A stretch of DNA of 64,000 nt from a virus: positions 124,001 through 188,000 of the IMG/VR virus record IMGVR_UViG_3300009104_001827; one strand, 5' to 3'. The notes under the pieces are model-generated. The model had not been told where the DNA came from and searched no databases. It was given only the letters and a program-made list of their open reading frames with translations. A program made the position numbers and the translations under genes. Shown in pieces: positions 1 to 64,000 of the stretch (position 1 is its first letter; each line of letters starts with the position of its first letter).

Positions 1-384
1 TCTATTGTGGTCCAAAGTATTGTGTTGACTCTCCTCCACCACCGTTTGTCCCAAAATTTGTCAAATGCCCATATGTCTTCTGCCCCCACATAAACATCGG
101 GACGCTCTTCCTCGATAATTGAGTCGATTGTGAGGTGTCCATATCCGGCTTTGTTTTTATTATTCCCGGAATTTTCGTTGTAGTCTTCGGGAAAGGTTCC
201 TACGCACTTCCATGGAAAAAGCTCTAGTGCGGGTGAGTTTTTTTTAATTCCATTCGCAACCTCGACAACTTCATATTTGTCCGTATTGTAAAGGTAGGTC
301 AGTACGTTTCTTGCATTCTTGCCAAACCCCGAAAGCACTCTTGAGCAATTACTGTGAAAGAGTATTTTTTTTTTTTTTAGACAT
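1..384 (-). CDS. Glycosyltransferase (GT4-like), N-terminal part, out of frame after a poly-A run
   Basis: The minus strand has ATG at 384 overlapping the stop of the upstream gene (TAATG), then TCT and a run of 14 A (365-378). In the ATG frame this stops after 11 codons. With 13 A the frame stays open for about 125 codons to the window edge and reads like a glycosyltransferase N-terminus: ILFHSNCSRVLSGFGKNARN followed by an NxLxYLYNTxKYEV segment, then a PDVYVGAEDIWAF segment typical of phage GT4-type enzymes. The gene continues past position 1. The shift is either a homopolymer miscount in the assembly or a slippage site. The likely role is transfer of sugar to a virion or host glycan, as for the other sugar genes to its right. 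Family recognition is from motif resemblance only. Confidence 0.6.
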
Positions 385-920
385 TAAAACGGGGCTTTAT
401 CTTCGCTCCGCGCCTCAGTCTTCTCTTCCGCATGTTTCTTAGATTTGTTTTTTGAGGCCGTAAATAATTCATTAAGGTATCGCTTAAAAAGGCATTTGAG
501 CGTCTCCACTTCGCCGGGCTCCAGGGGGAGTCTAAAAACTTGGTTGCCGTTTCTGGTTAAAACTATCCCGAAGGCGGGAACGGTTAATGATCCGTCTTTA
601 GTTTTTACTTGCTTGTCCCACGGGGTTAATTTAATGGAGGTAGAATTTTCTTCGAAGGTGTGGTAGGTGCTGTACTCGTATCTACCATTAAATGCTGATA
701 TAATACCTCCTATTTCCCACTCATTGAATTTAATGTTTATGTTCTTGTTTGTGTCGCCCCTGTTGTTTGAAAAATTGGCTGTTTTCGTCTTGTCGTCCCA
801 GCTGAATTGTTGTATCGCGCTAACGTAAAGAGCGGGAAGCCCTTTGCTCCCCGGCCCTACGCTAAAATTGAATGCGCAACCCGTATTTTTGCTATTCGGC
901 TTGTATAGGCTGAGGTTCAT
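384..920 (-). CDS. Putative ssDNA-binding protein with SSB-like acidic tip
   Basis: 178 aa, starting at 920 and overlapping the end of the serine protease gene by 29 bp. It has no clear OB fold. The order of segments (NINIKFNEWEIGGI, an aromatic beta region, then FGIVLTRNGNQVFRLPLEPG and a terminal helix) resembles PC4/Whirly-like ssDNA-binding proteins seen in phages. The last 25 residues are highly charged and end in EDKAPF, resembling the acidic C-terminal tip through which bacterial SSB recruits partners. The SSB at 10576 ends in a similar EEVPF. Function is inferred from the tip and a family resemblance, not from a diagnostic motif. Its stop overlaps the next gene's ATG, implying coupled translation. 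Confidence 0.4.
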   Translation of the reverse strand: MNLSLYKPNSKNTGCAFNFSVGPGSKGLPALYVSAIQQFSWDDKTKTANFSNNRGDTNKNINIKFNEWEIGGIISAFNGRYEYSTYHTFEENSTSIKLTPWDKQVKTKDGSLTVPAFGIVLTRNGNQVFRLPLEPGEVETLKCLFKRYLNELFTASKNKSKKHAEEKTEARSEDKAPF

Positions 921-1833
921 CTTCTTGAAGTGCTACGTTTTTAATGAGGAAGGGGAATTCTTTTTCAAATAAAGATTTTCCTTTACCTCCTTTTTTTACT
1001 TTAAGTCCGGAAGACTCTACTGGTAAATTTTCTATCTCTTCAAACGTGGGCATTTTTGCCTTGGGGTCTAGGGCCCAAAGTAAGGCGTTTTCGTCTGCCC
1101 ATTTCTTCATTCTGCGAATTGGAACAATTAAATTAAAATTCTCTCCAGCTCCTCTTACTAGCATTCCTACATAGGTTCCGCTTTGTAGATATACTCCACC
1201 CCCGCTAGAGCCCGGAAAAGCTGTAACCGTCGTCTGGTCGAACTCGACCTTGCCCTCAACCCTTCCTACTTGAGAGACGATTCCCGTAGTCATGCTGTTT
1301 GCTCCCATTTGACCCAAGAGGGATCCTACGTGAAACAATTGAGTTCCGATCGGGACGATAGCTTCATCTTCATTAAGGTAGAACTTAGCCCCTGCCTTGC
1401 CGTAATTTTTAGCCCGAACCATAAGGAGCGCCAAGTCGTGCCCGTGCTCGTAGTCGCTATACTTAATAACTTTCGCGTCCATTTTCATTTCCCCCACCCT
1501 TCTTCCGTCCTCTACTAATTCCTTGACGATTTGGGCGTCATTGAATTCAATAACCTTCACTGAAGATCCGGACTCGTCAACAACCGTCCTAATGTTTCTA
1601 AGGATATCTACTACGTGCGCAGCGGTCCATACGAAAGTTACGCTTTCTCCTTCTATTTGCCTTGTTATTAAAACTCCGGAGCCTTCCGATTTTCTATAGT
1701 CTCCTTCTGCTTTAATTGTTACGGATATATCCTGCAGGTGTTGCGCTGTTTCTTTTTTATTTACGGCTTTATCTTCCCCTGAAAGGGGAAGGGCTAGCCC
1801 TATGGTTAGTAATGCTAGTGATAGTTTATTCAT
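892..1833 (-). CDS. Secreted trypsin-like serine protease
   Basis: 313 aa with an N-terminal hydrophobic signal peptide (about residues 1-19), so it probably acts in the periplasm or envelope of the infected cell. The chymotrypsin-fold triad is visible: His73 in TAAHVV, Asp133 in HDLALL and Ser210 in GSSGGG. There is no PDZ domain, unlike HtrA/DegP, so it is a minimal peptidase of the Trypsin_2 type. It has its own strong sigma70-like promoter with the -10 box 6 nt before the ATG and no Shine-Dalgarno, implying a leaderless mRNA. The downstream gene overlaps its last codons. Possible roles include processing envelope or phage proteins; the substrate cannot be deduced. Confidence 0.85.
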   Translation of the reverse strand: MNKLSLALLTIGLALPLSGEDKAVNKKETAQHLQDISVTIKAEGDYRKSEGSGVLITRQIEGESVTFVWTAAHVVDILRNIRTVVDESGSSVKVIEFNDAQIVKELVEDGRRVGEMKMDAKVIKYSDYEHGHDLALLMVRAKNYGKAGAKFYLNEDEAIVPIGTQLFHVGSLLGQMGANSMTTGIVSQVGRVEGKVEFDQTTVTAFPGSSGGGVYLQSGTYVGMLVRGAGENFNLIVPIRRMKKWADENALLWALDPKAKMPTFEEIENLPVESSGLKVKKGGKGKSLFEKEFPFLIKNVALQEDEPQPIQAE

Positions 1834-1839
1834 TATAGT

Positions 1840-1868
1840 ATAATAACATTGTGGTTTATAAATGTCAA
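1840..1868 (-). promoter_or_regulatory. sigma70-like promoter of the serine protease
   Basis: On the minus strand TTGACA (1868-1863), a 17-nt spacer and TATTAT (1845-1840) are followed by 6 nt and then the ATG at 1833. The start site should fall at or next to the A of ATG, so the transcript should be leaderless. Confidence 0.8.
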
Positions 1869-1872
1869 CCTT

Positions 1873-4314
1873 TTATTGACAACTTTCGCAGGTTTCTCCA
1901 TTTTTCATAGCTTCTATACTGCAAGCCGTGGCCTCTGGGTCTCCGTCTGAAGTTGCTTTTTCAATTTTACTTGCAGCCCTGTTTCTTAGGTAGTATGTTG
2001 TTTTTAGTCCTGACTCCCAGCATTTTACGTATATATCATTTAGATACTTTAGAGAGGTGCCCTTGTTGTATAAATTAAAACTTATTGATTGATCCATCCA
2101 TTTCTGTCTTGTTGCGTTACATTCAATTAATTTAAACATGTCTCTATCGAAAACTGTTTTATATTTATCTTTGATCCATGTCGGAATTTCGCCATTAAGT
2201 AAGGATAAATCTCCATCTACGCTCTTTATTAGATTTGCCATCTCCGGGCCCCATAAGCCTTCGGATTTCATGTCTCTTACAAAGTGTTCATTTGCAATAT
2301 AAAAATTTCCGCTCTTGTTTTCATAAACAAATAAAACCGAGAAGTTGGGCTCAATGCTTTGCTCTACGCCGTTGATATAGCCAATTGTTGCAGTGGGGGC
2401 AATCGCCATGACGTTTGAATTTCTCATTCCGTGGTTCGATACAGACTCCCTTGTTTCCTCCCAGTTGAAATTCGTCTTATGCGTCTTCCTCTTTCCTCTA
2501 TACTCTTGCAGGTTGTTCCAGCTGTCTAAAGGTAGTATGTTTTGGTCCCAGAGCGACCCCATGTAGGATTTATAGGCCCCTTTTTCTTTTGCTAAATCAC
2601 TACTTGCCTGAATGGCGTTTTTGCTATAAAATTCAAATAACTTATCGTTGAAGGCTAGCGCCTCTTCGGAGTCTATTTTGATATTTAATTTATGTAAAAC
2701 GTCATGAAGGCCCATAAGTCCTAGCCCTATGGGTCGATGTTGCATATTGGAGTTCTTCGCTTCCGCTGTAGGGTAAAAGTTAAGATCGATAACGTTGTCC
2801 AGCATGCGGACTGCTTTGTGGATGCTGTTTCCTAGGTCGGTCCAGTTGATGTCTGCACCGGTAGATTCTCCGTTCTCATCCCAAAATTCTCTTACATGAT
2901 TATATAAATTAATCGAGCCCAAATTACAGACAGCTGTTTCCCCGATCTCAGTTTTTTCGCCCTTATGATATTGGGAGGCTTTTGTGTGAAGAGTTATTTC
3001 TGTGCAAAGATTAGAGCTATGTACGGCCCCTTCGTGTTGATTTGTATACCGAATGTTGCAAGGGTCCTTAAAGGTATTCCATGGGTGTGAGGTTTCGAAT
3101 AGGACCTTTAGCATTTTCTTCCAAAGCTCTTTGGCTTGTACCTTCCTGAAGTTGTTAATCTCTCCGGCTTCCGCCTTTCTGGAGTAAAGTTCATATTTTT
3201 TATCAAAAGCCTCACCAAAGATATCATGTAGGTCTGGGCACTCCCTTGGGTCGAACATATACCAGTCTTCTCCAGCCTGAGCCTTTCTCATGAATATGTC
3301 TGGGATCCAAGATGCCGTGTTCATGTCGTGGCACCTGAGTCTGTCGTCCCCTGTGTTTCTTCTTAGGTTTAGGAAGTCTTCGAAGTCTAAATGCCACGGT
3401 TCTAGATACGCACAGCCTGCTCCAGGCCGCTTCCCTCCTTGGTTCACTGCTATAAGTAAATCGTTATATATCTTTAGCCATGGAATTAATCCGCTAGAGA
3501 CTCCGTTTGTTCCAGAGATGTGTGAGCCCGTGGACCTAAATGGGGTAACATCGAGTCCGAGCCCTCCTGCAAATTTAGACTTGCGAGCCTCTTGCCATGC
3601 CCCGTCAAAGATTCCATCTATCGAGTCGTCAAAGGTGTTTAAATAACAGGAACTTAATTGTGAATGAGATGTCCCGCTATTAAATAATGTCGGCGTTGAC
3701 GGGGTATAACGCATGCGACTCATGAGGTTGTAGAACTCGATTGCCGAAGCTTCCTTATCGTCTTCGTTTATCGCCAGTCCCATAGCTACCCTCATCCAAA
3801 ATCCCTGGGGAGATTCCATGATCTTGTCGTCTTGGCGAATGAAATACCTATCGTGTAAAGTTTTTAGCCCTAAATATTTAAAAGACAAATCTCTTGCGGG
3901 CTCCAGGGACTCCGAGAGCTTTTTGAGATCGAAGCTTAGTAGTCTTTTGTCGAACCTGTTGTTTTTTACCAATAGCTTTATGTTTTGAATAAAGGTTTTT
4001 CGATACTGGAGATCTAATATGTCGGAGTCTACCCCTTCCCTGAAAACTTCTTTATAGAGACAATTTAATAGTAATCTTGACGCCGCAAAGGAGTAGTTTG
4101 GTTCCTTGAATATCTTGTCTCTAGCAGAAAGAATTAGTGCCTGATCTATTTCTGTGGTGGGGATCTTGTTGTATAATTGTAGTTGTGCATCCAACACTAT
4201 TTCGCTAGCGGAAACATCTGAAAGATCTTCGCAGGCTCTCTCTGCGCAGACATTGATTTTGTCTACGTTAAAGCCTTCGAGTCTTCCGTTTCTTTTTTTT
4301 ACTTGTATGTCCAT
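1873..4314 (-). CDS. nrdA: Ribonucleoside-diphosphate reductase, alpha subunit (class I)
   Basis: 813 aa, full length. It reduces ribonucleoside diphosphates to deoxy forms together with the beta subunit at 25752. An N-terminal ATP-cone (VKKRNGRLEGFNVDKI) suggests allosteric activity control. Catalytic residues are recognisable: the redox pair Cys223 (SSCYLNT) and Cys463 (VCNLGSINL), the NLCTE set Asn435-Cys437-Glu439, the radical-transfer tyrosine pair in TTYYLRN, and the C-terminal shuttle cysteines CESC. No intein is present. nrdA and nrdB lie more than 20 kb apart on opposite strands, which is unusual. It has its own promoter upstream. The beta subunit looks like class Ic, so this enzyme is expected to pair with a Mn/Fe cofactor subunit. 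Confidence 0.97.
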   Translation of the reverse strand: MDIQVKKRNGRLEGFNVDKINVCAERACEDLSDVSASEIVLDAQLQLYNKIPTTEIDQALILSARDKIFKEPNYSFAASRLLLNCLYKEVFREGVDSDILDLQYRKTFIQNIKLLVKNNRFDKRLLSFDLKKLSESLEPARDLSFKYLGLKTLHDRYFIRQDDKIMESPQGFWMRVAMGLAINEDDKEASAIEFYNLMSRMRYTPSTPTLFNSGTSHSQLSSCYLNTFDDSIDGIFDGAWQEARKSKFAGGLGLDVTPFRSTGSHISGTNGVSSGLIPWLKIYNDLLIAVNQGGKRPGAGCAYLEPWHLDFEDFLNLRRNTGDDRLRCHDMNTASWIPDIFMRKAQAGEDWYMFDPRECPDLHDIFGEAFDKKYELYSRKAEAGEINNFRKVQAKELWKKMLKVLFETSHPWNTFKDPCNIRYTNQHEGAVHSSNLCTEITLHTKASQYHKGEKTEIGETAVCNLGSINLYNHVREFWDENGESTGADINWTDLGNSIHKAVRMLDNVIDLNFYPTAEAKNSNMQHRPIGLGLMGLHDVLHKLNIKIDSEEALAFNDKLFEFYSKNAIQASSDLAKEKGAYKSYMGSLWDQNILPLDSWNNLQEYRGKRKTHKTNFNWEETRESVSNHGMRNSNVMAIAPTATIGYINGVEQSIEPNFSVLFVYENKSGNFYIANEHFVRDMKSEGLWGPEMANLIKSVDGDLSLLNGEIPTWIKDKYKTVFDRDMFKLIECNATRQKWMDQSISFNLYNKGTSLKYLNDIYVKCWESGLKTTYYLRNRAASKIEKATSDGDPEATACSIEAMKNGETCESCQ

Positions 4315-4329
4315 TTTGGGATGTTTAGT

Positions 4330-4358
4330 AGTTTAACATGAGGGCGCGCTTATTGCAA
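4330..4358 (-). promoter_or_regulatory. sigma70-like promoter of nrdA
   Basis: Minus strand TTGCAA (4358-4353), 17-nt spacer, TAAACT (4335-4330), then 15 nt to the ATG at 4314. The predicted leader is only about 8 nt and has no Shine-Dalgarno. Confidence 0.55.
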
Positions 4359-4384
4359 GTAAAATATCAACAACTTATTCACAA

Positions 4385-5200
4385 TTATAAGTTTTTTATA
4401 TCCTGAACCCACCCGTCTTCTTTTGTTGTTAAGCGCCTGTATTTTCTGTAGCTGGCGGTCCATATGGATCCTGGCATTTTTGCTATAGGCAATACATCGA
4501 AATTTTCCTTCATGATTTTTTTGGACTTATACTCCTTAGGTTCAACGTTGACCGCCTTTAACAATGCGTGGCAAATTAATTGCTCTGGAAACCTGAACCT
4601 GCACTTCTCGGACGTGGTCGACAAAAACTCCGCTAACTTAAAGCCGTCCTTTAGGCTTCTTGTTCTACCTCCGATGATATGATCCGACGGGTGAAACTTC
4701 TCCGCAGAGTCTTTTCGGAAGTAAATGTCCGAAGTGAGGAATTTTCCGATAAAATCGGCGCTTATAAGCTTTCTGTAAAATACATCTAGCGCTGGAAATA
4801 TTTCGTCAGATCTGGTTTTGATAGAAAGATAGCCGGTCGCTCGCTTGAGCCCGTTGTGGGTTGTGTGATTTTGATAAGCCCATGGATTCGGCCCTCTTTT
4901 TGAATTGTTGTTTTTGTACCGAGATAAATTGTTGTAATCATTTTGTTCGATATGGACCAGCGGATCTTCGACAAAGTCTTTGATAATGCCCGTGTCGTCG
5001 TCGCTCCAGTGGGAGATTACTAAATTGCCATACTCCTTGTACTTGGTGTCTTTAATTAGCTTAAGATAGTGAGGGATGGACTCGTTCATTCTTTTATGGA
5101 GTGGGCCCTGTACAATAATGGATAGTGAGCACTCTAATCTTTTAAACCTAATGAGTAGATCCTTTAGAAAGTTTACCTCCCAAGACTGATTGTTGACCAT
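4385..5200 (-). CDS. WavE-like lipopolysaccharide glycosyltransferase
   Basis: 271 aa. The N-terminal LSIIVQGPLHKRMNESI, the following ISHWSDDDTGI segment, the NHTTHNGLKRATGYLSIKTR stretch with an RSDE motif, and FHPSDHIIGG match the layout of the WavE family, which adds sugars to lipopolysaccharide core. RSDE probably corresponds to the DxD-like nucleotide-sugar binding site. It is the last gene of the minus-strand sugar cassette that begins at 8982, 6 bp after the GDPD-like gene. In a phage it may glycosylate virion proteins or alter the host surface. The donor and acceptor are unknown. Confidence 0.75.
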   Translation of the reverse strand: MVNNQSWEVNFLKDLLIRFKRLECSLSIIVQGPLHKRMNESIPHYLKLIKDTKYKEYGNLVISHWSDDDTGIIKDFVEDPLVHIEQNDYNNLSRYKNNNSKRGPNPWAYQNHTTHNGLKRATGYLSIKTRSDEIFPALDVFYRKLISADFIGKFLTSDIYFRKDSAEKFHPSDHIIGGRTRSLKDGFKLAEFLSTTSEKCRFRFPEQLICHALLKAVNVEPKEYKSKKIMKENFDVLPIAKMPGSIWTASYRKYRRLTTKEDGWVQDIKNL

Positions 5201-5206
5201 GATAAT

Positions 5207-5629
5207 TTACACTAAAAAGTCCGAGCAAACTCCAAAGCAGGATTGAAATTTCATATACTTTGCATTGGAAGATACTATTACTGACTTTTCGCACACCTTT
5301 TGATGTGGATACGTCCATATGTAACCTTTTGATGTTAAGGTATATGCGTCATTTTCATGCCAGAAAACATTTAAATTTACTATGTTGGACAATAATGATA
5401 ATGCCCCTATGTTTTTACAGTGAATCCAGAGGTGTTGATGGTTTCGCAAGAGGAAGTCTACGTCGCTCTCGTATTGTGGCTCATCATGTCCGAAGTATAT
5501 TCCGTCTAACGCCCAAACGTCCACCTCTGCATCATACCCACGCTTAAACGCCCTCTCCAGGTAATCTGGGGAATTCTCGTCCTTGGCATTCTTGCCGTCA
5601 ATGTTGCCTCTGTGTGCTATTAGCTTCAT
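5207..5629 (-). CDS. Glycerophosphodiester phosphodiesterase-like (PI-PLC superfamily) protein
   Basis: 140 aa, about half the length of usual GDPD enzymes. It begins MKLIAHRGN, the diagnostic His-Arg motif of the family, followed by a DENSPDYLERAFKRGYDAEVDVW segment holding the metal-binding Glu/Asp pair and then a GHDEPQY motif. The N-terminal half of the TIM barrel is therefore present but the C-terminal half is short. Such short forms occur in capsule and LPS clusters. It overlaps the bifunctional gene upstream by 32 bp and so is part of the same operon. It may process a phosphodiester-linked glycan modification. Confidence 0.7.
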   Translation of the reverse strand: MKLIAHRGNIDGKNAKDENSPDYLERAFKRGYDAEVDVWALDGIYFGHDEPQYESDVDFLLRNHQHLWIHCKNIGALSLLSNIVNLNVFWHENDAYTLTSKGYIWTYPHQKVCEKSVIVSSNAKYMKFQSCFGVCSDFLV

Positions 5630-6995
5630 AATGTCTGAGGAAGTAGTCTAGGTCCTCTGGCGTCCCTAGTCCCCACATTTGGGATTCGTCAATTTCGTAT
5701 ATTTTAACTTTCTCCTTATTTAAAATACACTCGTTATATGTGGGGCAAACATAAAATTCGCCATTCGTCCTGATGTTTTTATCAATCATCTGTTTTGCTG
5801 CTCTAACGTAATTCTCTCCTCTTCTGAAATAATATACCCCCACCGTTGCGTGCTCGCTTATCGGCTGCTTTTCTGCCACCCTTGTTACCATTCCGTCGCT
5901 CCCAACTTCTGCGTAACTCCATTTGGGGTGGGTCGATGGAAAGGTTAATATCCCTCCGTCGATGTTGTCCCCTGTCATCGAGTACATAAACTGATTACTA
6001 TCCCAGTCTAAGTACTGGTCGGAGTTTGCTATTAGCAACGGCTCCTCGTTGTTTATGAGGTCTTCCGCGAGAAGTGTTGTGCATGCCGCCCCTTCCGTTA
6101 CTCCGTCGACTTGCACAATTTCACAATTAGGAGCTATTAGGTTTAGCGTGTGCTTTAATGCGTATTTTTCGAAATGCTCTTTTTGCACTATAAAGATAAA
6201 TTTAGCATTAATATTAAGGCTTTCCGTTACGAGCTGTATCATCGGCTTGCCTTTGACGTCTATTAGTGGCTTGGGGAAAGTATATCCCGCTTTTTCGAAA
6301 CGAGTTCCCGCTCCTGCCATAGGTATTAAAACATTCATGTTTTTGCCTTCCCATTTTGTTTGCTCTCCTTCTTTGAGGTTGAGCTTGTTGAGGTGTGTTG
6401 TGATTTTTTCATATGTTAAATCTTCGGGGTCGGTTACCGCGCACAGGTTTGCCCCAGAGTCTGCAACCGCTTTTCTTCCCGTATTGGAGTCTTCAATGAT
6501 TAGAGTCTTTTTTGCCGGAACGCCTGACTGTATCATTATCCTGTAATACATTTCGGGGTTTGGTTTTGCTCTTAAGACGTCCTCGTTGGAGTATATGTAA
6601 TCGAAGTAATTCAATATACCTTTGTTATGTAACGCACATATTACGCTTGCTCGTATTGAGTTTGACGCTAGCCCTATTTTATATCCCTTTTCTTTTAGTT
6701 TATGTAATATGAGGTCGAGTTTGAGGTCTTTTTTATATTCCTCCATTAGGGCTATTGTTGCTCTTTGTTTTCGTTCCCAGATATCGTCGTATAAAGATTC
6801 TGGTAGGCCCTTGTTTTTGGTTAATAGTTTTAGCTTTTGCGTTGTAGGTAGCCCGTCGTATGTCGAGAGGTGCTCTTCCTTGGAAATCTTGTATTTTGGG
6901 TAGTGGTTGAATAGTACGGAGTTAAGAGACCTGTAATGTAGTTCCCTTGAGTCTATTAATACTCCATCTAGATCAAATATAATTAGTTCAATCAT
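5598..6995 (-). CDS. Fusion of HAD phosphatase and sugar nucleotidyltransferase
   Basis: 465 aa with two domains. Residues 1-200 form a HAD-like phosphatase: the nucleophile motif FDLDGVLID (Asp8, Asp10), a LASNS motif II, and IIEDSNTG near 167. Residues 220-460 form an NTP-transferase domain: Met220 starts NVLIPMAGAGTRF, the signature nucleotide loop, then FPKPLIDVKGKPMIQ, with a metal-binding NSDQ motif later. The product would be an NDP-activated sugar or alcohol for the neighbouring transferases, and the HAD half would provide dephosphorylation in the same pathway. The domains are usually encoded separately, so the fusion fits a compact phage pathway. It overlaps both neighbours. Confidence 0.85.
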   Translation of the reverse strand: MIELIIFDLDGVLIDSRELHYRSLNSVLFNHYPKYKISKEEHLSTYDGLPTTQKLKLLTKNKGLPESLYDDIWERKQRATIALMEEYKKDLKLDLILHKLKEKGYKIGLASNSIRASVICALHNKGILNYFDYIYSNEDVLRAKPNPEMYYRIMIQSGVPAKKTLIIEDSNTGRKAVADSGANLCAVTDPEDLTYEKITTHLNKLNLKEGEQTKWEGKNMNVLIPMAGAGTRFEKAGYTFPKPLIDVKGKPMIQLVTESLNINAKFIFIVQKEHFEKYALKHTLNLIAPNCEIVQVDGVTEGAACTTLLAEDLINNEEPLLIANSDQYLDWDSNQFMYSMTGDNIDGGILTFPSTHPKWSYAEVGSDGMVTRVAEKQPISEHATVGVYYFRRGENYVRAAKQMIDKNIRTNGEFYVCPTYNECILNKEKVKIYEIDESQMWGLGTPEDLDYFLRHYEANSTQRQH

Positions 6996-7740
6996 GTCTT
7001 GCTAGTTTTATTCTTATATTACCAAAATTATTTGAACCCGTCAATTGTTTATATCTGCAATTATTTAGATTCAGGTGGGTTGTGAATACCGACTCAGGCA
7101 CCTTGAGCATATACTCGGGGTAGCCTTCGTCCCAGAGAAAATGTATGGCCTCTCTGATTTTATTTGACGCACACATGTACTTCTCCATTTCCTTCGGCGG
7201 GCCAATGGCCAGCTGGTCGTTGACCTGGTTCGGTAGTGATGCCTTGTCGTAAACAAAGCTAAAGGCGAACTCCTTCTTTAATTCTTCTTCATGATTATAA
7301 ATATTATTACTTTCAAAATATGGTAGTCTAATCAATTTATTTTTAATGCAATCTTCTATTTCGTGTTTTTTTATTTGCTCTAATACTAATATGTCTGGTC
7401 TTAATCTTATTATTAAATCGTATTTAATTTTATTACTTCTTGAATATGAATTGTATAGCCTGTTGCATGAGTGCATGTTGTATAGCATTGGCAACAATCC
7501 CGGACTTATGTCTTGGGAGCAATCGGAGATTAGGTTTTTTATGGCTGGTTTTGTTTCTTCGTAGTTTGAAATATTTATTTTTTTTGGTTTATAGTAATTA
7601 GAGAAATGCTTGTAGTCCTCATCGTCCCACGTTGAAAGGAAGATGTCTGGCTTGAGCGGCCCAACTACGTTCTGAACGACCGAGTCTGCGCAGGACTTCC
7701 ACTCGTCTAGTTTTCCGCTGAAGCATAATGCTATTTTCAT
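6988..7740 (-). CDS. Putative sugar transferase-like protein, function unknown
   Basis: 250 aa. It starts MKIALCFSGKLDEWKSC and has the segment PDIFLSTWDDED, an arrangement found in uncharacterised proteins of polysaccharide clusters where an alkaline N-terminal Rossmann-like strand precedes an FxSTWD motif. A later YDLIIRLRPD motif resembles the R-x-D motif of WavE-like transferases. No family is assigned with certainty. It lies between the GT9 homologue (sharing 1 base) and the HAD-nucleotidyltransferase (8-bp overlap), so it belongs to the glycan operon. Confidence 0.5.
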   Translation of the reverse strand: MKIALCFSGKLDEWKSCADSVVQNVVGPLKPDIFLSTWDDEDYKHFSNYYKPKKINISNYEETKPAIKNLISDCSQDISPGLLPMLYNMHSCNRLYNSYSRSNKIKYDLIIRLRPDILVLEQIKKHEIEDCIKNKLIRLPYFESNNIYNHEEELKKEFAFSFVYDKASLPNQVNDQLAIGPPKEMEKYMCASNKIREAIHFLWDEGYPEYMLKVPESVFTTHLNLNNCRYKQLTGSNNFGNIRIKLARHD

Positions 7741-8666
7741 TAACTCTGGTACTCCCTCTTCAATAGAGTGTTATTTATGTCATTGGCGCCAAATTGTGGC
7801 GCTATAAAAAAGTTGTCTGTATTTATTAGGTTGTTCATGCAATTCTTCATGTAGTTGGCGTTGTATTCTAGAGGAAAGAAGAGCTGCGGGAATATCAGCC
7901 ATCTAATTTGATGTGCATACGTAACTACATGAGGTTTTGGCGACTCCCTTGCCCAGCACAATGTGGGCTTATTGAAAGTGTATCCCAAGTACTTGATTCC
8001 TGAATCAATTCCAAAAATACCAGAGCAATCCTTGACGAGGCTTATTACTTCCGTTAGTGTTCCTTCAAAGATGTTCACCCCCGCCCCTGTATTTACGACA
8101 GTTTCTATAAAGCTCCTTGTTGATGGGGTGCTCAGGATGAAAAGCTTGAAGTCTTGCGCTAGCTCCGAGATGAACGCATGTAAGTATTCCTCGCTCATTC
8201 TGTGGCCATTCGCTAGATTATCTGAAGCAAGCTGAAGGACTAGGTAGTCTCCGCAATGATCGCCGTCCGGTATTTTGTTTGTGGGAGGAGGGAATGAATA
8301 AAAATATCTTTGCCAGTCGAAGTCGTACGACATCCAATCTAGTGCGTCTATATGCAGGTCATAAAGCCTGTCGTAACTCTCCATGAGTTCATATTGATCC
8401 TTGATTGTGTTCTGTATGCTCTGAGGGCGATTCTCTAACCCAAACTGGGACTTCATCATGTAATCTTTATTTTCTCGATTAAGCAGGAAGACATTGTCGT
8501 AATAATTAAAAAGATAGGTTAGCGCCGAAGACTGTATTATTTCACCTTGAGTTTCAGAGAATAAGTCCAAACGAGCCTTCGGGTATTCATTCAGAATACC
8601 ACGCACAAACCTATTCCCTAATAGGTGGTCACCTATGCCGCCCTCCAGTCTAATGGCAATTTTCAT
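7740..8666 (-). CDS. GT9 (heptosyltransferase)-like glycosyltransferase
   Basis: 308 aa. The start MKIAIRLEGGIGDHLLGNRF has the GGIGD motif of the GT9 family, near which heptosyltransferases bind ADP-heptose. The C-terminal half has FGIDSGIKYLGYTFNKPTLC, matching the D(S/T)G-x-x-H-x-A-x-A-x-x-x-P region of GT9, with the usual His replaced. It is the second gene of the operon starting at 8982 and overlaps the regulator-like gene by 17 bp. It probably adds a heptose-like sugar to a glycan. Confidence 0.8.
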   Translation of the reverse strand: MKIAIRLEGGIGDHLLGNRFVRGILNEYPKARLDLFSETQGEIIQSSALTYLFNYYDNVFLLNRENKDYMMKSQFGLENRPQSIQNTIKDQYELMESYDRLYDLHIDALDWMSYDFDWQRYFYSFPPPTNKIPDGDHCGDYLVLQLASDNLANGHRMSEEYLHAFISELAQDFKLFILSTPSTRSFIETVVNTGAGVNIFEGTLTEVISLVKDCSGIFGIDSGIKYLGYTFNKPTLCWARESPKPHVVTYAHQIRWLIFPQLFFPLEYNANYMKNCMNNLINTDNFFIAPQFGANDINNTLLKREYQS

Positions 8667-8982
8667 CTCTCACCCTTTCTCCTTTTATATAGATATTATT
8701 TCGGTCCTTCACAAAGGTGAGAAGCTCTGTGGAGGTCGCCCCATTAAGGTTGCTTCGCTGTAAGTGACCGCTACCCACCAATCTCTTAAGGCTGTCTGCA
8801 AGCTTGCTTAAGGATATGCCCCCTAAATCCTTGCACATCCTTAACCTGTTGAGATAGATCGGGCGGCCATGGGATCCTTTCGAGCATAAATACATATATA
8901 CCAATATGTCGGTTGGGATTATTCTCTTTGAAATCACATCTAGGTAGATCTCCCTTGGTATTGTTATGAATTTCTGATTCAT
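8650..8982 (-). CDS. Winged-helix-like DNA-binding protein (regulator candidate)
   Basis: 110 aa. The layout is that of a small helix-turn-helix protein: FITIPREIYLDVISKRIIPTDILVYMYLCSK (recruiting helix), YLNRLRMCKDLGGISLSKLADSLKRLVGSGHLQRS (a helix-turn-helix followed by a wing). This resembles replication-initiator or transcription-regulator winged helices in phages. It is the first gene of the minus-strand sugar operon and diverges from the plus-strand dNMP kinase/sigma operon across a 188-bp region. The position would suit a regulator of the divergent pair. It has a perfect leaderless promoter. DNA-binding is inferred from pattern only. Confidence 0.5.
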   Translation of the reverse strand: MNQKFITIPREIYLDVISKRIIPTDILVYMYLCSKGSHGRPIYLNRLRMCKDLGGISLSKLADSLKRLVGSGHLQRSNLNGATSTELLTFVKDRNNIYIKGERVRDENCH

Positions 8983-8988
8983 CTAAAA

Positions 8989-9017
8989 ATAATAACATTT
9001 CTCCTGCTCGATGTCAA
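8989..9017 (-). promoter_or_regulatory. sigma70-like promoter of the glycan operon
   Basis: Minus strand TTGACA (9017-9012), 17-nt spacer, TATTAT (8994-8989), 6 nt, ATG at 8982. The geometry is the same as at the serine protease gene, so the mRNA should be leaderless. Confidence 0.8.
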
Positions 9018-9131
9018 GCCCGTTTGGATTTTCGAACGCCAACGTGTGATTTTTCAAACACCTATTAATCTAAATATTTATTATATATCTATACCCTATA
9101 TTAGTATTAGATTCCCCCTGAAAGAAAACTC

Positions 9132-9160
9132 TTGACTTTTCACATTTGGTGTGCTATGAT
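9132..9160 (+). promoter_or_regulatory. sigma70-like promoter of the plus-strand early operon
   Basis: TTGACT (9132-9137), 17-nt spacer, TATGAT (9155-9160), then 10 nt to ATG at 9171. The leader would be 3-4 nt. The remaining divergent region (9018-9131) is A/T-rich and may hold operators, but no convincing palindrome was seen. Confidence 0.75.
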
Positions 9161-9170
9161 TTAAGCCTAA

Positions 9171-9467
9171 ATGATTAAACCAGAAAACGATAAAGAGAAA
9201 TTCTTTTACATTCAGAACGGAAACTGGAGCTCTGTCGTCTCCGCAGAGGATAGAAGCTTCGCTTTAAAGAAGGCCTTTAATGAATGTTTAAAAGAGAAGG
9301 ACGCACACTTCATCTCCCCAATAGTCACCGTACTTGATATTGATATCTGTACCAAGGAATTGGCTTTGGAGGATGCCCTGAAGTTTATCCCCGTATTCGA
9401 AGCAGCCGAAGAAGCAGGGGAGGAAGACTTGTCGAAGTCTTTAAGAAGTATTTTTAGGGGTGATTAA
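9171..9467 (+). CDS. Hypothetical protein, early operon
   Basis: 98 aa, first gene of the operon leading to dNMP kinase, the sigma-like factor and SSB. The sequence has an NGNWSSVVSAEDRSFALKKA segment and an acidic C-terminus. No family is recognised. The near-leaderless sigma70-like promoter and its first place in the operon suggest early expression. Its end overlaps the next gene by 8 bp. Confidence 0.6.
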   Translation: MIKPENDKEKFFYIQNGNWSSVVSAEDRSFALKKAFNECLKEKDAHFISPIVTVLDIDICTKELALEDALKFIPVFEAAEEAGEEDLSKSLRSIFRGD

Positions 9468-10014
9468 AGTGATCGGTATTAGCGGACCAGCGAGGGCAGG
9501 CAAAGATACCCTTTTTGAGGTATTGGATGATTTATTTGAAACCGTAAATCTTACAAGACTTGCTTTTGCCGACGCACTTAAGGCAGAATGTGACGACTTC
9601 CTAAAAACTCACACAGGAATCTCAGCCTTTACGTCAGACACCGCAGAGAAGGAGATCATAAGACCCTTTTTAGTAGCTTACGGCAGTAAGGTTCGAAGAA
9701 AAATGAACCCTCGCTGCTGGATTGAATGTATAGAAAAATCAATAAAGGAAAATAAAAAAGATACGATATATGTCTTGACTGATGTCAGGTATCCCAATGA
9801 GCTCGACTGGATAGAAGGACAAGGCGGGCTCTCTATACATGTATCAAGAGACGGCGTTCTTCCCGCGAACAGTGAAGAGGAGATTAACGACCCCATATTA
9901 AGGTCTAGGTCTAAGTTAAGCATCTCCGTCCCGACGTTTCAACAAAACTATTTCAACCAATGCAAAGAAACGATACAAAAAAAGATTCCAAGAAAACTGA
10001 TAACGAGCTTATAG
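9460..10014 (+). CDS. Deoxynucleoside monophosphate kinase
   Basis: 184 aa, starting with GTG and overlapping the preceding gene. A Walker A loop GISGPARAGKDT occupies residues 6-17, as in the T4 gp1-like dNMP kinases and related phage kinases. TDVRYPNELDWI near residue 107 is the conserved second motif of the family. It would phosphorylate dNMPs from host DNA breakdown, feeding the pool together with ribonucleotide reductase. It overlaps the sigma-like gene by 55 bp, so translation of the two is likely coupled. A second in-frame GTG lies three codons downstream. Confidence 0.8.
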   Translation: MIKVIGISGPARAGKDTLFEVLDDLFETVNLTRLAFADALKAECDDFLKTHTGISAFTSDTAEKEIIRPFLVAYGSKVRRKMNPRCWIECIEKSIKENKKDTIYVLTDVRYPNELDWIEGQGGLSIHVSRDGVLPANSEEEINDPILRSRSKLSISVPTFQQNYFNQCKETIQKKIPRKLITSL

Positions 10015-10586
10015 CTCAAATTAAAGGGGGGAACCACAAAGAACCCCTCCGAGAACTGACCGAGCGGCACACCCCACTCTATATATCGGTAATACATAAT
10101 CTCGCAAAAAGATTCTGCAATTGGAGTACAGCCCAAGACGTAATAGCAGACAAGGACTATGTAGTCTTTAGAGCGGCAGAGAAATATGACTCCACGAGGA
10201 ATACAAAATTCTCAACATTCCTAGCTAATGAAGCAAAGTGGGCATTTTTAAACAAGACACAAAAGGAAAAAAGGTTCAACAAGCACCTACTTATATCAGA
10301 TGACGGCCAATTCGAGTTCGTGGCGCCCCTTGAAGAATTCAACTCCAACGCGCCAACAGATACACTGGACTATATTTTTACGACCCTCAACGAACACCCC
10401 GACGAGAGGGTGGGAGATATATATAGACTGAGATATAAATCCGGGAAAAAGAACAAAGTCATGCCCTGGTATATGGTCGGCAACGAGATGAACCTCAGCG
10501 CCCAAGGCTGCATAAATATTCACAACAAAGCTCTCAATTACATTAAAGATAAACTAACCAAGGAAGGAATACTCAATGTTAAATAG
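9960..10586 (+). CDS. RNA polymerase sigma-like factor
   Basis: 208 aa. The segment from residue 60 (TAQDVIADKDYVVFRAAEKY, then DSTRNTKFSTFLANEAKWAF) matches sigma70 region 2, which recognises the -10 element. A C-terminal helix-turn-helix-like part (YMVGNEMNLSAQGCINIHNK) may be region 4. It overlaps the dNMP kinase end and the SSB start. With the other sigma-like gene at 56055 it offers two candidates to read the GTGTA-type promoters in this window. Placement in an operon with an early promoter would suit a middle/late switch. The -10 contact residues cannot be judged by eye. Confidence 0.7.
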   Translation: MQRNDTKKDSKKTDNELIAQIKGGNHKEPLRELTERHTPLYISVIHNLAKRFCNWSTAQDVIADKDYVVFRAAEKYDSTRNTKFSTFLANEAKWAFLNKTQKEKRFNKHLLISDDGQFEFVAPLEEFNSNAPTDTLDYIFTTLNEHPDERVGDIYRLRYKSGKKNKVMPWYMVGNEMNLSAQGCINIHNKALNYIKDKLTKEGILNVK

Positions 10587-10953
10587 ATATAACGCAATGG
10601 GAAATCTCACTAGAGACCCCGAAATAGTAGATGTATCAGACCAACACAAGGTTTGTAAATTCAGCATCGCAATTAATAACCCAATCAAGAAGACCGTCCT
10701 CTATATGGACGTTGAAGCTTGGAACAGAACGGCGGAAAATTGCCAAAAATACCTTACTAAAGGGTCCGCAGTAGCTGTAGATGGAAGGCTTGACTCCAAA
10801 AAGTGGACCACCGACAGCGGGCAAAATCGCTCGAAAATTTTCTGCGTAGCGGATAACGTGCATTTCGTCAGGCTAAAAAATCAAGACGAAGAGCAACCAG
10901 CAGGAACAGCGAACGCAGGGGAAGAAGAGGAAGAGGAAGAGGTTCCATTTTAA
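10576..10953 (+). CDS. ssb: Single-stranded DNA-binding protein (OB fold)
   Basis: 125 aa. The N-terminus NRYNAMGNLTRDPEIV and segments CKFSIAINN, VEAWNRTAENCQKYLTKGSA and VDGRLDSKKW are the standard SSB OB-fold strands. A short linker is followed by an acidic tail ending in EEVPF, a bacterial-type tip for binding replisome partners. It is preceded by a purine-rich GGAAGGA about 7 nt before the ATG. It coats ssDNA during replication and recombination. It shares one base with the next gene. Confidence 0.93.
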   Translation: MLNRYNAMGNLTRDPEIVDVSDQHKVCKFSIAINNPIKKTVLYMDVEAWNRTAENCQKYLTKGSAVAVDGRLDSKKWTTDSGQNRSKIFCVADNVHFVRLKNQDEEQPAGTANAGEEEEEEEVPF

Positions 10954-12035
10954 TGCCTCAACTAAATGTAAAATGCCCTATAAATAAATTATCCTTCGGA
11001 AACGTTTCAGTTAATATACTGAGAGAGCTCTTCAAGAAGGGGGTTGATGCGTGTGTATTTCCCACTGGCCAACCAGACCTGTCTAGCTATGACCAAGCCT
11101 CAAAGGAGTTCTACGAATGGTTAAGGAGCGCTATGGCTCGGCGTCTTACAGATGTCGACCGAAGTAATCCCACCTTAAATATTTGGCATATAAACGGAAG
11201 TGAGAACAAAATCTCAGACAAAAATACACTCTTAACGTTTCACGAAACCGGCCACCCTACGCCAGAAGAACTAAATTTAGCAAAACTATACGACAAGGTT
11301 TGCTTTGGCAGCAATTACGCAAGAGAGGCCTTTCAAGATTGCGGAGCCACAAATGTCACAAATGTCCCTATGGGATTAGACCCCGACTTATCCTGTCTCC
11401 CACAAAAGAAATCTAGCGACAATATTCATTTTGGGCTAATGGGAAAATGGGAAAGAAGAAAGCATACGTCAAAAATTATAAAATGCTGGGCAAAAACATA
11501 CGGTAACAACAATCGCTATGAATTATCATGCTGCGTAGGGAATAGTTTCCTTGAAGAAAGCCAGCTCGAATCCGCCAAACTAGAAGCCTTGGGGTCCCGG
11601 GAATTTAGCAATATTAACTTCCTTCCGTGGCTTCCAAAAAACTCCCAAGTTAACGACTTCATCAACTCAATAGACGTAGACCTCAGTGGCATGAGCGGAG
11701 CGGAGGGCTGGAACCTTCCAGCGTTCAACGCGACCGCACTAGGAAAATGGAGCATAGTACTGGACTGTACATCCCACAAAGATTGGGCCACGGAAGGGAA
11801 TTGCATCCTAATAAGCCCTTCAGGAACGGAAAGCATAGAAGACGGAATCTTCTTTACCAAAGAGTCCCCATTCAACAGGGGTGTTAAATTTACATTCAAC
11901 GAAGACTCCCTAATCAAGGCCATGGAGCTAGCGGAGCATAAATGCAAAACAGAAAACACCAAAGGGAAAGAACTCGCAACTCAATTCACCTACTCAAACA
12001 CTGTAGATAAATTACTGGATATTTGCTTCTCATAG
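10953..12035 (+). CDS. Glycosyltransferase (GT4-like)
   Basis: 360 aa. The pattern is a GT-B enzyme: an N-terminal sensing domain (KLSFGNVSVNILRELFKKGV), a mid-region TFHETGHPTPEEL / FGSNYAREAF / NVPMGLDPDL typical of GT4 interdomain motifs, and a C-terminal nucleotide-sugar domain with GLMGKWERRKHTSKI and a SGAEGWNLPAFNATALG segment that carries the E-x7-E-like acidic motif. It shares 1 base with ssb (TAATG). It adds to the many sugar transferases on this phage. The acceptor is unknown. Confidence 0.8.
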   Translation: MPQLNVKCPINKLSFGNVSVNILRELFKKGVDACVFPTGQPDLSSYDQASKEFYEWLRSAMARRLTDVDRSNPTLNIWHINGSENKISDKNTLLTFHETGHPTPEELNLAKLYDKVCFGSNYAREAFQDCGATNVTNVPMGLDPDLSCLPQKKSSDNIHFGLMGKWERRKHTSKIIKCWAKTYGNNNRYELSCCVGNSFLEESQLESAKLEALGSREFSNINFLPWLPKNSQVNDFINSIDVDLSGMSGAEGWNLPAFNATALGKWSIVLDCTSHKDWATEGNCILISPSGTESIEDGIFFTKESPFNRGVKFTFNEDSLIKAMELAEHKCKTENTKGKELATQFTYSNTVDKLLDICFS

Positions 12036-12051
12036 TGTATATAATATATAC
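12035..12051 (+). promoter_or_regulatory. GTGTA-type promoter candidate
   Basis: GTGTATATAAT begins 17 nt before the ATG at 12052 and contains TATAAT (12040-12045) 6 nt from the ATG. No -35 box is evident. Confidence 0.6.
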
Positions 12052-12390
12052 ATGCCACTATACACTTTTGAACATCCGGAAACGGGGGAACATCAAGATG
12101 TTTTATTCGGAATGAATGATGACAAAAGCTACGTAGACAGCGAGGGAACTTCCTGGATTAGGGTTTGGCACTCCCCCCAAGCGACAGTAGACGCCAACAT
12201 AGACCCATTCTCCTCAAGTCAATACCTTGAGAAAACCAACACGAGGGGAACGATGGGAGACCTTCAGGAGCGCAGCAGGGAACTGAGTGAAAAGCGCGCG
12301 AGCAAGCTGGGCTACGACCCAATTAAGAAGAAATACTTCGAGGAATATTCAAAAAAAAGAAACGGCATCAAGCATCACTTAGACACATAA
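12052..12390 (+). CDS. FmdB-like small protein without zinc cysteines
   Basis: 112 aa. The start MPLYTFEHPETGEHQDVLFGMND resembles the FmdB regulatory family (MPxYxxxCxxCG), but the cysteine pairs that bind zinc are replaced (TFEHPETG). Such degenerate forms are found in marine phages ahead of structural genes. The C-terminal half is charged (GYDPIKKKYFEEYSKKRNG). It lies directly behind a GTGTA-type promoter, no Shine-Dalgarno, so the mRNA should be leaderless. Its role is unknown. Confidence 0.6.
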   Translation: MPLYTFEHPETGEHQDVLFGMNDDKSYVDSEGTSWIRVWHSPQATVDANIDPFSSSQYLEKTNTRGTMGDLQERSRELSEKRASKLGYDPIKKKYFEEYSKKRNGIKHHLDT

Positions 12391-12412
12391 TAGAGGCAAC
12401 CAGCCTCAATAG

Positions 12413-12426
12413 GTGTAATAGAGGGT
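12413..12426 (+). promoter_or_regulatory. GTGTA-type promoter candidate
   Basis: GTGTAATAGAGGGT lies immediately before the ATG at 12427. A small hairpin (GAGGC 12393-12397, GCCTC 12403-12407) lies just upstream. Confidence 0.45.
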
Positions 12427-14340
12427 ATGCCGGACTTCAAAGACAACCCTCTTTTCAATGACCAAATAAGAAAATTCGTTGGGGCAGTACCCAACGTTTC
12501 CTTTGATTATATCTGGGATGAATCATTAGCTAAGTGGGTTCCCAGCAAAGGGGTAAGCGTCACAATTGATGACGTGGATCTAGACATAGACCTAGAGGAC
12601 GAGGTGACCCACGGACTACTTGCAATCACCAATGCTAAACTTGATACAATAAATACAAGTCTTAGTAATCTGGACTCAGACTCCTCAGACGAAACGACGC
12701 ACGCACTACTGACCCTAAACAACACTAAACTTGACGCAATAAACTCAAAACTAGAAAACCTAGATTCCTCAGACGAAACCACACACAACCTACTTACGCT
12801 CACAAATACAAAACTGGACCTTTCCAATACAAAGTCCGACCTGACCAATGTCAAGCTGGATTCTGCAAACACCAAGCTAGATTCCGCAAACACCAAGCTA
12901 GATTCCGCAAACACCAAGCTTGCCAGCCTAGAAGACCTCACAGAGCATACTCACGTAATGCTCAATCAGAACCACACTCACCTGCAAAACGTAAAATCCG
13001 CAGTAGACTCATTAAAGTCGGCGAACCAGGCAGACGCCTTACTTTTAAGAACAATCCAAACCGCAGCAGACGTTAAACTCGGAGAGATAAAGGGAATCAA
13101 CACCAGCATATTGACTGAAAGCGAAGAGGCTAACGTAAACCTCCTAAATATCGCCTCAACAAACTCAGGCATCCTAGATTCCTCGGAGGACCTAGAGGTC
13201 TTAGTTGGAACTTCAAACACCTTACTAGGAGAGGTCAAGCAGGCAGTGGAAGACCTAGAACTCAACATTGCTGGCGACGCAGAAACGCATAGAATACTTT
13301 CAGGAATTTCCGGCCAAGATAAATCACATTATTTTGAAAACGAAGAGCTGCTTAGATATATAAACGACGCAAACGAGGACACCAACCTCTCCTTACAAGA
13401 ACTAAAAGGAAACTATCGAGACCTGACTTTTCATGTTAGGAAATTTGAAGAAGAAACAATAATACAAGAGTGTCCAGACGAAACTTTTTCACCCAACCTA
13501 AGCGACCCCAGGAGTTTCCCCGACAGGGTTCACAACAAAGCCACAACCAACGGGAGAATCAACGACTCAACCACTAAAGAAATAAACCAAGTCCCAATAG
13601 TTGCTGAAGGCTTCAACAAAGATGTCGCAGAAAGACATGAAGTGTTCGACGAAGCTATGCCATTTTCTATAAAAATGGAGAGCTACAAAGGGTCCTCATC
13701 CGGATACCATTCAATATACCCCTTCGACAAGCGATTGGGTCTCGATGACAAAATTACAATCTACAACGACAGCCCATACCCCTTCGACATCAGCTTCAGA
13801 GGAGGAGACAAAACAACTCTTGCGGAAGGATTTTCCATGGAGCTATCCAAGGAAGAAGCTGCCCAAGCTTCGGTGAAAAGAGATTATACAATATCTGGCT
13901 TCGAAATAAGATACTCCATAGAGAGAATGTATACCCCTGAAAATAATTACTATGATCCAGAAACCGATAAATACCCAATCAACAGGCAACAAACCCACTC
14001 TAGGTTAGGGGTAGACGGAATACTTGCGGATGCACAATATATATATTTAAGATTTGAGGAGACATGGAAAAGGACAGCAATAGCAAGTTGGGCAACATGC
14101 GTTTTCAGAACCGCTTCATCCGCAAAAATACACTACTTCGAGCCCTATACTACAGCAAGCCATCTTTACGTCAACACTCTCGACGGCCTGAAAAGAATTG
14201 CGATTGCCGACTGGATTACATGCGAGCGCGTTCCACTAGAATGCCACAATAATATCTGGGCCGACAATAATTATCTATATGCTAAAACTAAATCCAATTG
14301 GAGAAAGTTTCCACTAGCAACTGATTATGAAAATATCTAA
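12427..14340 (+). CDS. Coiled-coil fibre protein A
   Basis: 637 aa. Residues about 50-180 are heptad-like coiled coil built of the recurring segments DETTHxLLTLxNTKLD and SANTKLD, giving a trimeric or dimeric stalk. After a second helical region a globular C-terminal half follows. It contains a domain (FSIKMESYKGSSSGYHSIYP ... RDYTISGFEIRYSIE) that has a clear paralogue in the next gene. The C-terminus has repeated AIASWATC / AIADWITC motifs, possibly small sugar-binding repeats. It is probably a fibre or whisker. The gene overlaps the next by 14 bp. Confidence 0.7.
   Translation: MPDFKDNPLFNDQIRKFVGAVPNVSFDYIWDESLAKWVPSKGVSVTIDDVDLDIDLEDEVTHGLLAITNAKLDTINTSLSNLDSDSSDETTHALLTLNNTKLDAINSKLENLDSSDETTHNLLTLTNTKLDLSNTKSDLTNVKLDSANTKLDSANTKLDSANTKLASLEDLTEHTHVMLNQNHTHLQNVKSAVDSLKSANQADALLLRTIQTAADVKLGEIKGINTSILTESEEANVNLLNIASTNSGILDSSEDLEVLVGTSNTLLGEVKQAVEDLELNIAGDAETHRILSGISGQDKSHYFENEELLRYINDANEDTNLSLQELKGNYRDLTFHVRKFEEETIIQECPDETFSPNLSDPRSFPDRVHNKATTNGRINDSTTKEINQVPIVAEGFNKDVAERHEVFDEAMPFSIKMESYKGSSSGYHSIYPFDKRLGLDDKITIYNDSPYPFDISFRGGDKTTLAEGFSMELSKEEAAQASVKRDYTISGFEIRYSIERMYTPENNYYDPETDKYPINRQQTHSRLGVDGILADAQYIYLRFEETWKRTAIASWATCVFRTASSAKIHYFEPYTTASHLYVNTLDGLKRIAIADWITCERVPLECHNNIWADNNYLYAKTKSNWRKFPLATDYENI
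12856..12918 (+). repeat. Three tandem 21-bp repeats in the fibre stalk
   Basis: Three units of 21 bp (12856-12876, 12877-12897, 12898-12918) encode the seven-residue unit LDSANTK. Units two and three are identical and unit one differs at two bases. This is recent expansion of a coiled-coil heptad. Confidence 0.9.
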
Positions 14341-15052
14341 ATTTAAAGAAATCGACACTTACGAAAACGCGCTCCACCAGGAAAATGTTGAAGAAGCCCT
14401 TGAGTCCATAAAAACGCAGGACCAAGAGTTGCACAATTCTACTACCGCACAAATACAGAACCTTCACGACGCCAGCTCCGCGCAATCACTAAACCAGCAC
14501 ACGGCAATCGCAGATGACCTAGACGAAGTAAAGTCTATACTTAGCGGGATCAAGCCAAGATCTTCCCGCACGAAAATATTCAACCAAAAGATAGATGAAA
14601 ATTTCATCATACTAGAAACTACCGATGAATTGATGAGGCCGCCGGACCAATGCGAAGATATTTTTAATCCAGCAACAGCGCTAAAAGAGGTTAACCAGTT
14701 TTTTGTTTTAGAAGAAAATATAGACGAGGAGCACTGCGCACAAAGAAAATTCAACTTCGATACAGACGCTAAGTATGCGATCCGAATGGACACCTATTCT
14801 GGGGATGCAGACGGATTCTACAACGTATACGGGCACCTTGAAAATAATAGCTCAGATATATTTTTAATCAACGACACCCTATACAAGCTAGAACTCCGGC
14901 TCGATGAAGTCAACGAGAGAGTGCAGCTCGAAGACGGCTTCAATTTAAGCTTTAATGATTTAGAAAAAGACAACATTCTATCATTTAAAAGAAACCATAC
15001 AATATCGGGCTATACTTTCAAATATATAATAGAAGGAAAAGCAAACTCTTAG
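14327..15052 (+). CDS. Fibre-associated protein B, paralogue of fibre A C-terminus
   Basis: 241 aa, overlapping the preceding gene by 14 bp. The N-terminus is helical (ALHQENVEEALESIKTQDQE with repeated QNLHDASSAQ-like units). The C-terminal 100 residues (AIRMDTYSGDADGFYNVYG ... RNHTISGYTFKYIIEG) align in order with the KMESYKGSSSGYHSIY ... RDYTISGFEIRYSIE domain of fibre A. The two probably arose by duplication and assemble in the same structure. No enzyme motif is visible. Confidence 0.65.
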   Translation: MKISKFKEIDTYENALHQENVEEALESIKTQDQELHNSTTAQIQNLHDASSAQSLNQHTAIADDLDEVKSILSGIKPRSSRTKIFNQKIDENFIILETTDELMRPPDQCEDIFNPATALKEVNQFFVLEENIDEEHCAQRKFNFDTDAKYAIRMDTYSGDADGFYNVYGHLENNSSDIFLINDTLYKLELRLDEVNERVQLEDGFNLSFNDLEKDNILSFKRNHTISGYTFKYIIEGKANS

Positions 15053-15736
15053 ATGAAAATCTCCAGCAATAAAAGCCTAATCAAGGAAATAGCCCCAGGG
15101 GTATTCTCAATAGGGAACAACCCCTTTGCTCCAGCCTTCCTGCTGGACGCCAACACCCAGAAAGCTTCTGTGTCTGGAGTAGAAGTTGTGCTAGATGGAG
15201 ACCTCCAGCATCTCTTTGACGAACTTAATTTAGTTGACGAAAAACACACGACCGACATTCAGACGAACGCAGACGCAATCTCCAGTGAAGCCACAAGAGC
15301 GAATACGGCGGAGTCCGCGATTCAGTCCGAAGTGGACCAGAACAGCTCCAAGCTGGCAAATATTGAAGATAATGCCACCGCCGATCAGACTAGCGAAGAG
15401 ATTAAAGCTTCGTACGAAGCCAACGCAGATACTAACGAATTCTCCGACATCAACAAATCCAAGCTAGACGGCATCGAGGATAATGCCAACAATTACGTTC
15501 ACCCAAATCATTCCGGAGAAGTTTCGTCCACCTCAGACGGGGCAACAATTATATCCGACAATGTAGTGGATGAGGCCAACCTCAAGGTTTCCAATCCTCC
15601 ATCTGATGGCTATATGCTTACAGCGCAATCCAGCGCATCAGGCGGATTAGTCTGGGTATCTCCCACAACCGGGGGCGGGCTATCGGAGGCAGAAGTGAAG
15701 GCTATAGCCTTCAGGTCGGCGATTATTTTTGGCTAA
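15053..15736 (+). CDS. Fibre/tail-tip-like structural protein
   Basis: 227 aa starting directly after the previous stop. Residues about 65-145 form an Ala/Asn/Asp-rich helical repeat with the unit KLxxIEDNA (SSKLANIEDNATADQTSEEI; SKLDGIEDNANNYVHPNHSG), common in trimeric tail fibre shafts. The C-terminus (SDGYMLTAQSSASGGLVWVSP) is the short domain found at the end of many tail-fibre shafts before the tip. It faces the convergent gene at 15737 with no gap. Confidence 0.65.
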   Translation: MKISSNKSLIKEIAPGVFSIGNNPFAPAFLLDANTQKASVSGVEVVLDGDLQHLFDELNLVDEKHTTDIQTNADAISSEATRANTAESAIQSEVDQNSSKLANIEDNATADQTSEEIKASYEANADTNEFSDINKSKLDGIEDNANNYVHPNHSGEVSSTSDGATIISDNVVDEANLKVSNPPSDGYMLTAQSSASGGLVWVSPTTGGGLSEAEVKAIAFRSAIIFG

Positions 15737-16180
15737 TCAAAGAGCCTTCACCAAAACATGAACTATGCCGCCCGTTTCCTTTACGGTGTCACTAAGAAAC
15801 AGGTCAAACCCGGTGTTGGTTATATTTTTGACGACCGTAGAGTAAAACAACACATCGTCCCCATCAGGCGGCTCGTATTGCACAAAAACCGACGGAGGAG
15901 TATCAAAGGTGGTTCCAAACGGTATTGTCGCAGACTCAAAGTTCAACGGAACGTCATACTTGATGGACACCTCTCTTTTTTGTCCCGCCAGAGCTTTCCA
16001 AACCAATTCCCCGCTACCATCATGGTCTGAAATATAAAACTGCCCCTGAGCATCAGAAGCTAAAGCTCCCTCAAAAGGAGGCGTTGCATTGTCCAAGAAC
16101 GAAGAATCAACCTTCTGAACCTTAAGCGGCATTGCCGCCAATAAATTACCTAATTGAGCCTGAACGTTTTGTAAACTCAT
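15737..16180 (-). CDS. Lectin-like fibre tip protein
   Basis: 147 aa from Met at 16180, preceded by GAGGAG 9 nt upstream; six extra codons are open upstream but overlap the previous gene. The N-terminus is the tail-tip unit (ALASDAQGQFYISDHDGSGELVWKAL). Residues about 70-147 (VPLNFESATIPFGTTF, then DTPPSVFVQYEPPDG, then NITNTGFDLFLSDT) follow the H-type lectin pattern, a small beta-sandwich used for sugar binding. It is probably a receptor-binding tip. Confidence 0.6.
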   Translation of the reverse strand: MSLQNVQAQLGNLLAAMPLKVQKVDSSFLDNATPPFEGALASDAQGQFYISDHDGSGELVWKALAGQKREVSIKYDVPLNFESATIPFGTTFDTPPSVFVQYEPPDGDDVLFYSTVVKNITNTGFDLFLSDTVKETGGIVHVLVKAL

Positions 16181-16181
16181 A

Positions 16182-18089
16182 TCACAAAGACTCCTCAATT
16201 GTTACGGTAACATCCAATATGTTGCCTGCATTAGTTATAACCTGATTATCTATAATCAATTCACTATCATTAACTATACCGAACCCTGCTTCCAAATTAG
16301 ACGTGCCGTCTTGTTTCGGGGTAGTAATCCCTGCGTCATACGGAATAGAAAATGTATTACCCCCAGCTGGTGTCGCGGTAGCGGTTAGCTTAGAAGTATT
16401 ATATACATCTACTCCCAAGTCAACCGCCAGGTAATCCGGAGCAAGGATTGTTACAGACCTTTGGTCAAAACCTCGCACAGTACCCGTATCATCCCGCTGA
16501 AAGGTTTCTCCGATTAACTTCTCCCCCTCGAAGCTTATCGTAAATTGCCCCCGAGGAGTGTCATCGGATATTAAAATCTGGAACGAGAAAGACGTATTAC
16601 TATTCTTGGAAATTGCCCCAACTGTTATATTTGGATCGGAGACAGAAAGTATAGAAAGAGATTCAAGGGGTTCACCCACACTAACATTAACGTTACTATA
16701 CTGAGCCCCAGCAGAAGAAGAACGAAATGTGTTCGGGGAAAAGTTAACCGACGGAACGGTTCCCTCGGACTGAATCTGTATAGAGGACGTTGAAGAGGAA
16801 GCGCTCCTGCCGTTCGACTGCTTAAAAACAGAAACGCTCATTGTCCCACTGGTGTAATTACTCGCATTTTCTCCGGAGACCACAAATGGACCAGAATTAA
16901 TATCAGCAGGTATTGTTACAAATTTCAAAACATAACTTTTTGAATAATTATGGTTATCAAAATTGGAAGCAGTAACATTAACATCAACGCTCTCTCCTGT
17001 ATTATTTATTATATTATTGGAGTTGGGGTAGCTAAAACTAAGAGAGACAGAAGGGGCTGAATTATTTGTTATAATATCATTGTCAGCAGCATAAGATTGA
17101 GATTGGTTGCCTGTTATATCCTGAACAGTTACGTTAAAACTCTTCGCCTGAACACTATTCGATGCGCCGCCGATAGTAACATTAAACTCGTAGTCATAAG
17201 TGCCGTCTCCGTTGTCATTAAAGTTAGGATTGTTAACAGTCTTTGATTGAAGGGCTCCGCCCGAAACAACAATCTTGCCGATCTCTTTTGAGGACTTAAC
17301 GTACACCCTTGCGGTATCGCCATTTTTAGCCTCGGTCTGTGAATGAGACTGATTGCCGTCGTGTGCATTAAACGAGGTCTGCCCGTAAAAAGTTCCAGTA
17401 TCCGTTCGGTTTACAAACTTTGCTTCAAGGACCTGGGGAGGAGTATCCTTCTCAAGAGAAAGGTAAGTCTGCCTGCCTCCGTTTTTAAATAAATATGTTG
17501 TAGGCACTGAACAGTCCAGCCTAAGCGTAGTATTAAAAGAATAGCCGTTGCTATTTGTTGACAACTGAGAAAAATCAACATCCTGATACTGAGGGTCTTC
17601 GCCGCTAACAGCATAACTTATGGAAGGCTTGAACGTCTGAGCATCTCCCCTTTCTACCAACAACTTAACATCTACCTGATCACTAGCGGTTTTGACCTTT
17701 CTTACTACAGCCCCACTGAACTCAGACTCCAAGATTTCCTCGACCCCGCCAACAGCGGTTACGTTAGTTACAAAAATCGGCCCGGTATTTATCCCCCCAG
17801 ACGACTCCCCAGAGGAACCGCCAGCGTCAGACCCAACAATATCCCCAACAACAATTTGGTCAAAATAACCAACCTGCCCCCTAAATATATGCCCGCTTAT
17901 ATCTCCACTCTCAGACGTAAAGTCTACTATCTGAGAGATTCTCGTATCGCCAATAACCGTCAGATCACCCTGAACGGTTAGATTATCCTGAAAATCCTTA
18001 TGACCAAAGACGTCCTCGTCGCCCGAAAGGCTCACGAAGGTCCCTAAGGTGCCCTCCCCAAAAGGATTTTTCTGGATAAATTCAGCCAT
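16182..18089 (-). CDS. Large beta-rich adhesin or tail fibre
   Basis: 635 aa, Ser/Thr/Asn-rich and without cysteine-rich regions. Residues 20-95 contain the short beta-helical repeat FQDNLTVQGDLTVIGDTRIS, frequent in marine phage fibres. The remainder reads as consecutive Ig-like beta-sandwich domains (NVTIGGASNSVQAKSFNVTVQD; VDVNVTASN; VNVSVGEPLESLSILS). It lies between the lectin-like tip and the CBM-containing protein, so it may be an adsorption-structure component. Its ATG overlaps the preceding gene by one base. Confidence 0.65.
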   Translation of the reverse strand: MAEFIQKNPFGEGTLGTFVSLSGDEDVFGHKDFQDNLTVQGDLTVIGDTRISQIVDFTSESGDISGHIFRGQVGYFDQIVVGDIVGSDAGGSSGESSGGINTGPIFVTNVTAVGGVEEILESEFSGAVVRKVKTASDQVDVKLLVERGDAQTFKPSISYAVSGEDPQYQDVDFSQLSTNSNGYSFNTTLRLDCSVPTTYLFKNGGRQTYLSLEKDTPPQVLEAKFVNRTDTGTFYGQTSFNAHDGNQSHSQTEAKNGDTARVYVKSSKEIGKIVVSGGALQSKTVNNPNFNDNGDGTYDYEFNVTIGGASNSVQAKSFNVTVQDITGNQSQSYAADNDIITNNSAPSVSLSFSYPNSNNIINNTGESVDVNVTASNFDNHNYSKSYVLKFVTIPADINSGPFVVSGENASNYTSGTMSVSVFKQSNGRSASSSTSSIQIQSEGTVPSVNFSPNTFRSSSAGAQYSNVNVSVGEPLESLSILSVSDPNITVGAISKNSNTSFSFQILISDDTPRGQFTISFEGEKLIGETFQRDDTGTVRGFDQRSVTILAPDYLAVDLGVDVYNTSKLTATATPAGGNTFSIPYDAGITTPKQDGTSNLEAGFGIVNDSELIIDNQVITNAGNILDVTVTIEESL

Positions 18090-18580
18090 TAGAAATCAGT
18101 AAATGTAGCAGTTGCGGTTACTCTTCCCCCTACCTGCGAAGACGCGCCTATACTTTCGTTATGGTTTAGTAAAAACTTCTCCCCGCCAAACATAAAAGTT
18201 TGGCCAGGTGGAATATATAATTCGGACACAACCTTTGATTGGTTTCCTGGATCAACATCCTTGCGAATGGTTACGTCGCTCCACACTGCTGGCGCAGACC
18301 CAGGAACGTCTGCTGGACTTGACTCAGATATAGCTTGCCACGCCTTAGAATCATGCCTCACACGGTCATCGATTCCATACACGCCGCCATTACCCCCGTC
18401 GGCAGCCCACGGACTTAGGTCCGCAGGATTGAACCCTATCGCCTGAGCGACAAAAAGATCAATAGTTTCTCCCTCTGTGGTAGTGTTACAGAAATATATT
18501 CCTAAGTTTGCGTATTTTTGGCTGCTGGGTGCGGAAATAATTTCTGTATATTCATTACTTACTACTATATTTTTAATCAT
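18089..18580 (-). CDS. Structural protein with inserted CBM5/12-like module
   Basis: 163 aa. A beta-sandwich-like outer part (IIKNIVV... ; SELYIPPGQTFMFGGEKFLL) is interrupted at about residues 60-105 by a segment GIDDRVRHDSKAWQAISESS followed by PAVWSDV. That is the Y/W-x-x-GDxVxxxGKxWxA...W pattern of carbohydrate-binding modules of families 5/12. The arrangement suggests a virion protein that binds polysaccharide, possibly on the host surface. It overlaps the portal gene end by 8 bp. Confidence 0.6.
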   Translation of the reverse strand: MIKNIVVSNEYTEIISAPSSQKYANLGIYFCNTTTEGETIDLFVAQAIGFNPADLSPWAADGGNGGVYGIDDRVRHDSKAWQAISESSPADVPGSAPAVWSDVTIRKDVDPGNQSKVVSELYIPPGQTFMFGGEKFLLNHNESIGASSQVGGRVTATATFTDF

Positions 18581-20624
18581 CTTCTGCCCTCTGCTGACTA
18601 TGATAGTATAGGGCTGACGGGTATATCGCCAGCTCCTTGTCTCCGCTAATGCTTAATATCTCTGGGAGAATATCAAGCCCCTCTATATTGGAGTTGTCGC
18701 TAATACAAGCCTCCGCTATAGATTCCCACTCGTCCAAGCCACGGGAGCACACGATTGACTCGCATAACTCCCCGGCCAACTCTGTTTGTTTTTTAGTTAG
18801 TCTCTTTTTCTTGCTTTGTGCCCGCAGCCCTCTTTTAATAAAGGAGCTCAAGCTCTCGATCTTATAAACTATCTCTTGGATATCCTTTCGGCTTACCTTT
18901 TCGCTAGCTGCTCGCTGTTGAGGAATTCCTCTAGTGCCTGCAGGCCTACCCACCTCATTGGGCGTGCTTGGCTGGCCTCCAGATGGTTGCGTAGGAGTTT
19001 TCTGCTCGGATATTCTCTCCTTTAGATCGCGCTCCTCCTCTGCTCCGGGAGCCTCAACTGCGGGAATTCCTCCAACCAGGGGATTGTATAACCCCTTCTT
19101 CCTCTCCTCGGAGAATATCTCTTGGGCTTCCTTTAGCTCACTTGAAGGCGGATATATTCCAGTTTTAATAGCGTCAATGCCTTGCTCTGGAGTGAGTATG
19201 CCCAGTTCAAGCAGCCTAGTAGCCACCCTTTGCAACTGCGCCTCATCCTTAATGTCTATCTCCTCGAATTTAGCTTTGGGATATTGCCTAAACCCTAGAT
19301 TCTGGCAGACCATCTTGATCTGTTTTTGGAGAAAATCATTCAAGAAAGCGTTTCTAGATTCCTTAAGGCGTTCAAGGAATATTTCTGCCTTGACCTGCGT
19401 ATTACTATAACGCTCGTCACCAACAATTATATTCTGAAGGCCCTCCCTAATATCTTGATTGACAATTTGATACTTGTCCGGACCCACAACCTTTCTTAGA
19501 TCAGGAATAATGAAGTCGGCCTTAGTGGTATAATCTCCAACAAGAACTCTTCCCACACTCTCGTTCTGAAATAGGCTTTGCATTGCCTCAAGGTTGCGGG
19601 GGTTTATTCCTCCGTCGTCAGGCTTGGCTCCCATGGTAATTAATAGAATGACATTTTCAATTGTCCGGCATATAGCTTGGTCAATCTTCTTGAGTTCTAT
19701 TTTATAATTAATATCATCCAGCACAGGGTAACCAAACGGAACCGCAAACGGCTCATAGTCTTGCTTCTTATAGAATGAATAAACTAATTTTTCAGGATCA
19801 AGGGATATCTCAACACCCTCCTTCATATAGGATCCGTCCTTAATTTTTTTCTTTAGGTCAGAATCCAAGGATTCAAAAACCTGCTCGTCATAGTCCGTTT
19901 TAGGATTCGCCAACCTCTCCAGGTCGTACTCAGAGAGAATCTTAAAATACTGCCCCTCACTAAATGAGGTGGACCGCGCGGCAGTTATATCGTATGGATT
20001 CAAAAAGATATACTTCAACGGAATCCCGCCAGGGGAGATTCCTCCGTAAACCTTGCTCATTTTAGCGAAGTCCTCTGCTGTGAACTTGCCATCAACTCGG
20101 TACATGAAAACATTACCAGATCTGTAATACTCGCGAAAATATTGATCTCTAACCGTCCATAGGTTAATCTTATCAAACCACTTATATACAAAGTCCCTTG
20201 ATTTTTGGTTGCCTCCCTCAAGGTGGATATTAGAATTAGCAAATTCAGACATAATGTCTATTGCATTTCTAAATATTGATATATTGGCGTAAGCCTTCTG
20301 GCACAGCTCTATAGCATTTCTAACGGAGACGCCGTCCGAACTAAACTCGAACGGGAGAAGTCCAGACTCTATATTAGAGAGCCTTTTCTTCTTGTCTCTT
20401 TTATATATACTATTCCTTCTTCTTGGATCACTTAAGGACTCCCCTTCGTTCCTGGCGGCTGAAGTTGTCGATTTAAATGACCCAAGAGTTTCTTCGGTAT
20501 AATAATTTTCCCCAGCAAATATTGGTGGAAGAAAATCCTGGTCCAGATTTTGACCAGTCTCACTTGGAGGCTTGTTAAACTGATCCCAGTACGAAGATTT
20601 CTTGGTATATTTTCGCTTTTTCAC
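18573..20624 (-). CDS. Portal protein
   Basis: 683 aa from GTG at 20624, chosen because upstream codons are poor (an ATG 21 codons earlier precedes the promoter). The core (about residues 90-470) has the standard portal layout: FRNAIDIMSEFANSNIHLEG, VYKWFDKINLWTVRDQYFRE, GNVFMYRVDG, then a long stem helix region and RLLELGILTPEQGIDAIKTG near residue 500. The C-terminus is disordered (Pro/Gly/Arg-rich). It forms the dodecameric channel through which DNA is packed by terminase. It is separated from the other head genes at 46-53 kb by 26 kb, which is unusual. Confidence 0.85.
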   Translation of the reverse strand: MKKRKYTKKSSYWDQFNKPPSETGQNLDQDFLPPIFAGENYYTEETLGSFKSTTSAARNEGESLSDPRRRNSIYKRDKKKRLSNIESGLLPFEFSSDGVSVRNAIELCQKAYANISIFRNAIDIMSEFANSNIHLEGGNQKSRDFVYKWFDKINLWTVRDQYFREYYRSGNVFMYRVDGKFTAEDFAKMSKVYGGISPGGIPLKYIFLNPYDITAARSTSFSEGQYFKILSEYDLERLANPKTDYDEQVFESLDSDLKKKIKDGSYMKEGVEISLDPEKLVYSFYKKQDYEPFAVPFGYPVLDDINYKIELKKIDQAICRTIENVILLITMGAKPDDGGINPRNLEAMQSLFQNESVGRVLVGDYTTKADFIIPDLRKVVGPDKYQIVNQDIREGLQNIIVGDERYSNTQVKAEIFLERLKESRNAFLNDFLQKQIKMVCQNLGFRQYPKAKFEEIDIKDEAQLQRVATRLLELGILTPEQGIDAIKTGIYPPSSELKEAQEIFSEERKKGLYNPLVGGIPAVEAPGAEEERDLKERISEQKTPTQPSGGQPSTPNEVGRPAGTRGIPQQRAASEKVSRKDIQEIVYKIESLSSFIKRGLRAQSKKKRLTKKQTELAGELCESIVCSRGLDEWESIAEACISDNSNIEGLDILPEILSISGDKELAIYPSALYYHSQQRAEDD

Positions 20625-20648
20625 GATGATTACTTTACACCTATAATA
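20625..20648 (-). promoter_or_regulatory. GTGTA-type promoter candidate of the portal gene
   Basis: Minus strand GTGTAAAGTAATCATC (20640-20625) is directly followed by the GTG start. A TATTAT (20648-20643) with TAGACT 17 bp upstream precedes it, so a sigma70-like promoter may overlap. Confidence 0.5.
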
Positions 20649-20771
20649 ACCCAAAGTCGGCCAAAAGTCTAAAAGTCGACTTTTCAACTTTCACAACACC
20701 CTCGCTTTCAGTAATTAATGAAAAAAATGTCTATAAAAAACTTACATTCCAAAGAACCTCCCCCGAAAGGG

Positions 20772-20786
20772 GTGTAAATAAGCTCA
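20772..20786 (+). promoter_or_regulatory. GTGTA-type promoter candidate
   Basis: GTGTAAATAAGCTCA lies directly before the ATG at 20787. A short stable hairpin with a GAAA loop (CCCC-GAAA-GGGG, 20761-20772) overlaps its first base. The hairpin has no T-run and is not taken as a terminator. Confidence 0.5.
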
Positions 20787-21926
20787 ATGAGGGTAGCAAT
20801 CACAGCAACACTAGACTACAGTTTTTTCTCCAACGGGCTAATTCAGAATATTATATCCCTATATGAATTACTAGAGAAGTGTGGATTCAAGGTTTCCCTG
20901 CTTGATTTCGGAGACAAAAGCAGAAGTGGCTCGACCCATGCCCATAATAAACTAAACAAGAAAAATATATTGCGCTGGGGCGAATTCACCAGGAAGCAAC
21001 AGCACTTTGATTTAGTTATATGCGCAGGAGTATCCCTCGATGAAAACTTAAAAGATTCGCTAACCAAAGCCAACCCCAAAATAAAAACAGTGGGAGTACA
21101 TTACGGCAATAATTTAATTAACCTGATGTGCGAATGGTTTTCAAAAGTCCCGCCCAAAAGGATTTCCGGGCACCCCGACTGCCCCCCGATGAAGCTTAGG
21201 CATGAAAAACTATACGAAGAAACGTGGATCTCGGAACATTATCTTTTCGCAAAAGAATTTTATGAATACACAGACGAAAGCCCGGTCCGCACAATGCCCT
21301 ATATATGGAGCCCCAGTTTTATTGAAGGGGAGGCAATAGACCACGGAATTAATATAAACTATATTCCAGTCAAGAAACCCAACTTAGCCGTGGTCGAGCC
21401 TAATATAAATATATCAAAAAGCTTTTTAATTCCGATGCTCGCAATTTCAAGCGTCCTAGAATCCAGCCCAGACATATTTGAACATGCATGTATTTACGGA
21501 TCGGATTCCTTTTTTAGGAACAGAGAGTTCCTTAAGGAATGGATACACGACTGCACGTCGCTCGGAGAAAACAAAGACCGATTCACATTCTTCCCCAGGA
21601 AGCCCATTCCAGGCATTATGCACGTGAAAAATCCAGCAATAATAAGCCACCAACACTTAAATGAATTAAACTACACACACCTAGAAGCCCTGTTTTGCGG
21701 TTACCCATTAATACATAATTCTCCCCCATTTAAAGAGTTTGGATATTTCTACGAAGGCTTCAACCTTCTGGAAGCCGCAGAAAAAATAAAAGAAGCAATA
21801 GAACAGCACAACGACAACCTTTCAGCATACTTAGAAAAAGGGAAAGAAGCCGCCTGGAAGTACAGTCCTGAAAATCGAAGCAATATTGAGTGCACTAAGA
21901 AGCTGGTACTAGATTTGTTTAAATGA
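20787..21926 (+). CDS. DUF2827-type glycosyltransferase, copy 1
   Basis: 379 aa. The family layout is clear: an N-terminal Rossmann domain (RVAITATLDYSFFSNGLIQN), RTMPYIWSPSFIEGE, then AVVEPNINISKSFLIPMLAIS, IISHQHLNELNYTHLEALFC and GYPLIHNSPPFKEFGYFYEG near the C-terminus, which is the nucleotide-sugar site of this GT-B group. It probably transfers sugar to a glycan. It overlaps the second copy by 4 bp (ATGA). The pair sits among fibre genes, so fibre glycosylation is a plausible role. Confidence 0.75.
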   Translation: MRVAITATLDYSFFSNGLIQNIISLYELLEKCGFKVSLLDFGDKSRSGSTHAHNKLNKKNILRWGEFTRKQQHFDLVICAGVSLDENLKDSLTKANPKIKTVGVHYGNNLINLMCEWFSKVPPKRISGHPDCPPMKLRHEKLYEETWISEHYLFAKEFYEYTDESPVRTMPYIWSPSFIEGEAIDHGININYIPVKKPNLAVVEPNINISKSFLIPMLAISSVLESSPDIFEHACIYGSDSFFRNREFLKEWIHDCTSLGENKDRFTFFPRKPIPGIMHVKNPAIISHQHLNELNYTHLEALFCGYPLIHNSPPFKEFGYFYEGFNLLEAAEKIKEAIEQHNDNLSAYLEKGKEAAWKYSPENRSNIECTKKLVLDLFK

Positions 21927-22996
21927 ATATTGCAATAACGAGCCTACTCCACAGAAACCCGTGGAAATCAAGACAGAAGCAGTCAGCCGTCAACCTATAT
22001 GATTGTCTTCAAAACTTAGGTTGTAAAGTTTTTTACATAACCCCTTCAACGGATTACCAAAATTTCAACAAAGACCACGTCGGCTACCCAGAGCGGGCTA
22101 TGACAAACAAGGGTGCACCCAAGGTAGATATACTGATCATCCACGGCTACGTTCCCTCGGAAAAATTCTTTAATGAATTTTTCAAAGTAAACAAAAAAAC
22201 CAAAATCATTCACAACTATCTCGAAAACCCACTTGAAGAACTCTCTTGCGGACTGTCCTCCAAAGAAAAATTAAATATTTCAAAATTCACCGAAGAGCTC
22301 TGGCTGCCACCCCACCACATAAGTAAAAAAAACCTAATGGAGTCACTCCACCCTTCGGGTTGCGAGGCAAAAGAGTCTCCTTACTTATGGAGTTCATTTT
22401 TCATAGATGAAGCGTCTCGACAAAAAAAGGGAAGAACCCTACGGTTTAACAAAGACAGGGCCGGGGGAATATCAATCCTAGAGCCAAACATCTCCTATAT
22501 AAAAAATTTCATCATTCCCATTTTAGCTAGCGAAAAAGCAAATCTCAAAAGCCCGGAGGCGATCAATACAGTAAGCGTCTTCAACACGCAACACCTTAAA
22601 AACACAGAATTTTTGCATTCGATTACCTCAGGAATGTCGATAAACAAACAAAAAAAACTCTATTTAAGCAACAACTGGGAAGCTCCAGACATATATAGCC
22701 GTTGCGGACAACACATAATTTCCCACCAAGTAGACAGCGAACTTAATTATCAGCACCTAGAAGCCCTATACTTGGACCTTCCGCTTATACATAATTCAAA
22801 AACAATATCATCCACGGGGTATTATTACAAAGATAGCGAAATAGAGCTTGCAGCAAACCAGTTAATAAATTCCATCCTTCACCACACGAACAACTTAGGA
22901 GAATACAGAAACGCCTCAAGGGAGCTAATCTCTATCTTCTCCCCAGGAAACAAGCGAAACCTGGACATATATGCCAGCTTGATTTTTGAAAAATAA
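21923..22996 (+). CDS. DUF2827-type glycosyltransferase, copy 2
   Basis: 357 aa. It is a diverged tandem paralogue of the preceding gene and shares its motifs: ESPYLWSSFFIDE, SILEPNISYIKNFIIPILAS, IISHQVDSELNYQHLEALYL, DLPLIHNSKTISSTGYYYKD. It differs elsewhere, including a shorter N-terminal region. The two may form a heteromeric enzyme or add successive sugars. It is translationally coupled to copy 1 through an ATGA overlap. Confidence 0.75.
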   Translation: MNIAITSLLHRNPWKSRQKQSAVNLYDCLQNLGCKVFYITPSTDYQNFNKDHVGYPERAMTNKGAPKVDILIIHGYVPSEKFFNEFFKVNKKTKIIHNYLENPLEELSCGLSSKEKLNISKFTEELWLPPHHISKKNLMESLHPSGCEAKESPYLWSSFFIDEASRQKKGRTLRFNKDRAGGISILEPNISYIKNFIIPILASEKANLKSPEAINTVSVFNTQHLKNTEFLHSITSGMSINKQKKLYLSNNWEAPDIYSRCGQHIISHQVDSELNYQHLEALYLDLPLIHNSKTISSTGYYYKDSEIELAANQLINSILHHTNNLGEYRNASRELISIFSPGNKRNLDIYASLIFEK

Positions 22997-23038
22997 AAGT
23001 TCCCACAACTTGATTTCCGAATGTAACTATAGACAACT

Positions 23039-23686
23039 ATGGCAAAGAAAATACTTGCCGAGGAGTTCAGCCTAAATAGTTACGATCTAAAATTAGACGG
23101 CAACAATAAGTTGCAGTTCAATAGCGTAACACAAGCTGACGCAACAGACATTAGTTCTATCGATACTCGTGTCTCTAAAGAAACATCCCTAAGGGACTCA
23201 AAGGTTAAAAGCATTGACACTCGTGTTTCCACGGAAGTCTCAACCAGAGGAAAAAAAATCGACAGCCTCGATATTAGAGTTTCTCTTGAAACCTCTACCA
23301 GAGGAAAAAATATCGACAGCCTCGACACTAGAGTTTCTCTTGAAACCTCTAATCGTGGAGTGGCAATCAACAGCATCGACACAAGGGTGTCTTCAGACAT
23401 CAAAAGTCTCGACGAGCGCTTGACGGACGAAGAAAATACGACGAAGATTTTAGCGAATCAAGACGTAACGAACGGCGCTTCAAGCCAAGCAGTAAGCCTT
23501 GTCGGCCTTGGATTTGTAGAAAATTCGGAACCAGTGGTCGTTGGAATGCTTCGAAGCACCGACTCCGACGATCCTATCGTTGCTTGCATGCTCTCAGGAG
23601 CCGCATCGCACTCAACTGCAACATTCTTGTTCTCAGACGAGATTCCTTCCAATAATTATAAGTTAGACGTTATCCTAACAAGATAA
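23039..23686 (+). CDS. Repeat-shaft fibre protein C
   Basis: 215 aa. Residues 41-130 are five copies of an 18-residue unit around [IL]D[TI]RVSxExSxRGKxIDS (start positions 41, 59, 77, 95, 113). This periodicity fits a parallel triple coiled-coil shaft. The C-terminal 75 residues (SLVGLGFVENSEPVVVGML to DVILTR) form a small beta domain paralogous to the end of the next gene. The N-terminus AKKILAEEFSLNSYDL also matches that of the next gene. It is probably a fibre or tail accessory. A degenerate ATGTAACTATA box starts 18 nt upstream. Confidence 0.65.
   Translation: MAKKILAEEFSLNSYDLKLDGNNKLQFNSVTQADATDISSIDTRVSKETSLRDSKVKSIDTRVSTEVSTRGKKIDSLDIRVSLETSTRGKNIDSLDTRVSLETSNRGVAINSIDTRVSSDIKSLDERLTDEENTTKILANQDVTNGASSQAVSLVGLGFVENSEPVVVGMLRSTDSDDPIVACMLSGAASHSTATFLFSDEIPSNNYKLDVILTR
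23159..23428 (+). repeat. Five 54-bp (18-residue) coding repeats
   Basis: Five consecutive 54-bp units encode an 18-residue shaft motif, with the second to fourth most similar at DNA level. Confidence 0.85.
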
Positions 23687-23698
23687 CCTTAAGTTTCA

Positions 23699-24976
23699 AT
23701 GGCCAGTAAAATACTAGCAGAGGAACTTCAGTCGGGCTCTTATAGCCTGAGTACTAACGAAAGTAACGGAGGGACAGATATAGGCGCTATCGAAGAATTC
23801 GACAGCACCTCAGCCTACTCCGCTAACGATAAAGTTAAATACCGCCCTAACGCCAGCACGGCATATTCCGTATACAAAATCAATTACGACATGCCCGCAG
23901 ACAAGCTTCCCGCAAATGCGCCGGAGGCTGACGAATGGACCGGAGCTAACACCTATGACGCAGACTCGGCGTACTCCGCAGGAGACAAAGTCAACTACTT
24001 AGGAAGAGGCTATATGGCTCACGCTGATCATGACGCAAGTAACCACAACATTTCGAACGCTGCCCACTGGGGGCTGGCGAGCGCAATGTTTACCAACATT
24101 ACCTTGCGTATAGATGGGTTTAACGATGGAGATATTGCCGATACACGGACAGTTGAAAGTCTTAACGTTAGAATTGCGAATGAAGAATCAGCGGACGGCG
24201 TAGCCAAGGAGGTATTCTCCACAGAAGATGGCTTCGCAACAAATAAGACCAGCATCGACGTACGGGTTGCGCTCGAAAAGACCACTCGCGAAAGTGAGGT
24301 CAGCAGTACAGAGGACGACATCGAAGCTGAGAAAACCGCTCGCGAAAGTGAGGTCAGCAGTACAGACGACGACGTCGAATCCGTCACGAGCAATCGTGGC
24401 AGCAAAGTGACCTCGGTCGATAACCGGTGGTCATCCGAAGTGTCAACATGGAATTCTTCCCTTTCTGAAGAAGAGGGTACAATGACGTACATCGAGGGCA
24501 TTCCCTTGACTAAGCCTGACTCAAGCCCCAGCAATGGGACAACCTTAGGGTCTGGATCTGACGACTACTCAATCAACGCTGACGGGAACGTGGTTACTAT
24601 CACCTATCCCTCCAGGACCTTTGGGGTAGATCCAACCAGCCTTACCGCCTTCGATGATGAAGGAACTTACGTCAAAGGCGACCAGGTTTCCTACGACAGC
24701 AAGTCATGGCAGGCCCTAAGCGACCATGACGGATCACAAGGAACCACTCTCGATAACCCAGGCGACACCGCCGGGGAATGGGAAAACATCACCAATAAAA
24801 CGGTTCCCGCCGCAGTTGCATCCTTAAGGATGACTGCCGCTGGGTTCGCCGCAGGTGCACCAATGCTTATGTGCATGGGGCAAGGAACCCCTACAGCGAC
24901 ACAGGCAAGCTTTGTTCTTTCGGCCGCGCCGGAAGAAGACAGCCACTACGTGATGGATGTAGCAGTTGCTATGTAA
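23699..24976 (+). CDS. Fibre protein D with CBM5/12-like modules
   Basis: 425 aa and a paralogue of fibre C (start ASKILAEELQSGSYSL; end VASLRMTAAGFAAGAPMLMC ... VMDVAVAM). It carries three Y-x-x-GDKVxY...W segments resembling family 5/12 carbohydrate-binding modules: AYSANDKVKYRPNASTAY, AYSAGDKVNYLGRGYMAHAD and TYVKGDQVSYDSKSWQALSD. A shaft of charged 16-18-residue repeats (TTRESEVSSTEDDIEAEKTA) lies between the second and third modules. Surface polysaccharide binding is inferred. A terminator follows. Confidence 0.65.
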   Translation: MASKILAEELQSGSYSLSTNESNGGTDIGAIEEFDSTSAYSANDKVKYRPNASTAYSVYKINYDMPADKLPANAPEADEWTGANTYDADSAYSAGDKVNYLGRGYMAHADHDASNHNISNAAHWGLASAMFTNITLRIDGFNDGDIADTRTVESLNVRIANEESADGVAKEVFSTEDGFATNKTSIDVRVALEKTTRESEVSSTEDDIEAEKTARESEVSSTDDDVESVTSNRGSKVTSVDNRWSSEVSTWNSSLSEEEGTMTYIEGIPLTKPDSSPSNGTTLGSGSDDYSINADGNVVTITYPSRTFGVDPTSLTAFDDEGTYVKGDQVSYDSKSWQALSDHDGSQGTTLDNPGDTAGEWENITNKTVPAAVASLRMTAAGFAAGAPMLMCMGQGTPTATQASFVLSAAPEEDSHYVMDVAVAM

Positions 24977-25017
24977 TAGTCTCACTAATTAGAATATAAT
25001 TAAATTCTAACATTTTT

Positions 25018-25042
25018 AGCCCCCCATTGGGGGGCTTTTTTT
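25018..25042 (+). terminator. Rho-independent terminator
   Basis: Stem AGCCCCCC / GGGGGGCT (25018-25025 and 25029-25036), loop ATT, then a T-run to 25042. It closes the fibre C/D transcript. Confidence 0.9.
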
Positions 25043-25056
25043 GTGTAAACCCAACC

Positions 25057-25710
25057 ATGGGCATATTTGACATTTTCCGCAATTGGCAAAAAAATGAGCT
25101 CGGCCAGTTCTCCGAGAAGAAGGGACAAAAGAAAAAGAGCAAGAAATCCTCAAGCATAGACCCCGAAAAAGCAAAGATCATGCGAAAACTCAAACATAAA
25201 TCGAAATACCTTGAGCTAGAATACGAGGAAGCGAAAGAGATTCTAGAGATCGCTAAAACCGAATTCTTTACAAGCATACAAGAGTATTGCCAAGCCAACC
25301 CCGAGGCAAAGAACCCTCTTTGTCCCGTCGAGCCCAACAAGAAAAAAGACAAAACAGACATGGATTTCCCCGACGAACTAAAAACAATCTATCGTGAAAT
25401 AATTAAAGCGACACACCCAGACCACCACCAAGAGGGTGACGAAGAGGAGCTAACAGAAACATTGATTAGCGCAACACACGCAAAACAAGAAAACAAAATA
25501 GAAGACCTAATCAATATATCCTTCGACCTAGATATTGATATATCAAACATTAGCCTAGACCTTATAGAGGAAGTGGAAAAGGGTTTAAGAAAAAAAGAAA
25601 TTAAAATAAAGAAAATGAGAAAAAATAATGCGGTAGTTTGGTATTATGCTCCGCCGGACCAACGGAAAATATTTATCGAACGCATTTGCCCCATTAAAAA
25701 AGAAGAATAA
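25057..25710 (+). CDS. J-domain-like co-chaperone protein
   Basis: 217 aa from ATG at 25057; an upstream in-frame TTG lies in the terminator and was not chosen. A basic N-terminus (KKGQKKKSKKSSS) precedes a helix region, then residues 105-155 match a J domain: LKTIYREIIKATHPDHH with the HPD triad at 120-122, followed by a helix (ETLISATHAKQENKIEDLI). J domains stimulate Hsp70 ATPases, so this would recruit host DnaK. It could assist folding of large virion proteins or pair with the phage ClpC. It stands alone with nrdB downstream. Confidence 0.7.
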   Translation: MGIFDIFRNWQKNELGQFSEKKGQKKKSKKSSSIDPEKAKIMRKLKHKSKYLELEYEEAKEILEIAKTEFFTSIQEYCQANPEAKNPLCPVEPNKKKDKTDMDFPDELKTIYREIIKATHPDHHQEGDEEELTETLISATHAKQENKIEDLINISFDLDIDISNISLDLIEEVEKGLRKKEIKIKKMRKNNAVVWYYAPPDQRKIFIERICPIKKEE

Positions 25711-25716
25711 TTTGCC

Positions 25717-25745
25717 TTGACATTTATTCCATTTAATGCTAGAAT
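25717..25745 (+). promoter_or_regulatory. sigma70-like promoter of nrdB
   Basis: TTGACA (25717-25722), 17-nt spacer, TAGAAT (25740-25745), then 6 nt to the GTG start at 25752. A leaderless GTG mRNA is predicted. Confidence 0.8.
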
Positions 25746-25751
25746 CAACGC

Positions 25752-26765
25752 GTGAATGACAAAACAGGAGAACTTTTAAGCGACAATATCGCTGGAGTGA
25801 ACAGGATCTTGCCCCATAAACACAAGTACGCCTGGGATCTCTTTATAACTAGCTGCGCCAACAACTGGATGCCTACAGAAATATCCATGCAGGGCGACAT
25901 ACAACAATGGAAAAATGACGAAATCACAGAAGATGAAAAACTCCTCGTCAAGAGGTGCCTCGGATTTTTTGCTGGAAGCGAGTCTTTGGTTGGGAATAAC
26001 CTGCTGCTTTCTGCTTTCAGATTTGTTACGGACGCTGAGTGTCGCCAGTATATTTTGCGCCAGGCTTTCGAGGAAAGCCTTCACAACCTTACTGTCGTTT
26101 ATATATGCGACAGCCTGGACCTGGACATTGAAGAGGTTTTTACTGCCTACGAAACAATCCCAAGCATTAAAGCAAAGGACGATTTCCTCCTAGAAATTAC
26201 AACCGACATCACAAGGCAGGAACTTAACTACAAAACAAAAGAAGGCAAACAGGAAATACTCAGAAACCTTCTTACTTATTATATAATTTGCGAAGGAACC
26301 TTCTTTTTTAGCGGATTTGCCATGATGCTCGCACTAGGCAGGCAAAATAAACTCCAGGGGATATCCGATCAAATAAAATATACTCTAAGGGACGAAAGTT
26401 CCCATATTGCGTTTGGTGTTTATTTAATAAACACAATCATAGAGCAGAATCCCGGAATCTGGACTAAGGCAATACAAGAGGAATTCGTAGACCACATGAA
26501 AAAGGCTGTGGACCTGGAGATTGCATATGCTCACGACGTATTGCCTACGGGCATTTTGGGTCTCAACGCAGAAATGTTCATTGACTACATGCATTACATA
26601 GGCAATCGGCGACTGGAAGCTATCGGCTTAGACTATCGGTTTCCCGGAGACAAGAACCCATTCCCCTGGCTAGGAGAGGTAGTAGACGTGCAGGCTATGG
26701 GCAATTTCTTCGAAAGAAGGGTCAGAGAATACCAGCAGGCAGGAACGCTTGAAGATGATTTTTAG
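25752..26765 (+). CDS. nrdB: Ribonucleotide reductase beta subunit, class Ic-like
   Basis: 337 aa, starting at GTG; no other in-frame start lies nearby. It supplies the radical for NrdA. The sequence is strikingly like the Chlamydia R2c protein. The first metal ligand is Glu77 (SESLVGNN), where class Ia has Asp. The second pair is Glu108 and His111. The residue at the radical-tyrosine place is Val115 in ESLHNLTVVY, with no Tyr. Later ligands (IICEGTFF, RDESSHIAFG) are present. Class Ic enzymes use a Mn(IV)/Fe(III) cofactor instead of a tyrosyl radical, and substitution of the tyrosine by Phe, Leu or Val is a known mark of the group. The far C-terminus ends DDF. Confidence 0.93.
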   Translation: MNDKTGELLSDNIAGVNRILPHKHKYAWDLFITSCANNWMPTEISMQGDIQQWKNDEITEDEKLLVKRCLGFFAGSESLVGNNLLLSAFRFVTDAECRQYILRQAFEESLHNLTVVYICDSLDLDIEEVFTAYETIPSIKAKDDFLLEITTDITRQELNYKTKEGKQEILRNLLTYYIICEGTFFFSGFAMMLALGRQNKLQGISDQIKYTLRDESSHIAFGVYLINTIIEQNPGIWTKAIQEEFVDHMKKAVDLEIAYAHDVLPTGILGLNAEMFIDYMHYIGNRRLEAIGLDYRFPGDKNPFPWLGEVVDVQAMGNFFERRVREYQQAGTLEDDF

Positions 26766-26786
26766 TTAGACAAAAAAGGCATCAAG

Positions 26787-26804
26787 GTGTATATAACATA
26801 CATC
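26787..26804 (+). promoter_or_regulatory. GTGTA-type promoter candidate
   Basis: GTGTATATAACATACATC lies directly before ATG 26805; TATAAC is at 26792-26797. Confidence 0.6.
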
Positions 26805-27263
26805 ATGAGTCACATAGATTACCCCAATAATAACAACCCCAACAATTCGCCCGCGCCCAATTACTCAAGCCAATCGGCGTTTGTTCCCGGGCTTGCTAAA
26901 GGTGACAGGGGTTACTACGGTAACGATAATGGAGGGGCTTATTCAAACTCAAACAGCGCAATAGCTCTTTTTGCGGCCGTGCAAAACCTAACCGCTGGAG
27001 ATCACTCCCCCCCAGGAAGCAAATTAAACGAATGGTTGGACGTCACGAATTCCGACACATGGGCCGACATTGGGATTGCGCCCCCAGCCAACTGGAGAGA
27101 GGTTACCCCTACGTATAGCCATACAACAAACTACCCCCCGGCGACATTAGTTCAGTACGTTGAGTCCAGAGGCAAAACTGGATGGTTCGATAGGGACGAA
27201 AACGGAAACCTAGTTACTAGACTTCTTAAAAACAAGCCCGCAAACTCAAACTTAAAAATATGA
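26805..27263 (+). CDS. Hypothetical Asn/Pro-rich protein
   Basis: 152 aa from ATG 26805. A possible upstream GTG (26787) is part of the promoter and was rejected. The N-terminus is low complexity (DYPNNNNPNNSPAPNYS), and the middle has an AIALFAAVQNLTAGDHSPPG helix-like region and a WADIGIAPPANWREVTP segment. It is unrecognised; a virion role is possible. It shares 4 bp with the next gene (ATGA). Confidence 0.55.
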   Translation: MSHIDYPNNNNPNNSPAPNYSSQSAFVPGLAKGDRGYYGNDNGGAYSNSNSAIALFAAVQNLTAGDHSPPGSKLNEWLDVTNSDTWADIGIAPPANWREVTPTYSHTTNYPPATLVQYVESRGKTGWFDRDENGNLVTRLLKNKPANSNLKI

Positions 27264-29233
27264 TTTTTTCATTTGGATATTTAATTTCAGCGCTAGCAAT
27301 TTCCGGAATTGCTGCATATTTCAGCGTTGTTGGGCTGGCAACCATTTTTCCCGGGGCAATCGGAGCTGTCATAATCATGGGGGGAGTACTTGAAATAGGA
27401 AAAATCATAACGGCCATCTGGTTACATAGAAACTGGAAGACAGCACCACTTCTAATTAGAAGCTACCTTTGTTTTGCGGTATTTACGCTCATGGGAATTA
27501 CTAGTATGGGAATCTTTGGTTTTCTCTCTAAGGCCCACATAGAGCACCAGGTTACAACCGAAAAGACCCAGGCCCTCGCAGCCCAAGTAGAAAATAAAAT
27601 ATCACGAGAGAAAGACTACATAGCCAGGCAAAAAGAATATATTGAAAACCTTGAGTCCAGAACAAGCGAGAGCGCCTCTGACATTCGCATCGACATTGAT
27701 CAAGAAAACGCCAGAATTGCAGACATCACCGAGCAAATGAATAAGGATATAGCATTCGAACAGGGAAGGATTGATGCCGCGAACAAAAAGATTGCAGAGA
27801 TGAAAGCTGAACTTGCAGAGCTAGAAGATAAGGCCGGAGGACTATTCAGCAATAAAAAGAAAAAAGTAGAAGAACTCAAGGCCCTCCAAAAGGAGCCACT
27901 AGAAAGTCTGGCCTCAGAGATAGCGACATACAATAAAAACATCACAGATTTTAGATCCGAAGCCCAAGCGGCTATAAAGAAAATCGAAGATAAAAAAGAC
28001 GCCTTCAGACAAAAAACCGAAGTAAAAGGCGAAAGCTTGGCGCCGGAAATAGAAGAGCACAGTAGAAATATAGCGGCAGCATATAATAAAATAGATGACC
28101 TTGAAAAGGAAAAGTTCAATTATCAAGATAACGCAAAAAATCTCGAGGCAGAGGTTGGTCCCGTTAAATACGTCGCAGAACTAATTGCTGACCTTACGGG
28201 AGTTGAATTCGATATATCCCAGGCAGTCAGAATAGTCATTGTTATCTTAATTTTTGTCTTTGATCCGCTAGCTATCCTCCTGGTTATCGCTGCCAACATC
28301 AGTATAGCCAAGCATTTTCCGCAACATACTAAAGAACTTAAATCCCTTCAGTCTGAAGTCGACAAGCTAGATTCCCTAAAGCTGGAACTCAACGAAAAGA
28401 ATGACGAAATCACAAAAGAAAAAGAACGTCTAGCGTCGGAAGAACACGCGCTTTCTAAAGAGGAAAAAAGAATAGAGAAAGACCTCTGCATGGCGGGAGA
28501 AGTTCTCTTGGCGCTTAAAACAGACATTGACAACCAAACGCAAAAAAAAGAAGACATAAACAAGGATATCCTTGCTGCAAAAAACTCCCTCAAGGAACTT
28601 AAGTCTAACGCCGATAAAGCCAAATCAGACCTTTCCCAGCAGGAGCAGGAAATAAAGGCCAAGTCCAAGGCTATGGCAAACAAAACTCAAAAATTAAAAG
28701 AAGACAAAGCCGCCGCCATTAAGGCTGAGGCAAAAATTAACGCCATTACAGCGAGCACAGAATCCCAGCAGAAAGAATACCAGTCCAAGATAGACGGACT
28801 GCAAGAAACAATCGATGAGCTCATGGCAAGCAAACTCAACATAAAAGAAGAAAAGCTTCAACTAGAAAAAGAGCGCGACGCAATCAAGGCAGACATAAAG
28901 ATTCAACGAGACCTAATTTCCTCACTAGAGAAAACCTATAAAAAGGCATCCAAGACAGGAGGGATTAAAGACGCTTTCTCTAACTACGACCTCTATGAAG
29001 TCGTCACAAACATGGAAGACGGCAACAAATTACTATCGATCAAAGACTCAAGGGAGCGCGTACATCAGTTCATTATCCCCACCATGTATGCAAAGGTAAC
29101 GCACGAATACTTCCATCGCGTGGTAGAGTCGCTAGAATCAATTTTGGACCCCGACGATCTACCACACGAATACGCAATAGAGATTGCAAAATACATTAGA
29201 GGCCCACGCCCGAAATATAAATGCTTGACTTAA
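27260..29233 (+). CDS. Membrane-anchored long coiled-coil protein
   Basis: 657 aa. The N-terminus has three or four membrane segments (residues about 4-48 and 68-90; MIFSFGYLISALAISG, GAIGAVIIMGGVLEIGKI, YLCFAVFTLMGITSMGIFGF). A coiled coil rich in Lys, Glu and Ala follows (about 95-290), then another membrane pair (about 310-345, IVIVILIFVFDPLAILLVIA) and a second coiled coil (350-570). The C-terminal 90 residues are globular (YDLYEVVTNMEDGNKLLSIK). The N-terminal block is conserved in membrane proteins of many marine phages whose function is unknown. It probably sits in the host inner membrane, where it could link to replication or virion assembly. Confidence 0.75.
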   Translation: MIFSFGYLISALAISGIAAYFSVVGLATIFPGAIGAVIIMGGVLEIGKIITAIWLHRNWKTAPLLIRSYLCFAVFTLMGITSMGIFGFLSKAHIEHQVTTEKTQALAAQVENKISREKDYIARQKEYIENLESRTSESASDIRIDIDQENARIADITEQMNKDIAFEQGRIDAANKKIAEMKAELAELEDKAGGLFSNKKKKVEELKALQKEPLESLASEIATYNKNITDFRSEAQAAIKKIEDKKDAFRQKTEVKGESLAPEIEEHSRNIAAAYNKIDDLEKEKFNYQDNAKNLEAEVGPVKYVAELIADLTGVEFDISQAVRIVIVILIFVFDPLAILLVIAANISIAKHFPQHTKELKSLQSEVDKLDSLKLELNEKNDEITKEKERLASEEHALSKEEKRIEKDLCMAGEVLLALKTDIDNQTQKKEDINKDILAAKNSLKELKSNADKAKSDLSQQEQEIKAKSKAMANKTQKLKEDKAAAIKAEAKINAITASTESQQKEYQSKIDGLQETIDELMASKLNIKEEKLQLEKERDAIKADIKIQRDLISSLEKTYKKASKTGGIKDAFSNYDLYEVVTNMEDGNKLLSIKDSRERVHQFIIPTMYAKVTHEYFHRVVESLESILDPDDLPHEYAIEIAKYIRGPRPKYKCLT

Positions 29234-29253
29234 TTTAAAAAATAAGCTAAACT
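29225..29253 (+). promoter_or_regulatory. sigma70-like promoter of the recA operon
   Basis: TTGACT (29225-29230), 17-nt spacer, TAAACT (29248-29253), then 6 nt to the GTG start at 29260. The mRNA should be leaderless. Confidence 0.75.
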
Positions 29254-29259
29254 ATAACG

Positions 29260-29589
29260 GTGAATAAAAAGAAGGTTCTAGAGAGGCTATTACCAAAATC
29301 AAGCCTCACTTCTCGCGGAGACTACTTCAAGCAATACGCAATCTTTAACTCTCTATTTAAAAAATACAACAATGAGAGGTTTTGGTCTGTGGTAAATTTC
29401 GGAGATAAACTAACAAGTCTTTATTTTTTCAAAACCCCATTCGGAGGAGAACTTCTCTTAAAAAAATACCAAGAGTTCTGCTATAGGCCCAAGGGCAAGG
29501 ATCAAAAGTATTCCCTTGGAAAAAAATCCGGCAAAGATGTTTCAATCCCAATAGTCAACAAAACAACCCGAAAGTTTCTTAATGAGTAA
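29260..29589 (+). CDS. Hypothetical basic protein, first gene of the recA operon
   Basis: 109 aa from GTG. It is basic, beginning MNKKKVLERLLPKSS, with FWSVVNFGDKLTSLYFFKTPF and a Lys-rich C-terminus. No family is recognised. It overlaps recA by 8 bp and so probably acts in recombination or replication. The GTG start lies 6 nt from the -10 box. Confidence 0.6.
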   Translation: MNKKKVLERLLPKSSLTSRGDYFKQYAIFNSLFKKYNNERFWSVVNFGDKLTSLYFFKTPFGGELLLKKYQEFCYRPKGKDQKYSLGKKSGKDVSIPIVNKTTRKFLNE

Positions 29590-30679
29590 AGTAACCGCAC
29601 TAAACCAGATACAATCGTTTCTGGACGATAAAAATAATAAAAAATACCACTTCAACAACTTTGAAGAATTGGACTACAAAATTCCATCTGGAAGCCTAAA
29701 CCTAGATATAGCACTGGGAGGAGGGCTAACGTCTGGCGCACATAGGTTTACAGGAGTTAATGAGGGAGGAAAAACAAGCTGCGCACTCTCCTTCGCAAGG
29801 AACTTCCAGAACTTATTTGAAAAAGACGGAATGGTAATCGTGATTAAAAGCGAGGGCCGCCTAAGTAAAAGCCTACTAGATCGCAGCGGCATAGACACAT
29901 CTCCCTCGAAATTTTTTGTATTAGACTGCAATATATTTGAAAAAGTATTTGAACTTATACGGGACCTAGTTTACAATAACGAAGAAAATAAGAGGTATAT
30001 GTTTATAGTGGACAGCGTTGATGCCCTTTGTAGGATTAACGATATAGATAAATCTTTCGATGAGCCAGAACAGGTCGCCGGAGGAGCTCTTATTACTTCG
30101 GTCTTTCTAAAAAAAATGGTACTCCCAATAAGTAAAATGGGGCATACCCTAATCCTTACTTCTCAAGTAAGAGTGGAGGTTTCAACCAATCCTTACGCAT
30201 CAAGGGGAGGGCCAAAGGTTAAACAGGCGGGCGGAAACGCGATCAAACATTATGCTAATTTTATTCTTGAATTCGAAGAAAGATACAATTCAGATATAAT
30301 GTTCACAAACCCCTCTGCATCAAAACTAGAAGACAAAGGGGACCCAATAGGTCATTATTGCAAGATTCGATTTCGCAAAAGCGTTAATGAAAAAACTGGG
30401 GCTCAAGTTAGGTATCCCATTAAATATGGAAGAACGGACGGAAACTCTGTCTGGAAGGAAAGGGAAATCGCAGACATGATGTTTGTTTTTCAAATGGCAA
30501 TAAAGAAAGGCGCATGGATATCCTTCTCAGAGGACCTCGTAAAAGAACTTGAGTTAAATGAAATTGAACACGAAGCCAAATTCCAAGGTGAACAAAAGTT
30601 CTTACAATACCTTGAATCCAATGAAAAGCTTTGTGATTTCCTCTACGAAGAGTTCAAGAAATTTAGCAATGCGATTTAA
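29582..30679 (+). CDS. recA: RecA-like recombinase
   Basis: 365 aa. The Walker A loop TGVNEGGKTS (residues 57-66) is a variant of the RecA P-loop. IVDSVDAL near residue 140 is Walker B. HTLILTSQVRVEVSTNPYASRGGPK, with a disordered L2 loop, and KQAGGNAIKHYAN follow the standard RecA core order. Length and layout are nearer phage RecA/UvsX hybrids than cellular RecA. It should mediate strand exchange in replication-coupled recombination. It overlaps the nuclease gene by 11 bp. Confidence 0.9.
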   Translation: MSKVTALNQIQSFLDDKNNKKYHFNNFEELDYKIPSGSLNLDIALGGGLTSGAHRFTGVNEGGKTSCALSFARNFQNLFEKDGMVIVIKSEGRLSKSLLDRSGIDTSPSKFFVLDCNIFEKVFELIRDLVYNNEENKRYMFIVDSVDALCRINDIDKSFDEPEQVAGGALITSVFLKKMVLPISKMGHTLILTSQVRVEVSTNPYASRGGPKVKQAGGNAIKHYANFILEFEERYNSDIMFTNPSASKLEDKGDPIGHYCKIRFRKSVNEKTGAQVRYPIKYGRTDGNSVWKEREIADMMFVFQMAIKKGAWISFSEDLVKELELNEIEHEAKFQGEQKFLQYLESNEKLCDFLYEEFKKFSNAI

Positions 30680-31076
30680 AACCATCCAAGGGTCTCTTAA
30701 AAGGCTATCCAAGCCTCACAAATACATAATTGACTGGGAAAAAGAAAGCAGAAGCAAACTACAATTCCAAGTCAAACAATTACTGAAGAAACACTGGAAG
30801 TCTCATGTGGTTTTCGAAGAATTTCCAGTCGCAGGAACCAAAATGTCCCTCGACTTTTATAATGCAAACAAGAAAATAGCGATAGAGGTCCAGGGGAAAC
30901 AACACACAAATTACACCCCTCACTTCCACGGCGGCAACCAAGCAAACTTCCTATCCCAAAAGAGAAGGGATTATCATAAAAAAATCTTTTGCGAAAAAAA
31001 CGAAATTAAACTTATTGAGATACATGAAGGAGAAGATATTGGGGAAAAACTTATCAAAAGTGTATTATATAAATAA
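30669..31076 (+). CDS. PD-(D/E)XK-like endonuclease
   Basis: 135 aa from ATG 30669, overlapping recA; longer in-frame upstream codons lie within recA and were rejected. The core is LDFYNANKKIAIEVQGKQH, a D-x10-EVQGKQH motif of the Vsr/PD-(D/E)XK fold (catalytic Asp, Glu, Lys), followed by a helix and the conserved KRRDYHKKIFCEKNEI. A basic N-terminal helix may bind DNA. Because it is joined to recA it may process recombination intermediates. Exact specificity is unknown. Confidence 0.75.
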   Translation: MRFKTIQGSLKRLSKPHKYIIDWEKESRSKLQFQVKQLLKKHWKSHVVFEEFPVAGTKMSLDFYNANKKIAIEVQGKQHTNYTPHFHGGNQANFLSQKRRDYHKKIFCEKNEIKLIEIHEGEDIGEKLIKSVLYK

Positions 31077-31342
31077 TGAGCAACGAGGATTTAAACCCTA
31101 ACGCACTACCCGAATTCCAAATGCCAAGGAATTTATTAAATCAAATCTATGAATTCACAGGCTCCACGGAGCAAAACAAAGGATTCATTCTTGGCTTTGT
31201 GGACCAAACAGGATCTCCTCAGATAATCTCACATGCATCTTCGCCTATTATTGAAATGGGAATCAGGAAGGCTGTCGAAGAATATTTATCTGAGTTTGGC
31301 GGCATAGTTTTGCCGGGAGTGGACCCAGAAGAGCAAGAGTAA
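31076..31342 (+). CDS. Hypothetical small protein
   Basis: 88 aa, sharing 1 base with the nuclease stop (TAATG). It has no recognised domain; a helix-rich centre (PRNLLNQIYEFTGSTEQNKG) and an acidic end (DPEEQE) are visible. It is the last gene before the dnaB promoter and probably belongs to the recombination operon. Confidence 0.55.
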   Translation: MSNEDLNPNALPEFQMPRNLLNQIYEFTGSTEQNKGFILGFVDQTGSPQIISHASSPIIEMGIRKAVEEYLSEFGGIVLPGVDPEEQE

Positions 31343-31347
31343 AAATC

Positions 31348-31376
31348 TTGACACAGGGCCCACTTTGTGATACCAT
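31348..31376 (+). promoter_or_regulatory. sigma70-like promoter of dnaB
   Basis: TTGACA (31348-31353), 17-nt spacer, TACCAT (31371-31376), with ATG at 31387. An alternative -10 (TATAAA, 31376-31381) lies 5 nt before the ATG. Either way the leader is nearly absent. Confidence 0.65.
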
Positions 31377-31386
31377 ATAAAACAAT

Positions 31387-32907
31387 ATGATTTATTCCTA
31401 TGAATGCGAGCAACAATTACTTGCCGGCTTAATAAAACATCCAAAAATTTATTCAGAGATTGCCACCTTCATTTCCGAAGAGGACTTCTTCAGTCAATCC
31501 AGCCTAGTTAACAAAACTATTTTTTGCGTCCTAAGACAGTCCCTTAGCGCAGGAGAGCAAATAGATGAAGTGATCCTCTCCGAAAGGGTTCAGTCGCTCG
31601 GAATATCATTTGAGGACAACCTAAACCTCTCGGACTATATCAAGGCTCTTGCAATGAGAAAAGTTTCTGCGTCTTCCCTTATGGACACCGCTAGAGAGCT
31701 AAAGAAACTAACCGTCAAGCGAGGACTGTGCGACGCGGCAACGGATATTGTTGAAAAAATAACAGCCCTACCCAATACCACTCCTTACGACGAAATCGTA
31801 CAGTCCGCAGATCAAATTTATAACGATAAAATTAATCTATATCAAGAGGGGTCTGACGCCCCCGAAAATATTTTTGAAGAAATGGAGCAAACCATAGAGG
31901 CTAGAGGGAACGATCCCGTATCCGAATTTGGTTTCTTGGGTCCCCACGACTCCATAAACAATCTTTATGGATCACTCCTTAGGCCTGGAAACATCACTGT
32001 CCTTGTCGCTCGCTCAGGGGTGGGCAAAACCCAGTTTTGCATGGACTTCTGCACAAAAACCTCTGCAAAATACGACAACCTTACAGTGCTCCATCTAGAC
32101 AATGGGGAAATGAGTAAAGAAGAAATCATGAATCGACAGTGTGCCTCCATGTCTGACGTTCCGCTAAACTTGCTTGAGACGGGACAATGGAGACAAGCCG
32201 GAGCTGAGACGGTCAAAAAAGTAAGAGACACATTCAAGAAAATCAAAAACATGAAATTCTTCTACTATAACGTCGGGGGAATGTCTGTGGACAGCATGAT
32301 AAATACGGTTAGAAGGTTTTACTATTCTAGCGTCGGAAGAGGAAACAAGATGATATTAAGTTTTGATTATATTAAAACTACCTTTGAAAAATTTAACACC
32401 AAATCGGAATGGCAAGTTGTAGGAGAAATGGTAGATAAGTTTAAACGCCTAGTTCAAAAAGATATAGTATTCGAAGGAGAACCCATGATAGCCATGATGA
32501 CTAGTGTTCAAAGCAATCGGGCAGGCATTGTCGGAAACAGGAACTCAGACGCTTTAGTTGAAGATGAAAGCATAGTCTCCCTATCGGACCGCATCATACA
32601 ATTCTCCTCCCACCTCCTCAGTCTCAGGCAAAAAACCACAGACGAACTTCAAACTGAGCCCGCAGGATTCGGCTCGCATAGGCTTACATGCCTCAAGCAT
32701 AGACACTTAGGTCCAGAAGTGTATCGAGCGCTCAACCCCATTGAGCTCCCAGATGGATCAAAAAAGAAAAACTTCATCAATCTTGAAATATCAAACTTCA
32801 ACATAACAGACAAGGGAGATCTTCAGGACATGTCAGATCATATGCTGTTAAATAACGTAGAACTCGAACCCGACAACAACTTCTTTCGTGCGCCAGAAAT
32901 ATCATGA
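31387..32907 (+). CDS. dnaB: Replicative DNA helicase (DnaB family)
   Basis: 506 aa. The N-terminal domain has the DnaB helical bundle (YECEQQLLAGLIKHPKIYSE, EEDFFSQSSL, IDEVILSERVQ). The C-terminal RecA-like core begins near residue 195, with Walker A VARSGVGKTQ (207-216), HLDNGEMSKEEIMNRQ (DnaB motif with Asp/Glu) and a FDYIK Walker B near residue 325. An arginine-finger region follows in a SVQSNRAG segment. It unwinds the fork and loads with the adjacent primase, whose gene overlaps by 4 bp. The C-terminal motif is shorter than usual. No intein. Confidence 0.9.
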   Translation: MIYSYECEQQLLAGLIKHPKIYSEIATFISEEDFFSQSSLVNKTIFCVLRQSLSAGEQIDEVILSERVQSLGISFEDNLNLSDYIKALAMRKVSASSLMDTARELKKLTVKRGLCDAATDIVEKITALPNTTPYDEIVQSADQIYNDKINLYQEGSDAPENIFEEMEQTIEARGNDPVSEFGFLGPHDSINNLYGSLLRPGNITVLVARSGVGKTQFCMDFCTKTSAKYDNLTVLHLDNGEMSKEEIMNRQCASMSDVPLNLLETGQWRQAGAETVKKVRDTFKKIKNMKFFYYNVGGMSVDSMINTVRRFYYSSVGRGNKMILSFDYIKTTFEKFNTKSEWQVVGEMVDKFKRLVQKDIVFEGEPMIAMMTSVQSNRAGIVGNRNSDALVEDESIVSLSDRIIQFSSHLLSLRQKTTDELQTEPAGFGSHRLTCLKHRHLGPEVYRALNPIELPDGSKKKNFINLEISNFNITDKGDLQDMSDHMLLNNVELEPDNNFFRAPEIS

Positions 32908-33950
32908 GCCCATCAAAAATACAAGAAACGCTTATATCCTTGGGGTACAAGCTCTCAGACAGAGGGGTGTACTGGCAGACCAACGCCGTATTCAGGAACG
33001 GAGACAACCAAACCGCGCTACAAATATACAAAAACACTGGAGTCTGGAAGGACTACGTTCAGGACACCGCCTTCTCCCCCTTCAAGAGGCTGATTGAGGC
33101 TACGCTCGGGACTAACGATAAAAGCGTTGTAGATAAATATATCAACGATGAGGATGCCGGCCTACTCTATCTAAAAAAAACCACCGCAGCACCAAAGATA
33201 GAAATGGAAGAAATCTACGGAGACGATATGCTAGAGAGGCTACTTCCTCATTATAAATTTTATAACAACAAAGGTATATCCACTGAAATTTTACAAGAAC
33301 TTAAGGGCGGTCTCGCGACCTCGGGCCAACTCAATCAAAGATTTGTTTTTCCTATTTTCAATGATTTAAACCAAATCCATGGATTCTCCGGCAGGGATAT
33401 GTTAGCGAACCCAAGCAAGAGCAGACCAAAATGGAAACACATAGGAAAGAAGAAGAATTGGATTTACCCATTTTACGCAAGCGACAAAACAAAGGAAGCC
33501 ATAAGCGCTAGCAGAACAGTAATACTGGTCGAAAGCATAGGGGACGCATTAAACCTAAAAGAAAACTCCATTGACAATTGCCTAGTTGCCTTCGGTCTCA
33601 ATCTCTCAGGAAAACTGATATGCCACTTAGTATCGCTATCTTTAGATCAAATTGTGATTGCCTTTAACAACGACTCCGACAAGGCAGACAACAGAGGGCT
33701 AACTGCGGCGGTCAAGAGTTACCTTACCCTCCTACAAGTATTTGAAGCCGATAAAATCAAAATCTGCCTGCCGACGAAAAACGATTTTGGAGATATGAAT
33801 AAAGACGACTTTGCCGAGTGGAAGGCAAAAGCCAAGAATGTCACGAACGTCGATCAAAAACCGAACATCATAAACCTTATATCTGAGCTTGCCCCTCAGG
33901 GCAAGATTCCCAAAAAGCTACTTGCACGAAAAAAACTTTTAGAAAAATGA
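32904..33950 (+). CDS. DNA primase (TOPRIM)
   Basis: 348 aa, overlapping dnaB by ATGA. The N-terminal 60 residues match the DnaG zinc domain position (a GVYWQTNAVFRNGDN region) but contain no cysteines, so the zinc finger is lost. Residues 110-180 resemble the DnaG RNAP basic subdomain (LNQRFVFPIFNDLNQIHGFS and GRD). The TOPRIM fold follows: VILVESIGDALN with catalytic Glu210/Asp214, and IAFNNDSDKADNRG near residue 250 with the D-x-D pair. There is no C-terminal helicase-binding domain. It should synthesise RNA primers. Confidence 0.8.
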   Translation: MSPSKIQETLISLGYKLSDRGVYWQTNAVFRNGDNQTALQIYKNTGVWKDYVQDTAFSPFKRLIEATLGTNDKSVVDKYINDEDAGLLYLKKTTAAPKIEMEEIYGDDMLERLLPHYKFYNNKGISTEILQELKGGLATSGQLNQRFVFPIFNDLNQIHGFSGRDMLANPSKSRPKWKHIGKKKNWIYPFYASDKTKEAISASRTVILVESIGDALNLKENSIDNCLVAFGLNLSGKLICHLVSLSLDQIVIAFNNDSDKADNRGLTAAVKSYLTLLQVFEADKIKICLPTKNDFGDMNKDDFAEWKAKAKNVTNVDQKPNIINLISELAPQGKIPKKLLARKKLLEK

Positions 33951-35020
33951 GCGCCAAGAAGGTATATCTCTCAGCCAGCAGAATTAAGACCGCACAACAA
34001 TGCTCTTGGACCTATTGGTGCAAATATATCCTTAAACTGCCAGACAAATCCAACGACGGCGCCAGCAAGGGGTGGATCTGTCATTTAATTTTTGAGGTGC
34101 TTGGAAGAAAAGATCGAAACGACATTTTAAATCTAATACTCTCCGATGGCTCAATATGGGGCGTTCCGGCTATCGAACGTCTAGTACTATACCACGCCAA
34201 AAGATTAAACGTTAACACCGACGAACACCTCGGAGAGATCGACAGGATGATACTAAACGGCCTCAATTACGACTTTGGCGGGCAGCACAAGCCGGGACTA
34301 GAAAAAGAATTCTCCGAAAAAGACTTCCAACTTTCAGTGGACGAGGAAGGCATTAAGTATAACATAAGAGGCTTCATAGACAAGCTATTCCTCTACGAAG
34401 ATAAGCGGGCTATAATTAGGGACTTTAAAACCAGTAAGCAAAAATTCAAAGGGAAAGAGCTTACGGACAACATGCAGGACCTAATGTATTGCCTCGCCGT
34501 AAAAAAGATGTTTCCAGAATACAAGAGCGTATCAGAATTTCTTTTTCTTAAATTCGATCTAGATCGAGATTTATTCGGGAGCCCCGGCACAGGAGTAATC
34601 AGGATGGACGATATTAGCGATGACGCCCTAGAGGGGTTTGAGTATGAATTAACAGAAATCCAAAAATACCTAGAAACGTTTGACTCAAGCAAGGCCACCA
34701 GCAATTTTGCGGGGGCACAAGATTACCCCAAGGATGGAACCTTTGGCGGGCCGCTAGCGTGCGGGAAAGATGGATTTAAAAAGTGCAAAGGAGAGAACGT
34801 GCTAGATTCCTCCGGAAACCCAATTAAAGCCTTCATATGTGCCTTCAGGAAGCCCTTTAAGTATTATTCTCTTGTAGACGAAGGGGGGAATATTAAAAAA
34901 AGTGTATTTATTGATGACCTCGAAGGACTAAAGGAGTCCGCACTCGAAGGAGAAACTATCAAGGAAAAAGAATATGAAGGATGCCCATACTGGAAAAGAA
35001 AAGACAGGGGAGAACTATGA
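33947..35020 (+). CDS. Cas4/RecB-family PD-(D/E)XK exonuclease
   Basis: 357 aa, overlapping the primase gene by 4 bp (ATGA). The N-terminal LSASRIKTAQQCSWTYWCKY carries the first Cys of the iron-sulfur cluster seen in Cas4/AddB-type nucleases. The nuclease core is GFIDKLFLYEDKRAIIRDFK with the catalytic D...D-x-K at about residues 145-165, then NMQDLMYCLAVKKMFPEY (QxxxY motif). Three or four cysteines in the C-terminal region (LACGKDGFKKC; FICAF; GCPYW) may complete the 4Fe-4S site. It is probably a single-strand exonuclease for recombination. There is no CRISPR context. Confidence 0.8.
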   Translation: MSAKKVYLSASRIKTAQQCSWTYWCKYILKLPDKSNDGASKGWICHLIFEVLGRKDRNDILNLILSDGSIWGVPAIERLVLYHAKRLNVNTDEHLGEIDRMILNGLNYDFGGQHKPGLEKEFSEKDFQLSVDEEGIKYNIRGFIDKLFLYEDKRAIIRDFKTSKQKFKGKELTDNMQDLMYCLAVKKMFPEYKSVSEFLFLKFDLDRDLFGSPGTGVIRMDDISDDALEGFEYELTEIQKYLETFDSSKATSNFAGAQDYPKDGTFGGPLACGKDGFKKCKGENVLDSSGNPIKAFICAFRKPFKYYSLVDEGGNIKKSVFIDDLEGLKESALEGETIKEKEYEGCPYWKRKDRGEL

Positions 35021-35420
35021 ACAAGCCCCTTATGTTGGCACCGCGCTCCTATTCAAGAACCTTATTCTTTTAGCAAAAAGAATAGAGATATGTCCACATA
35101 CAAAAGAACGAGTCAAATACGGCGGGTATTGGTCGATTTTTTGCGGAGCAGTAGAAGAAAATGAAGCCCACTATATCGCTGCACACAGAGAGGTCTTCGA
35201 GGAGACTGGCCTAAATCTAGATAAAAAAATGTTTGTGCATCAAGAATTAGTTGAAGACCTACGCCTATATACTTATGAACTTGATGAAATGGTCCACCCT
35301 ACATTGAATTACGAACACACAGAGTGGGGGTATTTCAAAATAGATCAAATCAAAATAAGCCCCACCCCAATAGACGAAAAAATTGCGGAGAGGATACAGG
35401 GCTTCAGGCGGTCTGTGTAA
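34974..35420 (+). CDS. NUDIX hydrolase
   Basis: 148 aa, overlapping the nuclease gene by 47 bp; the first ATG in frame was taken because no other start is nearby. The NUDIX box is complete: GAVEENEAHYIAAHREVFEE followed by TGL, matching G-x5-E-x7-REVxEExGL (catalytic Glu pair). The YGGYWSIF strand precedes it. The substrate may be a nucleotide, a nucleotide sugar or a capped RNA. In this position, right behind replication genes, it may sanitise dNTPs or alter NAD-type nucleotides. Confidence 0.85.
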   Translation: MKDAHTGKEKTGENYEQAPYVGTALLFKNLILLAKRIEICPHTKERVKYGGYWSIFCGAVEENEAHYIAAHREVFEETGLNLDKKMFVHQELVEDLRLYTYELDEMVHPTLNYEHTEWGYFKIDQIKISPTPIDEKIAERIQGFRRSV

Positions 35421-35429
35421 TTATAAATA
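35415..35429 (+). promoter_or_regulatory. GTGTA-type promoter candidate of the DUF1501 gene
   Basis: GTGTAATTATAAATA is directly followed by ATG 35430, overlapping the last codons of the NUDIX gene. Confidence 0.6.
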
Positions 35430-36704
35430 ATGAAAAGGAGAACCTTTATAGAGGTTGGCGCAGCAACTGGAATTGGCAGTCTCACCTTGCCCCAATTGCT
35501 TGCGTCAAATAAAAGAGCACTTAATGATAATAAATCGATTATCGTTGTTTGGATGAATGGAGGGCCGTCACATCACGAAACCTTTGACCCTAAACCATAC
35601 GCACCCCAACCATTCAAGGGGCACTTTGAGGCGATCCCTACAGTTGCAGACGGGATACAGCTCCCCGAGCATCTAGTTAAGTGCGCGGACTGCATGGACA
35701 AATGGGCCATAATTAAGGGGCTATACCACGACAACAACAACCATAGCTCTGCGCATGAAATTATGCACTCTGGCTACAAAGCCAAGGAGCCTAATCAGCA
35801 ACAAAATTTTTACCCCAGCATAGGATCAACAATTGCGGAACATGCCAAGAGAGACGGCGAAGTTCCCCCATATGTTGTTATCCCCAACCACAGCAGAGGA
35901 ACTCGTCCCGGATATTTGCCTCATGAATTCGGGCCTTATGAAACAAAGACTCGCCCTTCTTCTAGCGAAACATACAAAGACACGAATTTCACACTCAACG
36001 AATCACTAACCATTAATAGAGTTGACAATAGAGGAGATTTATTAAAATCCTTCGATAACTTTAGGTCGGTTTTAGATAAATCTGGAATGACGAAGTCCAT
36101 TGATGAATTCAACATAAAAGCTCAAGGACTACTTACTAGCGGGCAAGCAGCAAAGGCCTTCGATATTGAAAAAGAATCTACATTCACAAAAGATTTGTAT
36201 GGCCCAGGATTCGGCCGTGATTTACTACTCGCAAGGCGCTTAGTTGAAAACGGCGTAAAAATGGTTACCGTAAAAACTCCCTTTGGCTGGGACACTCATC
36301 AAGCGAGCGACAAAAGCATGGGAAACAAGAACCTGCCCCAGTTCGACGTGGCGTTTAGCGCGTTAATTAACGACCTTCATTCCAGAGGCATGATGGAAGA
36401 CGTTATGGTTGTAGCTTGGGGTGAATTCGGTAGAACCCCAAAGATTAATGCCAATGGAGGCAGAGACCATTGGTCTCGCTCAATGGCTGCCGCCATCGCA
36501 GGAGGAAAGGTGAGCGGGGGCGTTGTCGCCGGAGAAAGCGACAAAACTGGCTCAGAGCCCATAACAGGAATAACCCCTCCAGACGTACTAGTTACGCTTT
36601 ATGACCACATGGGAATAAACCCAAAACACAATTACTATGATCACAGCGGGAGACCTCACCCAATAATTAACTCAGGTAGAATACTTACAGAATTATTCGT
36701 ATAA
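35430..36704 (+). CDS. DUF1501 family protein with Tat signal
   Basis: 424 aa. The N-terminus MKRRTFIEVGAATGIGSLTL is a twin-arginine (RRxF) signal with a hydrophobic core, so export through Tat is expected. The body has the family's markers: WMNGGPSHHETFDPKP, NNHSSAHEIMHSGY, GFGRDLLLARRLVENGVKMV, GWDTHQ, VAWGEFGRTP and GRDHWSRSMAAAIAGG. These resemble alkaline phosphatase-superfamily sulfatase-like folds. DUF1501 genes are abundant in Planctomycetota and Verrucomicrobiota, usually beside DUF1800; no phage role is known to me. Its neighbours here are a vWA/TSP3 protein and ClpP. It probably came from the host and may hydrolyse host polysaccharide sulfates or act in the envelope. Confidence 0.88.
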   Translation: MKRRTFIEVGAATGIGSLTLPQLLASNKRALNDNKSIIVVWMNGGPSHHETFDPKPYAPQPFKGHFEAIPTVADGIQLPEHLVKCADCMDKWAIIKGLYHDNNNHSSAHEIMHSGYKAKEPNQQQNFYPSIGSTIAEHAKRDGEVPPYVVIPNHSRGTRPGYLPHEFGPYETKTRPSSSETYKDTNFTLNESLTINRVDNRGDLLKSFDNFRSVLDKSGMTKSIDEFNIKAQGLLTSGQAAKAFDIEKESTFTKDLYGPGFGRDLLLARRLVENGVKMVTVKTPFGWDTHQASDKSMGNKNLPQFDVAFSALINDLHSRGMMEDVMVVAWGEFGRTPKINANGGRDHWSRSMAAAIAGGKVSGGVVAGESDKTGSEPITGITPPDVLVTLYDHMGINPKHNYYDHSGRPHPIINSGRILTELFV

Positions 36705-36713
36705 TATAAACAA

Positions 36714-38678
36714 ATGAAAAATAAAAAACTCAAACAACTATCCATTATTAATTTAATTATAGGATATATAACATTAATGCTATTTAGCTTATTAGTAATA
36801 CTGAACCAACCGACAGAATTGATGGCTGAAGATCAAGACCTTACAGTGGTCAAGGCTTCTGACGAAGATAAAACGGAAGCCCTAGAGCCGCCAGACGAAG
36901 TTAGCGCAAAAGAAAAAGAAATAATCTATATAGACGGGCACCCAACAACATATATTAGAGACAATAGTATAGGCGTAGATAGGCTATCAGGTGTAATTAT
37001 TGATAACGTACCCAACAGACTGGTCGAAAGGGACGACCTAAGGGGTAATATCGCGATAGCAAGAGACACTAGAAATGAAAACCTATTAATAGATAGGCGC
37101 GATAATATAATTATTGATGAAACAATTGATAGACACAATTATAGCAATAGGACTGGCGCTAGCGTCGGTGATAGGCTATATGGGGTTCGTAATAACTCTT
37201 TTGTTGATAATAAAAACAATAGAAGAGATCGGTTGGTTGAAGACATTGATGCTGGAATTCTAGATAGGAGGCTAAATGAGGCAAACCCCTTCGAGGAAAA
37301 CACTGAAGAAGTCGGCGAAGACTTTGGATTAGACGGAAACGATTTCGCTGGAGTTACGCTAGCAGAAGACGATGAAGGTGAGTTAGATTTTGATATTGAC
37401 GATTTCAAAAATGCAGAAATGGGCTCAAAAGGCTACGGAGTCGATAAAGGAAACCTGTACGCCTACAACTACCCCAGCCAGGGCGTTGGAGCTGGTATTG
37501 GAAATGCCGGTGTTGGCGCCGCAGCAGGATTTGCGGGCATTGGCGCCGGAGTTGGACAGGCAGTACTCAACGGAGAAACCGTCCCTACCCTAGGAGGAGT
37601 AGGAACATCTCCCATCATTCCCGGCAATCTGGAAGTTACCCCCGAAAACGACAGAGACGGAGATGGGCTTCCCGCCTCAGTTGAATCTCAAATTGGAACC
37701 AACCCAAACAATGCCGATACAGATGGTGACGGCCTAAGCGATGGAGACGAAGTGTTTAGCTATTCTAACCCCCTAGATAAAACAAGCACCCCCCTCGATT
37801 CCGGCTCGGCTCCCCTCCCCCAATTTGGCGGGGTTGGCGGCTTAGTCAGTGGAGCAGGATCAGGTGTTGCGGCCGGCTTGGTAACCGGCATGGTTAAGAA
37901 GCAACTCGGAATTGGAATTGCCCCCAAGGGGTGCGCCGAGTGCGGAGGTGAGTGCAAAGGGCACGGACACGGGCACGGACACGGAAAGCACGAATACGAT
38001 TTGCCGCCCGATGGAGCGTTGCACATTATGATCCATGTCGACGGAAGTGGGAGTATTCTCGCAACCAGGCGCCAGCTGGACATCATGAAGGACACTCTTA
38101 TGAAGGACGCGCTACTTCCCTACTATAATAATGACGAGTCTCTATACAATAAGAGGGTGACCATTATAGATAACTCGGGAGAACGAACGCTGAGATTCTA
38201 TACGGAAGCAGCAAAGAAAGACAATGTTCTAGCGATTGCGTTCCAAGATGAAGCGGCCCCCGATTATCACCTACCCAATTTTAATAAGACCCCACAAAAT
38301 GCGTATAGCGCAGACTTGGGCAAGCTTAGATCGAACCTGAACGGATACGGCGGATTATACAGAGGCATAATGTTCCAAGTGGACAGGGGACGCACTTTTG
38401 CAAAGTCGTTCAAGGAGCTTGTCGAGTGCGCGTGGAATGGAGAGGGGTACCTGGAAAAACCGGGGACGAACCTCAAGAAGTATCACAGAGACAACAACCT
38501 GCACAATATCAAGAATAAGAACGGAATCGTTTTCAGTGATGAGTATCACGCGAAGTCTGAGGGTGATCCACAATACTATTTGGACTTGATCTTCAAGGCT
38601 TCGAAACGAGTGGGTCTGGACCTTCAAGCAAAGGGCGCTGGACTTACGGACGGTAAATATAACCAAAAGATTGATTGA
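36714..38678 (+). CDS. Membrane-anchored TSP3/vWA-like surface protein
   Basis: 654 aa. One N-terminal membrane anchor (residues 11-30) is followed by an Arg/Asp/Asn-rich region (80-200) with DRR and RNE units, then an acidic stretch. Residues 255-290 are a Gly/Ala-rich segment (GAGIGNAGVGAAAGFAGIGA) that may insert in membrane or stack. Residues 311-350 carry calcium-binding thrombospondin-type-3 units (NDRDGDGLPASVESQIGTN, NADTDGDGLSDGDEV). A His/Gly run (GHGHGHGHGK, 416-425) may bind metal. The last 220 residues look like a vWA-type domain with MIDAS motif D443-G-S445-G-S447. It stands behind the DUF1501 gene (10-bp gap). A TATAAT lies 8 nt before the ATG. Confidence 0.6.
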   Translation: MKNKKLKQLSIINLIIGYITLMLFSLLVILNQPTELMAEDQDLTVVKASDEDKTEALEPPDEVSAKEKEIIYIDGHPTTYIRDNSIGVDRLSGVIIDNVPNRLVERDDLRGNIAIARDTRNENLLIDRRDNIIIDETIDRHNYSNRTGASVGDRLYGVRNNSFVDNKNNRRDRLVEDIDAGILDRRLNEANPFEENTEEVGEDFGLDGNDFAGVTLAEDDEGELDFDIDDFKNAEMGSKGYGVDKGNLYAYNYPSQGVGAGIGNAGVGAAAGFAGIGAGVGQAVLNGETVPTLGGVGTSPIIPGNLEVTPENDRDGDGLPASVESQIGTNPNNADTDGDGLSDGDEVFSYSNPLDKTSTPLDSGSAPLPQFGGVGGLVSGAGSGVAAGLVTGMVKKQLGIGIAPKGCAECGGECKGHGHGHGHGKHEYDLPPDGALHIMIHVDGSGSILATRRQLDIMKDTLMKDALLPYYNNDESLYNKRVTIIDNSGERTLRFYTEAAKKDNVLAIAFQDEAAPDYHLPNFNKTPQNAYSADLGKLRSNLNGYGGLYRGIMFQVDRGRTFAKSFKELVECAWNGEGYLEKPGTNLKKYHRDNNLHNIKNKNGIVFSDEYHAKSEGDPQYYLDLIFKASKRVGLDLQAKGAGLTDGKYNQKID

Positions 38679-38703
38679 CTTTTTGCCTCCCCGACAACAC
38701 AAT
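38675..38703 (+). promoter_or_regulatory. Possible sigma70-like promoter of the ClpP-like gene
   Basis: TTGACT (38675-38680), 17-nt spacer, CACAAT (38698-38703), then 7 nt to the ATG at 38711. The -10 is poor. TTG at 38675 is taken as part of this promoter and not as a start codon. Confidence 0.45.
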
Positions 38704-38710
38704 ATATTGT

Positions 38711-39448
38711 ATGTCAAACAAAAGTAAGGACCGAACACCAGAAGAGATAGAGGCTAATGTCGAAAAATTAAAAGCCGAAGCATCAAAAGCTCAGGCTGAA
38801 GCTCGGAAAGTTATAGCTGAAGCGGATACCGCAGAGACAAGAGCTCAAAAGGAAAGGTTTGAGTTCGAAAGGTATCAGGAAGAAAGAAAAAAAAGGCTTT
38901 CCGTTGATAGGGAAAATCGCGTATATCGATTCAGTGGTGGGGTAGATAAATCCTCAGTTGAAAAATGCAGAGACGCCCTAACTGAATGGTCGAGATGCTC
39001 TCCAGGGTGTGATATAGAAATTGTATTTGCCTCCCCTGGCGGAGGAATAACTGCGGGGTTTGAATTATTTGACTACATCCAGCAATTAAGATTTGCGGGT
39101 CACAAAATCACAACAGGATCTTTAGGTATGGCTGCATCTATGGCGGGCATATTGCTTCAAGCTGGCGAACATCGCTGGATTGGGCACCAATCTTGGATAC
39201 TAATACATCGGGCAGCCTTTGGGGCCATTGGTAAAACTTTTGAAATTGAAGATGAGGTGGAATTAATTAAAAGAATTGAAGAAAGGATAATTGAAATTTT
39301 CACCTCTAGATCAAATCTTACAAAATTAAAAATTAAAAGAAATTGGAACAGAAAAGATTGGTGGATAAATGCAGACGAAGCGCTAGACATGGGTCTTGTT
39401 GACGAAGTTAGAGGCAAACTGCCAGAGGGAAAAAACATCGGCGGCTAG
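38711..39448 (+). CDS. ClpP-like serine protease
   Basis: 245 aa from ATG 38711; a longer TTG start would lie inside the promoter. Residues 8-64 form a charged coiled coil not found in ClpP proper. The ClpP fold starts near residue 70: FASPGGGITAGFELFDYI (substrate-binding glycine loop), the nucleophile Ser143 in GMAASMAG, His166 in ILIHRAA and Asp216 in NRKDWWINADEALDMGLVDE. All three catalytic residues are present. Phages mostly use ClpP folds as prohead proteases. Here the free form, with a ClpC-type ATPase 4.6 kb downstream, suggests a phage ClpCP machine. The substrate and partner remain inference. Confidence 0.8.
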   Translation: MSNKSKDRTPEEIEANVEKLKAEASKAQAEARKVIAEADTAETRAQKERFEFERYQEERKKRLSVDRENRVYRFSGGVDKSSVEKCRDALTEWSRCSPGCDIEIVFASPGGGITAGFELFDYIQQLRFAGHKITTGSLGMAASMAGILLQAGEHRWIGHQSWILIHRAAFGAIGKTFEIEDEVELIKRIEERIIEIFTSRSNLTKLKIKRNWNRKDWWINADEALDMGLVDEVRGKLPEGKNIGG

Positions 39449-39486
39449 CGGACGATTCCGTTCTAAAGTCCATTCCTAAAACACAC

Positions 39487-39504
39487 GCCCCAGCAGACAG
39501 GGGC
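39487..39504 (+). other. Small hairpin in the gap after the ClpP-like gene
   Basis: GCCCC (39487-39491) and GGGGC (39500-39504) can pair with an 8-nt loop. No T-run follows, so it is a weak terminator candidate at most. The rest of 39449-39544 shows nothing. Confidence 0.3.
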
Positions 39505-39544
39505 AACAAAAGCCAAGGTTTCCTCACCTAGACATACATTAACC

Positions 39545-39573
39545 TTGACAATTAAGCTTAAATCGGGTAGACT
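39545..39573 (+). promoter_or_regulatory. sigma70-like promoter of the polymerase operon
   Basis: TTGACA (39545-39550), 17-nt spacer, TAGACT (39568-39573). ATG 39593 is 19 nt downstream, giving a leader of about 12 nt without Shine-Dalgarno. Confidence 0.7.
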
Positions 39574-39592
39574 ATATACAATTCCGATTAAG

Positions 39593-40318
39593 ATGATTCC
39601 TCTATTTACTTCTCACTACAGCATTGGCAAAAGCATATTAACGCTCGACCACCCAGACAAGCAAACCGAGGGCGGCTCAACCAGCGTATTTAGTATCGCT
39701 CAAAAGAACAACCTAAAAGAAATATTTTTGGTAGAAAACTCACTGACCGGATTTCCTCAGGCGCTCACGATATCAGCGGAGCTAGGAATACAGTTATGCT
39801 TCGGCCTTTTGCTCAAAATCTGCGAGCAAGACCATAAGATTATCGTCTTCGCAAAAAACTCAAAAGGATGCAAAAGATTAAATCAAATATACAGCGAAGC
39901 GTTCGCGGGAGATAAAGAATGTATCTCAACCGAAAACTTAAAAAAATTCTGGAACAGTAAGGAGCTTATGCTCTGCATACCGTTTTACGACTCTTTTATA
40001 TATAAAAATATAATGACGTTTGACAGTTGCACGCCAGACCTGTCCGCGTTCAGTCCGCTATTTTTTCTCGAAGAAAACAACCTACCTTTTGACAATCTCG
40101 TTCGCCAGAAGGTCGAAGCATATGCCGAATCAAGAGGGCATGACACGCAGTTAGTTAAATCCATTTACTACGAAAACCAAGAAGACGCAGAAGCCTTGCA
40201 GGTCTATAAATGCATATGCAGCAGAAGGTTCGGAAAGAGCTCTCTGTCAAAACCGAATCTAGACCACTTCGGAAGTGATGAATTTAGCTTCGAGAGCCTA
40301 CTTAAGAAGAAAAAATGA
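39593..40318 (+). CDS. Stand-alone, degenerate PHP domain of DNA polymerase III alpha
   Basis: 241 aa from ATG 39593; an upstream TTG at 39545 belongs to the promoter. The order FTSHYSIGKSIL, LKEIFLVENSLTGFPQALTI, SAELGIQLCFGLLL, HKIIVFAKNSKGCKRLNQIY is that of the PHP domain at the N-terminus of DnaE/PolC. The metal-binding pattern is lost: HxHxxYS has become TSHYS, TDH has become ENS, and the GxE motif has become GLL. The polymerase core downstream lacks a PHP domain, so this gene fills the missing part in trans, probably a structural role. The last 4 bp overlap the SET gene (ATGA). Confidence 0.7.
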   Translation: MIPLFTSHYSIGKSILTLDHPDKQTEGGSTSVFSIAQKNNLKEIFLVENSLTGFPQALTISAELGIQLCFGLLLKICEQDHKIIVFAKNSKGCKRLNQIYSEAFAGDKECISTENLKKFWNSKELMLCIPFYDSFIYKNIMTFDSCTPDLSAFSPLFFLEENNLPFDNLVRQKVEAYAESRGHDTQLVKSIYYENQEDAEALQVYKCICSRRFGKSSLSKPNLDHFGSDEFSFESLLKKKK

Positions 40319-40827
40319 AATACAAGCTATACAATTCAGGGAAAACCTTCCTTGACAGATCCCCTATTTCAGGCAGGGGCGTTTTCGCCTCTGAACCCTT
40401 TCGCAGGGGAGAACTCATAGAGCAATGCCATTTCATTATACCAGAACAAGATAAAGGCGGCAGAGATAAGGAACTCTTGAGATACATGTTTGCCATAACC
40501 AATGAAGAATCAATAAAATCCTCCAAGGAAACATTCCTTAAGATTTTTCTAGGAAATCTAATCGACAACAAGAAGGACGCGGGCAGCGAGCGCTCACAAG
40601 CAATAAAGAACTGCGTTGAGCTTGGATATAAATCGCTAGACAAACTATTCGATTCGGCAGTTGTACTCGGAAACGGAATGATATTTAATCATTCAGACAA
40701 ACCAAATATTGATTATTGTTTTAATGAAGACGACTTCTGCTTCGACTATAATGCATCTAAAGATATACAACAAAACGAAGAGCTCGTAATTAATTACGGC
40801 AACCCAGAAAGGGGAGATATAAAATGA
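40315..40827 (+). CDS. SET-domain protein methyltransferase
   Basis: 170 aa. It has the SET core in order: SGRGVFASEPFRRGELIE (residues 19-36, SAM site start), an inserted helical region (about 60-105), VVLGNGMIFNHSDKPNIDYC (N125-H126, SAM-binding NHS), FDYNASKDIQQNEELVINYG (GEEL-like and the NYG end). SET enzymes methylate lysines of proteins. It lies inside the PHP-exonuclease-polymerase operon with ATGA overlaps on both sides. Tight coupling suggests that a replisome protein, or a host nucleoid protein, is the target. Bacterial viruses rarely place SET genes here. Confidence 0.85.
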   Translation: MKYKLYNSGKTFLDRSPISGRGVFASEPFRRGELIEQCHFIIPEQDKGGRDKELLRYMFAITNEESIKSSKETFLKIFLGNLIDNKKDAGSERSQAIKNCVELGYKSLDKLFDSAVVLGNGMIFNHSDKPNIDYCFNEDDFCFDYNASKDIQQNEELVINYGNPERGDIK

Positions 40828-41465
40828 AAGAATCGCTATTAAGATTTAAAGACAAACAGAAATATCTTATTTTTGATTATGAAACCTGCAACCTCAACCT
40901 CATGTCAAAAGATAATAAACCTTGGCAGCTTGCATTTCTTTTAGTTCAGGGCAATAAAATATTAGACAAAGCCGACTACATACTCTCTTGGCCAGACATC
41001 AACGTCTCTAAAGACGCAGCCAGAATAACAGGCTTTTCCTACGCCAAGTATAATAAGAGAAAAAGCTGCCCGCTGAAGGCGTTAGATCACTTCGAAAAAT
41101 ATTTATACGATAAAAAAATCCTAACCGTCGGACACAACATACTCGGATTCGACTTATATATCCACAATATCCACCGCAAGCTTTGCGGGAAAACCTCCGA
41201 CTACTCATATATAGAAAATACGCTAGACACCGTGTGCCTTGGGAGGGCTATTAAAGCGGGTATAAAGAGGCAGAAGGGGACAGACCTACTATCGTGGCAG
41301 TATAGGCTATTAAACCACCGCCAAAAAGGCCTGAAGGTAACACTAAAGCAATGCTGCAAGGACTACGGAATAAACTACAATCCGGAAAAATTGCATGATG
41401 CGCTTTACGACATAGAGAAAAACAACGAAGTATTTCAAAAAATGCTATGGGAGGTGGAGGTATGA
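40824..41465 (+). CDS. DEDDh 3'-5' exonuclease (proofreading)
   Basis: 213 aa. The DEDDh motifs are visible: YLIFDYETCN (Asp18 and Glu20), TVGHNILGFDLYIHN (Asp110) and HDALYDIEKN (His191 and Asp196). The fold is that of DnaQ/RNase T enzymes. The stand-alone exonuclease is one gene away from a polymerase that has no exonuclease domain. It should proofread the alpha core, as epsilon does. It overlaps the SET gene by 4 bp and the polymerase start by 4 bp. Confidence 0.85.
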   Translation: MKESLLRFKDKQKYLIFDYETCNLNLMSKDNKPWQLAFLLVQGNKILDKADYILSWPDINVSKDAARITGFSYAKYNKRKSCPLKALDHFEKYLYDKKILTVGHNILGFDLYIHNIHRKLCGKTSDYSYIENTLDTVCLGRAIKAGIKRQKGTDLLSWQYRLLNHRQKGLKVTLKQCCKDYGINYNPEKLHDALYDIEKNNEVFQKMLWEVEV

Positions 41466-44017
41466 TATCCAACTTCAAAAAATACAAAGACTGCATGCCC
41501 CCAGGTGTACTGCTTCCGAATATTAAGATCAATAAGAAATATTACGACGAGCTCGAAATCCCGAGCGATTCATCCAATTTCGACTTCCTTAGACACTTAT
41601 GCCTAAAGGGAGTAAAAGAAAAAAATATTAACAAGAAAAACGATGACGAAAAGCAGACCTATTATTCTAGAGCAAAAATGGAACTCAAAATCCTTGACGA
41701 GCTTGGGTTTATCGACTACATTTTACTTAACTGGGATATTCTTGAGTATTGTCATAATAACAATATTCCTACTGGGCCTGGCCGTGGCTCGGCGGCTGGC
41801 TCGCTTGTTCTATATCTGATAGGCGTAACAAAAATAGATCCGGTAGAACATAATCTCTTTTTTGAGAGATTTGTCTCTAAAAGCAGGGCAAAATCCACAG
41901 AACATAAGGGAGTAAAATACCTTGACGGAGGACTACTGGCGGATATTGACAATGATATAGCCTACGAGCATAGGCAAGAAGTAATAAAATACATCGAGGG
42001 AAAACACCCAAATAGCACTGCAAAGATATTAACTTTAAATACGCTTAGCAGCAAACTCTGCCTTAGGGAATGCGGGAAAATAGTAGGAGAATTAGACGAG
42101 CAGGAAATTTCACTAATTACGGACGAGATTCCTAAGCAATTTGGCAAAGTAGACCCTCTTAGCGATTCCTATAATAAAAGCGAAAAAATTAAGGAATGGG
42201 CCGACGCCAATCCGCGCATATTCGGTGTTGCGAAAAAACTTGAAAACCTGAACAAGAACACGGGAGTTCATCCCTCCGGCATCGCAATTGCCGCAGAAAA
42301 TATCTCAAACATATGCCCAATACAAAAGACGAAAGACGGAAGCCTTATTACCGGGTACGATATGAATTGGGTTTCAGAATTAATGGTTAAATTCGACATA
42401 CTCGGACTTCGAACATTAAGCGTTATCAATACGACCTGCAAGCGAGTGGGCATATCGGCTGAGGACATAGACATAAATGACGAAGGGGTCTATCTCCCGT
42501 TGCAAGACCTTCGCCACCCTCATGGGCTTTTCCAAATTGAGGCAGATACAGACTATAAGGTTTGCAAGAAAATTCAGCCCAAAAATATAGAAGAGCTGAG
42601 CGCAGTACTGGCAATCGCTCGCCCAGGTGCATTGGACTTCTTAGATAATTATCACAATCACGTTTCCACGGGCAACTTCCAAAGCATACATCCCTTCTTC
42701 GACGACATCCTCTCGCACACCGGCGGCATCCCACTGTATCAGGAGCAGTTAATGCAAATGGCCGTAAAGGTTGGATTCACGCTTGACGAATCGGAGCAAA
42801 TAAGAAGAATAGTGGGTAAAAAGAAAATCAAAGAAATGCCGATATGGAAAGAAAAAATTAAAGATAAAATATCCGAAAACGGAGTTGATAAAGAAGCCGG
42901 AGACGTCCTATGGAGAGTGGCAGAAGATAGCGCAAACTATTCGTTCAACAAGAGTCACTCAATCGCATACTCCACTCTATCAGCCTGGACAACATATCTA
43001 AAATTCAAACACCCCCAACAGTTCTTCTTGTCATTGCTTCAGATGACTAGATTTGAGCCCTGCCCTCAAGACGAGATTGGCAAAATCAGTCAAGAGCTAT
43101 CTTCTTTTGGCATTAAACTATTGCCTCCAAATTTGGCAAAGTCAAAAATGGACTTCTCGATAGAGGGTCCAGATATACGCTATGGATTAAATAGCATTAA
43201 GGGAATTAGCGAAAAGTCGCTTAAGTCTTTAATGGAATTCAGAAAAGAGAGCGGAACCTCAAAATATGACATGTTCATGTCTGCCAAGCAGGCCGGACTG
43301 AATATAGGTACGGTTTGCGCCCTCATCCAGGCCGGAGCTCTCTCCAATTACAACGGCAGCAGGCCGCTGCTAGTATTGGAGGCTCAAGTATTCAACTCCC
43401 TGACAGAGAGGGAGAAAAGAAACTTTGTCGAACTAGGCCCAAAGTTTGAGTATAGATTGCTAGATTCTATAGTCCACGCAAGAGACAACGATCTTGTCGG
43501 GGACGACGGGAGACCCCTCTTTAAGGAGTCTAGATTTCAGACCTTCAAGAAAAAGTACGAGCCCTATAAGCAAATTTACATAAAAAATAGCAAGTCTCAG
43601 AGTTTCGCAGACTGGTATTTTGAGAATCAGCTATTAGGATATTCTTATAGCCAAAACCTAAGGTCTGTATTCTCAAGAAAACCTGAAACATTTGTAAATT
43701 ATAGCGACTACGAATTAATGGGCAAGAATTCCGCAGGAAGAATTATAGGGATGGTGCAGGATTCTTTTGTGAGGACCAGTAGAAGCGGAAATAAGTATAT
43801 GAAAATTGAAATTGCAGACGAGAGAGGAGTATTTCAATGCATGCTATGCAATAGTCGAAGAGGTAACAGGCTGGACGAATTCTTGGAAGACAACGACGTT
43901 CCAGATAAAAACAGTATAGTAATTGCCTATGGCTCCAAAGGGGAAGACGCCTTCTTTCTGGAAGACATGAAAATTATGGATGAGCAAATTTACATGAAGC
44001 TCGCAGACCTCAAATAG
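41462..44017 (+). CDS. dnaE: DNA polymerase III alpha-type core without PHP domain
   Basis: 851 aa. The start at 41462 is chosen for its purine-rich GGGAGGTGGAGG just upstream; a start five codons earlier is in frame. The palm begins near residue 100: TGPGRGSAAGSLVLYLIG (PolIII catalytic palm), then the metal-binding pair Asp161/Asp163 in LLADIDND. The fingers carry HPSGIAIA and LSAVLAIARPGALDFL. GIPLYQEQLMQMAVKVGF and NYSFNKSHSIAYSTLS follow, then a helix-hairpin-helix (IRYGLNSIKGISEKSL), and an OB-fold with GRIIGMVQDSFVRTSRSGNK. The N-terminal PHP found in all DnaE/PolC is missing. Chromosomal-type Pol III in a phage is rare, and the split makes it rarer. Confidence 0.92.
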   Translation: MISNFKKYKDCMPPGVLLPNIKINKKYYDELEIPSDSSNFDFLRHLCLKGVKEKNINKKNDDEKQTYYSRAKMELKILDELGFIDYILLNWDILEYCHNNNIPTGPGRGSAAGSLVLYLIGVTKIDPVEHNLFFERFVSKSRAKSTEHKGVKYLDGGLLADIDNDIAYEHRQEVIKYIEGKHPNSTAKILTLNTLSSKLCLRECGKIVGELDEQEISLITDEIPKQFGKVDPLSDSYNKSEKIKEWADANPRIFGVAKKLENLNKNTGVHPSGIAIAAENISNICPIQKTKDGSLITGYDMNWVSELMVKFDILGLRTLSVINTTCKRVGISAEDIDINDEGVYLPLQDLRHPHGLFQIEADTDYKVCKKIQPKNIEELSAVLAIARPGALDFLDNYHNHVSTGNFQSIHPFFDDILSHTGGIPLYQEQLMQMAVKVGFTLDESEQIRRIVGKKKIKEMPIWKEKIKDKISENGVDKEAGDVLWRVAEDSANYSFNKSHSIAYSTLSAWTTYLKFKHPQQFFLSLLQMTRFEPCPQDEIGKISQELSSFGIKLLPPNLAKSKMDFSIEGPDIRYGLNSIKGISEKSLKSLMEFRKESGTSKYDMFMSAKQAGLNIGTVCALIQAGALSNYNGSRPLLVLEAQVFNSLTEREKRNFVELGPKFEYRLLDSIVHARDNDLVGDDGRPLFKESRFQTFKKKYEPYKQIYIKNSKSQSFADWYFENQLLGYSYSQNLRSVFSRKPETFVNYSDYELMGKNSAGRIIGMVQDSFVRTSRSGNKYMKIEIADERGVFQCMLCNSRRGNRLDEFLEDNDVPDKNSIVIAYGSKGEDAFFLEDMKIMDEQIYMKLADLK

Positions 44018-44028
44018 TGTAAGTTATC
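44017..44028 (+). promoter_or_regulatory. GTGTA-type promoter candidate of the ClpC gene
   Basis: GTGTAAGTTATC precedes ATG-ATG at 44029/44032. The second ATG is 15 nt from the first G, the commonest spacing of this motif class, so the real start may be 44032. Confidence 0.5.
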
Positions 44029-46557
44029 ATGATGGAGCACAAACCAAACTTTACCCCCAGAGCGCAGAGGGCAATAGAAATATCAAAAAAAACCGCCAAA
44101 GACATGGGCTCGAAGACCGTTGCGCTCGAGCATCTTTTCCTGGGCATACTGCACCTCAAAGCAGGAGTAATCCACGAAGTGCTCTTGGGAGTGGGAATCA
44201 GCCCTGCTAATCTTATTACTGCCATTTCCAATAGAATAAAGGAAGAGGCAGTCTTCCACGCCTCTGAAGACACTCCCGAATTTGATCCAAAATTCAAGCA
44301 GGTACTAGAAATAGCTGCACTAATTAGCAAAAATTTTGGGCATGATTATGTAGGGATAGAGCACATGCTTTTAGCAATGCTAAAATATGACGGTTCTCCG
44401 ATTAATGAGTATTTCAAACTCCTCGACATACCCGAAGATCTGATTATTGAACAAATTAAAAACTATTTTCAGCTTACAGTGCCGGAGGTCCCGATCATAG
44501 GAGGGTTCCACCCTTTCTTTATAAATCCCCAAGGAAACCCCCAGAACCAAGCAGGGGCAGAGCCCTCCCAGAGTAAGCCCCGGCGCCAAACGATGATCGA
44601 TAAGTACGGGGTTAATTATGTGGAAATGGCGGCAGATAATAAATTTGACGAAATAATAGGAAAAGAATCCGAAATCCTGGAGGTATGTGAAATTTTATGC
44701 AGGAGAATAAAAAACAACCCAGTACTCCTGGGAGACCCTGGCGTTGGGAAGACTGCAATCGTAGAGGGCCTCGCGCAGTCTATAGTAAAAAGCTCCGCAC
44801 CAGAACACCTGCTTGATAAGCAGATATACGGGATAGATCTAGCCTCTATGATTGCGGGAACCAAATACAGGGGGCAATTTGAAGAAAGGCTCAAAGGAAT
44901 GCTTGAAGAAGCGATAGAAGACGATAGGATAATTTTATTCATTGACGAGCTGCACACCTTAGTCGGCGCTGGCAGCGCAGAAGGAACAATGGATGCGGCA
45001 AACATATTAAAACCCCTCCTTTCAAAAGGAGCCATAAGATGCATTGGAGCGACAACAAACAAAGAATACAAAAAAAGCATACTTAAAGACGGTGCGCTTG
45101 ATCGAAGATTTCAGCCCGTAACATGCAGGCAACCAAGCGAAAAGGAAACCCTAGAGATACTTAAGGGGGTAAAACATAAATATGAGGAATTCCATTACGT
45201 AGACTACGACCAAGAGTGCCTTAAGCTCATAGTAGATTTGGCAGCAAGATACATTCCGTCAAAGCAATTCCCTGACAAAGCGCTAGACATATTAGATCAA
45301 GTAGGCGCAAAAGTAAAAATAAAATCTTTTGTCCGGCCTAAGAAAAGCAAGGCAATGGAGCTAGAACTGGAAGACCTCATGAGAGAAGAAGATATCCTAC
45401 GAGGTCAAGGAATAGATTGCTCAGGAGTAAACAAAAAACAAGAAGACCTTCTAGAAAAATACTCAAAGTCCCTGCAGAACTGGGCAAACAAAAACTTTAA
45501 AAACAGAAAACGAATAAGGCCTCAGGATATTTACAGAACCGTCTCCCAACTCACCAACGTGCCCATGGCAGAACTCTCAAGGACTGACGCCCAGAGATTT
45601 CTCAACCTTGAAGATAAAATGAAATCAAAGATTATTGGGCAAGACCATGCGGTCGCGACAATCTGCAAAGCAATACTACGCTCAAAATCTGGACTCAGAA
45701 ATGAGAGCAAACCAATCGGCAGCTTTCTGCTTCTAGGTCAGACCGGTTTGGGTAAAACCTATACCGCAAAAACGATAGCCTCATCCCTTTTTGGGAGTAG
45801 TTCTGAAATAATTGCGGTAGACATGAGCGAGTATTCTGAAAAAATTTCCAGCACAAGACTATCGGGCGCTGCACCAGGCTACGTTGGCTACGAAGAGGGT
45901 TCCGCGCTAATAGACAAAATCACAAAAAACCCATATAGCGTAGTATTATTTGATGAAATAGAAAAGGCACACCCAGACGTAATCCAGTCTCTACTACAGG
46001 TCCTCGAGGAGGGTAGATTAACAGACGGACTAGGAAGGGTTGGCGATTTTACAAATAGCATAATTATCCTAACAGGCAACATAGGCTCGGAAATTGCCGG
46101 ACAGGGCGGTAGTATGGGATTCGCAGCAGCAGAAGACCAGCATTCTATTATTGTTGACAAAATTACCGAAAAGGCGAGCCAAGCACTTAGGCCAGAGTTT
46201 GTAAACAGGATAACAGAAGTTATAGTTTTTAATTCATTTAGTAAAGAAGATTTTTCCAAGATATTAAACTTAGAGCTCAAACCATTAAGGAAGAAACTCA
46301 AGGAAAGAGACATATCCCTACGCATAGGAAAGAATCTAAGAAGTTCAATTATAGAGAAAACTCAAGATTCAAACTATGGCGCCAGGCCTGTAGCAAGAAT
46401 AATTCAAAAAGAAATAGAGGACGAACTGGCTGAACTCCTAATTAACGGGAAGCTCAAAGACGGCGAAAAAATCTCTTTCACTGGGTCCGTCGGAGAAGTA
46501 AGTTATTCCATTACGGCAAAACCGGCTTCTGAGGATCAAACGCCTCCTCTTCCTTAA
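44029..46557 (+). CDS. ClpC/ClpA-type AAA+ unfoldase
   Basis: 842 aa. An N-terminal double Clp repeat (FTPRAQRAIEISKKTAKDMG; ALEHLFLGILHL; GIEHMLLAMLKYDG) binds adaptors or substrates. NBD1 has Walker A GDPGVGKT (235-242) and Walker B LFIDELHTLVGAG. NBD2 has GQTGLGKT (570-577) and VVLFDEIEKAHPD. The sequence SMGF (695-698) lies in the tripod loop that docks on ClpP in ClpC/ClpA. Both ATPase sites and the arginine-finger region are intact. It probably feeds proteins to a ClpP-like protease (phage 38711 or host). It overlaps the next convergent gene by 47 bp. Confidence 0.9.
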   Translation: MMEHKPNFTPRAQRAIEISKKTAKDMGSKTVALEHLFLGILHLKAGVIHEVLLGVGISPANLITAISNRIKEEAVFHASEDTPEFDPKFKQVLEIAALISKNFGHDYVGIEHMLLAMLKYDGSPINEYFKLLDIPEDLIIEQIKNYFQLTVPEVPIIGGFHPFFINPQGNPQNQAGAEPSQSKPRRQTMIDKYGVNYVEMAADNKFDEIIGKESEILEVCEILCRRIKNNPVLLGDPGVGKTAIVEGLAQSIVKSSAPEHLLDKQIYGIDLASMIAGTKYRGQFEERLKGMLEEAIEDDRIILFIDELHTLVGAGSAEGTMDAANILKPLLSKGAIRCIGATTNKEYKKSILKDGALDRRFQPVTCRQPSEKETLEILKGVKHKYEEFHYVDYDQECLKLIVDLAARYIPSKQFPDKALDILDQVGAKVKIKSFVRPKKSKAMELELEDLMREEDILRGQGIDCSGVNKKQEDLLEKYSKSLQNWANKNFKNRKRIRPQDIYRTVSQLTNVPMAELSRTDAQRFLNLEDKMKSKIIGQDHAVATICKAILRSKSGLRNESKPIGSFLLLGQTGLGKTYTAKTIASSLFGSSSEIIAVDMSEYSEKISSTRLSGAAPGYVGYEEGSALIDKITKNPYSVVLFDEIEKAHPDVIQSLLQVLEEGRLTDGLGRVGDFTNSIIILTGNIGSEIAGQGGSMGFAAAEDQHSIIVDKITEKASQALRPEFVNRITEVIVFNSFSKEDFSKILNLELKPLRKKLKERDISLRIGKNLRSSIIEKTQDSNYGARPVARIIQKEIEDELAELLINGKLKDGEKISFTGSVGEVSYSITAKPASEDQTPPLP

Positions 46558-47056
46558 CCATAGGATCTTCAAATTTTTCCCCAGGATTCTCGGTGGCCTC
46601 TTCCGGGGCGTCGTTAAAGATTAACATGCACGCCATAAATCTATCGCTCTGCTCGGGGTATCTCTGCTTCATGTTTGGGTCCGTTATACATCTCCCCATA
46701 AATCCGTCGCCGGATTCTCCCTCAGATGGGGTGGGGTATCGCTTGTCTTCATTAGATAAAAAGTTATTCTTGTCCTTTTGCTCCTCTTCGTCTGTTGACG
46801 GCAACTCTGGAGCTGGCGCAGAGGGGTAGAGCTTTTCGTACTCTACGAACTTAAAGGCCTCTTCTATCTGGTCATAAGAAGTCATGATCCTTTGTTGCAC
46901 CCAGTCTTCCAAAACATCGCCATCCTGCAAGAGCTCAAATAGGCCCTGCGCGCATTTTGCAATTTGATACAACTGAGATTTGTACATCCGAATGGAGTTC
47001 GAGTCCTCCGCCTCAGACTCCATTCTGGAGAATTTAATATCCTCTAGATCATTCAT
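46511..47056 (-). CDS. Conserved virion/assembly protein, helical
   Basis: 181 aa. Residues 23-75 (RMYKSQLYQIAKCAQGLFEL ... LEDWVQQRIMTSYDQIEEAF) are a four-helix-like block found in head proteins of many marine tailed phages, in a gene beside the capsid operon. The rest is acidic and Pro-rich (about 80-181), with a SDRFMACMLIFND segment. Function is unknown; the position suggests head assembly. Its stop region overlaps the convergent clpC end by 47 bp. Confidence 0.6.
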   Translation of the reverse strand: MNDLEDIKFSRMESEAEDSNSIRMYKSQLYQIAKCAQGLFELLQDGDVLEDWVQQRIMTSYDQIEEAFKFVEYEKLYPSAPAPELPSTDEEEQKDKNNFLSNEDKRYPTPSEGESGDGFMGRCITDPNMKQRYPEQSDRFMACMLIFNDAPEEATENPGEKFEDPMVKEEEAFDPQKPVLP

Positions 47057-47071
47057 CCTATTTAATTACAC
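47057..47071 (-). promoter_or_regulatory. GTGTA-type promoter candidate
   Basis: Minus strand GTGTAATTAAATAGG is directly followed by the ATG at 47056, with the same 15-nt spacing as at 35430, 57839 and 60455. Confidence 0.6.
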
Positions 47072-47078
47072 CAAAAAA

Positions 47079-47540
47079 TTAAGCCGGAGCGTCATCGCCT
47101 GAAATTTGTCCAGGCCTCGCGGCATACATATTATAACTATGTACCAGTGCATCCAGTTTTTGCTGAGTGTGAGAAATTAAGCTTCTGTAGTTTTTTGCTA
47201 TTTCGCTTTTATTTGTGCGGGTGATAACCGAATCCCCTTCTCTGATAGTATGGAAATCCAACTCCCCTTGAGATCCATCAACAAGCCTAAGCACATTCCT
47301 GCTCTGTCGCCTATAGTATTGAAGCAAATACATTTCCCTAAGGATAGATTTTTCCTCCTGAAGAATAAGAGATAAATCCGTTAACTCGAAATTTGTATTT
47401 ATGAGGGTGTTGAGCTCCCCCAAGTGAGCCTCAAGCCATGCAGTAATTAATGCTATTTCCGCTGCACGTTCTTCCGCAGACTCCGAGAAACATAATTCCG
47501 AGTCATAAATTTGCGTTGCCAGATCAGATAAAGCGGACAC
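47079..47540 (-). CDS. Helical protein of the head cluster
   Basis: 153 aa from GTG 47540 (the codon overlaps an ATAGTGTCC context; no ATG nearby). It begins SALSDLATQIYDSE, has a central helix (ITAWLEAHLGELNTLINTNF), and an RSQSNVL... YYRRQSRNVLRLVDGSQG segment, then DSVITRTNKSEIAKNYRSLI. This is the pattern of small head-tail connector or completion proteins, but no motif settles it. It directly follows the SAP-like gene. Confidence 0.55.
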   Translation of the reverse strand: MSALSDLATQIYDSELCFSESAEERAAEIALITAWLEAHLGELNTLINTNFELTDLSLILQEEKSILREMYLLQYYRRQSRNVLRLVDGSQGELDFHTIREGDSVITRTNKSEIAKNYRSLISHTQQKLDALVHSYNMYAARPGQISGDDAPA

Positions 47541-47545
47541 TATGG

Positions 47546-48007
47546 CTATTCCTCCAGAATTTCGATAAGCTTTTTATGCTTGGGGTTATTTGGGTCAAGC
47601 TCAAACGGTGGCCCATTATCAATTACAACATTTGTGCCAAGATTCTCAGACTTAAAAGCCTTTGTGAGTTTGTTTTTCAAGATTGTCCTATTCCCCGAAG
47701 GAAAAACCCCTGCGCGCACAGCAACCTCCTGGAGTTCGGTCAGACTCATTCCCGCCATATTCTCCTCAAATATCCTGGCGTCATTCGTTCCGTACGGATT
47801 GCTCTTTCTTACCTCCAGAATCTCCTCTAGCTTTTTAACGTACTCTAAGTTCTGCTCGTACGTTTTTCCTGTGGTTTGATTTAAATCTTTTAATTCCGGC
47901 TTCCTGGCGGCCTTGGCGGCCTTAGCTCGCTTAGCTGGCTTAACCCCTCGGGCGGGCTTACCCTTACTAGAGGCAGCTCTCTTCTTGTTTGTTTTTTTAG
48001 TACTCAT
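47546..48007 (-). CDS. Lys-rich protein with SAP-like C-terminus
   Basis: 153 aa. The first 45 residues are Lys/Ala/Arg-rich (RAASSKGKPARGVKPAKRAK), like histone tails, and probably bind DNA. Residues 95-128 (AGMSLTELQEVAVRAGVFPS followed by GNRTILKNKLTKA) fit the SAP helix-extension-helix, a DNA-binding motif. It may be a packaged DNA-binding or head protein. The ATG has an AAGGAAG sequence 3 nt upstream; a GTGTA sequence and a TATATATG lie 30-38 nt upstream. Confidence 0.65.
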   Translation of the reverse strand: MSTKKTNKKRAASSKGKPARGVKPAKRAKAAKAARKPELKDLNQTTGKTYEQNLEYVKKLEEILEVRKSNPYGTNDARIFEENMAGMSLTELQEVAVRAGVFPSGNRTILKNKLTKAFKSENLGTNVVIDNGPPFELDPNNPKHKKLIEILEE

Positions 48008-48066
48008 ACTTCCTTATACCTTTCTTAGGAGATACACATATATATGGTGTGCGTGAAAAACAAAAA

Positions 48067-48087
48067 AATCCACCCATAAGGTGGATT
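48067..48087 (-). terminator. Rho-independent terminator after the capsid gene
   Basis: Stem AATCCACC / GGTGGATT (48067-48074 and 48080-48087) with loop CATAA and A/T runs on both sides. On the minus strand it follows the major capsid gene and should cap its strong transcript; it could work in both directions. Confidence 0.85.
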
Positions 48088-48116
48088 TTTTGTTTAAAAA
48101 CTAAGGTTTTAAAGCC

Positions 48117-49298
48117 TTATACAATTATGCCTGTGAGAACCTTGTCGTCAAGGATCATGCGACCCTCTTCGATAGCGCCATAGTAACCAATCTTTTGTGA
48201 TCGGGATACCCATTGGTCGTCAACGACGAGATCGAACTCAGAACCACTTTCCGCGTCGGTTGCGACAGCGCGAAGCATGGATTCCTTGGATAGATCGATA
48301 CCGAGGCAGATTTCCTCTTTGTCTCCGTCGAACGTTTCGTCGGTGGCGTTTTTAACATCAGCATCGCCGACTCCGCCATCGCCGTGCTTGTCCCAGTCCT
48401 TATCGCCAGAAGCAGTGTCAAACACTGTGTTCCACTTTTGCTCCTTACCCATTTCGTTGATTTCCATGATGGAAACACCATAGAACTCAGGAATGCCAGC
48501 GGAATTAAAGATCTTATCTCTAAAGCTGTCGGTTCCAGCAATGTCTCCGCCGCCCGCGATTTTACCGCCGCCGCCATCAGAATGAGTTACATTACTTCTT
48601 GTGTTAATTGGGTTATAAGCCAATCCACGCAGTTCCTCAACGATTTCGGGAGAAACGATGAGGTCAGTAACCCCACGACCCCTGCGGTCGGCAGGAGTGC
48701 CTTTCGTCCACGAAGTGTTAATTCTCTTAGCGAGAGTAAACAGTTTGTTAAGGTCTGCCAAAAGGAAGCGATCCTTCGAATGCGACCGGAAGACATGCTT
48801 CAGTCCATTCGTTTCGGCATTGGCCAAGGCAGTCATAATCATAACCGCAGAAGTCTTCTCTTGCTTGAGAAGGATTTCCTGGGCAATTCTTGTAAATGTC
48901 TTACTAACGACATCAAGCCTGGAACGTTGAGCGAATCTCTTGTCAAAAGAAACCGCACTATCCAAACGATAGGTCGTAAATTTCATTTCCTGTTGGACAG
49001 GAGCCACGTGATTGGTCGGAAGGCCGCCAGGGGAGTTTTGACTCCAGATCTGGATGTAGTCTTCGTCTGTAATATCGTGGTAAAGGTCCAACGGAATACT
49101 AGCGTTGTCTTCAGAACCAAACTGAAGAGAGCTAAATAGGTTGCTCAGCGTAGGAGCCGTGTTAACGACTTCGGCCAAAAGAGGTCCGATGAAATCGCCG
49201 AGGGCCGCTTGGGCTTCATAAGCTACATCGCGGTTCTTGGAAGCCATAGCTTTAATAAGCTCGACTTGCTCTGGAGTTCTTTCGATTTTTATTTCCAT
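48117..49298 (-). CDS. Major capsid protein (HK97 fold)
   Basis: 393 aa. The N-terminal helix region (TPEQVELIKAMASKNRDVAY) precedes the capsid core: FIGPLLAEVVNTAPTLSNLF, YHDITDEDYIQIWSQ, LDSAVSFDKRFAQRSRLDVV (spine-helix region), TDLIVSPEIVEELRGLAYNP (P-domain marker), and an A-domain C-terminus with VVDDQWVSRSQKIGYYGAIE. The layout is that of large-phage HK97-type capsid proteins. It follows the 49317 gene, has a strong GAGGAG sequence 9 nt before the ATG, and is followed by a terminator, which fits its high expression. Confidence 0.85.
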   Translation of the reverse strand: MEIKIERTPEQVELIKAMASKNRDVAYEAQAALGDFIGPLLAEVVNTAPTLSNLFSSLQFGSEDNASIPLDLYHDITDEDYIQIWSQNSPGGLPTNHVAPVQQEMKFTTYRLDSAVSFDKRFAQRSRLDVVSKTFTRIAQEILLKQEKTSAVMIMTALANAETNGLKHVFRSHSKDRFLLADLNKLFTLAKRINTSWTKGTPADRRGRGVTDLIVSPEIVEELRGLAYNPINTRSNVTHSDGGGGKIAGGGDIAGTDSFRDKIFNSAGIPEFYGVSIMEINEMGKEQKWNTVFDTASGDKDWDKHGDGGVGDADVKNATDETFDGDKEEICLGIDLSKESMLRAVATDAESGSEFDLVVDDQWVSRSQKIGYYGAIEEGRMILDDKVLTGIIV

Positions 49299-49316
49299 GT
49301 TGTTATTCTCCTCAAG

Positions 49317-49949
49317 TTAGAAAGAAATCTTGCAAAGCCACTTGGTTCCGTCCTCATTCTTGGCGATAATTCTGCCAACGTCACCCGCTGCGGCATCGTC
49401 GACCTTAAATAGGCCTTCCTTGCCAGCACCACCAACGGTAAGTCCCTTTCCAACTCCACCATCTCCATCTAGGGCGTCGTTCGTGAGAAGGACCATGCCT
49501 CTAGTTAGAATGGGAACAGTTTGTCCAGGAAGTACGCATTGAAGTTCGTCTTTCTTTACGGGATAACGAAGAAGATTTTCTCCGTTTTCGTCGTAAGCCA
49601 ATGTTTCCTTAAGTGTGATACCTAAAGCGGGGTTGCCCGCTGCAGATGATGCCTTAACGACATTCATATCATTCACTGGATACGCGTTATAACCAACATA
49701 GGCGCTCGAAGGTTCGTTGCCTAAGTATGCTCTAAACGGAGCTCCAGTACTCGCTAGGCCAGAGGGGAGATCACCTGGTAACTGGGCGTTATCTTCCGCC
49801 GCAACCACAACTCCCGAGTCCCAGTCTTTATCGGCAGTACCTCCTGGCACCAACGCTTGAAAGTTGGCCAGTCCGTCTACCTTCAACGAAAAGAGGTTAA
49901 TAACCTCGTGCTCGCTATAATCTCTGAATGGTTCTAATCTTTTTGCCAT
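49317..49949 (-). CDS. Capsid-associated (decoration-like) protein
   Basis: 210 aa. It has a Gly/Ala/Asp-rich sequence (ALVPGGTADKDWDSGVVVAA; LTNDALDGDGGVGKGLTVGG; KVDDAAAGDVGRIIAKNEDG), a beta-barrel-like pattern. It lies between the protease/scaffold gene and the major capsid gene, where decoration or head-stabilising proteins normally sit. A GAGGAA Shine-Dalgarno is 6 nt before the ATG. No enzyme motif. Function by position only. Confidence 0.6.
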   Translation of the reverse strand: MAKRLEPFRDYSEHEVINLFSLKVDGLANFQALVPGGTADKDWDSGVVVAAEDNAQLPGDLPSGLASTGAPFRAYLGNEPSSAYVGYNAYPVNDMNVVKASSAAGNPALGITLKETLAYDENGENLLRYPVKKDELQCVLPGQTVPILTRGMVLLTNDALDGDGGVGKGLTVGGAGKEGLFKVDDAAAGDVGRIIAKNEDGTKWLCKISF

Positions 49950-49967
49950 TATTTTATTCCTCTAAAA

Positions 49968-51554
49968 TTAATATGTCACCTTCACACTGTCCCGAAAAGC
50001 TTTCGCGAATCTCTCGCGGAGGCTCTCTTCAGTTTCAATGGATTCTCCATTGTTATTAGGAAGGCTTGCGTCTTCAGAAGTCGCTTGGTCGAGGGACTGC
50101 TCCACATCTGCGGTAGCCTCAGCCTCTTCAACAGCTTCTTCTTTAACGCTTTCTTCGGTAGTAGCCTTAGATTCCAATCTCTTGGTAACTTCGGCCTCGA
50201 TCTTGGCTTCCATTTCGTCGGCCAATTTTTGTAAATACTCTTTATTCTTTGTCTTGAATAATACCGCAAGCTTTTCTTGATATTCTGCGAAAGCTTCGTC
50301 GGCTAGATCCAGAGAAGAAACTTCCGATGCGACGATCTTCTTGTCTTCGCTGTCAAGCTCATACAATTCCTCAATCGCCTCCATACGGGAATCAAATCTC
50401 GCACGCGCTTCTCTTTCAGCATTCTCTTCCTCGAGACCTTCTAGCTTGGTTTCGGTTTCGGTAAGCTTCTCCTGAAGTTCCGAGAGTGTTTTTGCCAGCT
50501 CATCTTTCTGAGTCTGGGCTTCGGCTTGGTCAGCTTTTGCTTGTTCGATCTGGTCGACATACTCTTGGCTTTTCTCGCGAATGGCGTCATGAAAAACCTT
50601 AGTAATGTTGGCAATAGCTTCATCCGAAAAGTCCTTCGCAGCCGCCTTTTCAGAAAGGAGCTGTTCAATATCTTTTAATAGTTCTTGCTTTTCCATAGTA
50701 TTAAGAAAAAATTCGTGGTCAGATTGTATTACATTAGTGGATTCTAAATGAGAACTTTTTTCTTTATCAGTATAATGCTCCCTAACGCGTTGATCGTCAA
50801 CTTTTTCTTTATCCTCCGCCAAAGATTCTTTAGTTAGGACTCCAGTAACATCTGCTGCGGGGGTATTAGTGAACCCTATCCCCAAGGGGTATATCTCACC
50901 AACAATAAGCCTATTGACCTTTTGCCCATCTTCAAGTTCGCCGCTACCACCAAATGATTTTAAATGAGGGGTCAAGGCTTCCACCTCAGCAGGATCAGTA
51001 ATAACCTCCGAGTCCCCAATGTTACCGTTGCCGACGGCAACAGCAAATTCGTTAAAGCCTATCTCCCAACTTGCGGAAACACTATTATATGATTCGCTTT
51101 CAGGATCAGAAGAAGCGAGCAGTACATCCGCAAACTCCGGCGACGCAGTCTTATATACTACTGCCCCCAAAGATATGTTGAACGGATCGCTTGAGCTTGC
51201 ATCCACTTCGCTTAAGATTTCTCCCTCACCCTTGTACTCGGAAAACTCTGCAGACACGATATGGCCAACGATATTGTCCTTTTGGTGTTCTATGTTTGTG
51301 GGCTTATGAATAAAATAATCCTTAATTGCCATCGCCGACATAGTGTCAATCCCATCCCCGTTTTGATTAAATTTATTAACCACCGCAGCATTAAATGCCA
51401 CACCGACCAGATCGATATTTCTGTCTAGATCTATACTATCCGGAATTAATTCCTTAAGGGGCTCAAGCGATGCAGTCGAAATATTCATGTCCTCAACAAC
51501 AGAAGAGGCAGTAACAACGCTTTTGAATTTTGCAGTATATTTAAATTTTTCCAT
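49968..51554 (-). CDS. Prohead protease/scaffold fusion
   Basis: 528 aa. The N-terminal 240 residues carry a prohead-protease pattern: FNAAVVNKFNQNGDGIDTMS, NIEHQKDNIVGHIVSAEF (His90) and YNSVSASWEIGF (nucleophile Ser region near 159). The C-terminal half from residue 287 is a long charged coiled coil (Lys/Glu/Ala-rich, EKLTETETKLEGLEEENAER) typical of an internal scaffold. An internal ATG at 50696 could give the scaffold alone. Proteolysis and scaffolding are usually separate or nested genes. The order protease-decoration-capsid is standard. A GTGTAAGATTAT box lies 23 nt before the ATG. Confidence 0.7.
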   Translation of the reverse strand: MEKFKYTAKFKSVVTASSVVEDMNISTASLEPLKELIPDSIDLDRNIDLVGVAFNAAVVNKFNQNGDGIDTMSAMAIKDYFIHKPTNIEHQKDNIVGHIVSAEFSEYKGEGEILSEVDASSSDPFNISLGAVVYKTASPEFADVLLASSDPESESYNSVSASWEIGFNEFAVAVGNGNIGDSEVITDPAEVEALTPHLKSFGGSGELEDGQKVNRLIVGEIYPLGIGFTNTPAADVTGVLTKESLAEDKEKVDDQRVREHYTDKEKSSHLESTNVIQSDHEFFLNTMEKQELLKDIEQLLSEKAAAKDFSDEAIANITKVFHDAIREKSQEYVDQIEQAKADQAEAQTQKDELAKTLSELQEKLTETETKLEGLEEENAEREARARFDSRMEAIEELYELDSEDKKIVASEVSSLDLADEAFAEYQEKLAVLFKTKNKEYLQKLADEMEAKIEAEVTKRLESKATTEESVKEEAVEEAEATADVEQSLDQATSEDASLPNNNGESIETEESLRERFAKAFRDSVKVTY

Positions 51555-51577
51555 AACTCTTTAGAATAATCTTACAC
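51555..51577 (-). promoter_or_regulatory. GTGTA-type promoter candidate of the head operon
   Basis: Minus strand GTGTAAGATTAT starts at 51577, 23 nt before the ATG at 51554, with AAAGAG as a weak ribosome site. Confidence 0.45.
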
Positions 51578-51599
51578 TTATTATATTTCTTCGAGAAAA

Positions 51600-53471
51600 C
51601 TACCCGATAAACATCGGAGTAAAAGTAGATTGGACATTATCTGCCTCAAGCTCCGTCATATCATAATATATCTTAATCATCCAATTACCAAGTACTAACG
51701 CAGAATACGAGTCTTTCCTTGCTTTCTCGGGCCCGCTTTGCCTTCGCAGGTTGTCCGGAAGATCAAAGGTTTGCGTCCCTTGTGGAGAAGTCTTGATTTG
51801 GATTAGTGCGCATTCGGATTTAGTAAGATCTACCATATCGGTTTGATGCTCCACAAAGTCTATCATTTTTGCGGAGTCAGATTGCCGGGATTCAGACTCT
51901 GCAGTTCTTAAGAATTTGATTTTCTTAATTGGAATCTTCTTCCTCCTTTGCTCATGATACGCGTCATCCGTGGCCCTTGCGCCGAACCATATACGCTTAT
52001 GATCGAAATTCGCTTGAAGTAATTCGTTGGCTATGCGAATCCATGATGAACTAGGTTTTCTTAAATAACAAATTACATTAGCTTCCGGATCGTACTCTCT
52101 CTTCGCCGCGAGCAAATCATCCCGGTAATCTTCTTGCTTATCAAAATTAGGGCTCATAAGTCCAATCTTTCTCTTTTTCTTCTTAAACACACTACTTTCA
52201 TTTACGGCATTAATAAACTGAAGCCCGCCATTATAATCCCCAACTATGCAAACTATGTTAAAATTACTTAATATATAATCAAAATAATCTATATGTTGCT
52301 TTAGATTTGTTCCGGACAGCGCATATCCATGGACCATAGTGCCCAATCTTTTATTGTCGTCTAGTTTAAATACCGTCATAGCAAAGTCGTCAGAACTTTC
52401 CGACTCGGCCCAGCTGGGGTCAAACGCTAAAAGGTACTTTGCCCCAACCTCCCCTTTTACCTCAACTGAAGGGGAGCCTCCATCCGAAACAGTACATTCA
52501 GACATCCTTGAAGTTTTAAAGTATCCGCTGCTGTCGTCTGTAAATATGGCTCCGAACTCTCGCTCAAACTGACTATGGCTCATTGAGCTTTTTGCTTGAT
52601 TAATGAGATTCTGATCATATAGTTGCAACGGGGCGCAATCGTAACTGAATTGCATGATCGTTCTAGCCGCATTATCCCGCTCGACATCTTCAGATAGGAT
52701 TAGATCCTCAAATTGACTATACAGTTTATACATATACTCAAATTTATAAGAAGCGGAGGATAACATGATTAGCTTATTGTTGGGCCACTGATGCCGGTCT
52801 TCCTCCTTCATTTTCCCTTCCTCTATTAAGCTGGTCTCTAACTTATACAGGTCGTCTCTTTGCGTTGGGTTTTCTACAACAGAAAGAAAGGGAACTATAA
52901 CTTCATTATAAATCCTCTCAGGCATAAGGGCAAACTCATCGATTATAATCCTATGAAACCTAAAGCCCCGAAGCTTTTCTCCGTCTCCCAAGGGAAGGGC
53001 TCGAATCCTAGAGTCTCCTATCTCCATAAGCCACTCATCATTACTCTTGGATTTCCTTGTGATACATTGCGCCAGCAAAGCTGCTTCGGGCTTAGAGGCA
53101 ATATCTTCAATTTTCTTAAATATCATTTTCGCCTGCCGAAAAGACTTCGAAAGTATTCCAATTTCAACCCCTTGGTTCATTATGGCGTCTAGAAATGCAA
53201 ATATTCCTGTAGTAAAAGATTTTGACATCCCCCGGGACCAAACCCCCATAAAGTAATCGGTTTCAAACATGGCCTTGATTGCGGCGTGTTGAAAAGGAAA
53301 AAGTTTTATTCCTGAAAGTAGATCTGTAGCAAAAGTTACGTTTTCCCTTAGAAATTTATACAAGAGTATCCTCGCCTCTCGCTCCTCAATGAAACCCTTT
53401 TTATCTAAAAGAATTTCATTAATATGAGGCCCCTTACTCTTTTTAAGTTGCTTTCCCGTTTCCCAGCTCAT
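51600..53471 (-). CDS. terL: Terminase large subunit
   Basis: 623 aa. The ATPase domain carries a Walker A variant WSRGMSKSF (78-86) and Walker B RIIIDEFALM (174-183, Asp178-Glu179). The C-terminal RNase H-like nuclease has YLLAFDPSW (first Asp, near residue 350), IVCIVGDYNGG (second) and KARKDSYSALVLGNW (third, near 600). It cuts concatemers and pumps DNA into proheads through the portal. It overlaps the ERCC4 nuclease gene by 29 bp. Its likely small subunit is the 55043 gene. Confidence 0.93.
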   Translation of the reverse strand: MSWETGKQLKKSKGPHINEILLDKKGFIEEREARILLYKFLRENVTFATDLLSGIKLFPFQHAAIKAMFETDYFMGVWSRGMSKSFTTGIFAFLDAIMNQGVEIGILSKSFRQAKMIFKKIEDIASKPEAALLAQCITRKSKSNDEWLMEIGDSRIRALPLGDGEKLRGFRFHRIIIDEFALMPERIYNEVIVPFLSVVENPTQRDDLYKLETSLIEEGKMKEEDRHQWPNNKLIMLSSASYKFEYMYKLYSQFEDLILSEDVERDNAARTIMQFSYDCAPLQLYDQNLINQAKSSMSHSQFEREFGAIFTDDSSGYFKTSRMSECTVSDGGSPSVEVKGEVGAKYLLAFDPSWAESESSDDFAMTVFKLDDNKRLGTMVHGYALSGTNLKQHIDYFDYILSNFNIVCIVGDYNGGLQFINAVNESSVFKKKKRKIGLMSPNFDKQEDYRDDLLAAKREYDPEANVICYLRKPSSSWIRIANELLQANFDHKRIWFGARATDDAYHEQRRKKIPIKKIKFLRTAESESRQSDSAKMIDFVEHQTDMVDLTKSECALIQIKTSPQGTQTFDLPDNLRRQSGPEKARKDSYSALVLGNWMIKIYYDMTELEADNVQSTFTPMFIG

Positions 53472-54378
53472 TTTTATCTATATAGTATTGTAAGTCTACG
53501 CCCCACAGCGCCTCTCCTAGTTTTAATATTTTTGGAATAATTAACTCCGAGGCCTCCCTGCTCCCGGAAAAAACGAATTGACATGTGTCAGCAAAATCAT
53601 GAGCCAAAACCCTCATGTTATGATAAATAAATTTAAGATTAGTCGAATGCGGGCCCCACCTGTTCTTTTTGTAAATTTCATTAATGGAGCTTTCTGTTAT
53701 AATAAACAAATAACAATCCATATCCCTTGCTCGCTCGAGCTCTCTCCTGAATCGGTCTAAATTATTTACGCTCAATGTCCCAATGAAGTCCCCTGCGCTT
53801 TTTCGGTCGATATAGGTATAGTCATAATCACTTCCTGCTGCGGTATAGTCTCCGAAGTCAAGTTTCATTACGTCTGAATTACGGAAGCTCAGTGGCTTTT
53901 GTTCTCTTGTGTCAATAAAAATCTTAATATCATCAAGATCGACATCCCCAAACTCACAGGGAAGCCTTTTAGAAAATAAGGGGTCCACTCCAGCCTTCTG
54001 ACAGGCCTGAGTATAGCTCCCAAAGTGATCGACATAAGTATCCACATCAGGAAGTTCAGCCAACCTTAACTCTACATGAGAAGGACCCCGCACAAGCTTT
54101 TTGTCACTTATCCTCTCCCGAAGCAACTTCAGAATATATTCCCCCACCTCCTTTTTTTCGTGAGACTTGCACCACTTAATTAATTGAGCCCTGCTATCAA
54201 AATCCTTACGGAAGTAGTCTTTTTTATTTTTAAACGGCAATGGCTCCCCTGTTAATTTATTCAATTTAGGAAAATACTTAGTATAATATTCGGCCATATT
54301 GGTGCCGTGTTGCTTAAGGTGACAATGAAGTCCCTTTTCGGAGGTAAAACCCTTGTCGCATATTTTACAATTAATCAT
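53443..54378 (-). CDS. Zinc finger - homing repeat - ERCC4 nuclease
   Basis: 311 aa with three parts. Residues 2-24 are a classic C2H2 finger (Cys4, Cys7, His20, His24). Residues 88-133 resemble the homing-endonuclease associated repeat (DTYVDHFGSYTQACQKAG then VDP), a DNA-recognition module. Residues 150-290 are an ERCC4/XPF nuclease: IFIDTREQKP, LDFGDY (Asp177), and YIDRKSAGD (Asp191-Arg-Lys-x3-Asp197, the ERKxxxD-type motif), with a helical end. XPF nucleases cut branched or flap DNA. The finger and homing repeat suggest a mobile nuclease with sequence specificity, or a resolvase for packaging. It overlaps both TerL (29 bp) and the beta-helix gene (4 bp). Confidence 0.75.
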   Translation of the reverse strand: MINCKICDKGFTSEKGLHCHLKQHGTNMAEYYTKYFPKLNKLTGEPLPFKNKKDYFRKDFDSRAQLIKWCKSHEKKEVGEYILKLLRERISDKKLVRGPSHVELRLAELPDVDTYVDHFGSYTQACQKAGVDPLFSKRLPCEFGDVDLDDIKIFIDTREQKPLSFRNSDVMKLDFGDYTAAGSDYDYTYIDRKSAGDFIGTLSVNNLDRFRRELERARDMDCYLFIITESSINEIYKKNRWGPHSTNLKFIYHNMRVLAHDFADTCQFVFSGSREASELIIPKILKLGEALWGVDLQYYIDKNELGNGKAT

Positions 54379-55046
54379 AACTCTACATCATATACTTTAA
54401 GGTTTTCCGCAGGCATCCTCCTCCGTTTCCCAAAGTATCCCAACCTTTGCCCTAGCCAAAAGACAATCAACGCGACCCTTGGAACCTTGAATATTTTTCC
54501 ATCAGAATTCGTCACAGTTGGGACCTGGGAGTGCAATACCCGAGCAAGTAAGGTCCTCTCCATATCGACCATTTTACAGTCTTTAATTGAAATATTTCTC
54601 ACCATCGGCCTATTCACATCATCGTAATCCGTCCAATTTCCCAAGTCAACACATGCCCCATCCCACCATTTTGAATAATCATTTATAAATTTACAATTCA
54701 ATATAGAGATGTCCCTCGCGCCACCCTTTATGGTAATATGTTGTTTTGTGTTAGTTGATATAAATTCACAATTAACAAATTGAATATTTCCGCCCCGGAC
54801 AATATCAACGCAGTCCTCCGTTCCCCCAATGATTTTTGAATCAGCAATATAAACATCATAGCAAAAAGACAGCTTAAGCCCCTCGTCGCCCTTGCTTCCG
54901 TCTATCACACAATCTCGAATTTCATAAGCAAGAGGATCCCTCCCTGGTCTCCACGAAAGCCCTAAAGCGGAAGTGTCATTAAATTTATCAACCCCCTTGG
55001 AGTGGCAATAAAATTTTTGTCCGAATATTTCTTTAGTAAACATCAC
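54375..55046 (-). CDS. Right-handed beta-helix protein
   Basis: 223 aa. The middle has strand repeats with aligned small residues (YEIRDCVIDGSKGDEGLKLS; VYIADSKIIGGTEDCVDIVR; NIQFVNCEFISTNTKQHITI; DISILNCKFINDYSKWWDGA) as in parallel beta-helix pectate-lyase folds. No catalytic site of lyases is evident. Phage beta-helices are tail spikes or capsid proteins. It sits between terminase-type genes, which is odd for a tail spike. It shares 4 bp with both neighbours. Confidence 0.65.
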   Translation of the reverse strand: MMFTKEIFGQKFYCHSKGVDKFNDTSALGLSWRPGRDPLAYEIRDCVIDGSKGDEGLKLSFCYDVYIADSKIIGGTEDCVDIVRGGNIQFVNCEFISTNTKQHITIKGGARDISILNCKFINDYSKWWDGACVDLGNWTDYDDVNRPMVRNISIKDCKMVDMERTLLARVLHSQVPTVTNSDGKIFKVPRVALIVFWLGQRLGYFGKRRRMPAENLKVYDVEL

Positions 55047-56101
55047 AGGGAATCAGACTTTGATATTCCAAGAACTCTAGCTTTCCAATCTGGCATTTTT
55101 TCCAGCTCATCCATTTCGTTGCTAATGAGCTTTTGTTGCATTTGAGCCATCTTTAACATGATACCCCTTTCCTCTTCCTCCTGAAACAGCTGCACTAGGT
55201 TAAGTATGCTTGCGTTCTTTGAAACCTGGCTTGCTATTCTTTTGGATCTGTCGCCCTGAAGCTTGGAGATTAAGGATTCCATTCTTTTTTCGCATTGATT
55301 GTATTCTTCGCTTTTTGTTTTTAGGATTTCAGTCAACCTAATGGTCATGTCTTGCTGCTCCTCCGCTTCATCAAACATTCTATTGAGTTTGTCCATTGCG
55401 CTTTGAATTCTTTTTAAATGGATATAATCCATACAAACATTAATATACAGATTTATTTCGTCCGTGGTAAGATCCGGCTTATCCCAGGTAGCCCTAACAA
55501 ATTCTGCCTCAAACAAATTGCGGTCCTCAAGGCCCGTGTAAGTTTCAATTACCTGAAGAAACCGTGGTGCAGACATAAACTTCCTTAAAGCCTCTATGCA
55601 TCGTTTGTATTGCACCGTCATTTTATCCTCGGAAATTTCGACGCCGACGCAATCCTGAATTTTCTTCATTATTTTGCTATCTGCCTTCGGAGGGGAATAT
55701 TTAATGTTCATTGCGGTTTCATTTTTAGGAACATCTAAACCTTCCTCGTGAATAAAATCATGAACCGCCCAGAACTCTTTGCTCATGTGTTTTATTTCTG
55801 CCCCGGCAAATACGAGCCTTGCTAACGCCACGCTACTCACATCTGCGGCGGAGTTGTTTCGAATAAATTCCTTTTGCTCCTCTGTGAGCTGGATATCATC
55901 TTTTTTGCTAATGTGCCGAGTAGAATAGTCAATCCCCGCTTCCTTCATGAATTTTCTAACAAGTCGCCCCTCCCTTGTTCTGCCGTCAAGGGAGTCGTCC
56001 ATAAAAACGTCTCTAGTTAATTTGGACAAATCTCCAATTATTGGAGCATTCTCTTTAATAAATGCCTTTTGATCTTCCGTAAGCTCCGGCAGCGGTTTCA
56101 T
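55043..56101 (-). CDS. terS: Putative small terminase subunit
   Basis: 352 aa. Two tandem N-terminal units (LTEDQKAFIKENAPIIGDLS ... DGRTREGRLVRKFMKEAGI; LTEEQKEFIRNNSAADVSSV ... FWAVHDFIHEEGL) look like helix-turn-helix repeats for DNA binding. The C-terminal 150 residues are a helical coiled coil (IQSAMDKLNRMFDEAEEQQD), which fits ring oligomerisation. Position just upstream of the nuclease and terL supports the small-subunit role. No family match can be confirmed by eye. It overlaps the sigma-like gene by 47 bp. Confidence 0.55.
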   Translation of the reverse strand: MKPLPELTEDQKAFIKENAPIIGDLSKLTRDVFMDDSLDGRTREGRLVRKFMKEAGIDYSTRHISKKDDIQLTEEQKEFIRNNSAADVSSVALARLVFAGAEIKHMSKEFWAVHDFIHEEGLDVPKNETAMNIKYSPPKADSKIMKKIQDCVGVEISEDKMTVQYKRCIEALRKFMSAPRFLQVIETYTGLEDRNLFEAEFVRATWDKPDLTTDEINLYINVCMDYIHLKRIQSAMDKLNRMFDEAEEQQDMTIRLTEILKTKSEEYNQCEKRMESLISKLQGDRSKRIASQVSKNASILNLVQLFQEEEERGIMLKMAQMQQKLISNEMDELEKMPDWKARVLGISKSDSL

Positions 56102-56897
56102 ATATAATAATTTCTCCTTTATCTAAAATAGACGCAGCCTTGTCTTTGAAAATTTTCTTTAAATTTTTCAATTGCTTATAGCCTGCTTTTCGACCCCTTT
56201 CGCTCGTCTTATACCCCATCACCTTAGCGACTTCCTCTTCATCCATATGTTGGACGTAAAGCATATCGTAAACCTTGTATTGCTTCTCGGGCAACGCCTC
56301 TTTCATTGCCTTCGCTAATTTACCCGCAGCCTCCTCAATGTCGACTTGAGTATCCTGTATGGAGCCAACCTCATGAGTGTGATGTTCTATGGTGACAGCC
56401 ATCTTAATGTCATAGGCTGCCTTCTTAGTTTTGCTCCACTTTAAATACAATGGGCACTCGCTATCCTGTAGCCCGCTTGAGGTGAAGCCGCACAAACTGC
56501 CCGGGGTTATTCCTGGATCCTTCCCGGATCTGGACTGATTAAAAGGGCAATTAAGGCAAGGTCGGACAAAATTAGAATAGTTATTACGCAAAATATTTTT
56601 CATTTGATTAGTAATAATCTTATTGATCCACGGCCCTAGTGGGCGGCTCTGATCCCATTGGTCCCATTTTTTAAAAATATGAGCGCGTATAATTTGCTCT
56701 ACATCCTCAAAATCAAACCAGGACAGGGAGTCCAAAAACCACTTGCCCCGTCGCTTTCTTATCTCCAGATTAATGTCTTCGAATTTATCCTCAAAAGAGA
56801 ACTGGGGAGCTTCACCATCAAGATCCTTGTCTTTTGGAGGTTTTTCTTCTTTTTCTTTGTCTTTTTTTCTTGGGCGCTTCATTGGACGAATCTTCAA
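56055..56897 (-). CDS. Phage sigma-like factor with zinc-binding insert
   Basis: 280 aa. After a Lys/Pro-rich tail, residues 55-110 (WFDFEDVEQIIRAHIFKKWD, RPLGPWINKIITNQMKNILR) match sigma region 2. Residues 112-150 carry paired cysteines (CLNCPFNQS, SLCGFT, DSECPLYLKW) that look like a zinc site inserted behind region 2, a trait of late sigma-like factors of marine tailed phages. The C-terminal helices (EALPEKQYKVYDMLYVQHMD, EEEVAKVMGYKTSERGRKAG) look like region 4. It overlaps the zinc-ribbon gene by 80 bp. It is a candidate for reading GTGTA-type promoters. Confidence 0.75.
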   Translation of the reverse strand: MKIRPMKRPRKKDKEKEEKPPKDKDLDGEAPQFSFEDKFEDINLEIRKRRGKWFLDSLSWFDFEDVEQIIRAHIFKKWDQWDQSRPLGPWINKIITNQMKNILRNNYSNFVRPCLNCPFNQSRSGKDPGITPGSLCGFTSSGLQDSECPLYLKWSKTKKAAYDIKMAVTIEHHTHEVGSIQDTQVDIEEAAGKLAKAMKEALPEKQYKVYDMLYVQHMDEEEVAKVMGYKTSERGRKAGYKQLKNLKKIFKDKAASILDKGEIIIYETAAGAYGRSKGIY

Positions 56898-57207
56898 CCG
56901 TTGCTTCCTCTATAGGGGGCAACAGGTCCCCTAAGCTTATCTTTCTATTCCCCAAGCCTCCTGAGGATACTTTACATTTAAAATCCCCTATTGTTGGGAC
57001 TTCGTATATATCTGTACCATCCAGCTCGTCCGAGCTCTCTTGGCGAAGGCGGTCGCCTTGCTTATTCTTTGCTCGAGAAACCGTTGTCCTTGGTTTAGTT
57101 GAGTCGCCTTTGCTTGACAACAATTCTCCGCACTCCCCACAAAATTTAGGGACATCCATTGAGTATAGGTTTTTATGTCCACATGACTGACAATAAGTAA
57201 ACGGCAT
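56818..57207 (-). CDS. Zinc-ribbon protein
   Basis: 129 aa. Residues 6-30 form a zinc ribbon (YCQSCGHKN, then KFCGECGELL; two CxxC pairs). The remainder is charged and ends in a strongly basic stretch (EAPKKKRQRKRRKTSKRQG), which would bind nucleic acid. The gene overlaps the sigma-like gene by 80 bp and both may regulate late transcription. Its function is not established. A TATATATAGTAT stretch lies immediately before the ATG. Confidence 0.6.
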   Translation of the reverse strand: MPFTYCQSCGHKNLYSMDVPKFCGECGELLSSKGDSTKPRTTVSRAKNKQGDRLRQESSDELDGTDIYEVPTIGDFKCKVSSGGLGNRKISLGDLLPPIEEATVEDSSNEAPKKKRQRKRRKTSKRQGS

Positions 57208-57242
57208 ATACTATATATAAGGCTTTTTTGTTAAAAAATCTA

Positions 57243-57839
57243 CTATATTAAATACCCAGCGATTAGCTTTGCCTGGTTTTGCATAAACTCTTCCGTCGTC
57301 ATGCCCTCCACATCCCCAGGAAATGCTTCGATTTTTGAGATATAATCCACGCCCAATATTCCGATAACCTTACCATTTAAAGTCGTAATCGGAACATTAT
57401 AAATTGCCTGCACACCCTTAGAGTTCAACAAGGACCTGAAACCGCTGTCTCGAATTTCATTAATATCCAAGCAAGAAAAAGACCCAACCGAGACTAATTC
57501 CGTAATATATTCGCTATAGTTAGAAACCCTATGATCTTGAGAATGAATACATTCAGAGCTTATCCCCGCCTCCACAGTTTCGTGCGTACAGCTAAATTTT
57601 TGCTGGCCTCTTCCGGAAAAAAAATGCCCTCCATTATGAAATTCTAGAACGTAAGCCCTACCGGAGAACATCATCTGCTTAGTATACTTCAGTGCCGTAT
57701 TAACGTTAGATCCCGCCCTTACGTGCCCCTCTACCGTATTCTTGTGGCGCTCAGACCATTTCTTTTTCGCCCAAACCCCAACTAAGGTAGCAACAGAAGA
57801 CACGATAGTGGCAATGGCTGTGAGCAATTCAGTTTCCAT
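57243..57839 (-). CDS. Membrane-anchored GAF-like protein
   Basis: 198 aa. One N-terminal membrane segment (about residues 5-24, LTAIATIVSSVATLVGVW) is followed by a basic patch and a GAF-like domain (RAYVLEFHNGGHFFSGRGQQ; KFSCTHETVEAGISSE; YNVPITTLNGKVIGILGVDY). GAF domains sense small ligands. The pattern HNGG...SG is found in phage proteins near lysis genes. It might time lysis by sensing a metabolite; this is inference. A GTGTA-type box sits 15 nt before the ATG. Confidence 0.65.
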   Translation of the reverse strand: METELLTAIATIVSSVATLVGVWAKKKWSERHKNTVEGHVRAGSNVNTALKYTKQMMFSGRAYVLEFHNGGHFFSGRGQQKFSCTHETVEAGISSECIHSQDHRVSNYSEYITELVSVGSFSCLDINEIRDSGFRSLLNSKGVQAIYNVPITTLNGKVIGILGVDYISKIEAFPGDVEGMTTEEFMQNQAKLIAGYLI

Positions 57840-57854
57840 AATATTTATTTACAC
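57840..57854 (-). promoter_or_regulatory. GTGTA-type promoter candidate
   Basis: Minus strand GTGTAAATAAATATT is directly followed by the ATG at 57839. It lies at the very end of the lipoprotein gene. Confidence 0.6.
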
Positions 57855-58159
57855 TTACAAACTCCATTAATGCGCTGCTTTCTGTATACAAACGCAGATC
57901 CGAAAGTACATATAATAACCGCTAATACAATCCATCCTAACCCAGATGTAGGCTGATCGGTATTAATTGATACAGAATTTGAATAGTACTCCTCCCTGTT
58001 TATTGTCCCATTTTTATCTGTATCAACAGCTTCGAATGACTCTACTACATTTGGCACCGGAGCGGACGGTGCGGCGTTTCGACTTTTAAATATCTTCGGG
58101 CCACTACAGCCAGTGCTCATAAATATTAACAATATTAATAATATAATTTTATTCATCAT
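57845..58159 (-). CDS. EF-hand lipoprotein, u-spanin candidate
   Basis: 104 aa. A signal peptide with lipobox MSTGC (Cys18) predicts lipidation at the outer membrane. Residues 46-57 are a canonical EF-hand loop (D46-x-D48-x-N50-G-T52-I-x-x-x-E57). A C-terminal membrane segment (about 74-92, LGWIVLAVIICTFGSAFVY) and a short basic tail follow. Lipobox plus C-terminal membrane helix is the topology of unimolecular spanins, which fuse inner and outer membrane at the end of lysis. The EF-hand is not usual in them and suggests calcium control. The gene overlaps the next by 4 bp (ATGA) inside the lysis cassette. Confidence 0.55.
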   Translation of the reverse strand: MMNKIILLILLIFMSTGCSGPKIFKSRNAAPSAPVPNVVESFEAVDTDKNGTINREEYYSNSVSINTDQPTSGLGWIVLAVIICTFGSAFVYRKQRINGVCKCK

Positions 58160-58590
58160 CTCCTCCTACTGGGTATTGCATAAAAACCTACGACCATAAA
58201 GCATAGGTCTAAAAACGAAGAAAGCATAAGCCCCCCCGTAAGCCTCACTACATGAAAGTCCTCTCCTCCAAAAAACCAAGAAAATATACCCCACCTAGTG
58301 TTTTCGCCCTTAGGGACAATAACATCATAACTAATATTTGGATTGTGAGCATAAAACAACATTAAATAACATAAAGTAAATGTTATAGACATAAATAATA
58401 TTCGTCTAGTTATTTTTACGAACGGATCCTTTGCTTGGGCGGCTTGACTTTTAATAGCCGCTTCAATCATCTTCTCATCCCTTGCGGCCAGCATGAGCTG
58501 ATCTTGTCGCTTCTGCTCAAGCCAGGCGTTCAAGATGTTTGCTCCTATCTTGATTCCGGCGCCCAGAATAGTATTTAGAATTGCGCCCAT
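58156..58590 (-). CDS. Membrane protein of the lysis cassette
   Basis: 144 aa from ATG 58590 (overlapping the previous gene by TAATG); a longer reading frame from 58689 lies in the upstream gene and was rejected. The N-terminal helix (GAILNTILGAGIKIGANILN) is amphipathic, then a helical charged part, and two membrane segments (about 75-92 ILFMSITFTLCYLMLFYA and 118-138 LTGGLMLSSFLDLCFMVVGF). It may be a second holin or a lysis regulator. No family is assigned. Confidence 0.6.
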   Translation of the reverse strand: MGAILNTILGAGIKIGANILNAWLEQKRQDQLMLAARDEKMIEAAIKSQAAQAKDPFVKITRRILFMSITFTLCYLMLFYAHNPNISYDVIVPKGENTRWGIFSWFFGGEDFHVVRLTGGLMLSSFLDLCFMVVGFYAIPSRRR

Positions 58591-58772
58591 TATTTTTTGT
58601 TTTTCCCTAGGTCGGCAAGCCCCTGGCCCAAGATATAGGCTATCATGGGGGTCACAATAGTCGTGATATGATCCGCATCCCAGCCCCACCCGAAATGGTG
58701 ATTAAGCATAGGAACAGCGGTGGCCACTACGGCTGCCCAAAATTTCTTGCTGTGGTAGAATTGTTTTTCCAT
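58590..58772 (-). CDS. Small holin-like membrane protein
   Basis: 60 aa. It starts MEKQFYHSKKFWAAVVATAV and has one hydrophobic segment, WAAVVATAVPML, and a second, ITTIVTPMIAYILGQGLADL, then a basic end (GKNKK). This is the layout of small phage holins (charged tail, KFWxAxV and AYILGQGxADL features). It would form the lesion in the inner membrane that releases the lytic protease. Shine-Dalgarno AAGGAG precedes the ATG. Confidence 0.7.
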   Translation of the reverse strand: MEKQFYHSKKFWAAVVATAVPMLNHHFGWGWDADHITTIVTPMIAYILGQGLADLGKNKK

Positions 58773-58793
58773 TATTTTTTCTCCTTATTAAAG

Positions 58794-59738
58794 TTACATT
58801 ATTTCTATAATGGCCCAAAGGGCCGTAATCGCCATTGCTGCAATAATTAAATATTTTTTATTAAACTTTTTCTTCTCAGGCTTTGGATCAGGTTCTGGAT
58901 CAGGTTCTGGATCAGGTTCTTTCTCCTCGGACTTAACGTCTAGATAATAGGGTCCGACGGCATTAATGATCGCATCCCGATATAAAGAATCCTCCATGAA
59001 AAAGTACCCTTTGTTCCCGAACCATCGCCCCCAGCTATTTTGAAACTCCCAATATAGCTTCCCGTCAATCTCCTTCCAGCCAATCATCGACACTGCATGC
59101 CCACCGACAACTTCGGAGGACAAAAACTTATCAGAATTCACAACGCCCGTGCTGTCGGTTTGAAAAAAATGCCTTCTGACCTTAATCGACGTCCATAGAG
59201 GCTCTTTTAATAAAGCCGACTTAATCCGGTCTGTATCTCCCTTGGGAATTACATAGTATCCATTAATCTTATACTTAAGCGCGTTCTCCGGAGCCTCAGG
59301 AGACATGGGCGCCCCCTCCTTGCGGAGGTCTGGCCAATATTTCTCTTCGCAGCACCCTTCTTTGACCAGCCCCTTGCATGCGCCACGGATGGTCGTGCCG
59401 GAATAATCTTCTCCCGGCCAAGGGTCATATAATTGCCCTTTTTTATAAATCCACATAGCACTAGGCTCCTTGTCCTTGAATTCTTCCGTCGAACCGTAAA
59501 CAACGCGGCCGCTGTGGCCAACGCAAGACCCAATTGACCCTTGGTTCTTGACGCGAGGCGTAAGGTCGCGCCTGGAAAACTCCTTTAGATCAACCTCTCT
59601 GGCTCGCCATATCCTTGAAGTGATCCAGTCTCTGGAATCAACGGGGGCATCAGGCACGTTTAATTTACATCTTCCGAAATATTTAGCTCTAGCTTTTTGC
59701 GCTATCCAACTTCCCGATAATATATTTAAGTATTTCAC
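58794..59738 (-). CDS. Papain-like (C1) cysteine protease, C-terminal membrane anchor
   Basis: 314 aa. The C1 catalytic set is complete: Gln66 and Cys72 in KNQGSIGSCVGH, His214 in GGHAVSMIGW and Asn234 in FQNSWG. The core lies at residues 30-260. An (EPDP)n linker (about 274-288, coded by 12-bp repeats) joins a C-terminal membrane helix (about 293-313). It sits directly before the holin-like gene, so it may act as the lysis enzyme or free the membrane. Papain-like peptidases are unusual as phage lysins. It might cleave a proteinaceous host envelope; inference. It overlaps phoH by 50 bp. There is no clear signal peptide. Confidence 0.85.
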   Translation of the reverse strand: MKYLNILSGSWIAQKARAKYFGRCKLNVPDAPVDSRDWITSRIWRAREVDLKEFSRRDLTPRVKNQGSIGSCVGHSGRVVYGSTEEFKDKEPSAMWIYKKGQLYDPWPGEDYSGTTIRGACKGLVKEGCCEEKYWPDLRKEGAPMSPEAPENALKYKINGYYVIPKGDTDRIKSALLKEPLWTSIKVRRHFFQTDSTGVVNSDKFLSSEVVGGHAVSMIGWKEIDGKLYWEFQNSWGRWFGNKGYFFMEDSLYRDAIINAVGPYYLDVKSEEKEPDPEPDPEPDPKPEKKKFNKKYLIIAAMAITALWAIIEIM

Positions 59739-60402
59739 TTCTCAGTATGTCCTCTTTTCCAAATCTAAATGCATGTATACCTCTCTTTACACTTTCCCTG
59801 TCGTTAAACAGGTCAAACATGGCCGGAAATCCACTCTTTCCATTGATGTCGCTCTGCATAAAGTCTCCACAAATAAACAATTTGCAATTCTCCCCAATTC
59901 TAGTGACAAGCGTCGTAAGCTCCTTATAGGTAAAGTTTTGAGCTTCATCTGCAATTACGATCTTATCCTTCCAGTTTGCTCCTCTAAGATAATTTATCGG
60001 CATTGCAGAAATTCTGCCACTTTCAAGCATTTCCCTTTTGGCAGTATTGTTTTTAGGAAGCATTTCATAAAGCTTGTCCTCCAGTGGCGCCATATAGGGA
60101 TTGAATTTTTCATCTATATCCCCAGGCAAGGCCCCAAGCCCCTTTTCTGCGCTCTCAATGACTGTGCGGACATATAGTAAATCCATCTTATCTGACGCAC
60201 TCAAAAGCCTCAACGCAGAATAAACTGCCATATAAGTTTTAGTGGAGCCCGCCGGTCCGGCGACAAACATTATCTTAGTATCATCGTTGAACGCGATAGA
60301 CAAAAACCTTTTCTGCCTATCCGTCAACCTTAGTGAATGGATATGAACGCTTTGTGCCAATTGTGGGATAACAAAATTTTTTTTAGACTTATCGTGAGCC
60401 AT
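59689..60402 (-). CDS. phoH: PhoH-like ATPase
   Basis: 237 aa. The P-loop FVAGPAGSTKTYMA (Walker A variant GPAGSTKT), AVYSALRLLSASDKMDLLYV, then IVIADEAQNFTYKEL (Walker B) and FICGDFMQSDI are the PhoH family signature (superfamily 1-like ATPase). PhoH is frequent in marine phages and often used as a marker; its function is unclear, probably RNA-related. The end overlaps the lytic protease. The ATG has a GTGTA-type box 21 nt upstream, and the promoter region diverges from that of the small gene at 60455. Confidence 0.9.
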   Translation of the reverse strand: MAHDKSKKNFVIPQLAQSVHIHSLRLTDRQKRFLSIAFNDDTKIMFVAGPAGSTKTYMAVYSALRLLSASDKMDLLYVRTVIESAEKGLGALPGDIDEKFNPYMAPLEDKLYEMLPKNNTAKREMLESGRISAMPINYLRGANWKDKIVIADEAQNFTYKELTTLVTRIGENCKLFICGDFMQSDINGKSGFPAMFDLFNDRESVKRGIHAFRFGKEDILRSEILKYIIGKLDSAKS

Positions 60403-60423
60403 TAGCTATATATGTATATACAC
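60403..60423 (-). promoter_or_regulatory. GTGTA-type promoter candidate of phoH
   Basis: Minus strand GTGTATATACATATATAGCTA precedes the ATG at 60402 (first G at 60423). Confidence 0.5.
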
Positions 60424-60439
60424 ACTACAGAACGATAAA

Positions 60440-60454
60440 GTGTACTTATATATA
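60440..60454 (+). promoter_or_regulatory. GTGTA-type promoter candidate of the small plus-strand gene
   Basis: GTGTACTTATATATA directly precedes ATG 60455 and is divergent from the phoH box, 17 bp apart. Confidence 0.55.
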
Positions 60455-60661
60455 ATGAAAGATACCAGAGATATACTGAGCTACCTCAGCAATAATCTTA
60501 ATGGGTACGAATCTACCACTTGGCTTAAAGCGGAAAATGATCTTCTCGACGGGCTCTCGCCCGCAGATATGATACTTGACGGCGAGGCGAGAAGGGTTGG
60601 TAGGATTTTGCCGAAAGAGATAAAGAGAATTAAAGCTAAGAAAAAACAGAAGAAGGCTTAG
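60455..60661 (+). CDS. Small ParS/Xre-like (DUF2384-type) protein
   Basis: 68 aa from ATG 60455, choosing it over GTG 60440 because that lies in the promoter. The segment WLKAENDLLDGLSPADMILDG followed by EARRVGRIL resembles the MbcA/ParS/Xre antitoxin C-terminal domain (W-x3-L-x6-LxGxSPxDxL). The basic C-terminus (KRIKAKKKQKKA) could bind nucleic acid. It is a lone plus-strand gene in a minus block; its last bases overlap the convergent gene by 26 bp. It could be a regulator or a lone antitoxin homologue. No toxin partner is visible. Confidence 0.6.
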   Translation: MKDTRDILSYLSNNLNGYESTTWLKAENDLLDGLSPADMILDGEARRVGRILPKEIKRIKAKKKQKKA

Positions 60662-61376
60662 GCATTAGTTCCTTAGGCCAATATTCGCTCAGATCTAGAG
60701 CGGATTTGAAGCCTGTGGGCGAATGAAGAGGAGCCTTCCTGATTCTGGCAATTATGCCCGGCTTCTGGGCGAATGGTATATTTTCATCTTTCCTAATTTC
60801 TGAAATAGATAGCTCCGCATATAAATCTATTAGACGGTCCCATTGCTTGTGCATGGATTCAGCCTTGCTTAAAAATTTTTCAATTAATAATTCCTTGGGA
60901 ACATTTATAAAAATTTCACTACAAATCAAATCGTCTATTAGATGATTTAGCGGCACCCCCTCAGGAATAGAGCTTTCACCGGAGAAAAATTCTATTGCGG
61001 TAACCTTATGCTTGTCATCGAGATCTTTAATTATGCCCCTGCCAAATGGGTTGGCTTCAAGAATAAACCGATCGACCTGCCCCCGCACCCACTCCTTAGA
61101 CGGTTGACATTCGCCGTATATGAGCTGCCCAGGTCGAACGCCGTCGGGGTTCTCAAAGAGCACCCCCGTGATTTCCGCTTCGTTCTCTATTTTGACAACC
61201 CTTTTTCTGAAAAATTCATAGCAGGCAAAAAAGCTAAATTCTTTATGTCTGGCCTGCCCCTGAGGAATTAATCTCGTGCAGTTTGAAAACAGTCCCCGGG
61301 TAATGAAGCCTGCTTTTGATAGAAAATGCACCTCTACTACGGTGTTGCTCAGAGCTCCATATAATATGTTATCCAT
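60636..61376 (-). CDS. Hypothetical protein downstream of the giant fibre
   Basis: 246 aa. The N-terminal 50 residues look like a small beta domain (LYGALSNTVVEVHFLSKAGF ITRG). The middle carries LFENPDGVRPGQLIYGECQP and the C-terminal half is helical (KELLIEKFLSKAESMHKQWD). No family is recognised. It is 10 bp from the giant fibre and may be its chaperone or a neighbouring structural protein. The 3' end overlaps the small plus-strand gene. Confidence 0.55.
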   Translation of the reverse strand: MDNILYGALSNTVVEVHFLSKAGFITRGLFSNCTRLIPQGQARHKEFSFFACYEFFRKRVVKIENEAEITGVLFENPDGVRPGQLIYGECQPSKEWVRGQVDRFILEANPFGRGIIKDLDDKHKVTAIEFFSGESSIPEGVPLNHLIDDLICSEIFINVPKELLIEKFLSKAESMHKQWDRLIDLYAELSISEIRKDENIPFAQKPGIIARIRKAPLHSPTGFKSALDLSEYWPKELMPKPSSVFS

Positions 61377-61386
61377 AATTGTATTA

Positions 61387-64000
61387 TTAGTCAGTATCTA
61401 CTTTATTACCAGTATCTTCCCAGGAATCTTTCCATTTTGCAGACCCCAGTATCGACAGGAAAAGTTCCCCGTTGGGAATTATGGTTCCACCAGGAAGGGC
61501 ATTCCCTATCTTCTCTTCCCATGAATCACATATTCCGCGCATTCTAGCCAGGCATTGCGAGTGCGCAGCCCCACCGATGTAAATCACTTCGCAATCACCA
61601 TCTACGCCTGCGGCCCCATATTTATCGCAGTATTCAGTTGTGATTTCAATTAGGTCTGCGTCCGTAAATCCCGGATGGCCTTTATATGGGCCGCCGGGTT
61701 GAAAAGTGTTGCTATCACTATAATTCGATGCGACCTGCGGATTTCTAGCGAAAGCTTCAGCCTCCTCTTGGGTGTCAAAATAATCGTTGGGAAATATTGA
61801 CATTGTTCCCGCTAAATTACTGCCCTCCCGGACGCCAGCGGCGCCTTGGTGTTTAGAATTATCATGTGATCCGTCGTAATCATCAAAACCAACAACAGGT
61901 AATTTAAAAGTTCCACCCCCACTCTTTACCCACCAAGGGGGGATATGCTCACCGTCCACGTGGGGAAGAGAGTGGTTAGTATACGGAAATACCGAGTCAC
62001 CCACTGGCGTACCCCCCCAACGGCCGTCAGGATTATAAGCATTCCACGGGTTCGAGGCGCCGACAACATACGAAGTTCCGGCACCAAGATGGGTAGTGAA
62101 TTCATCGGACGAATTTAACCTAAGAAACGCCTGACATTCGTAAAGCTCCCCCTTCCACCAAGCCCGGTCCCCCGGGTAATATTGCGTTCGCGGAGTCATC
62201 GTGACGTATATGTCAGCATTATCTCCCGCGCCCTCAGGTTTCCCTCCTTCACTTAGTTCCCAGCCTCCATAATCCCAAATTCTCTCGAGATTTATATTCT
62301 CCCATAGCCAATTTCTTCCAGCAACCCATTTTCTCGTCTTATGATCGTACCAGGAAAACCCTAGTTTCTCCCTTTCTTTTGCCCTGCGTATCACCCAGTT
62401 TATCGCCGCATCGCGCGAAGCAAACATTTTAGACCCCCTACAGGTTATTGATACATCCTCAGAGTCATAAATATCCGTAGAGCCTTTCAGTATGTTGTCG
62501 CTTCCTGCTTCTGCGTTTATGTACCATTTAGTAAGCTCCTGCTTGTTTCCGGAATCTAGGTAGCTCTCTGAATAAAACGCGCCCTTCGCTCCAGTCAATA
62601 GCCAGCCCAGGGAATCCCCATTTTCACCAATGTATTCCCACTTGTTATTTGCTCCGCCAGGAGCATCATCTCCTGTTCCGTAGCCAGATGCACTTCCCCC
62701 TTCCTCATTAAATCTCCACACCTTCCAAACGCCGCCGTCTTGGGTTTTTACTAAATCCCCCCTATAGTAGCCGGGCGGGGAATATGGACGCACCTGACAG
62801 CCGCCCCATGCCCCCGGTTCTAAGTTGTTGCCGAAACCCCAACCCGACATTTGAAGGGAGGGGTGGAGCTTTCTAAGTAATCGTTCCCATGACTTTTTTC
62901 TTAAAAGGGGCTGGTCATAAGCCTCACCCAACCACATCGGGCCATTCGAGGAATCCGGAAGGAACTGGTTGGTGACTTTCTTCGCTCCGGACCAGTCCAC
63001 CTTACCAAAAGCGTCCCCCACCTCAGTTGGGGGTGTGTTTATCGACGAATTTGCGCCCGCATCCACGTCCGCTTGCGTGGCAATACGATAGTCTCCCCAC
63101 ATCATCGGATGGTCCTCAGCACCCCCCATCGTTGACTCCCCGGGTACGTTGCGATATATGGGGTCCAACACGGTAGGAGATAATCCATCACTGATCTTGT
63201 CGTCATATTCCTCCTGCCACCTAGATTTACTTTCGCTAGGCGGGGGAAAGGGCTCGTAGGAGCCCAAATGCCAAAAGGCATAAATTGCGCAGGTATCCCA
63301 CGCAGCTCCCACACCATGACTGCCGCAATTTTTAGCCAAGAACAGATCTCCATCAGACAATATTACGTCTCCCGCGCAGTGAGGAAGGCTGGCGTTAGTA
63401 TAAGCGCTTCTATATAAGCTTTCTCCTAGTGGTCCAGATCCAGCAGGTTGGGCGGCAGTTCCAGGCTCGCTCGCGTAATACGGCCGATACATCGCAGGCA
63501 AACCATTAGTCATAGTTTCCCAGTCGGCTGCAGACACTCTTCCATATTCCCCCCACGTCGGCCTCCAGTCGAACATTCTCCAGGGATGAAAGAACATTAT
63601 GGAATTGTAAACATTAAAAAGACCCCAATCGTGGCCAACTTGACCACCGTACCAAAGGGCATCTGCACTAAGAACATTCCATCCGCTTTTCTTGGCGATA
63701 AAAGAGGAATCTCCGCGATGCTCCAATTCGCCAATACCCAAACCTAGTTCGCTGGTCCCCGATGCGAAGTTCAGCATGTATTGCCTAATCGAGTCACCGG
63801 CACCCGTGGGCCAATACCCATTGGGCAAGTCAAAAGTCCACTCCTCCCACTCCTCCCCAAACTCATCGACCCAATCGTCAATAGTCTCGTGAAGCTCGCC
63901 ATTGACCCACTCCCGATCCCACCCAGGGAAAACCACGGTATATCTCTTGCCCAGTTCAATATCTTTCGCCCATATTATTTCCGGGGCATAAATCGTCGAT
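61387..64000 (-). CDS. Giant Trp/Gly-rich tail fibre or adhesin (5' end outside window)
   Basis: At least 871 aa; the frame stays open upstream of GTG 63936 to the right edge (TIYAPEIIWAKDIELGKRYT), so the start is not in the window. Tryptophan, Gly, Asp and Pro are extremely common. Recurring segments of the form YxxGDxxxxxxxxWxx, such as TQYYPGDRAWWKGELYECQA, PPGYYRGDLVKTQDGGVWKV and GDVILSDGDLFLAKNCGS, look like carbohydrate-binding module 5/12 repeats. An RREKLGFSWYDHKTRKW-like region breaks the pattern. It is probably a polysaccharide-binding tail protein. The sharing of module type with 18089 and 23699 supports one common receptor class. Confidence 0.65.
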   Translation of the reverse strand, partial: STIYAPEIIWAKDIELGKRYTVVFPGWDREWVNGELHETIDDWVDEFGEEWEEWTFDLPNGYWPTGAGDSIRQYMLNFASGTSELGLGIGELEHRGDSSFIAKKSGWNVLSADALWYGGQVGHDWGLFNVYNSIMFFHPWRMFDWRPTWGEYGRVSAADWETMTNGLPAMYRPYYASEPGTAAQPAGSGPLGESLYRSAYTNASLPHCAGDVILSDGDLFLAKNCGSHGVGAAWDTCAIYAFWHLGSYEPFPPPSESKSRWQEEYDDKISDGLSPTVLDPIYRNVPGESTMGGAEDHPMMWGDYRIATQADVDAGANSSINTPPTEVGDAFGKVDWSGAKKVTNQFLPDSSNGPMWLGEAYDQPLLRKKSWERLLRKLHPSLQMSGWGFGNNLEPGAWGGCQVRPYSPPGYYRGDLVKTQDGGVWKVWRFNEEGGSASGYGTGDDAPGGANNKWEYIGENGDSLGWLLTGAKGAFYSESYLDSGNKQELTKWYINAEAGSDNILKGSTDIYDSEDVSITCRGSKMFASRDAAINWVIRRAKEREKLGFSWYDHKTRKWVAGRNWLWENINLERIWDYGGWELSEGGKPEGAGDNADIYVTMTPRTQYYPGDRAWWKGELYECQAFLRLNSSDEFTTHLGAGTSYVVGASNPWNAYNPDGRWGGTPVGDSVFPYTNHSLPHVDGEHIPPWWVKSGGGTFKLPVVGFDDYDGSHDNSKHQGAAGVREGSNLAGTMSIFPNDYFDTQEEAEAFARNPQVASNYSDSNTFQPGGPYKGHPGFTDADLIEITTEYCDKYGAAGVDGDCEVIYIGGAAHSQCLARMRGICDSWEEKIGNALPGGTIIPNGELFLSILGSAKWKDSWEDTGNKVDTD

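Follow-up and report, generated by a model that had tools for sequence, protein, structure and literature searches.

To our knowledge, bacterial replicative polymerases have been described with the PHP domain fused to the polymerase chain in nearly all cases. The role of a catalytically dead PHP domain is debated, the two proposals being structural support and a platform for the exonuclease. In the E. coli Pol III core (alpha-epsilon), an inactive PHP domain fused to alpha works alongside a separate DEDDh proofreader, epsilon; although dead, this domain binds to epsilon and lends stability to Pol III (PMC3666897). A published rule for bacteria is that a PHP domain without activity occurs together with a DnaQ-type proofreader that is active (PMC12926913). 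Phages offer several partial parallels. The Pbunavirus Pseudomonas phage sortsol carries a DEDDh exonuclease gene directly 5' of, and joined to, that of a C-family polymerase which still has its PHP fused. Group 2.2 jumbo phages, with a minimal Pol III alpha, distribute their C-family polymerase over separate proteins, but the break falls within the catalytic core, the genes lie far apart, the phages also have a B-family polymerase, and neither PHP nor other Pol III domains are kept (PMC7824862). In the cultured Terapinvirus Gordonia phages (LittleFella gp69/gp70, Terapin gp65/gp67, LilyPad gp65/gp66), the polymerase is broken at the PHP/palm boundary into a PHP gene of about 319-337 aa and a PHP-less core of about 801-811 aa, adjacent or overlapping, with a small ORF between the two in Terapin. 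Small viral SET-domain proteins are known from chlorovirus PBCV-1 (vSET, which acts on eukaryotic histone H3) and from Stenotrophomonas phages Moby and Ps15; all three are encoded outside replicase operons, that of Moby among hypothetical genes.

The window analysed here, a stretch of 64,000 nucleotides, spans 124001-188000 in an IMG/VR phage record of 211 kb. Four genes running in one direction occupy 39593-44017 and encode a degenerate PHP protein, a SET protein, a DEDDh exonuclease and a Pol III alpha core lacking PHP. The operon has the same PHP/palm break as Terapinvirus, an inactive PHP and a separate DEDDh proofreader like E. coli, and an exonuclease gene joined to the 5' side of the polymerase gene like sortsol. 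It differs from E. coli and sortsol in that PHP is not fused, and from Terapinvirus in that its PHP family has lost ligand positions (HxH and others) that appear intact there. Neither Terapinvirus nor sortsol has a SET gene at this place, and in Terapinvirus no exonuclease gene lies between PHP and core. The features of the locus are as follows:

31387-32907, + strand: DnaB-like replicative helicase, upstream (phrog_19, 8e-37; upstream in 68 loci)
32904-33950, + strand: DNA primase (phrog_47, 1e-17; 70 loci)
33947-35020, + strand: phage exonuclease-family protein (phrog_1218/phrog_69, 1e-13; 71 loci)
39545-39573, + strand: sigma-70-like promoter match TTGACA-17-TAGACT, candidate operon promoter just 5' of the PHP gene
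39593-40318, + strand: stand-alone PHP-domain protein without metal ligands, 241 aa (phrog_405, AlphaFold2, Foldseek, hhalign)
40315-40827, + strand: predicted SET-domain protein-lysine methyltransferase, 170 aa, optional, in the slot between PHP and exonuclease (PF00856, motifs, patchy presence)
40824-41465, + strand: DEDDh 3'-5' exonuclease, epsilon/DnaQ-like, 213 aa (RNase_T, phrog_192, conserved DEDDh)
41462-44017, + strand: C-family DNA polymerase III alpha core without PHP, 851 aa (Pfam, phrog_405, catalytic Asp)
44029-46557, + strand: ClpA/ClpB-like ATPase, downstream neighbour (phrog_4871, 6e-226; same offset in 77/112 loci)

All three junctions of the operon (PHP/SET, SET/exonuclease and exonuclease/core) are 4-bp ATGA overlaps. 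With the alternative start at 41447, the polymerase would be longer and the overlap 19 bp; the start at 41462, which sits after GGAGGTGGAGGT, gives the junction that is common to most relatives. Support for the candidate promoter is weak, with 14 sigma-70-like matches found versus 10.4 expected in shuffles. A conserved replication cluster flanks the PHP, exonuclease and polymerase genes across loci, in the order DnaB-like helicase, primase, exonuclease-family gene, PHP, variable slot, exonuclease, polymerase and Clp ATPase; in the present phage, four extra genes separate the exonuclease-family gene from the PHP gene.

The 851-aa polymerase matches the Pfam families DNA_pol3_alpha (8e-61), finger (9e-31) and HHH_6 (6e-15). 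The palm/NTPase and finger domains of a C-family polymerase are present, the three catalytic aspartates (D161, D163 and D312) are conserved wherever aligned in 116 operons, and no N-terminal PHP domain is matched in the chain, PHP being encoded by a separate gene. When the two proteins were compared with phrog_405, a fused phage Pol III family of 1190 positions, the PHP gene covered positions 65-265 (3e-8) and the core gene positions 326-1088 (6e-162). The two thus account for the family in consecutive pieces, which places the break at the PHP/palm boundary. One relative (L251) has a longer polymerase of 1113 aa, with an N-terminal extension unrelated to PHP; inspection revealed neither an intein nor a re-fused PHP domain. 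Cultured relatives were sought among 50,697 phage records, where the polymerase met only sequences of about 35% identity or less, and tblastn with the PHP protein gave no match.

The PHP protein itself matches the Pfam PHP family only weakly (9e-4, under the cut-off), and several of its relatives exceed the cut-off. An alignment of 37 family members matches Taq Pol III alpha in the PDB (2e-4), and hhalign relates the family to canonical phage PHP domains with 97% probability. The AlphaFold2 model (pLDDT 86, pTM 0.84) has a PHP fold; its top Foldseek matches are the Pol III alpha subunits of E. coli, Taq and M. tuberculosis and PolC (TM 0.65-0.78), with other PHP proteins ranking below Pol III alpha. 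The case for a PHP protein at 39593-40318 is therefore strong. The metal site, defined by the motif HHDHEH[C/H]DH (PMC12926913), is lost: other residues stand in place of HxH and of the D..H towards the C terminus, at most one ligand position seems to be kept, and the histidine ligands are retained in none of the 37 aligned homologues. The family carries an invariant PFYDSF motif that does not characterise fused PHP domains. Despite the absent catalytic residues, purifying selection on the gene is strong (dN/dS about 0.02-0.09), as would be expected for a structural part.

The exonuclease matches RNase_T (8e-8) and phrog_192, the polymerase exonuclease subunit family (2e-16). Its DEDDh residues D18, E20, D110 and H191 are present in 116/116 operons and D196 in 115/116. 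The definition of a bona fide epsilon subunit includes a C-terminal alpha-binding tail (PMC3666897); the phage protein ends 17 residues past the last catalytic Asp, with no long C-terminal tail of this type. We note that E. coli epsilon uses this tail to bind PHP, which is a point against a PHP-bound proofreader in the phage; any contact between the tail-less exonuclease and PHP must differ from that in E. coli.

Scans of IMG/VR gave 126 confirmed stretches with the polymerase as query and at least 570 with PHP. In the non-redundant set (n=116, enriched by one SET-directed scan), PHP, exonuclease and polymerase occur in this order as separate genes in 116/116 operons, and none is fused in the fetched loci. 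Evolutionary distances of the three proteins co-vary closely (r 0.95-0.97), the values being only 0.79-0.85 for SET. Contigs from metagenome-assembled genomes that carry the operon were assigned to bins unrelated to one another (Woesebacteria, Halobacteriovorax, Verrucomicrobiales, Lokiarchaeota, Flavobacteriaceae), which point to no single host. The phage group that encodes the split PHP is large and uncultured.

These results agree in part with the preliminary description of the locus, which had listed four genes overlapping by 4 bp, a C-family core without PHP, a separate PHP-like gene devoid of metal ligands, a DEDDh exonuclease and a SET-domain enzyme; the gene order that it proposed to look for in other viruses recurs in IMG/VR contigs, SET aside, and the PHP fold of the modelled protein runs counter to the non-PHP fold that it had named as a refutation. 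Its suggestion that the arrangement is undescribed holds for the papers searched but not for sequence records. We found no paper that discusses the split, nor any that describes PHP acting in trans or a replicase operon with a SET gene, in a search whose scope excluded subscription journals and preprints; the Terapinvirus records, however, show a PHP/core split. In the polymerase tree, the two split groups form separate, well supported clades, and the Terapinvirus cores are sister to that of the fused mycobacteriophage Troll4. The split in Terapinvirus is thus independent of the one described here, and the two do not share a common origin.

We infer, with a probability of roughly 0.7, that the operon encodes a three-piece Pol III core in which a dead PHP docks as a scaffold and a proofreading exonuclease completes the set, SET being an accessory. 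The catalytic core (41462-44017) would make DNA. The stand-alone PHP protein (39593-40318), its own nuclease site lost, would most likely dock on the palm/thumb as in fused Pol III alpha, and by this analogy it probably binds the core in trans. Once docked it would stabilise the core and position the DEDDh exonuclease (40824-41465), which would proofread as presented by PHP. By comparison with bacteria, such a set of parts would fit the pairing of inactive PHP with active DnaQ, PHP here being its own protein. Among 11 records, none had a recognisable beta clamp gene, which counts against this replicase model as regards the source of processivity.

Two other explanations of the stand-alone PHP bear on this model. 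Split polymerases are sometimes sequencing errors (PMC3919608), and the gene pair could in principle be a normal fused polymerase broken by an assembly error or a frameshift; the split, however, is found in about a hundred different contigs, on which ground chance and misassembly are ruled out, and the exonuclease gene, at times with SET or other genes, intervenes between PHP and core, so this reading is refuted for practical purposes. The PHP protein could also be a free protein of another function, such as a regulator or a decoy, and the lost metal site and a PFYDSF motif atypical of fused PHP domains would suit such a role. We consider it very unlikely: wherever a sampled relative has a core without PHP, this PHP gene sits in the same cluster, PHP distances co-vary with those of the polymerase (r 0.96), the fold is nearest to the PHP of Pol III alpha and not to other PHP proteins, and a search of 11 long records revealed no second PHP elsewhere, fused or active.

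The SET protein matches PF00856 (6e-15) and carries GRGVFA, NHS..PN and ELVINYG motifs, and by sequence it is an intact protein-lysine methyltransferase. The corresponding motifs (GxG, NHS..PN, ELxxxYG) are invariant or nearly so in 12 SETs from the same slot and degenerate in one (L052). The nearest solved structure is vSET; the AlphaFold2 model is only moderate (pLDDT 69). A dN/dS of 0.07-0.16 points to purifying selection and thus to a gene that is used. Its place in the operon is far from fixed. In the set enriched by the SET-directed scan, SET is present in 17/116 non-redundant operons and missing at the site in 99/116, and on a polymerase tree built with a quick method its distribution takes 11 or more gains or losses. 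When two near-identical phages (L009 and L012) are compared, the stretch absent from the one without SET runs precisely from the SET start to that of the exonuclease; AATGAAAGA occurs at the two starts and is a possible recombination point. Elsewhere the slot between PHP and exonuclease holds IMPDH-like, JmjC/Cupin_8, cupin, HNH or unidentified genes. Most slot SETs cluster together in one separate group, with three others in a second, and on this basis SET appears to be resident in the slot but often lost or exchanged. Since genes come and go there, the replicase does not need SET to function; SET as a fixed replisome component is ruled out by how patchily it occurs, by its clean absence from start to start and by the other genes carried in the slot. 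The preliminary description had SET locked inside the replisome operon, a view that these data overturn; its absence from related phages, taken there as a sign against the proposal, is seen in most operons but not in the 17 that carry the gene.

What SET methylates can be approached from two sides. A dedicated replisome modifier would tune replication by methylating a lysine in one of four proteins: polymerase, PHP, exonuclease or SSB, the last encoded at 10576-10953. The clades formed by the slot SETs, the purifying selection and the translational coupling to the exonuclease all speak for such a role, as do two other phage lineages that keep SET against recombination or repair genes: about 14 contigs with SET between SbcD-like and SbcC-like genes, and about 8 in which it adjoins an SNF2 helicase. 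We nevertheless regard it as unlikely. SET is found in so few operons, near-identical phages lack it cleanly, unrelated genes occupy its slot, and among the 77 columns tested, which covered PHP, exonuclease and polymerase only, no lysine follows the presence of SET; the best uncorrected p was 1e-4, with relatedness ignored, and no column was private to SET carriers. Methylation of the replisome by SET is thus unsupported. A scheme joining both ideas, in which a three-part replicase uses the dead PHP as a trans platform and slot SETs, like those kept by the two other lineages within recombination or repair clusters, methylate a replication-fork protein to regulate it, seems to us unlikely.

If SET is instead a passenger, its target would lie outside replication, for example a host nucleoid, translation or defence protein. 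The unrelated cargo of the slot is in keeping with this, as is the fact that the prokaryotic and viral SET enzymes studied act on DNA-associated proteins: Go1-SET on MC1-alpha (PMC3980110), and vSET on Lys27 of histone H3. No gene for HU/IHF or an archaeal-type histone was found as a target in 11 phage records, which makes a host protein the likelier DNA-associated substrate. Set against a passenger are the persistence of the SET clade in one slot and the rarity of SET elsewhere, seen in only three slot-SET-free records among the 50 searched. We hold this reading to be plausible, at somewhat less than even odds. The embedding of SET near DNA recombination and replication genes may be a trend, and its occurrence there in other groups keeps a DNA-related substrate plausible. 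Our best guess is that SET methylates a DNA-bound or replication-fork protein, of host or phage, early in infection.

SET is thus a facultative cargo gene whose link to the replisome is unproven. With it, protein lysine methyltransferases join the accessory gene repertoire of phage replication clusters, and the near-identical phages that lack it provide natural controls. As for the split PHP, it is a genuine variant of the Pol III core, is widespread and lends itself to testing. That two independent phage lineages have split the polymerase at the same boundary suggests that PHP is a modular subunit and, as it exists as its own protein in hundreds of IMG/VR contigs, its role can be tested by adding or omitting the subunit.

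The slot between the PHP-like and DEDDh exonuclease genes of the replicase operon is occupied in two of the compared loci (L033 and L049) by a JmjC/Cupin_8-type gene, where other members carry SET. One locus (L233) has an IMP dehydrogenase/GMP reductase-like gene there according to Pfam, and visible sequence similarity places a like gene in the slot of L236, L244 and L247. Two further loci carry degenerate SET-like proteins.

Genes in the PHP-exonuclease slot (coordinates within each locus)
L033:6476-7348, JmjC/Cupin_8-type protein
L049:5475-6356, JmjC/Cupin_8-type protein
L233:6758-7735, IMP dehydrogenase/GMP reductase-like gene
L052:6918-7349, degenerate SET-like protein, NHS motif lost
L256:6683-7114, degenerate SET-like protein

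The polymerase itself also varies. In Terapinvirus Gordonia phages (L270, L276, L277), Pol III alpha is likewise split into PHP and core, but this split is of independent origin, and in Terapin the two genes are separated by a small ORF. In another locus the core (L251:8493-11831) carries an N-terminal extension of approximately 250 residues, without known family, fused at the position that PHP holds in a normal polymerase.

The operon was also found on GTDB MAG contigs (L279-L285), whose bins are mutually unrelated; these are probably phage contigs caught in binning. In the window, four genes (34974-39448) separate the upstream exonuclease-family gene from the PHP gene, an arrangement that is uncommon at the corresponding place among the sampled relatives. 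Their products include a DUF1501 protein, one with TSP3 repeats and a ClpP-like protease of the head-maturation type.

SET genes were also observed outside this operon. In a second phage group (L149, L153, L154, L165, L170, L171, L173, L177-L179 and others), SET, with intact motifs, is flanked by SbcD-like and SbcC-like nuclease genes, an arrangement kept down to ~54% neighbour identity. In a further group (L133, L135-L140, L146), SET overlaps a SNF2-family helicase gene.

SET genes of the two groups
L149:5731-6483, SbcD/SbcC-type group
L136:5959-6390, SNF2-type group

A candidate substrate of the SET enzyme is the phage SSB, encoded in the window:
10576-10953, SSB gene (PF00436, 5e-23)
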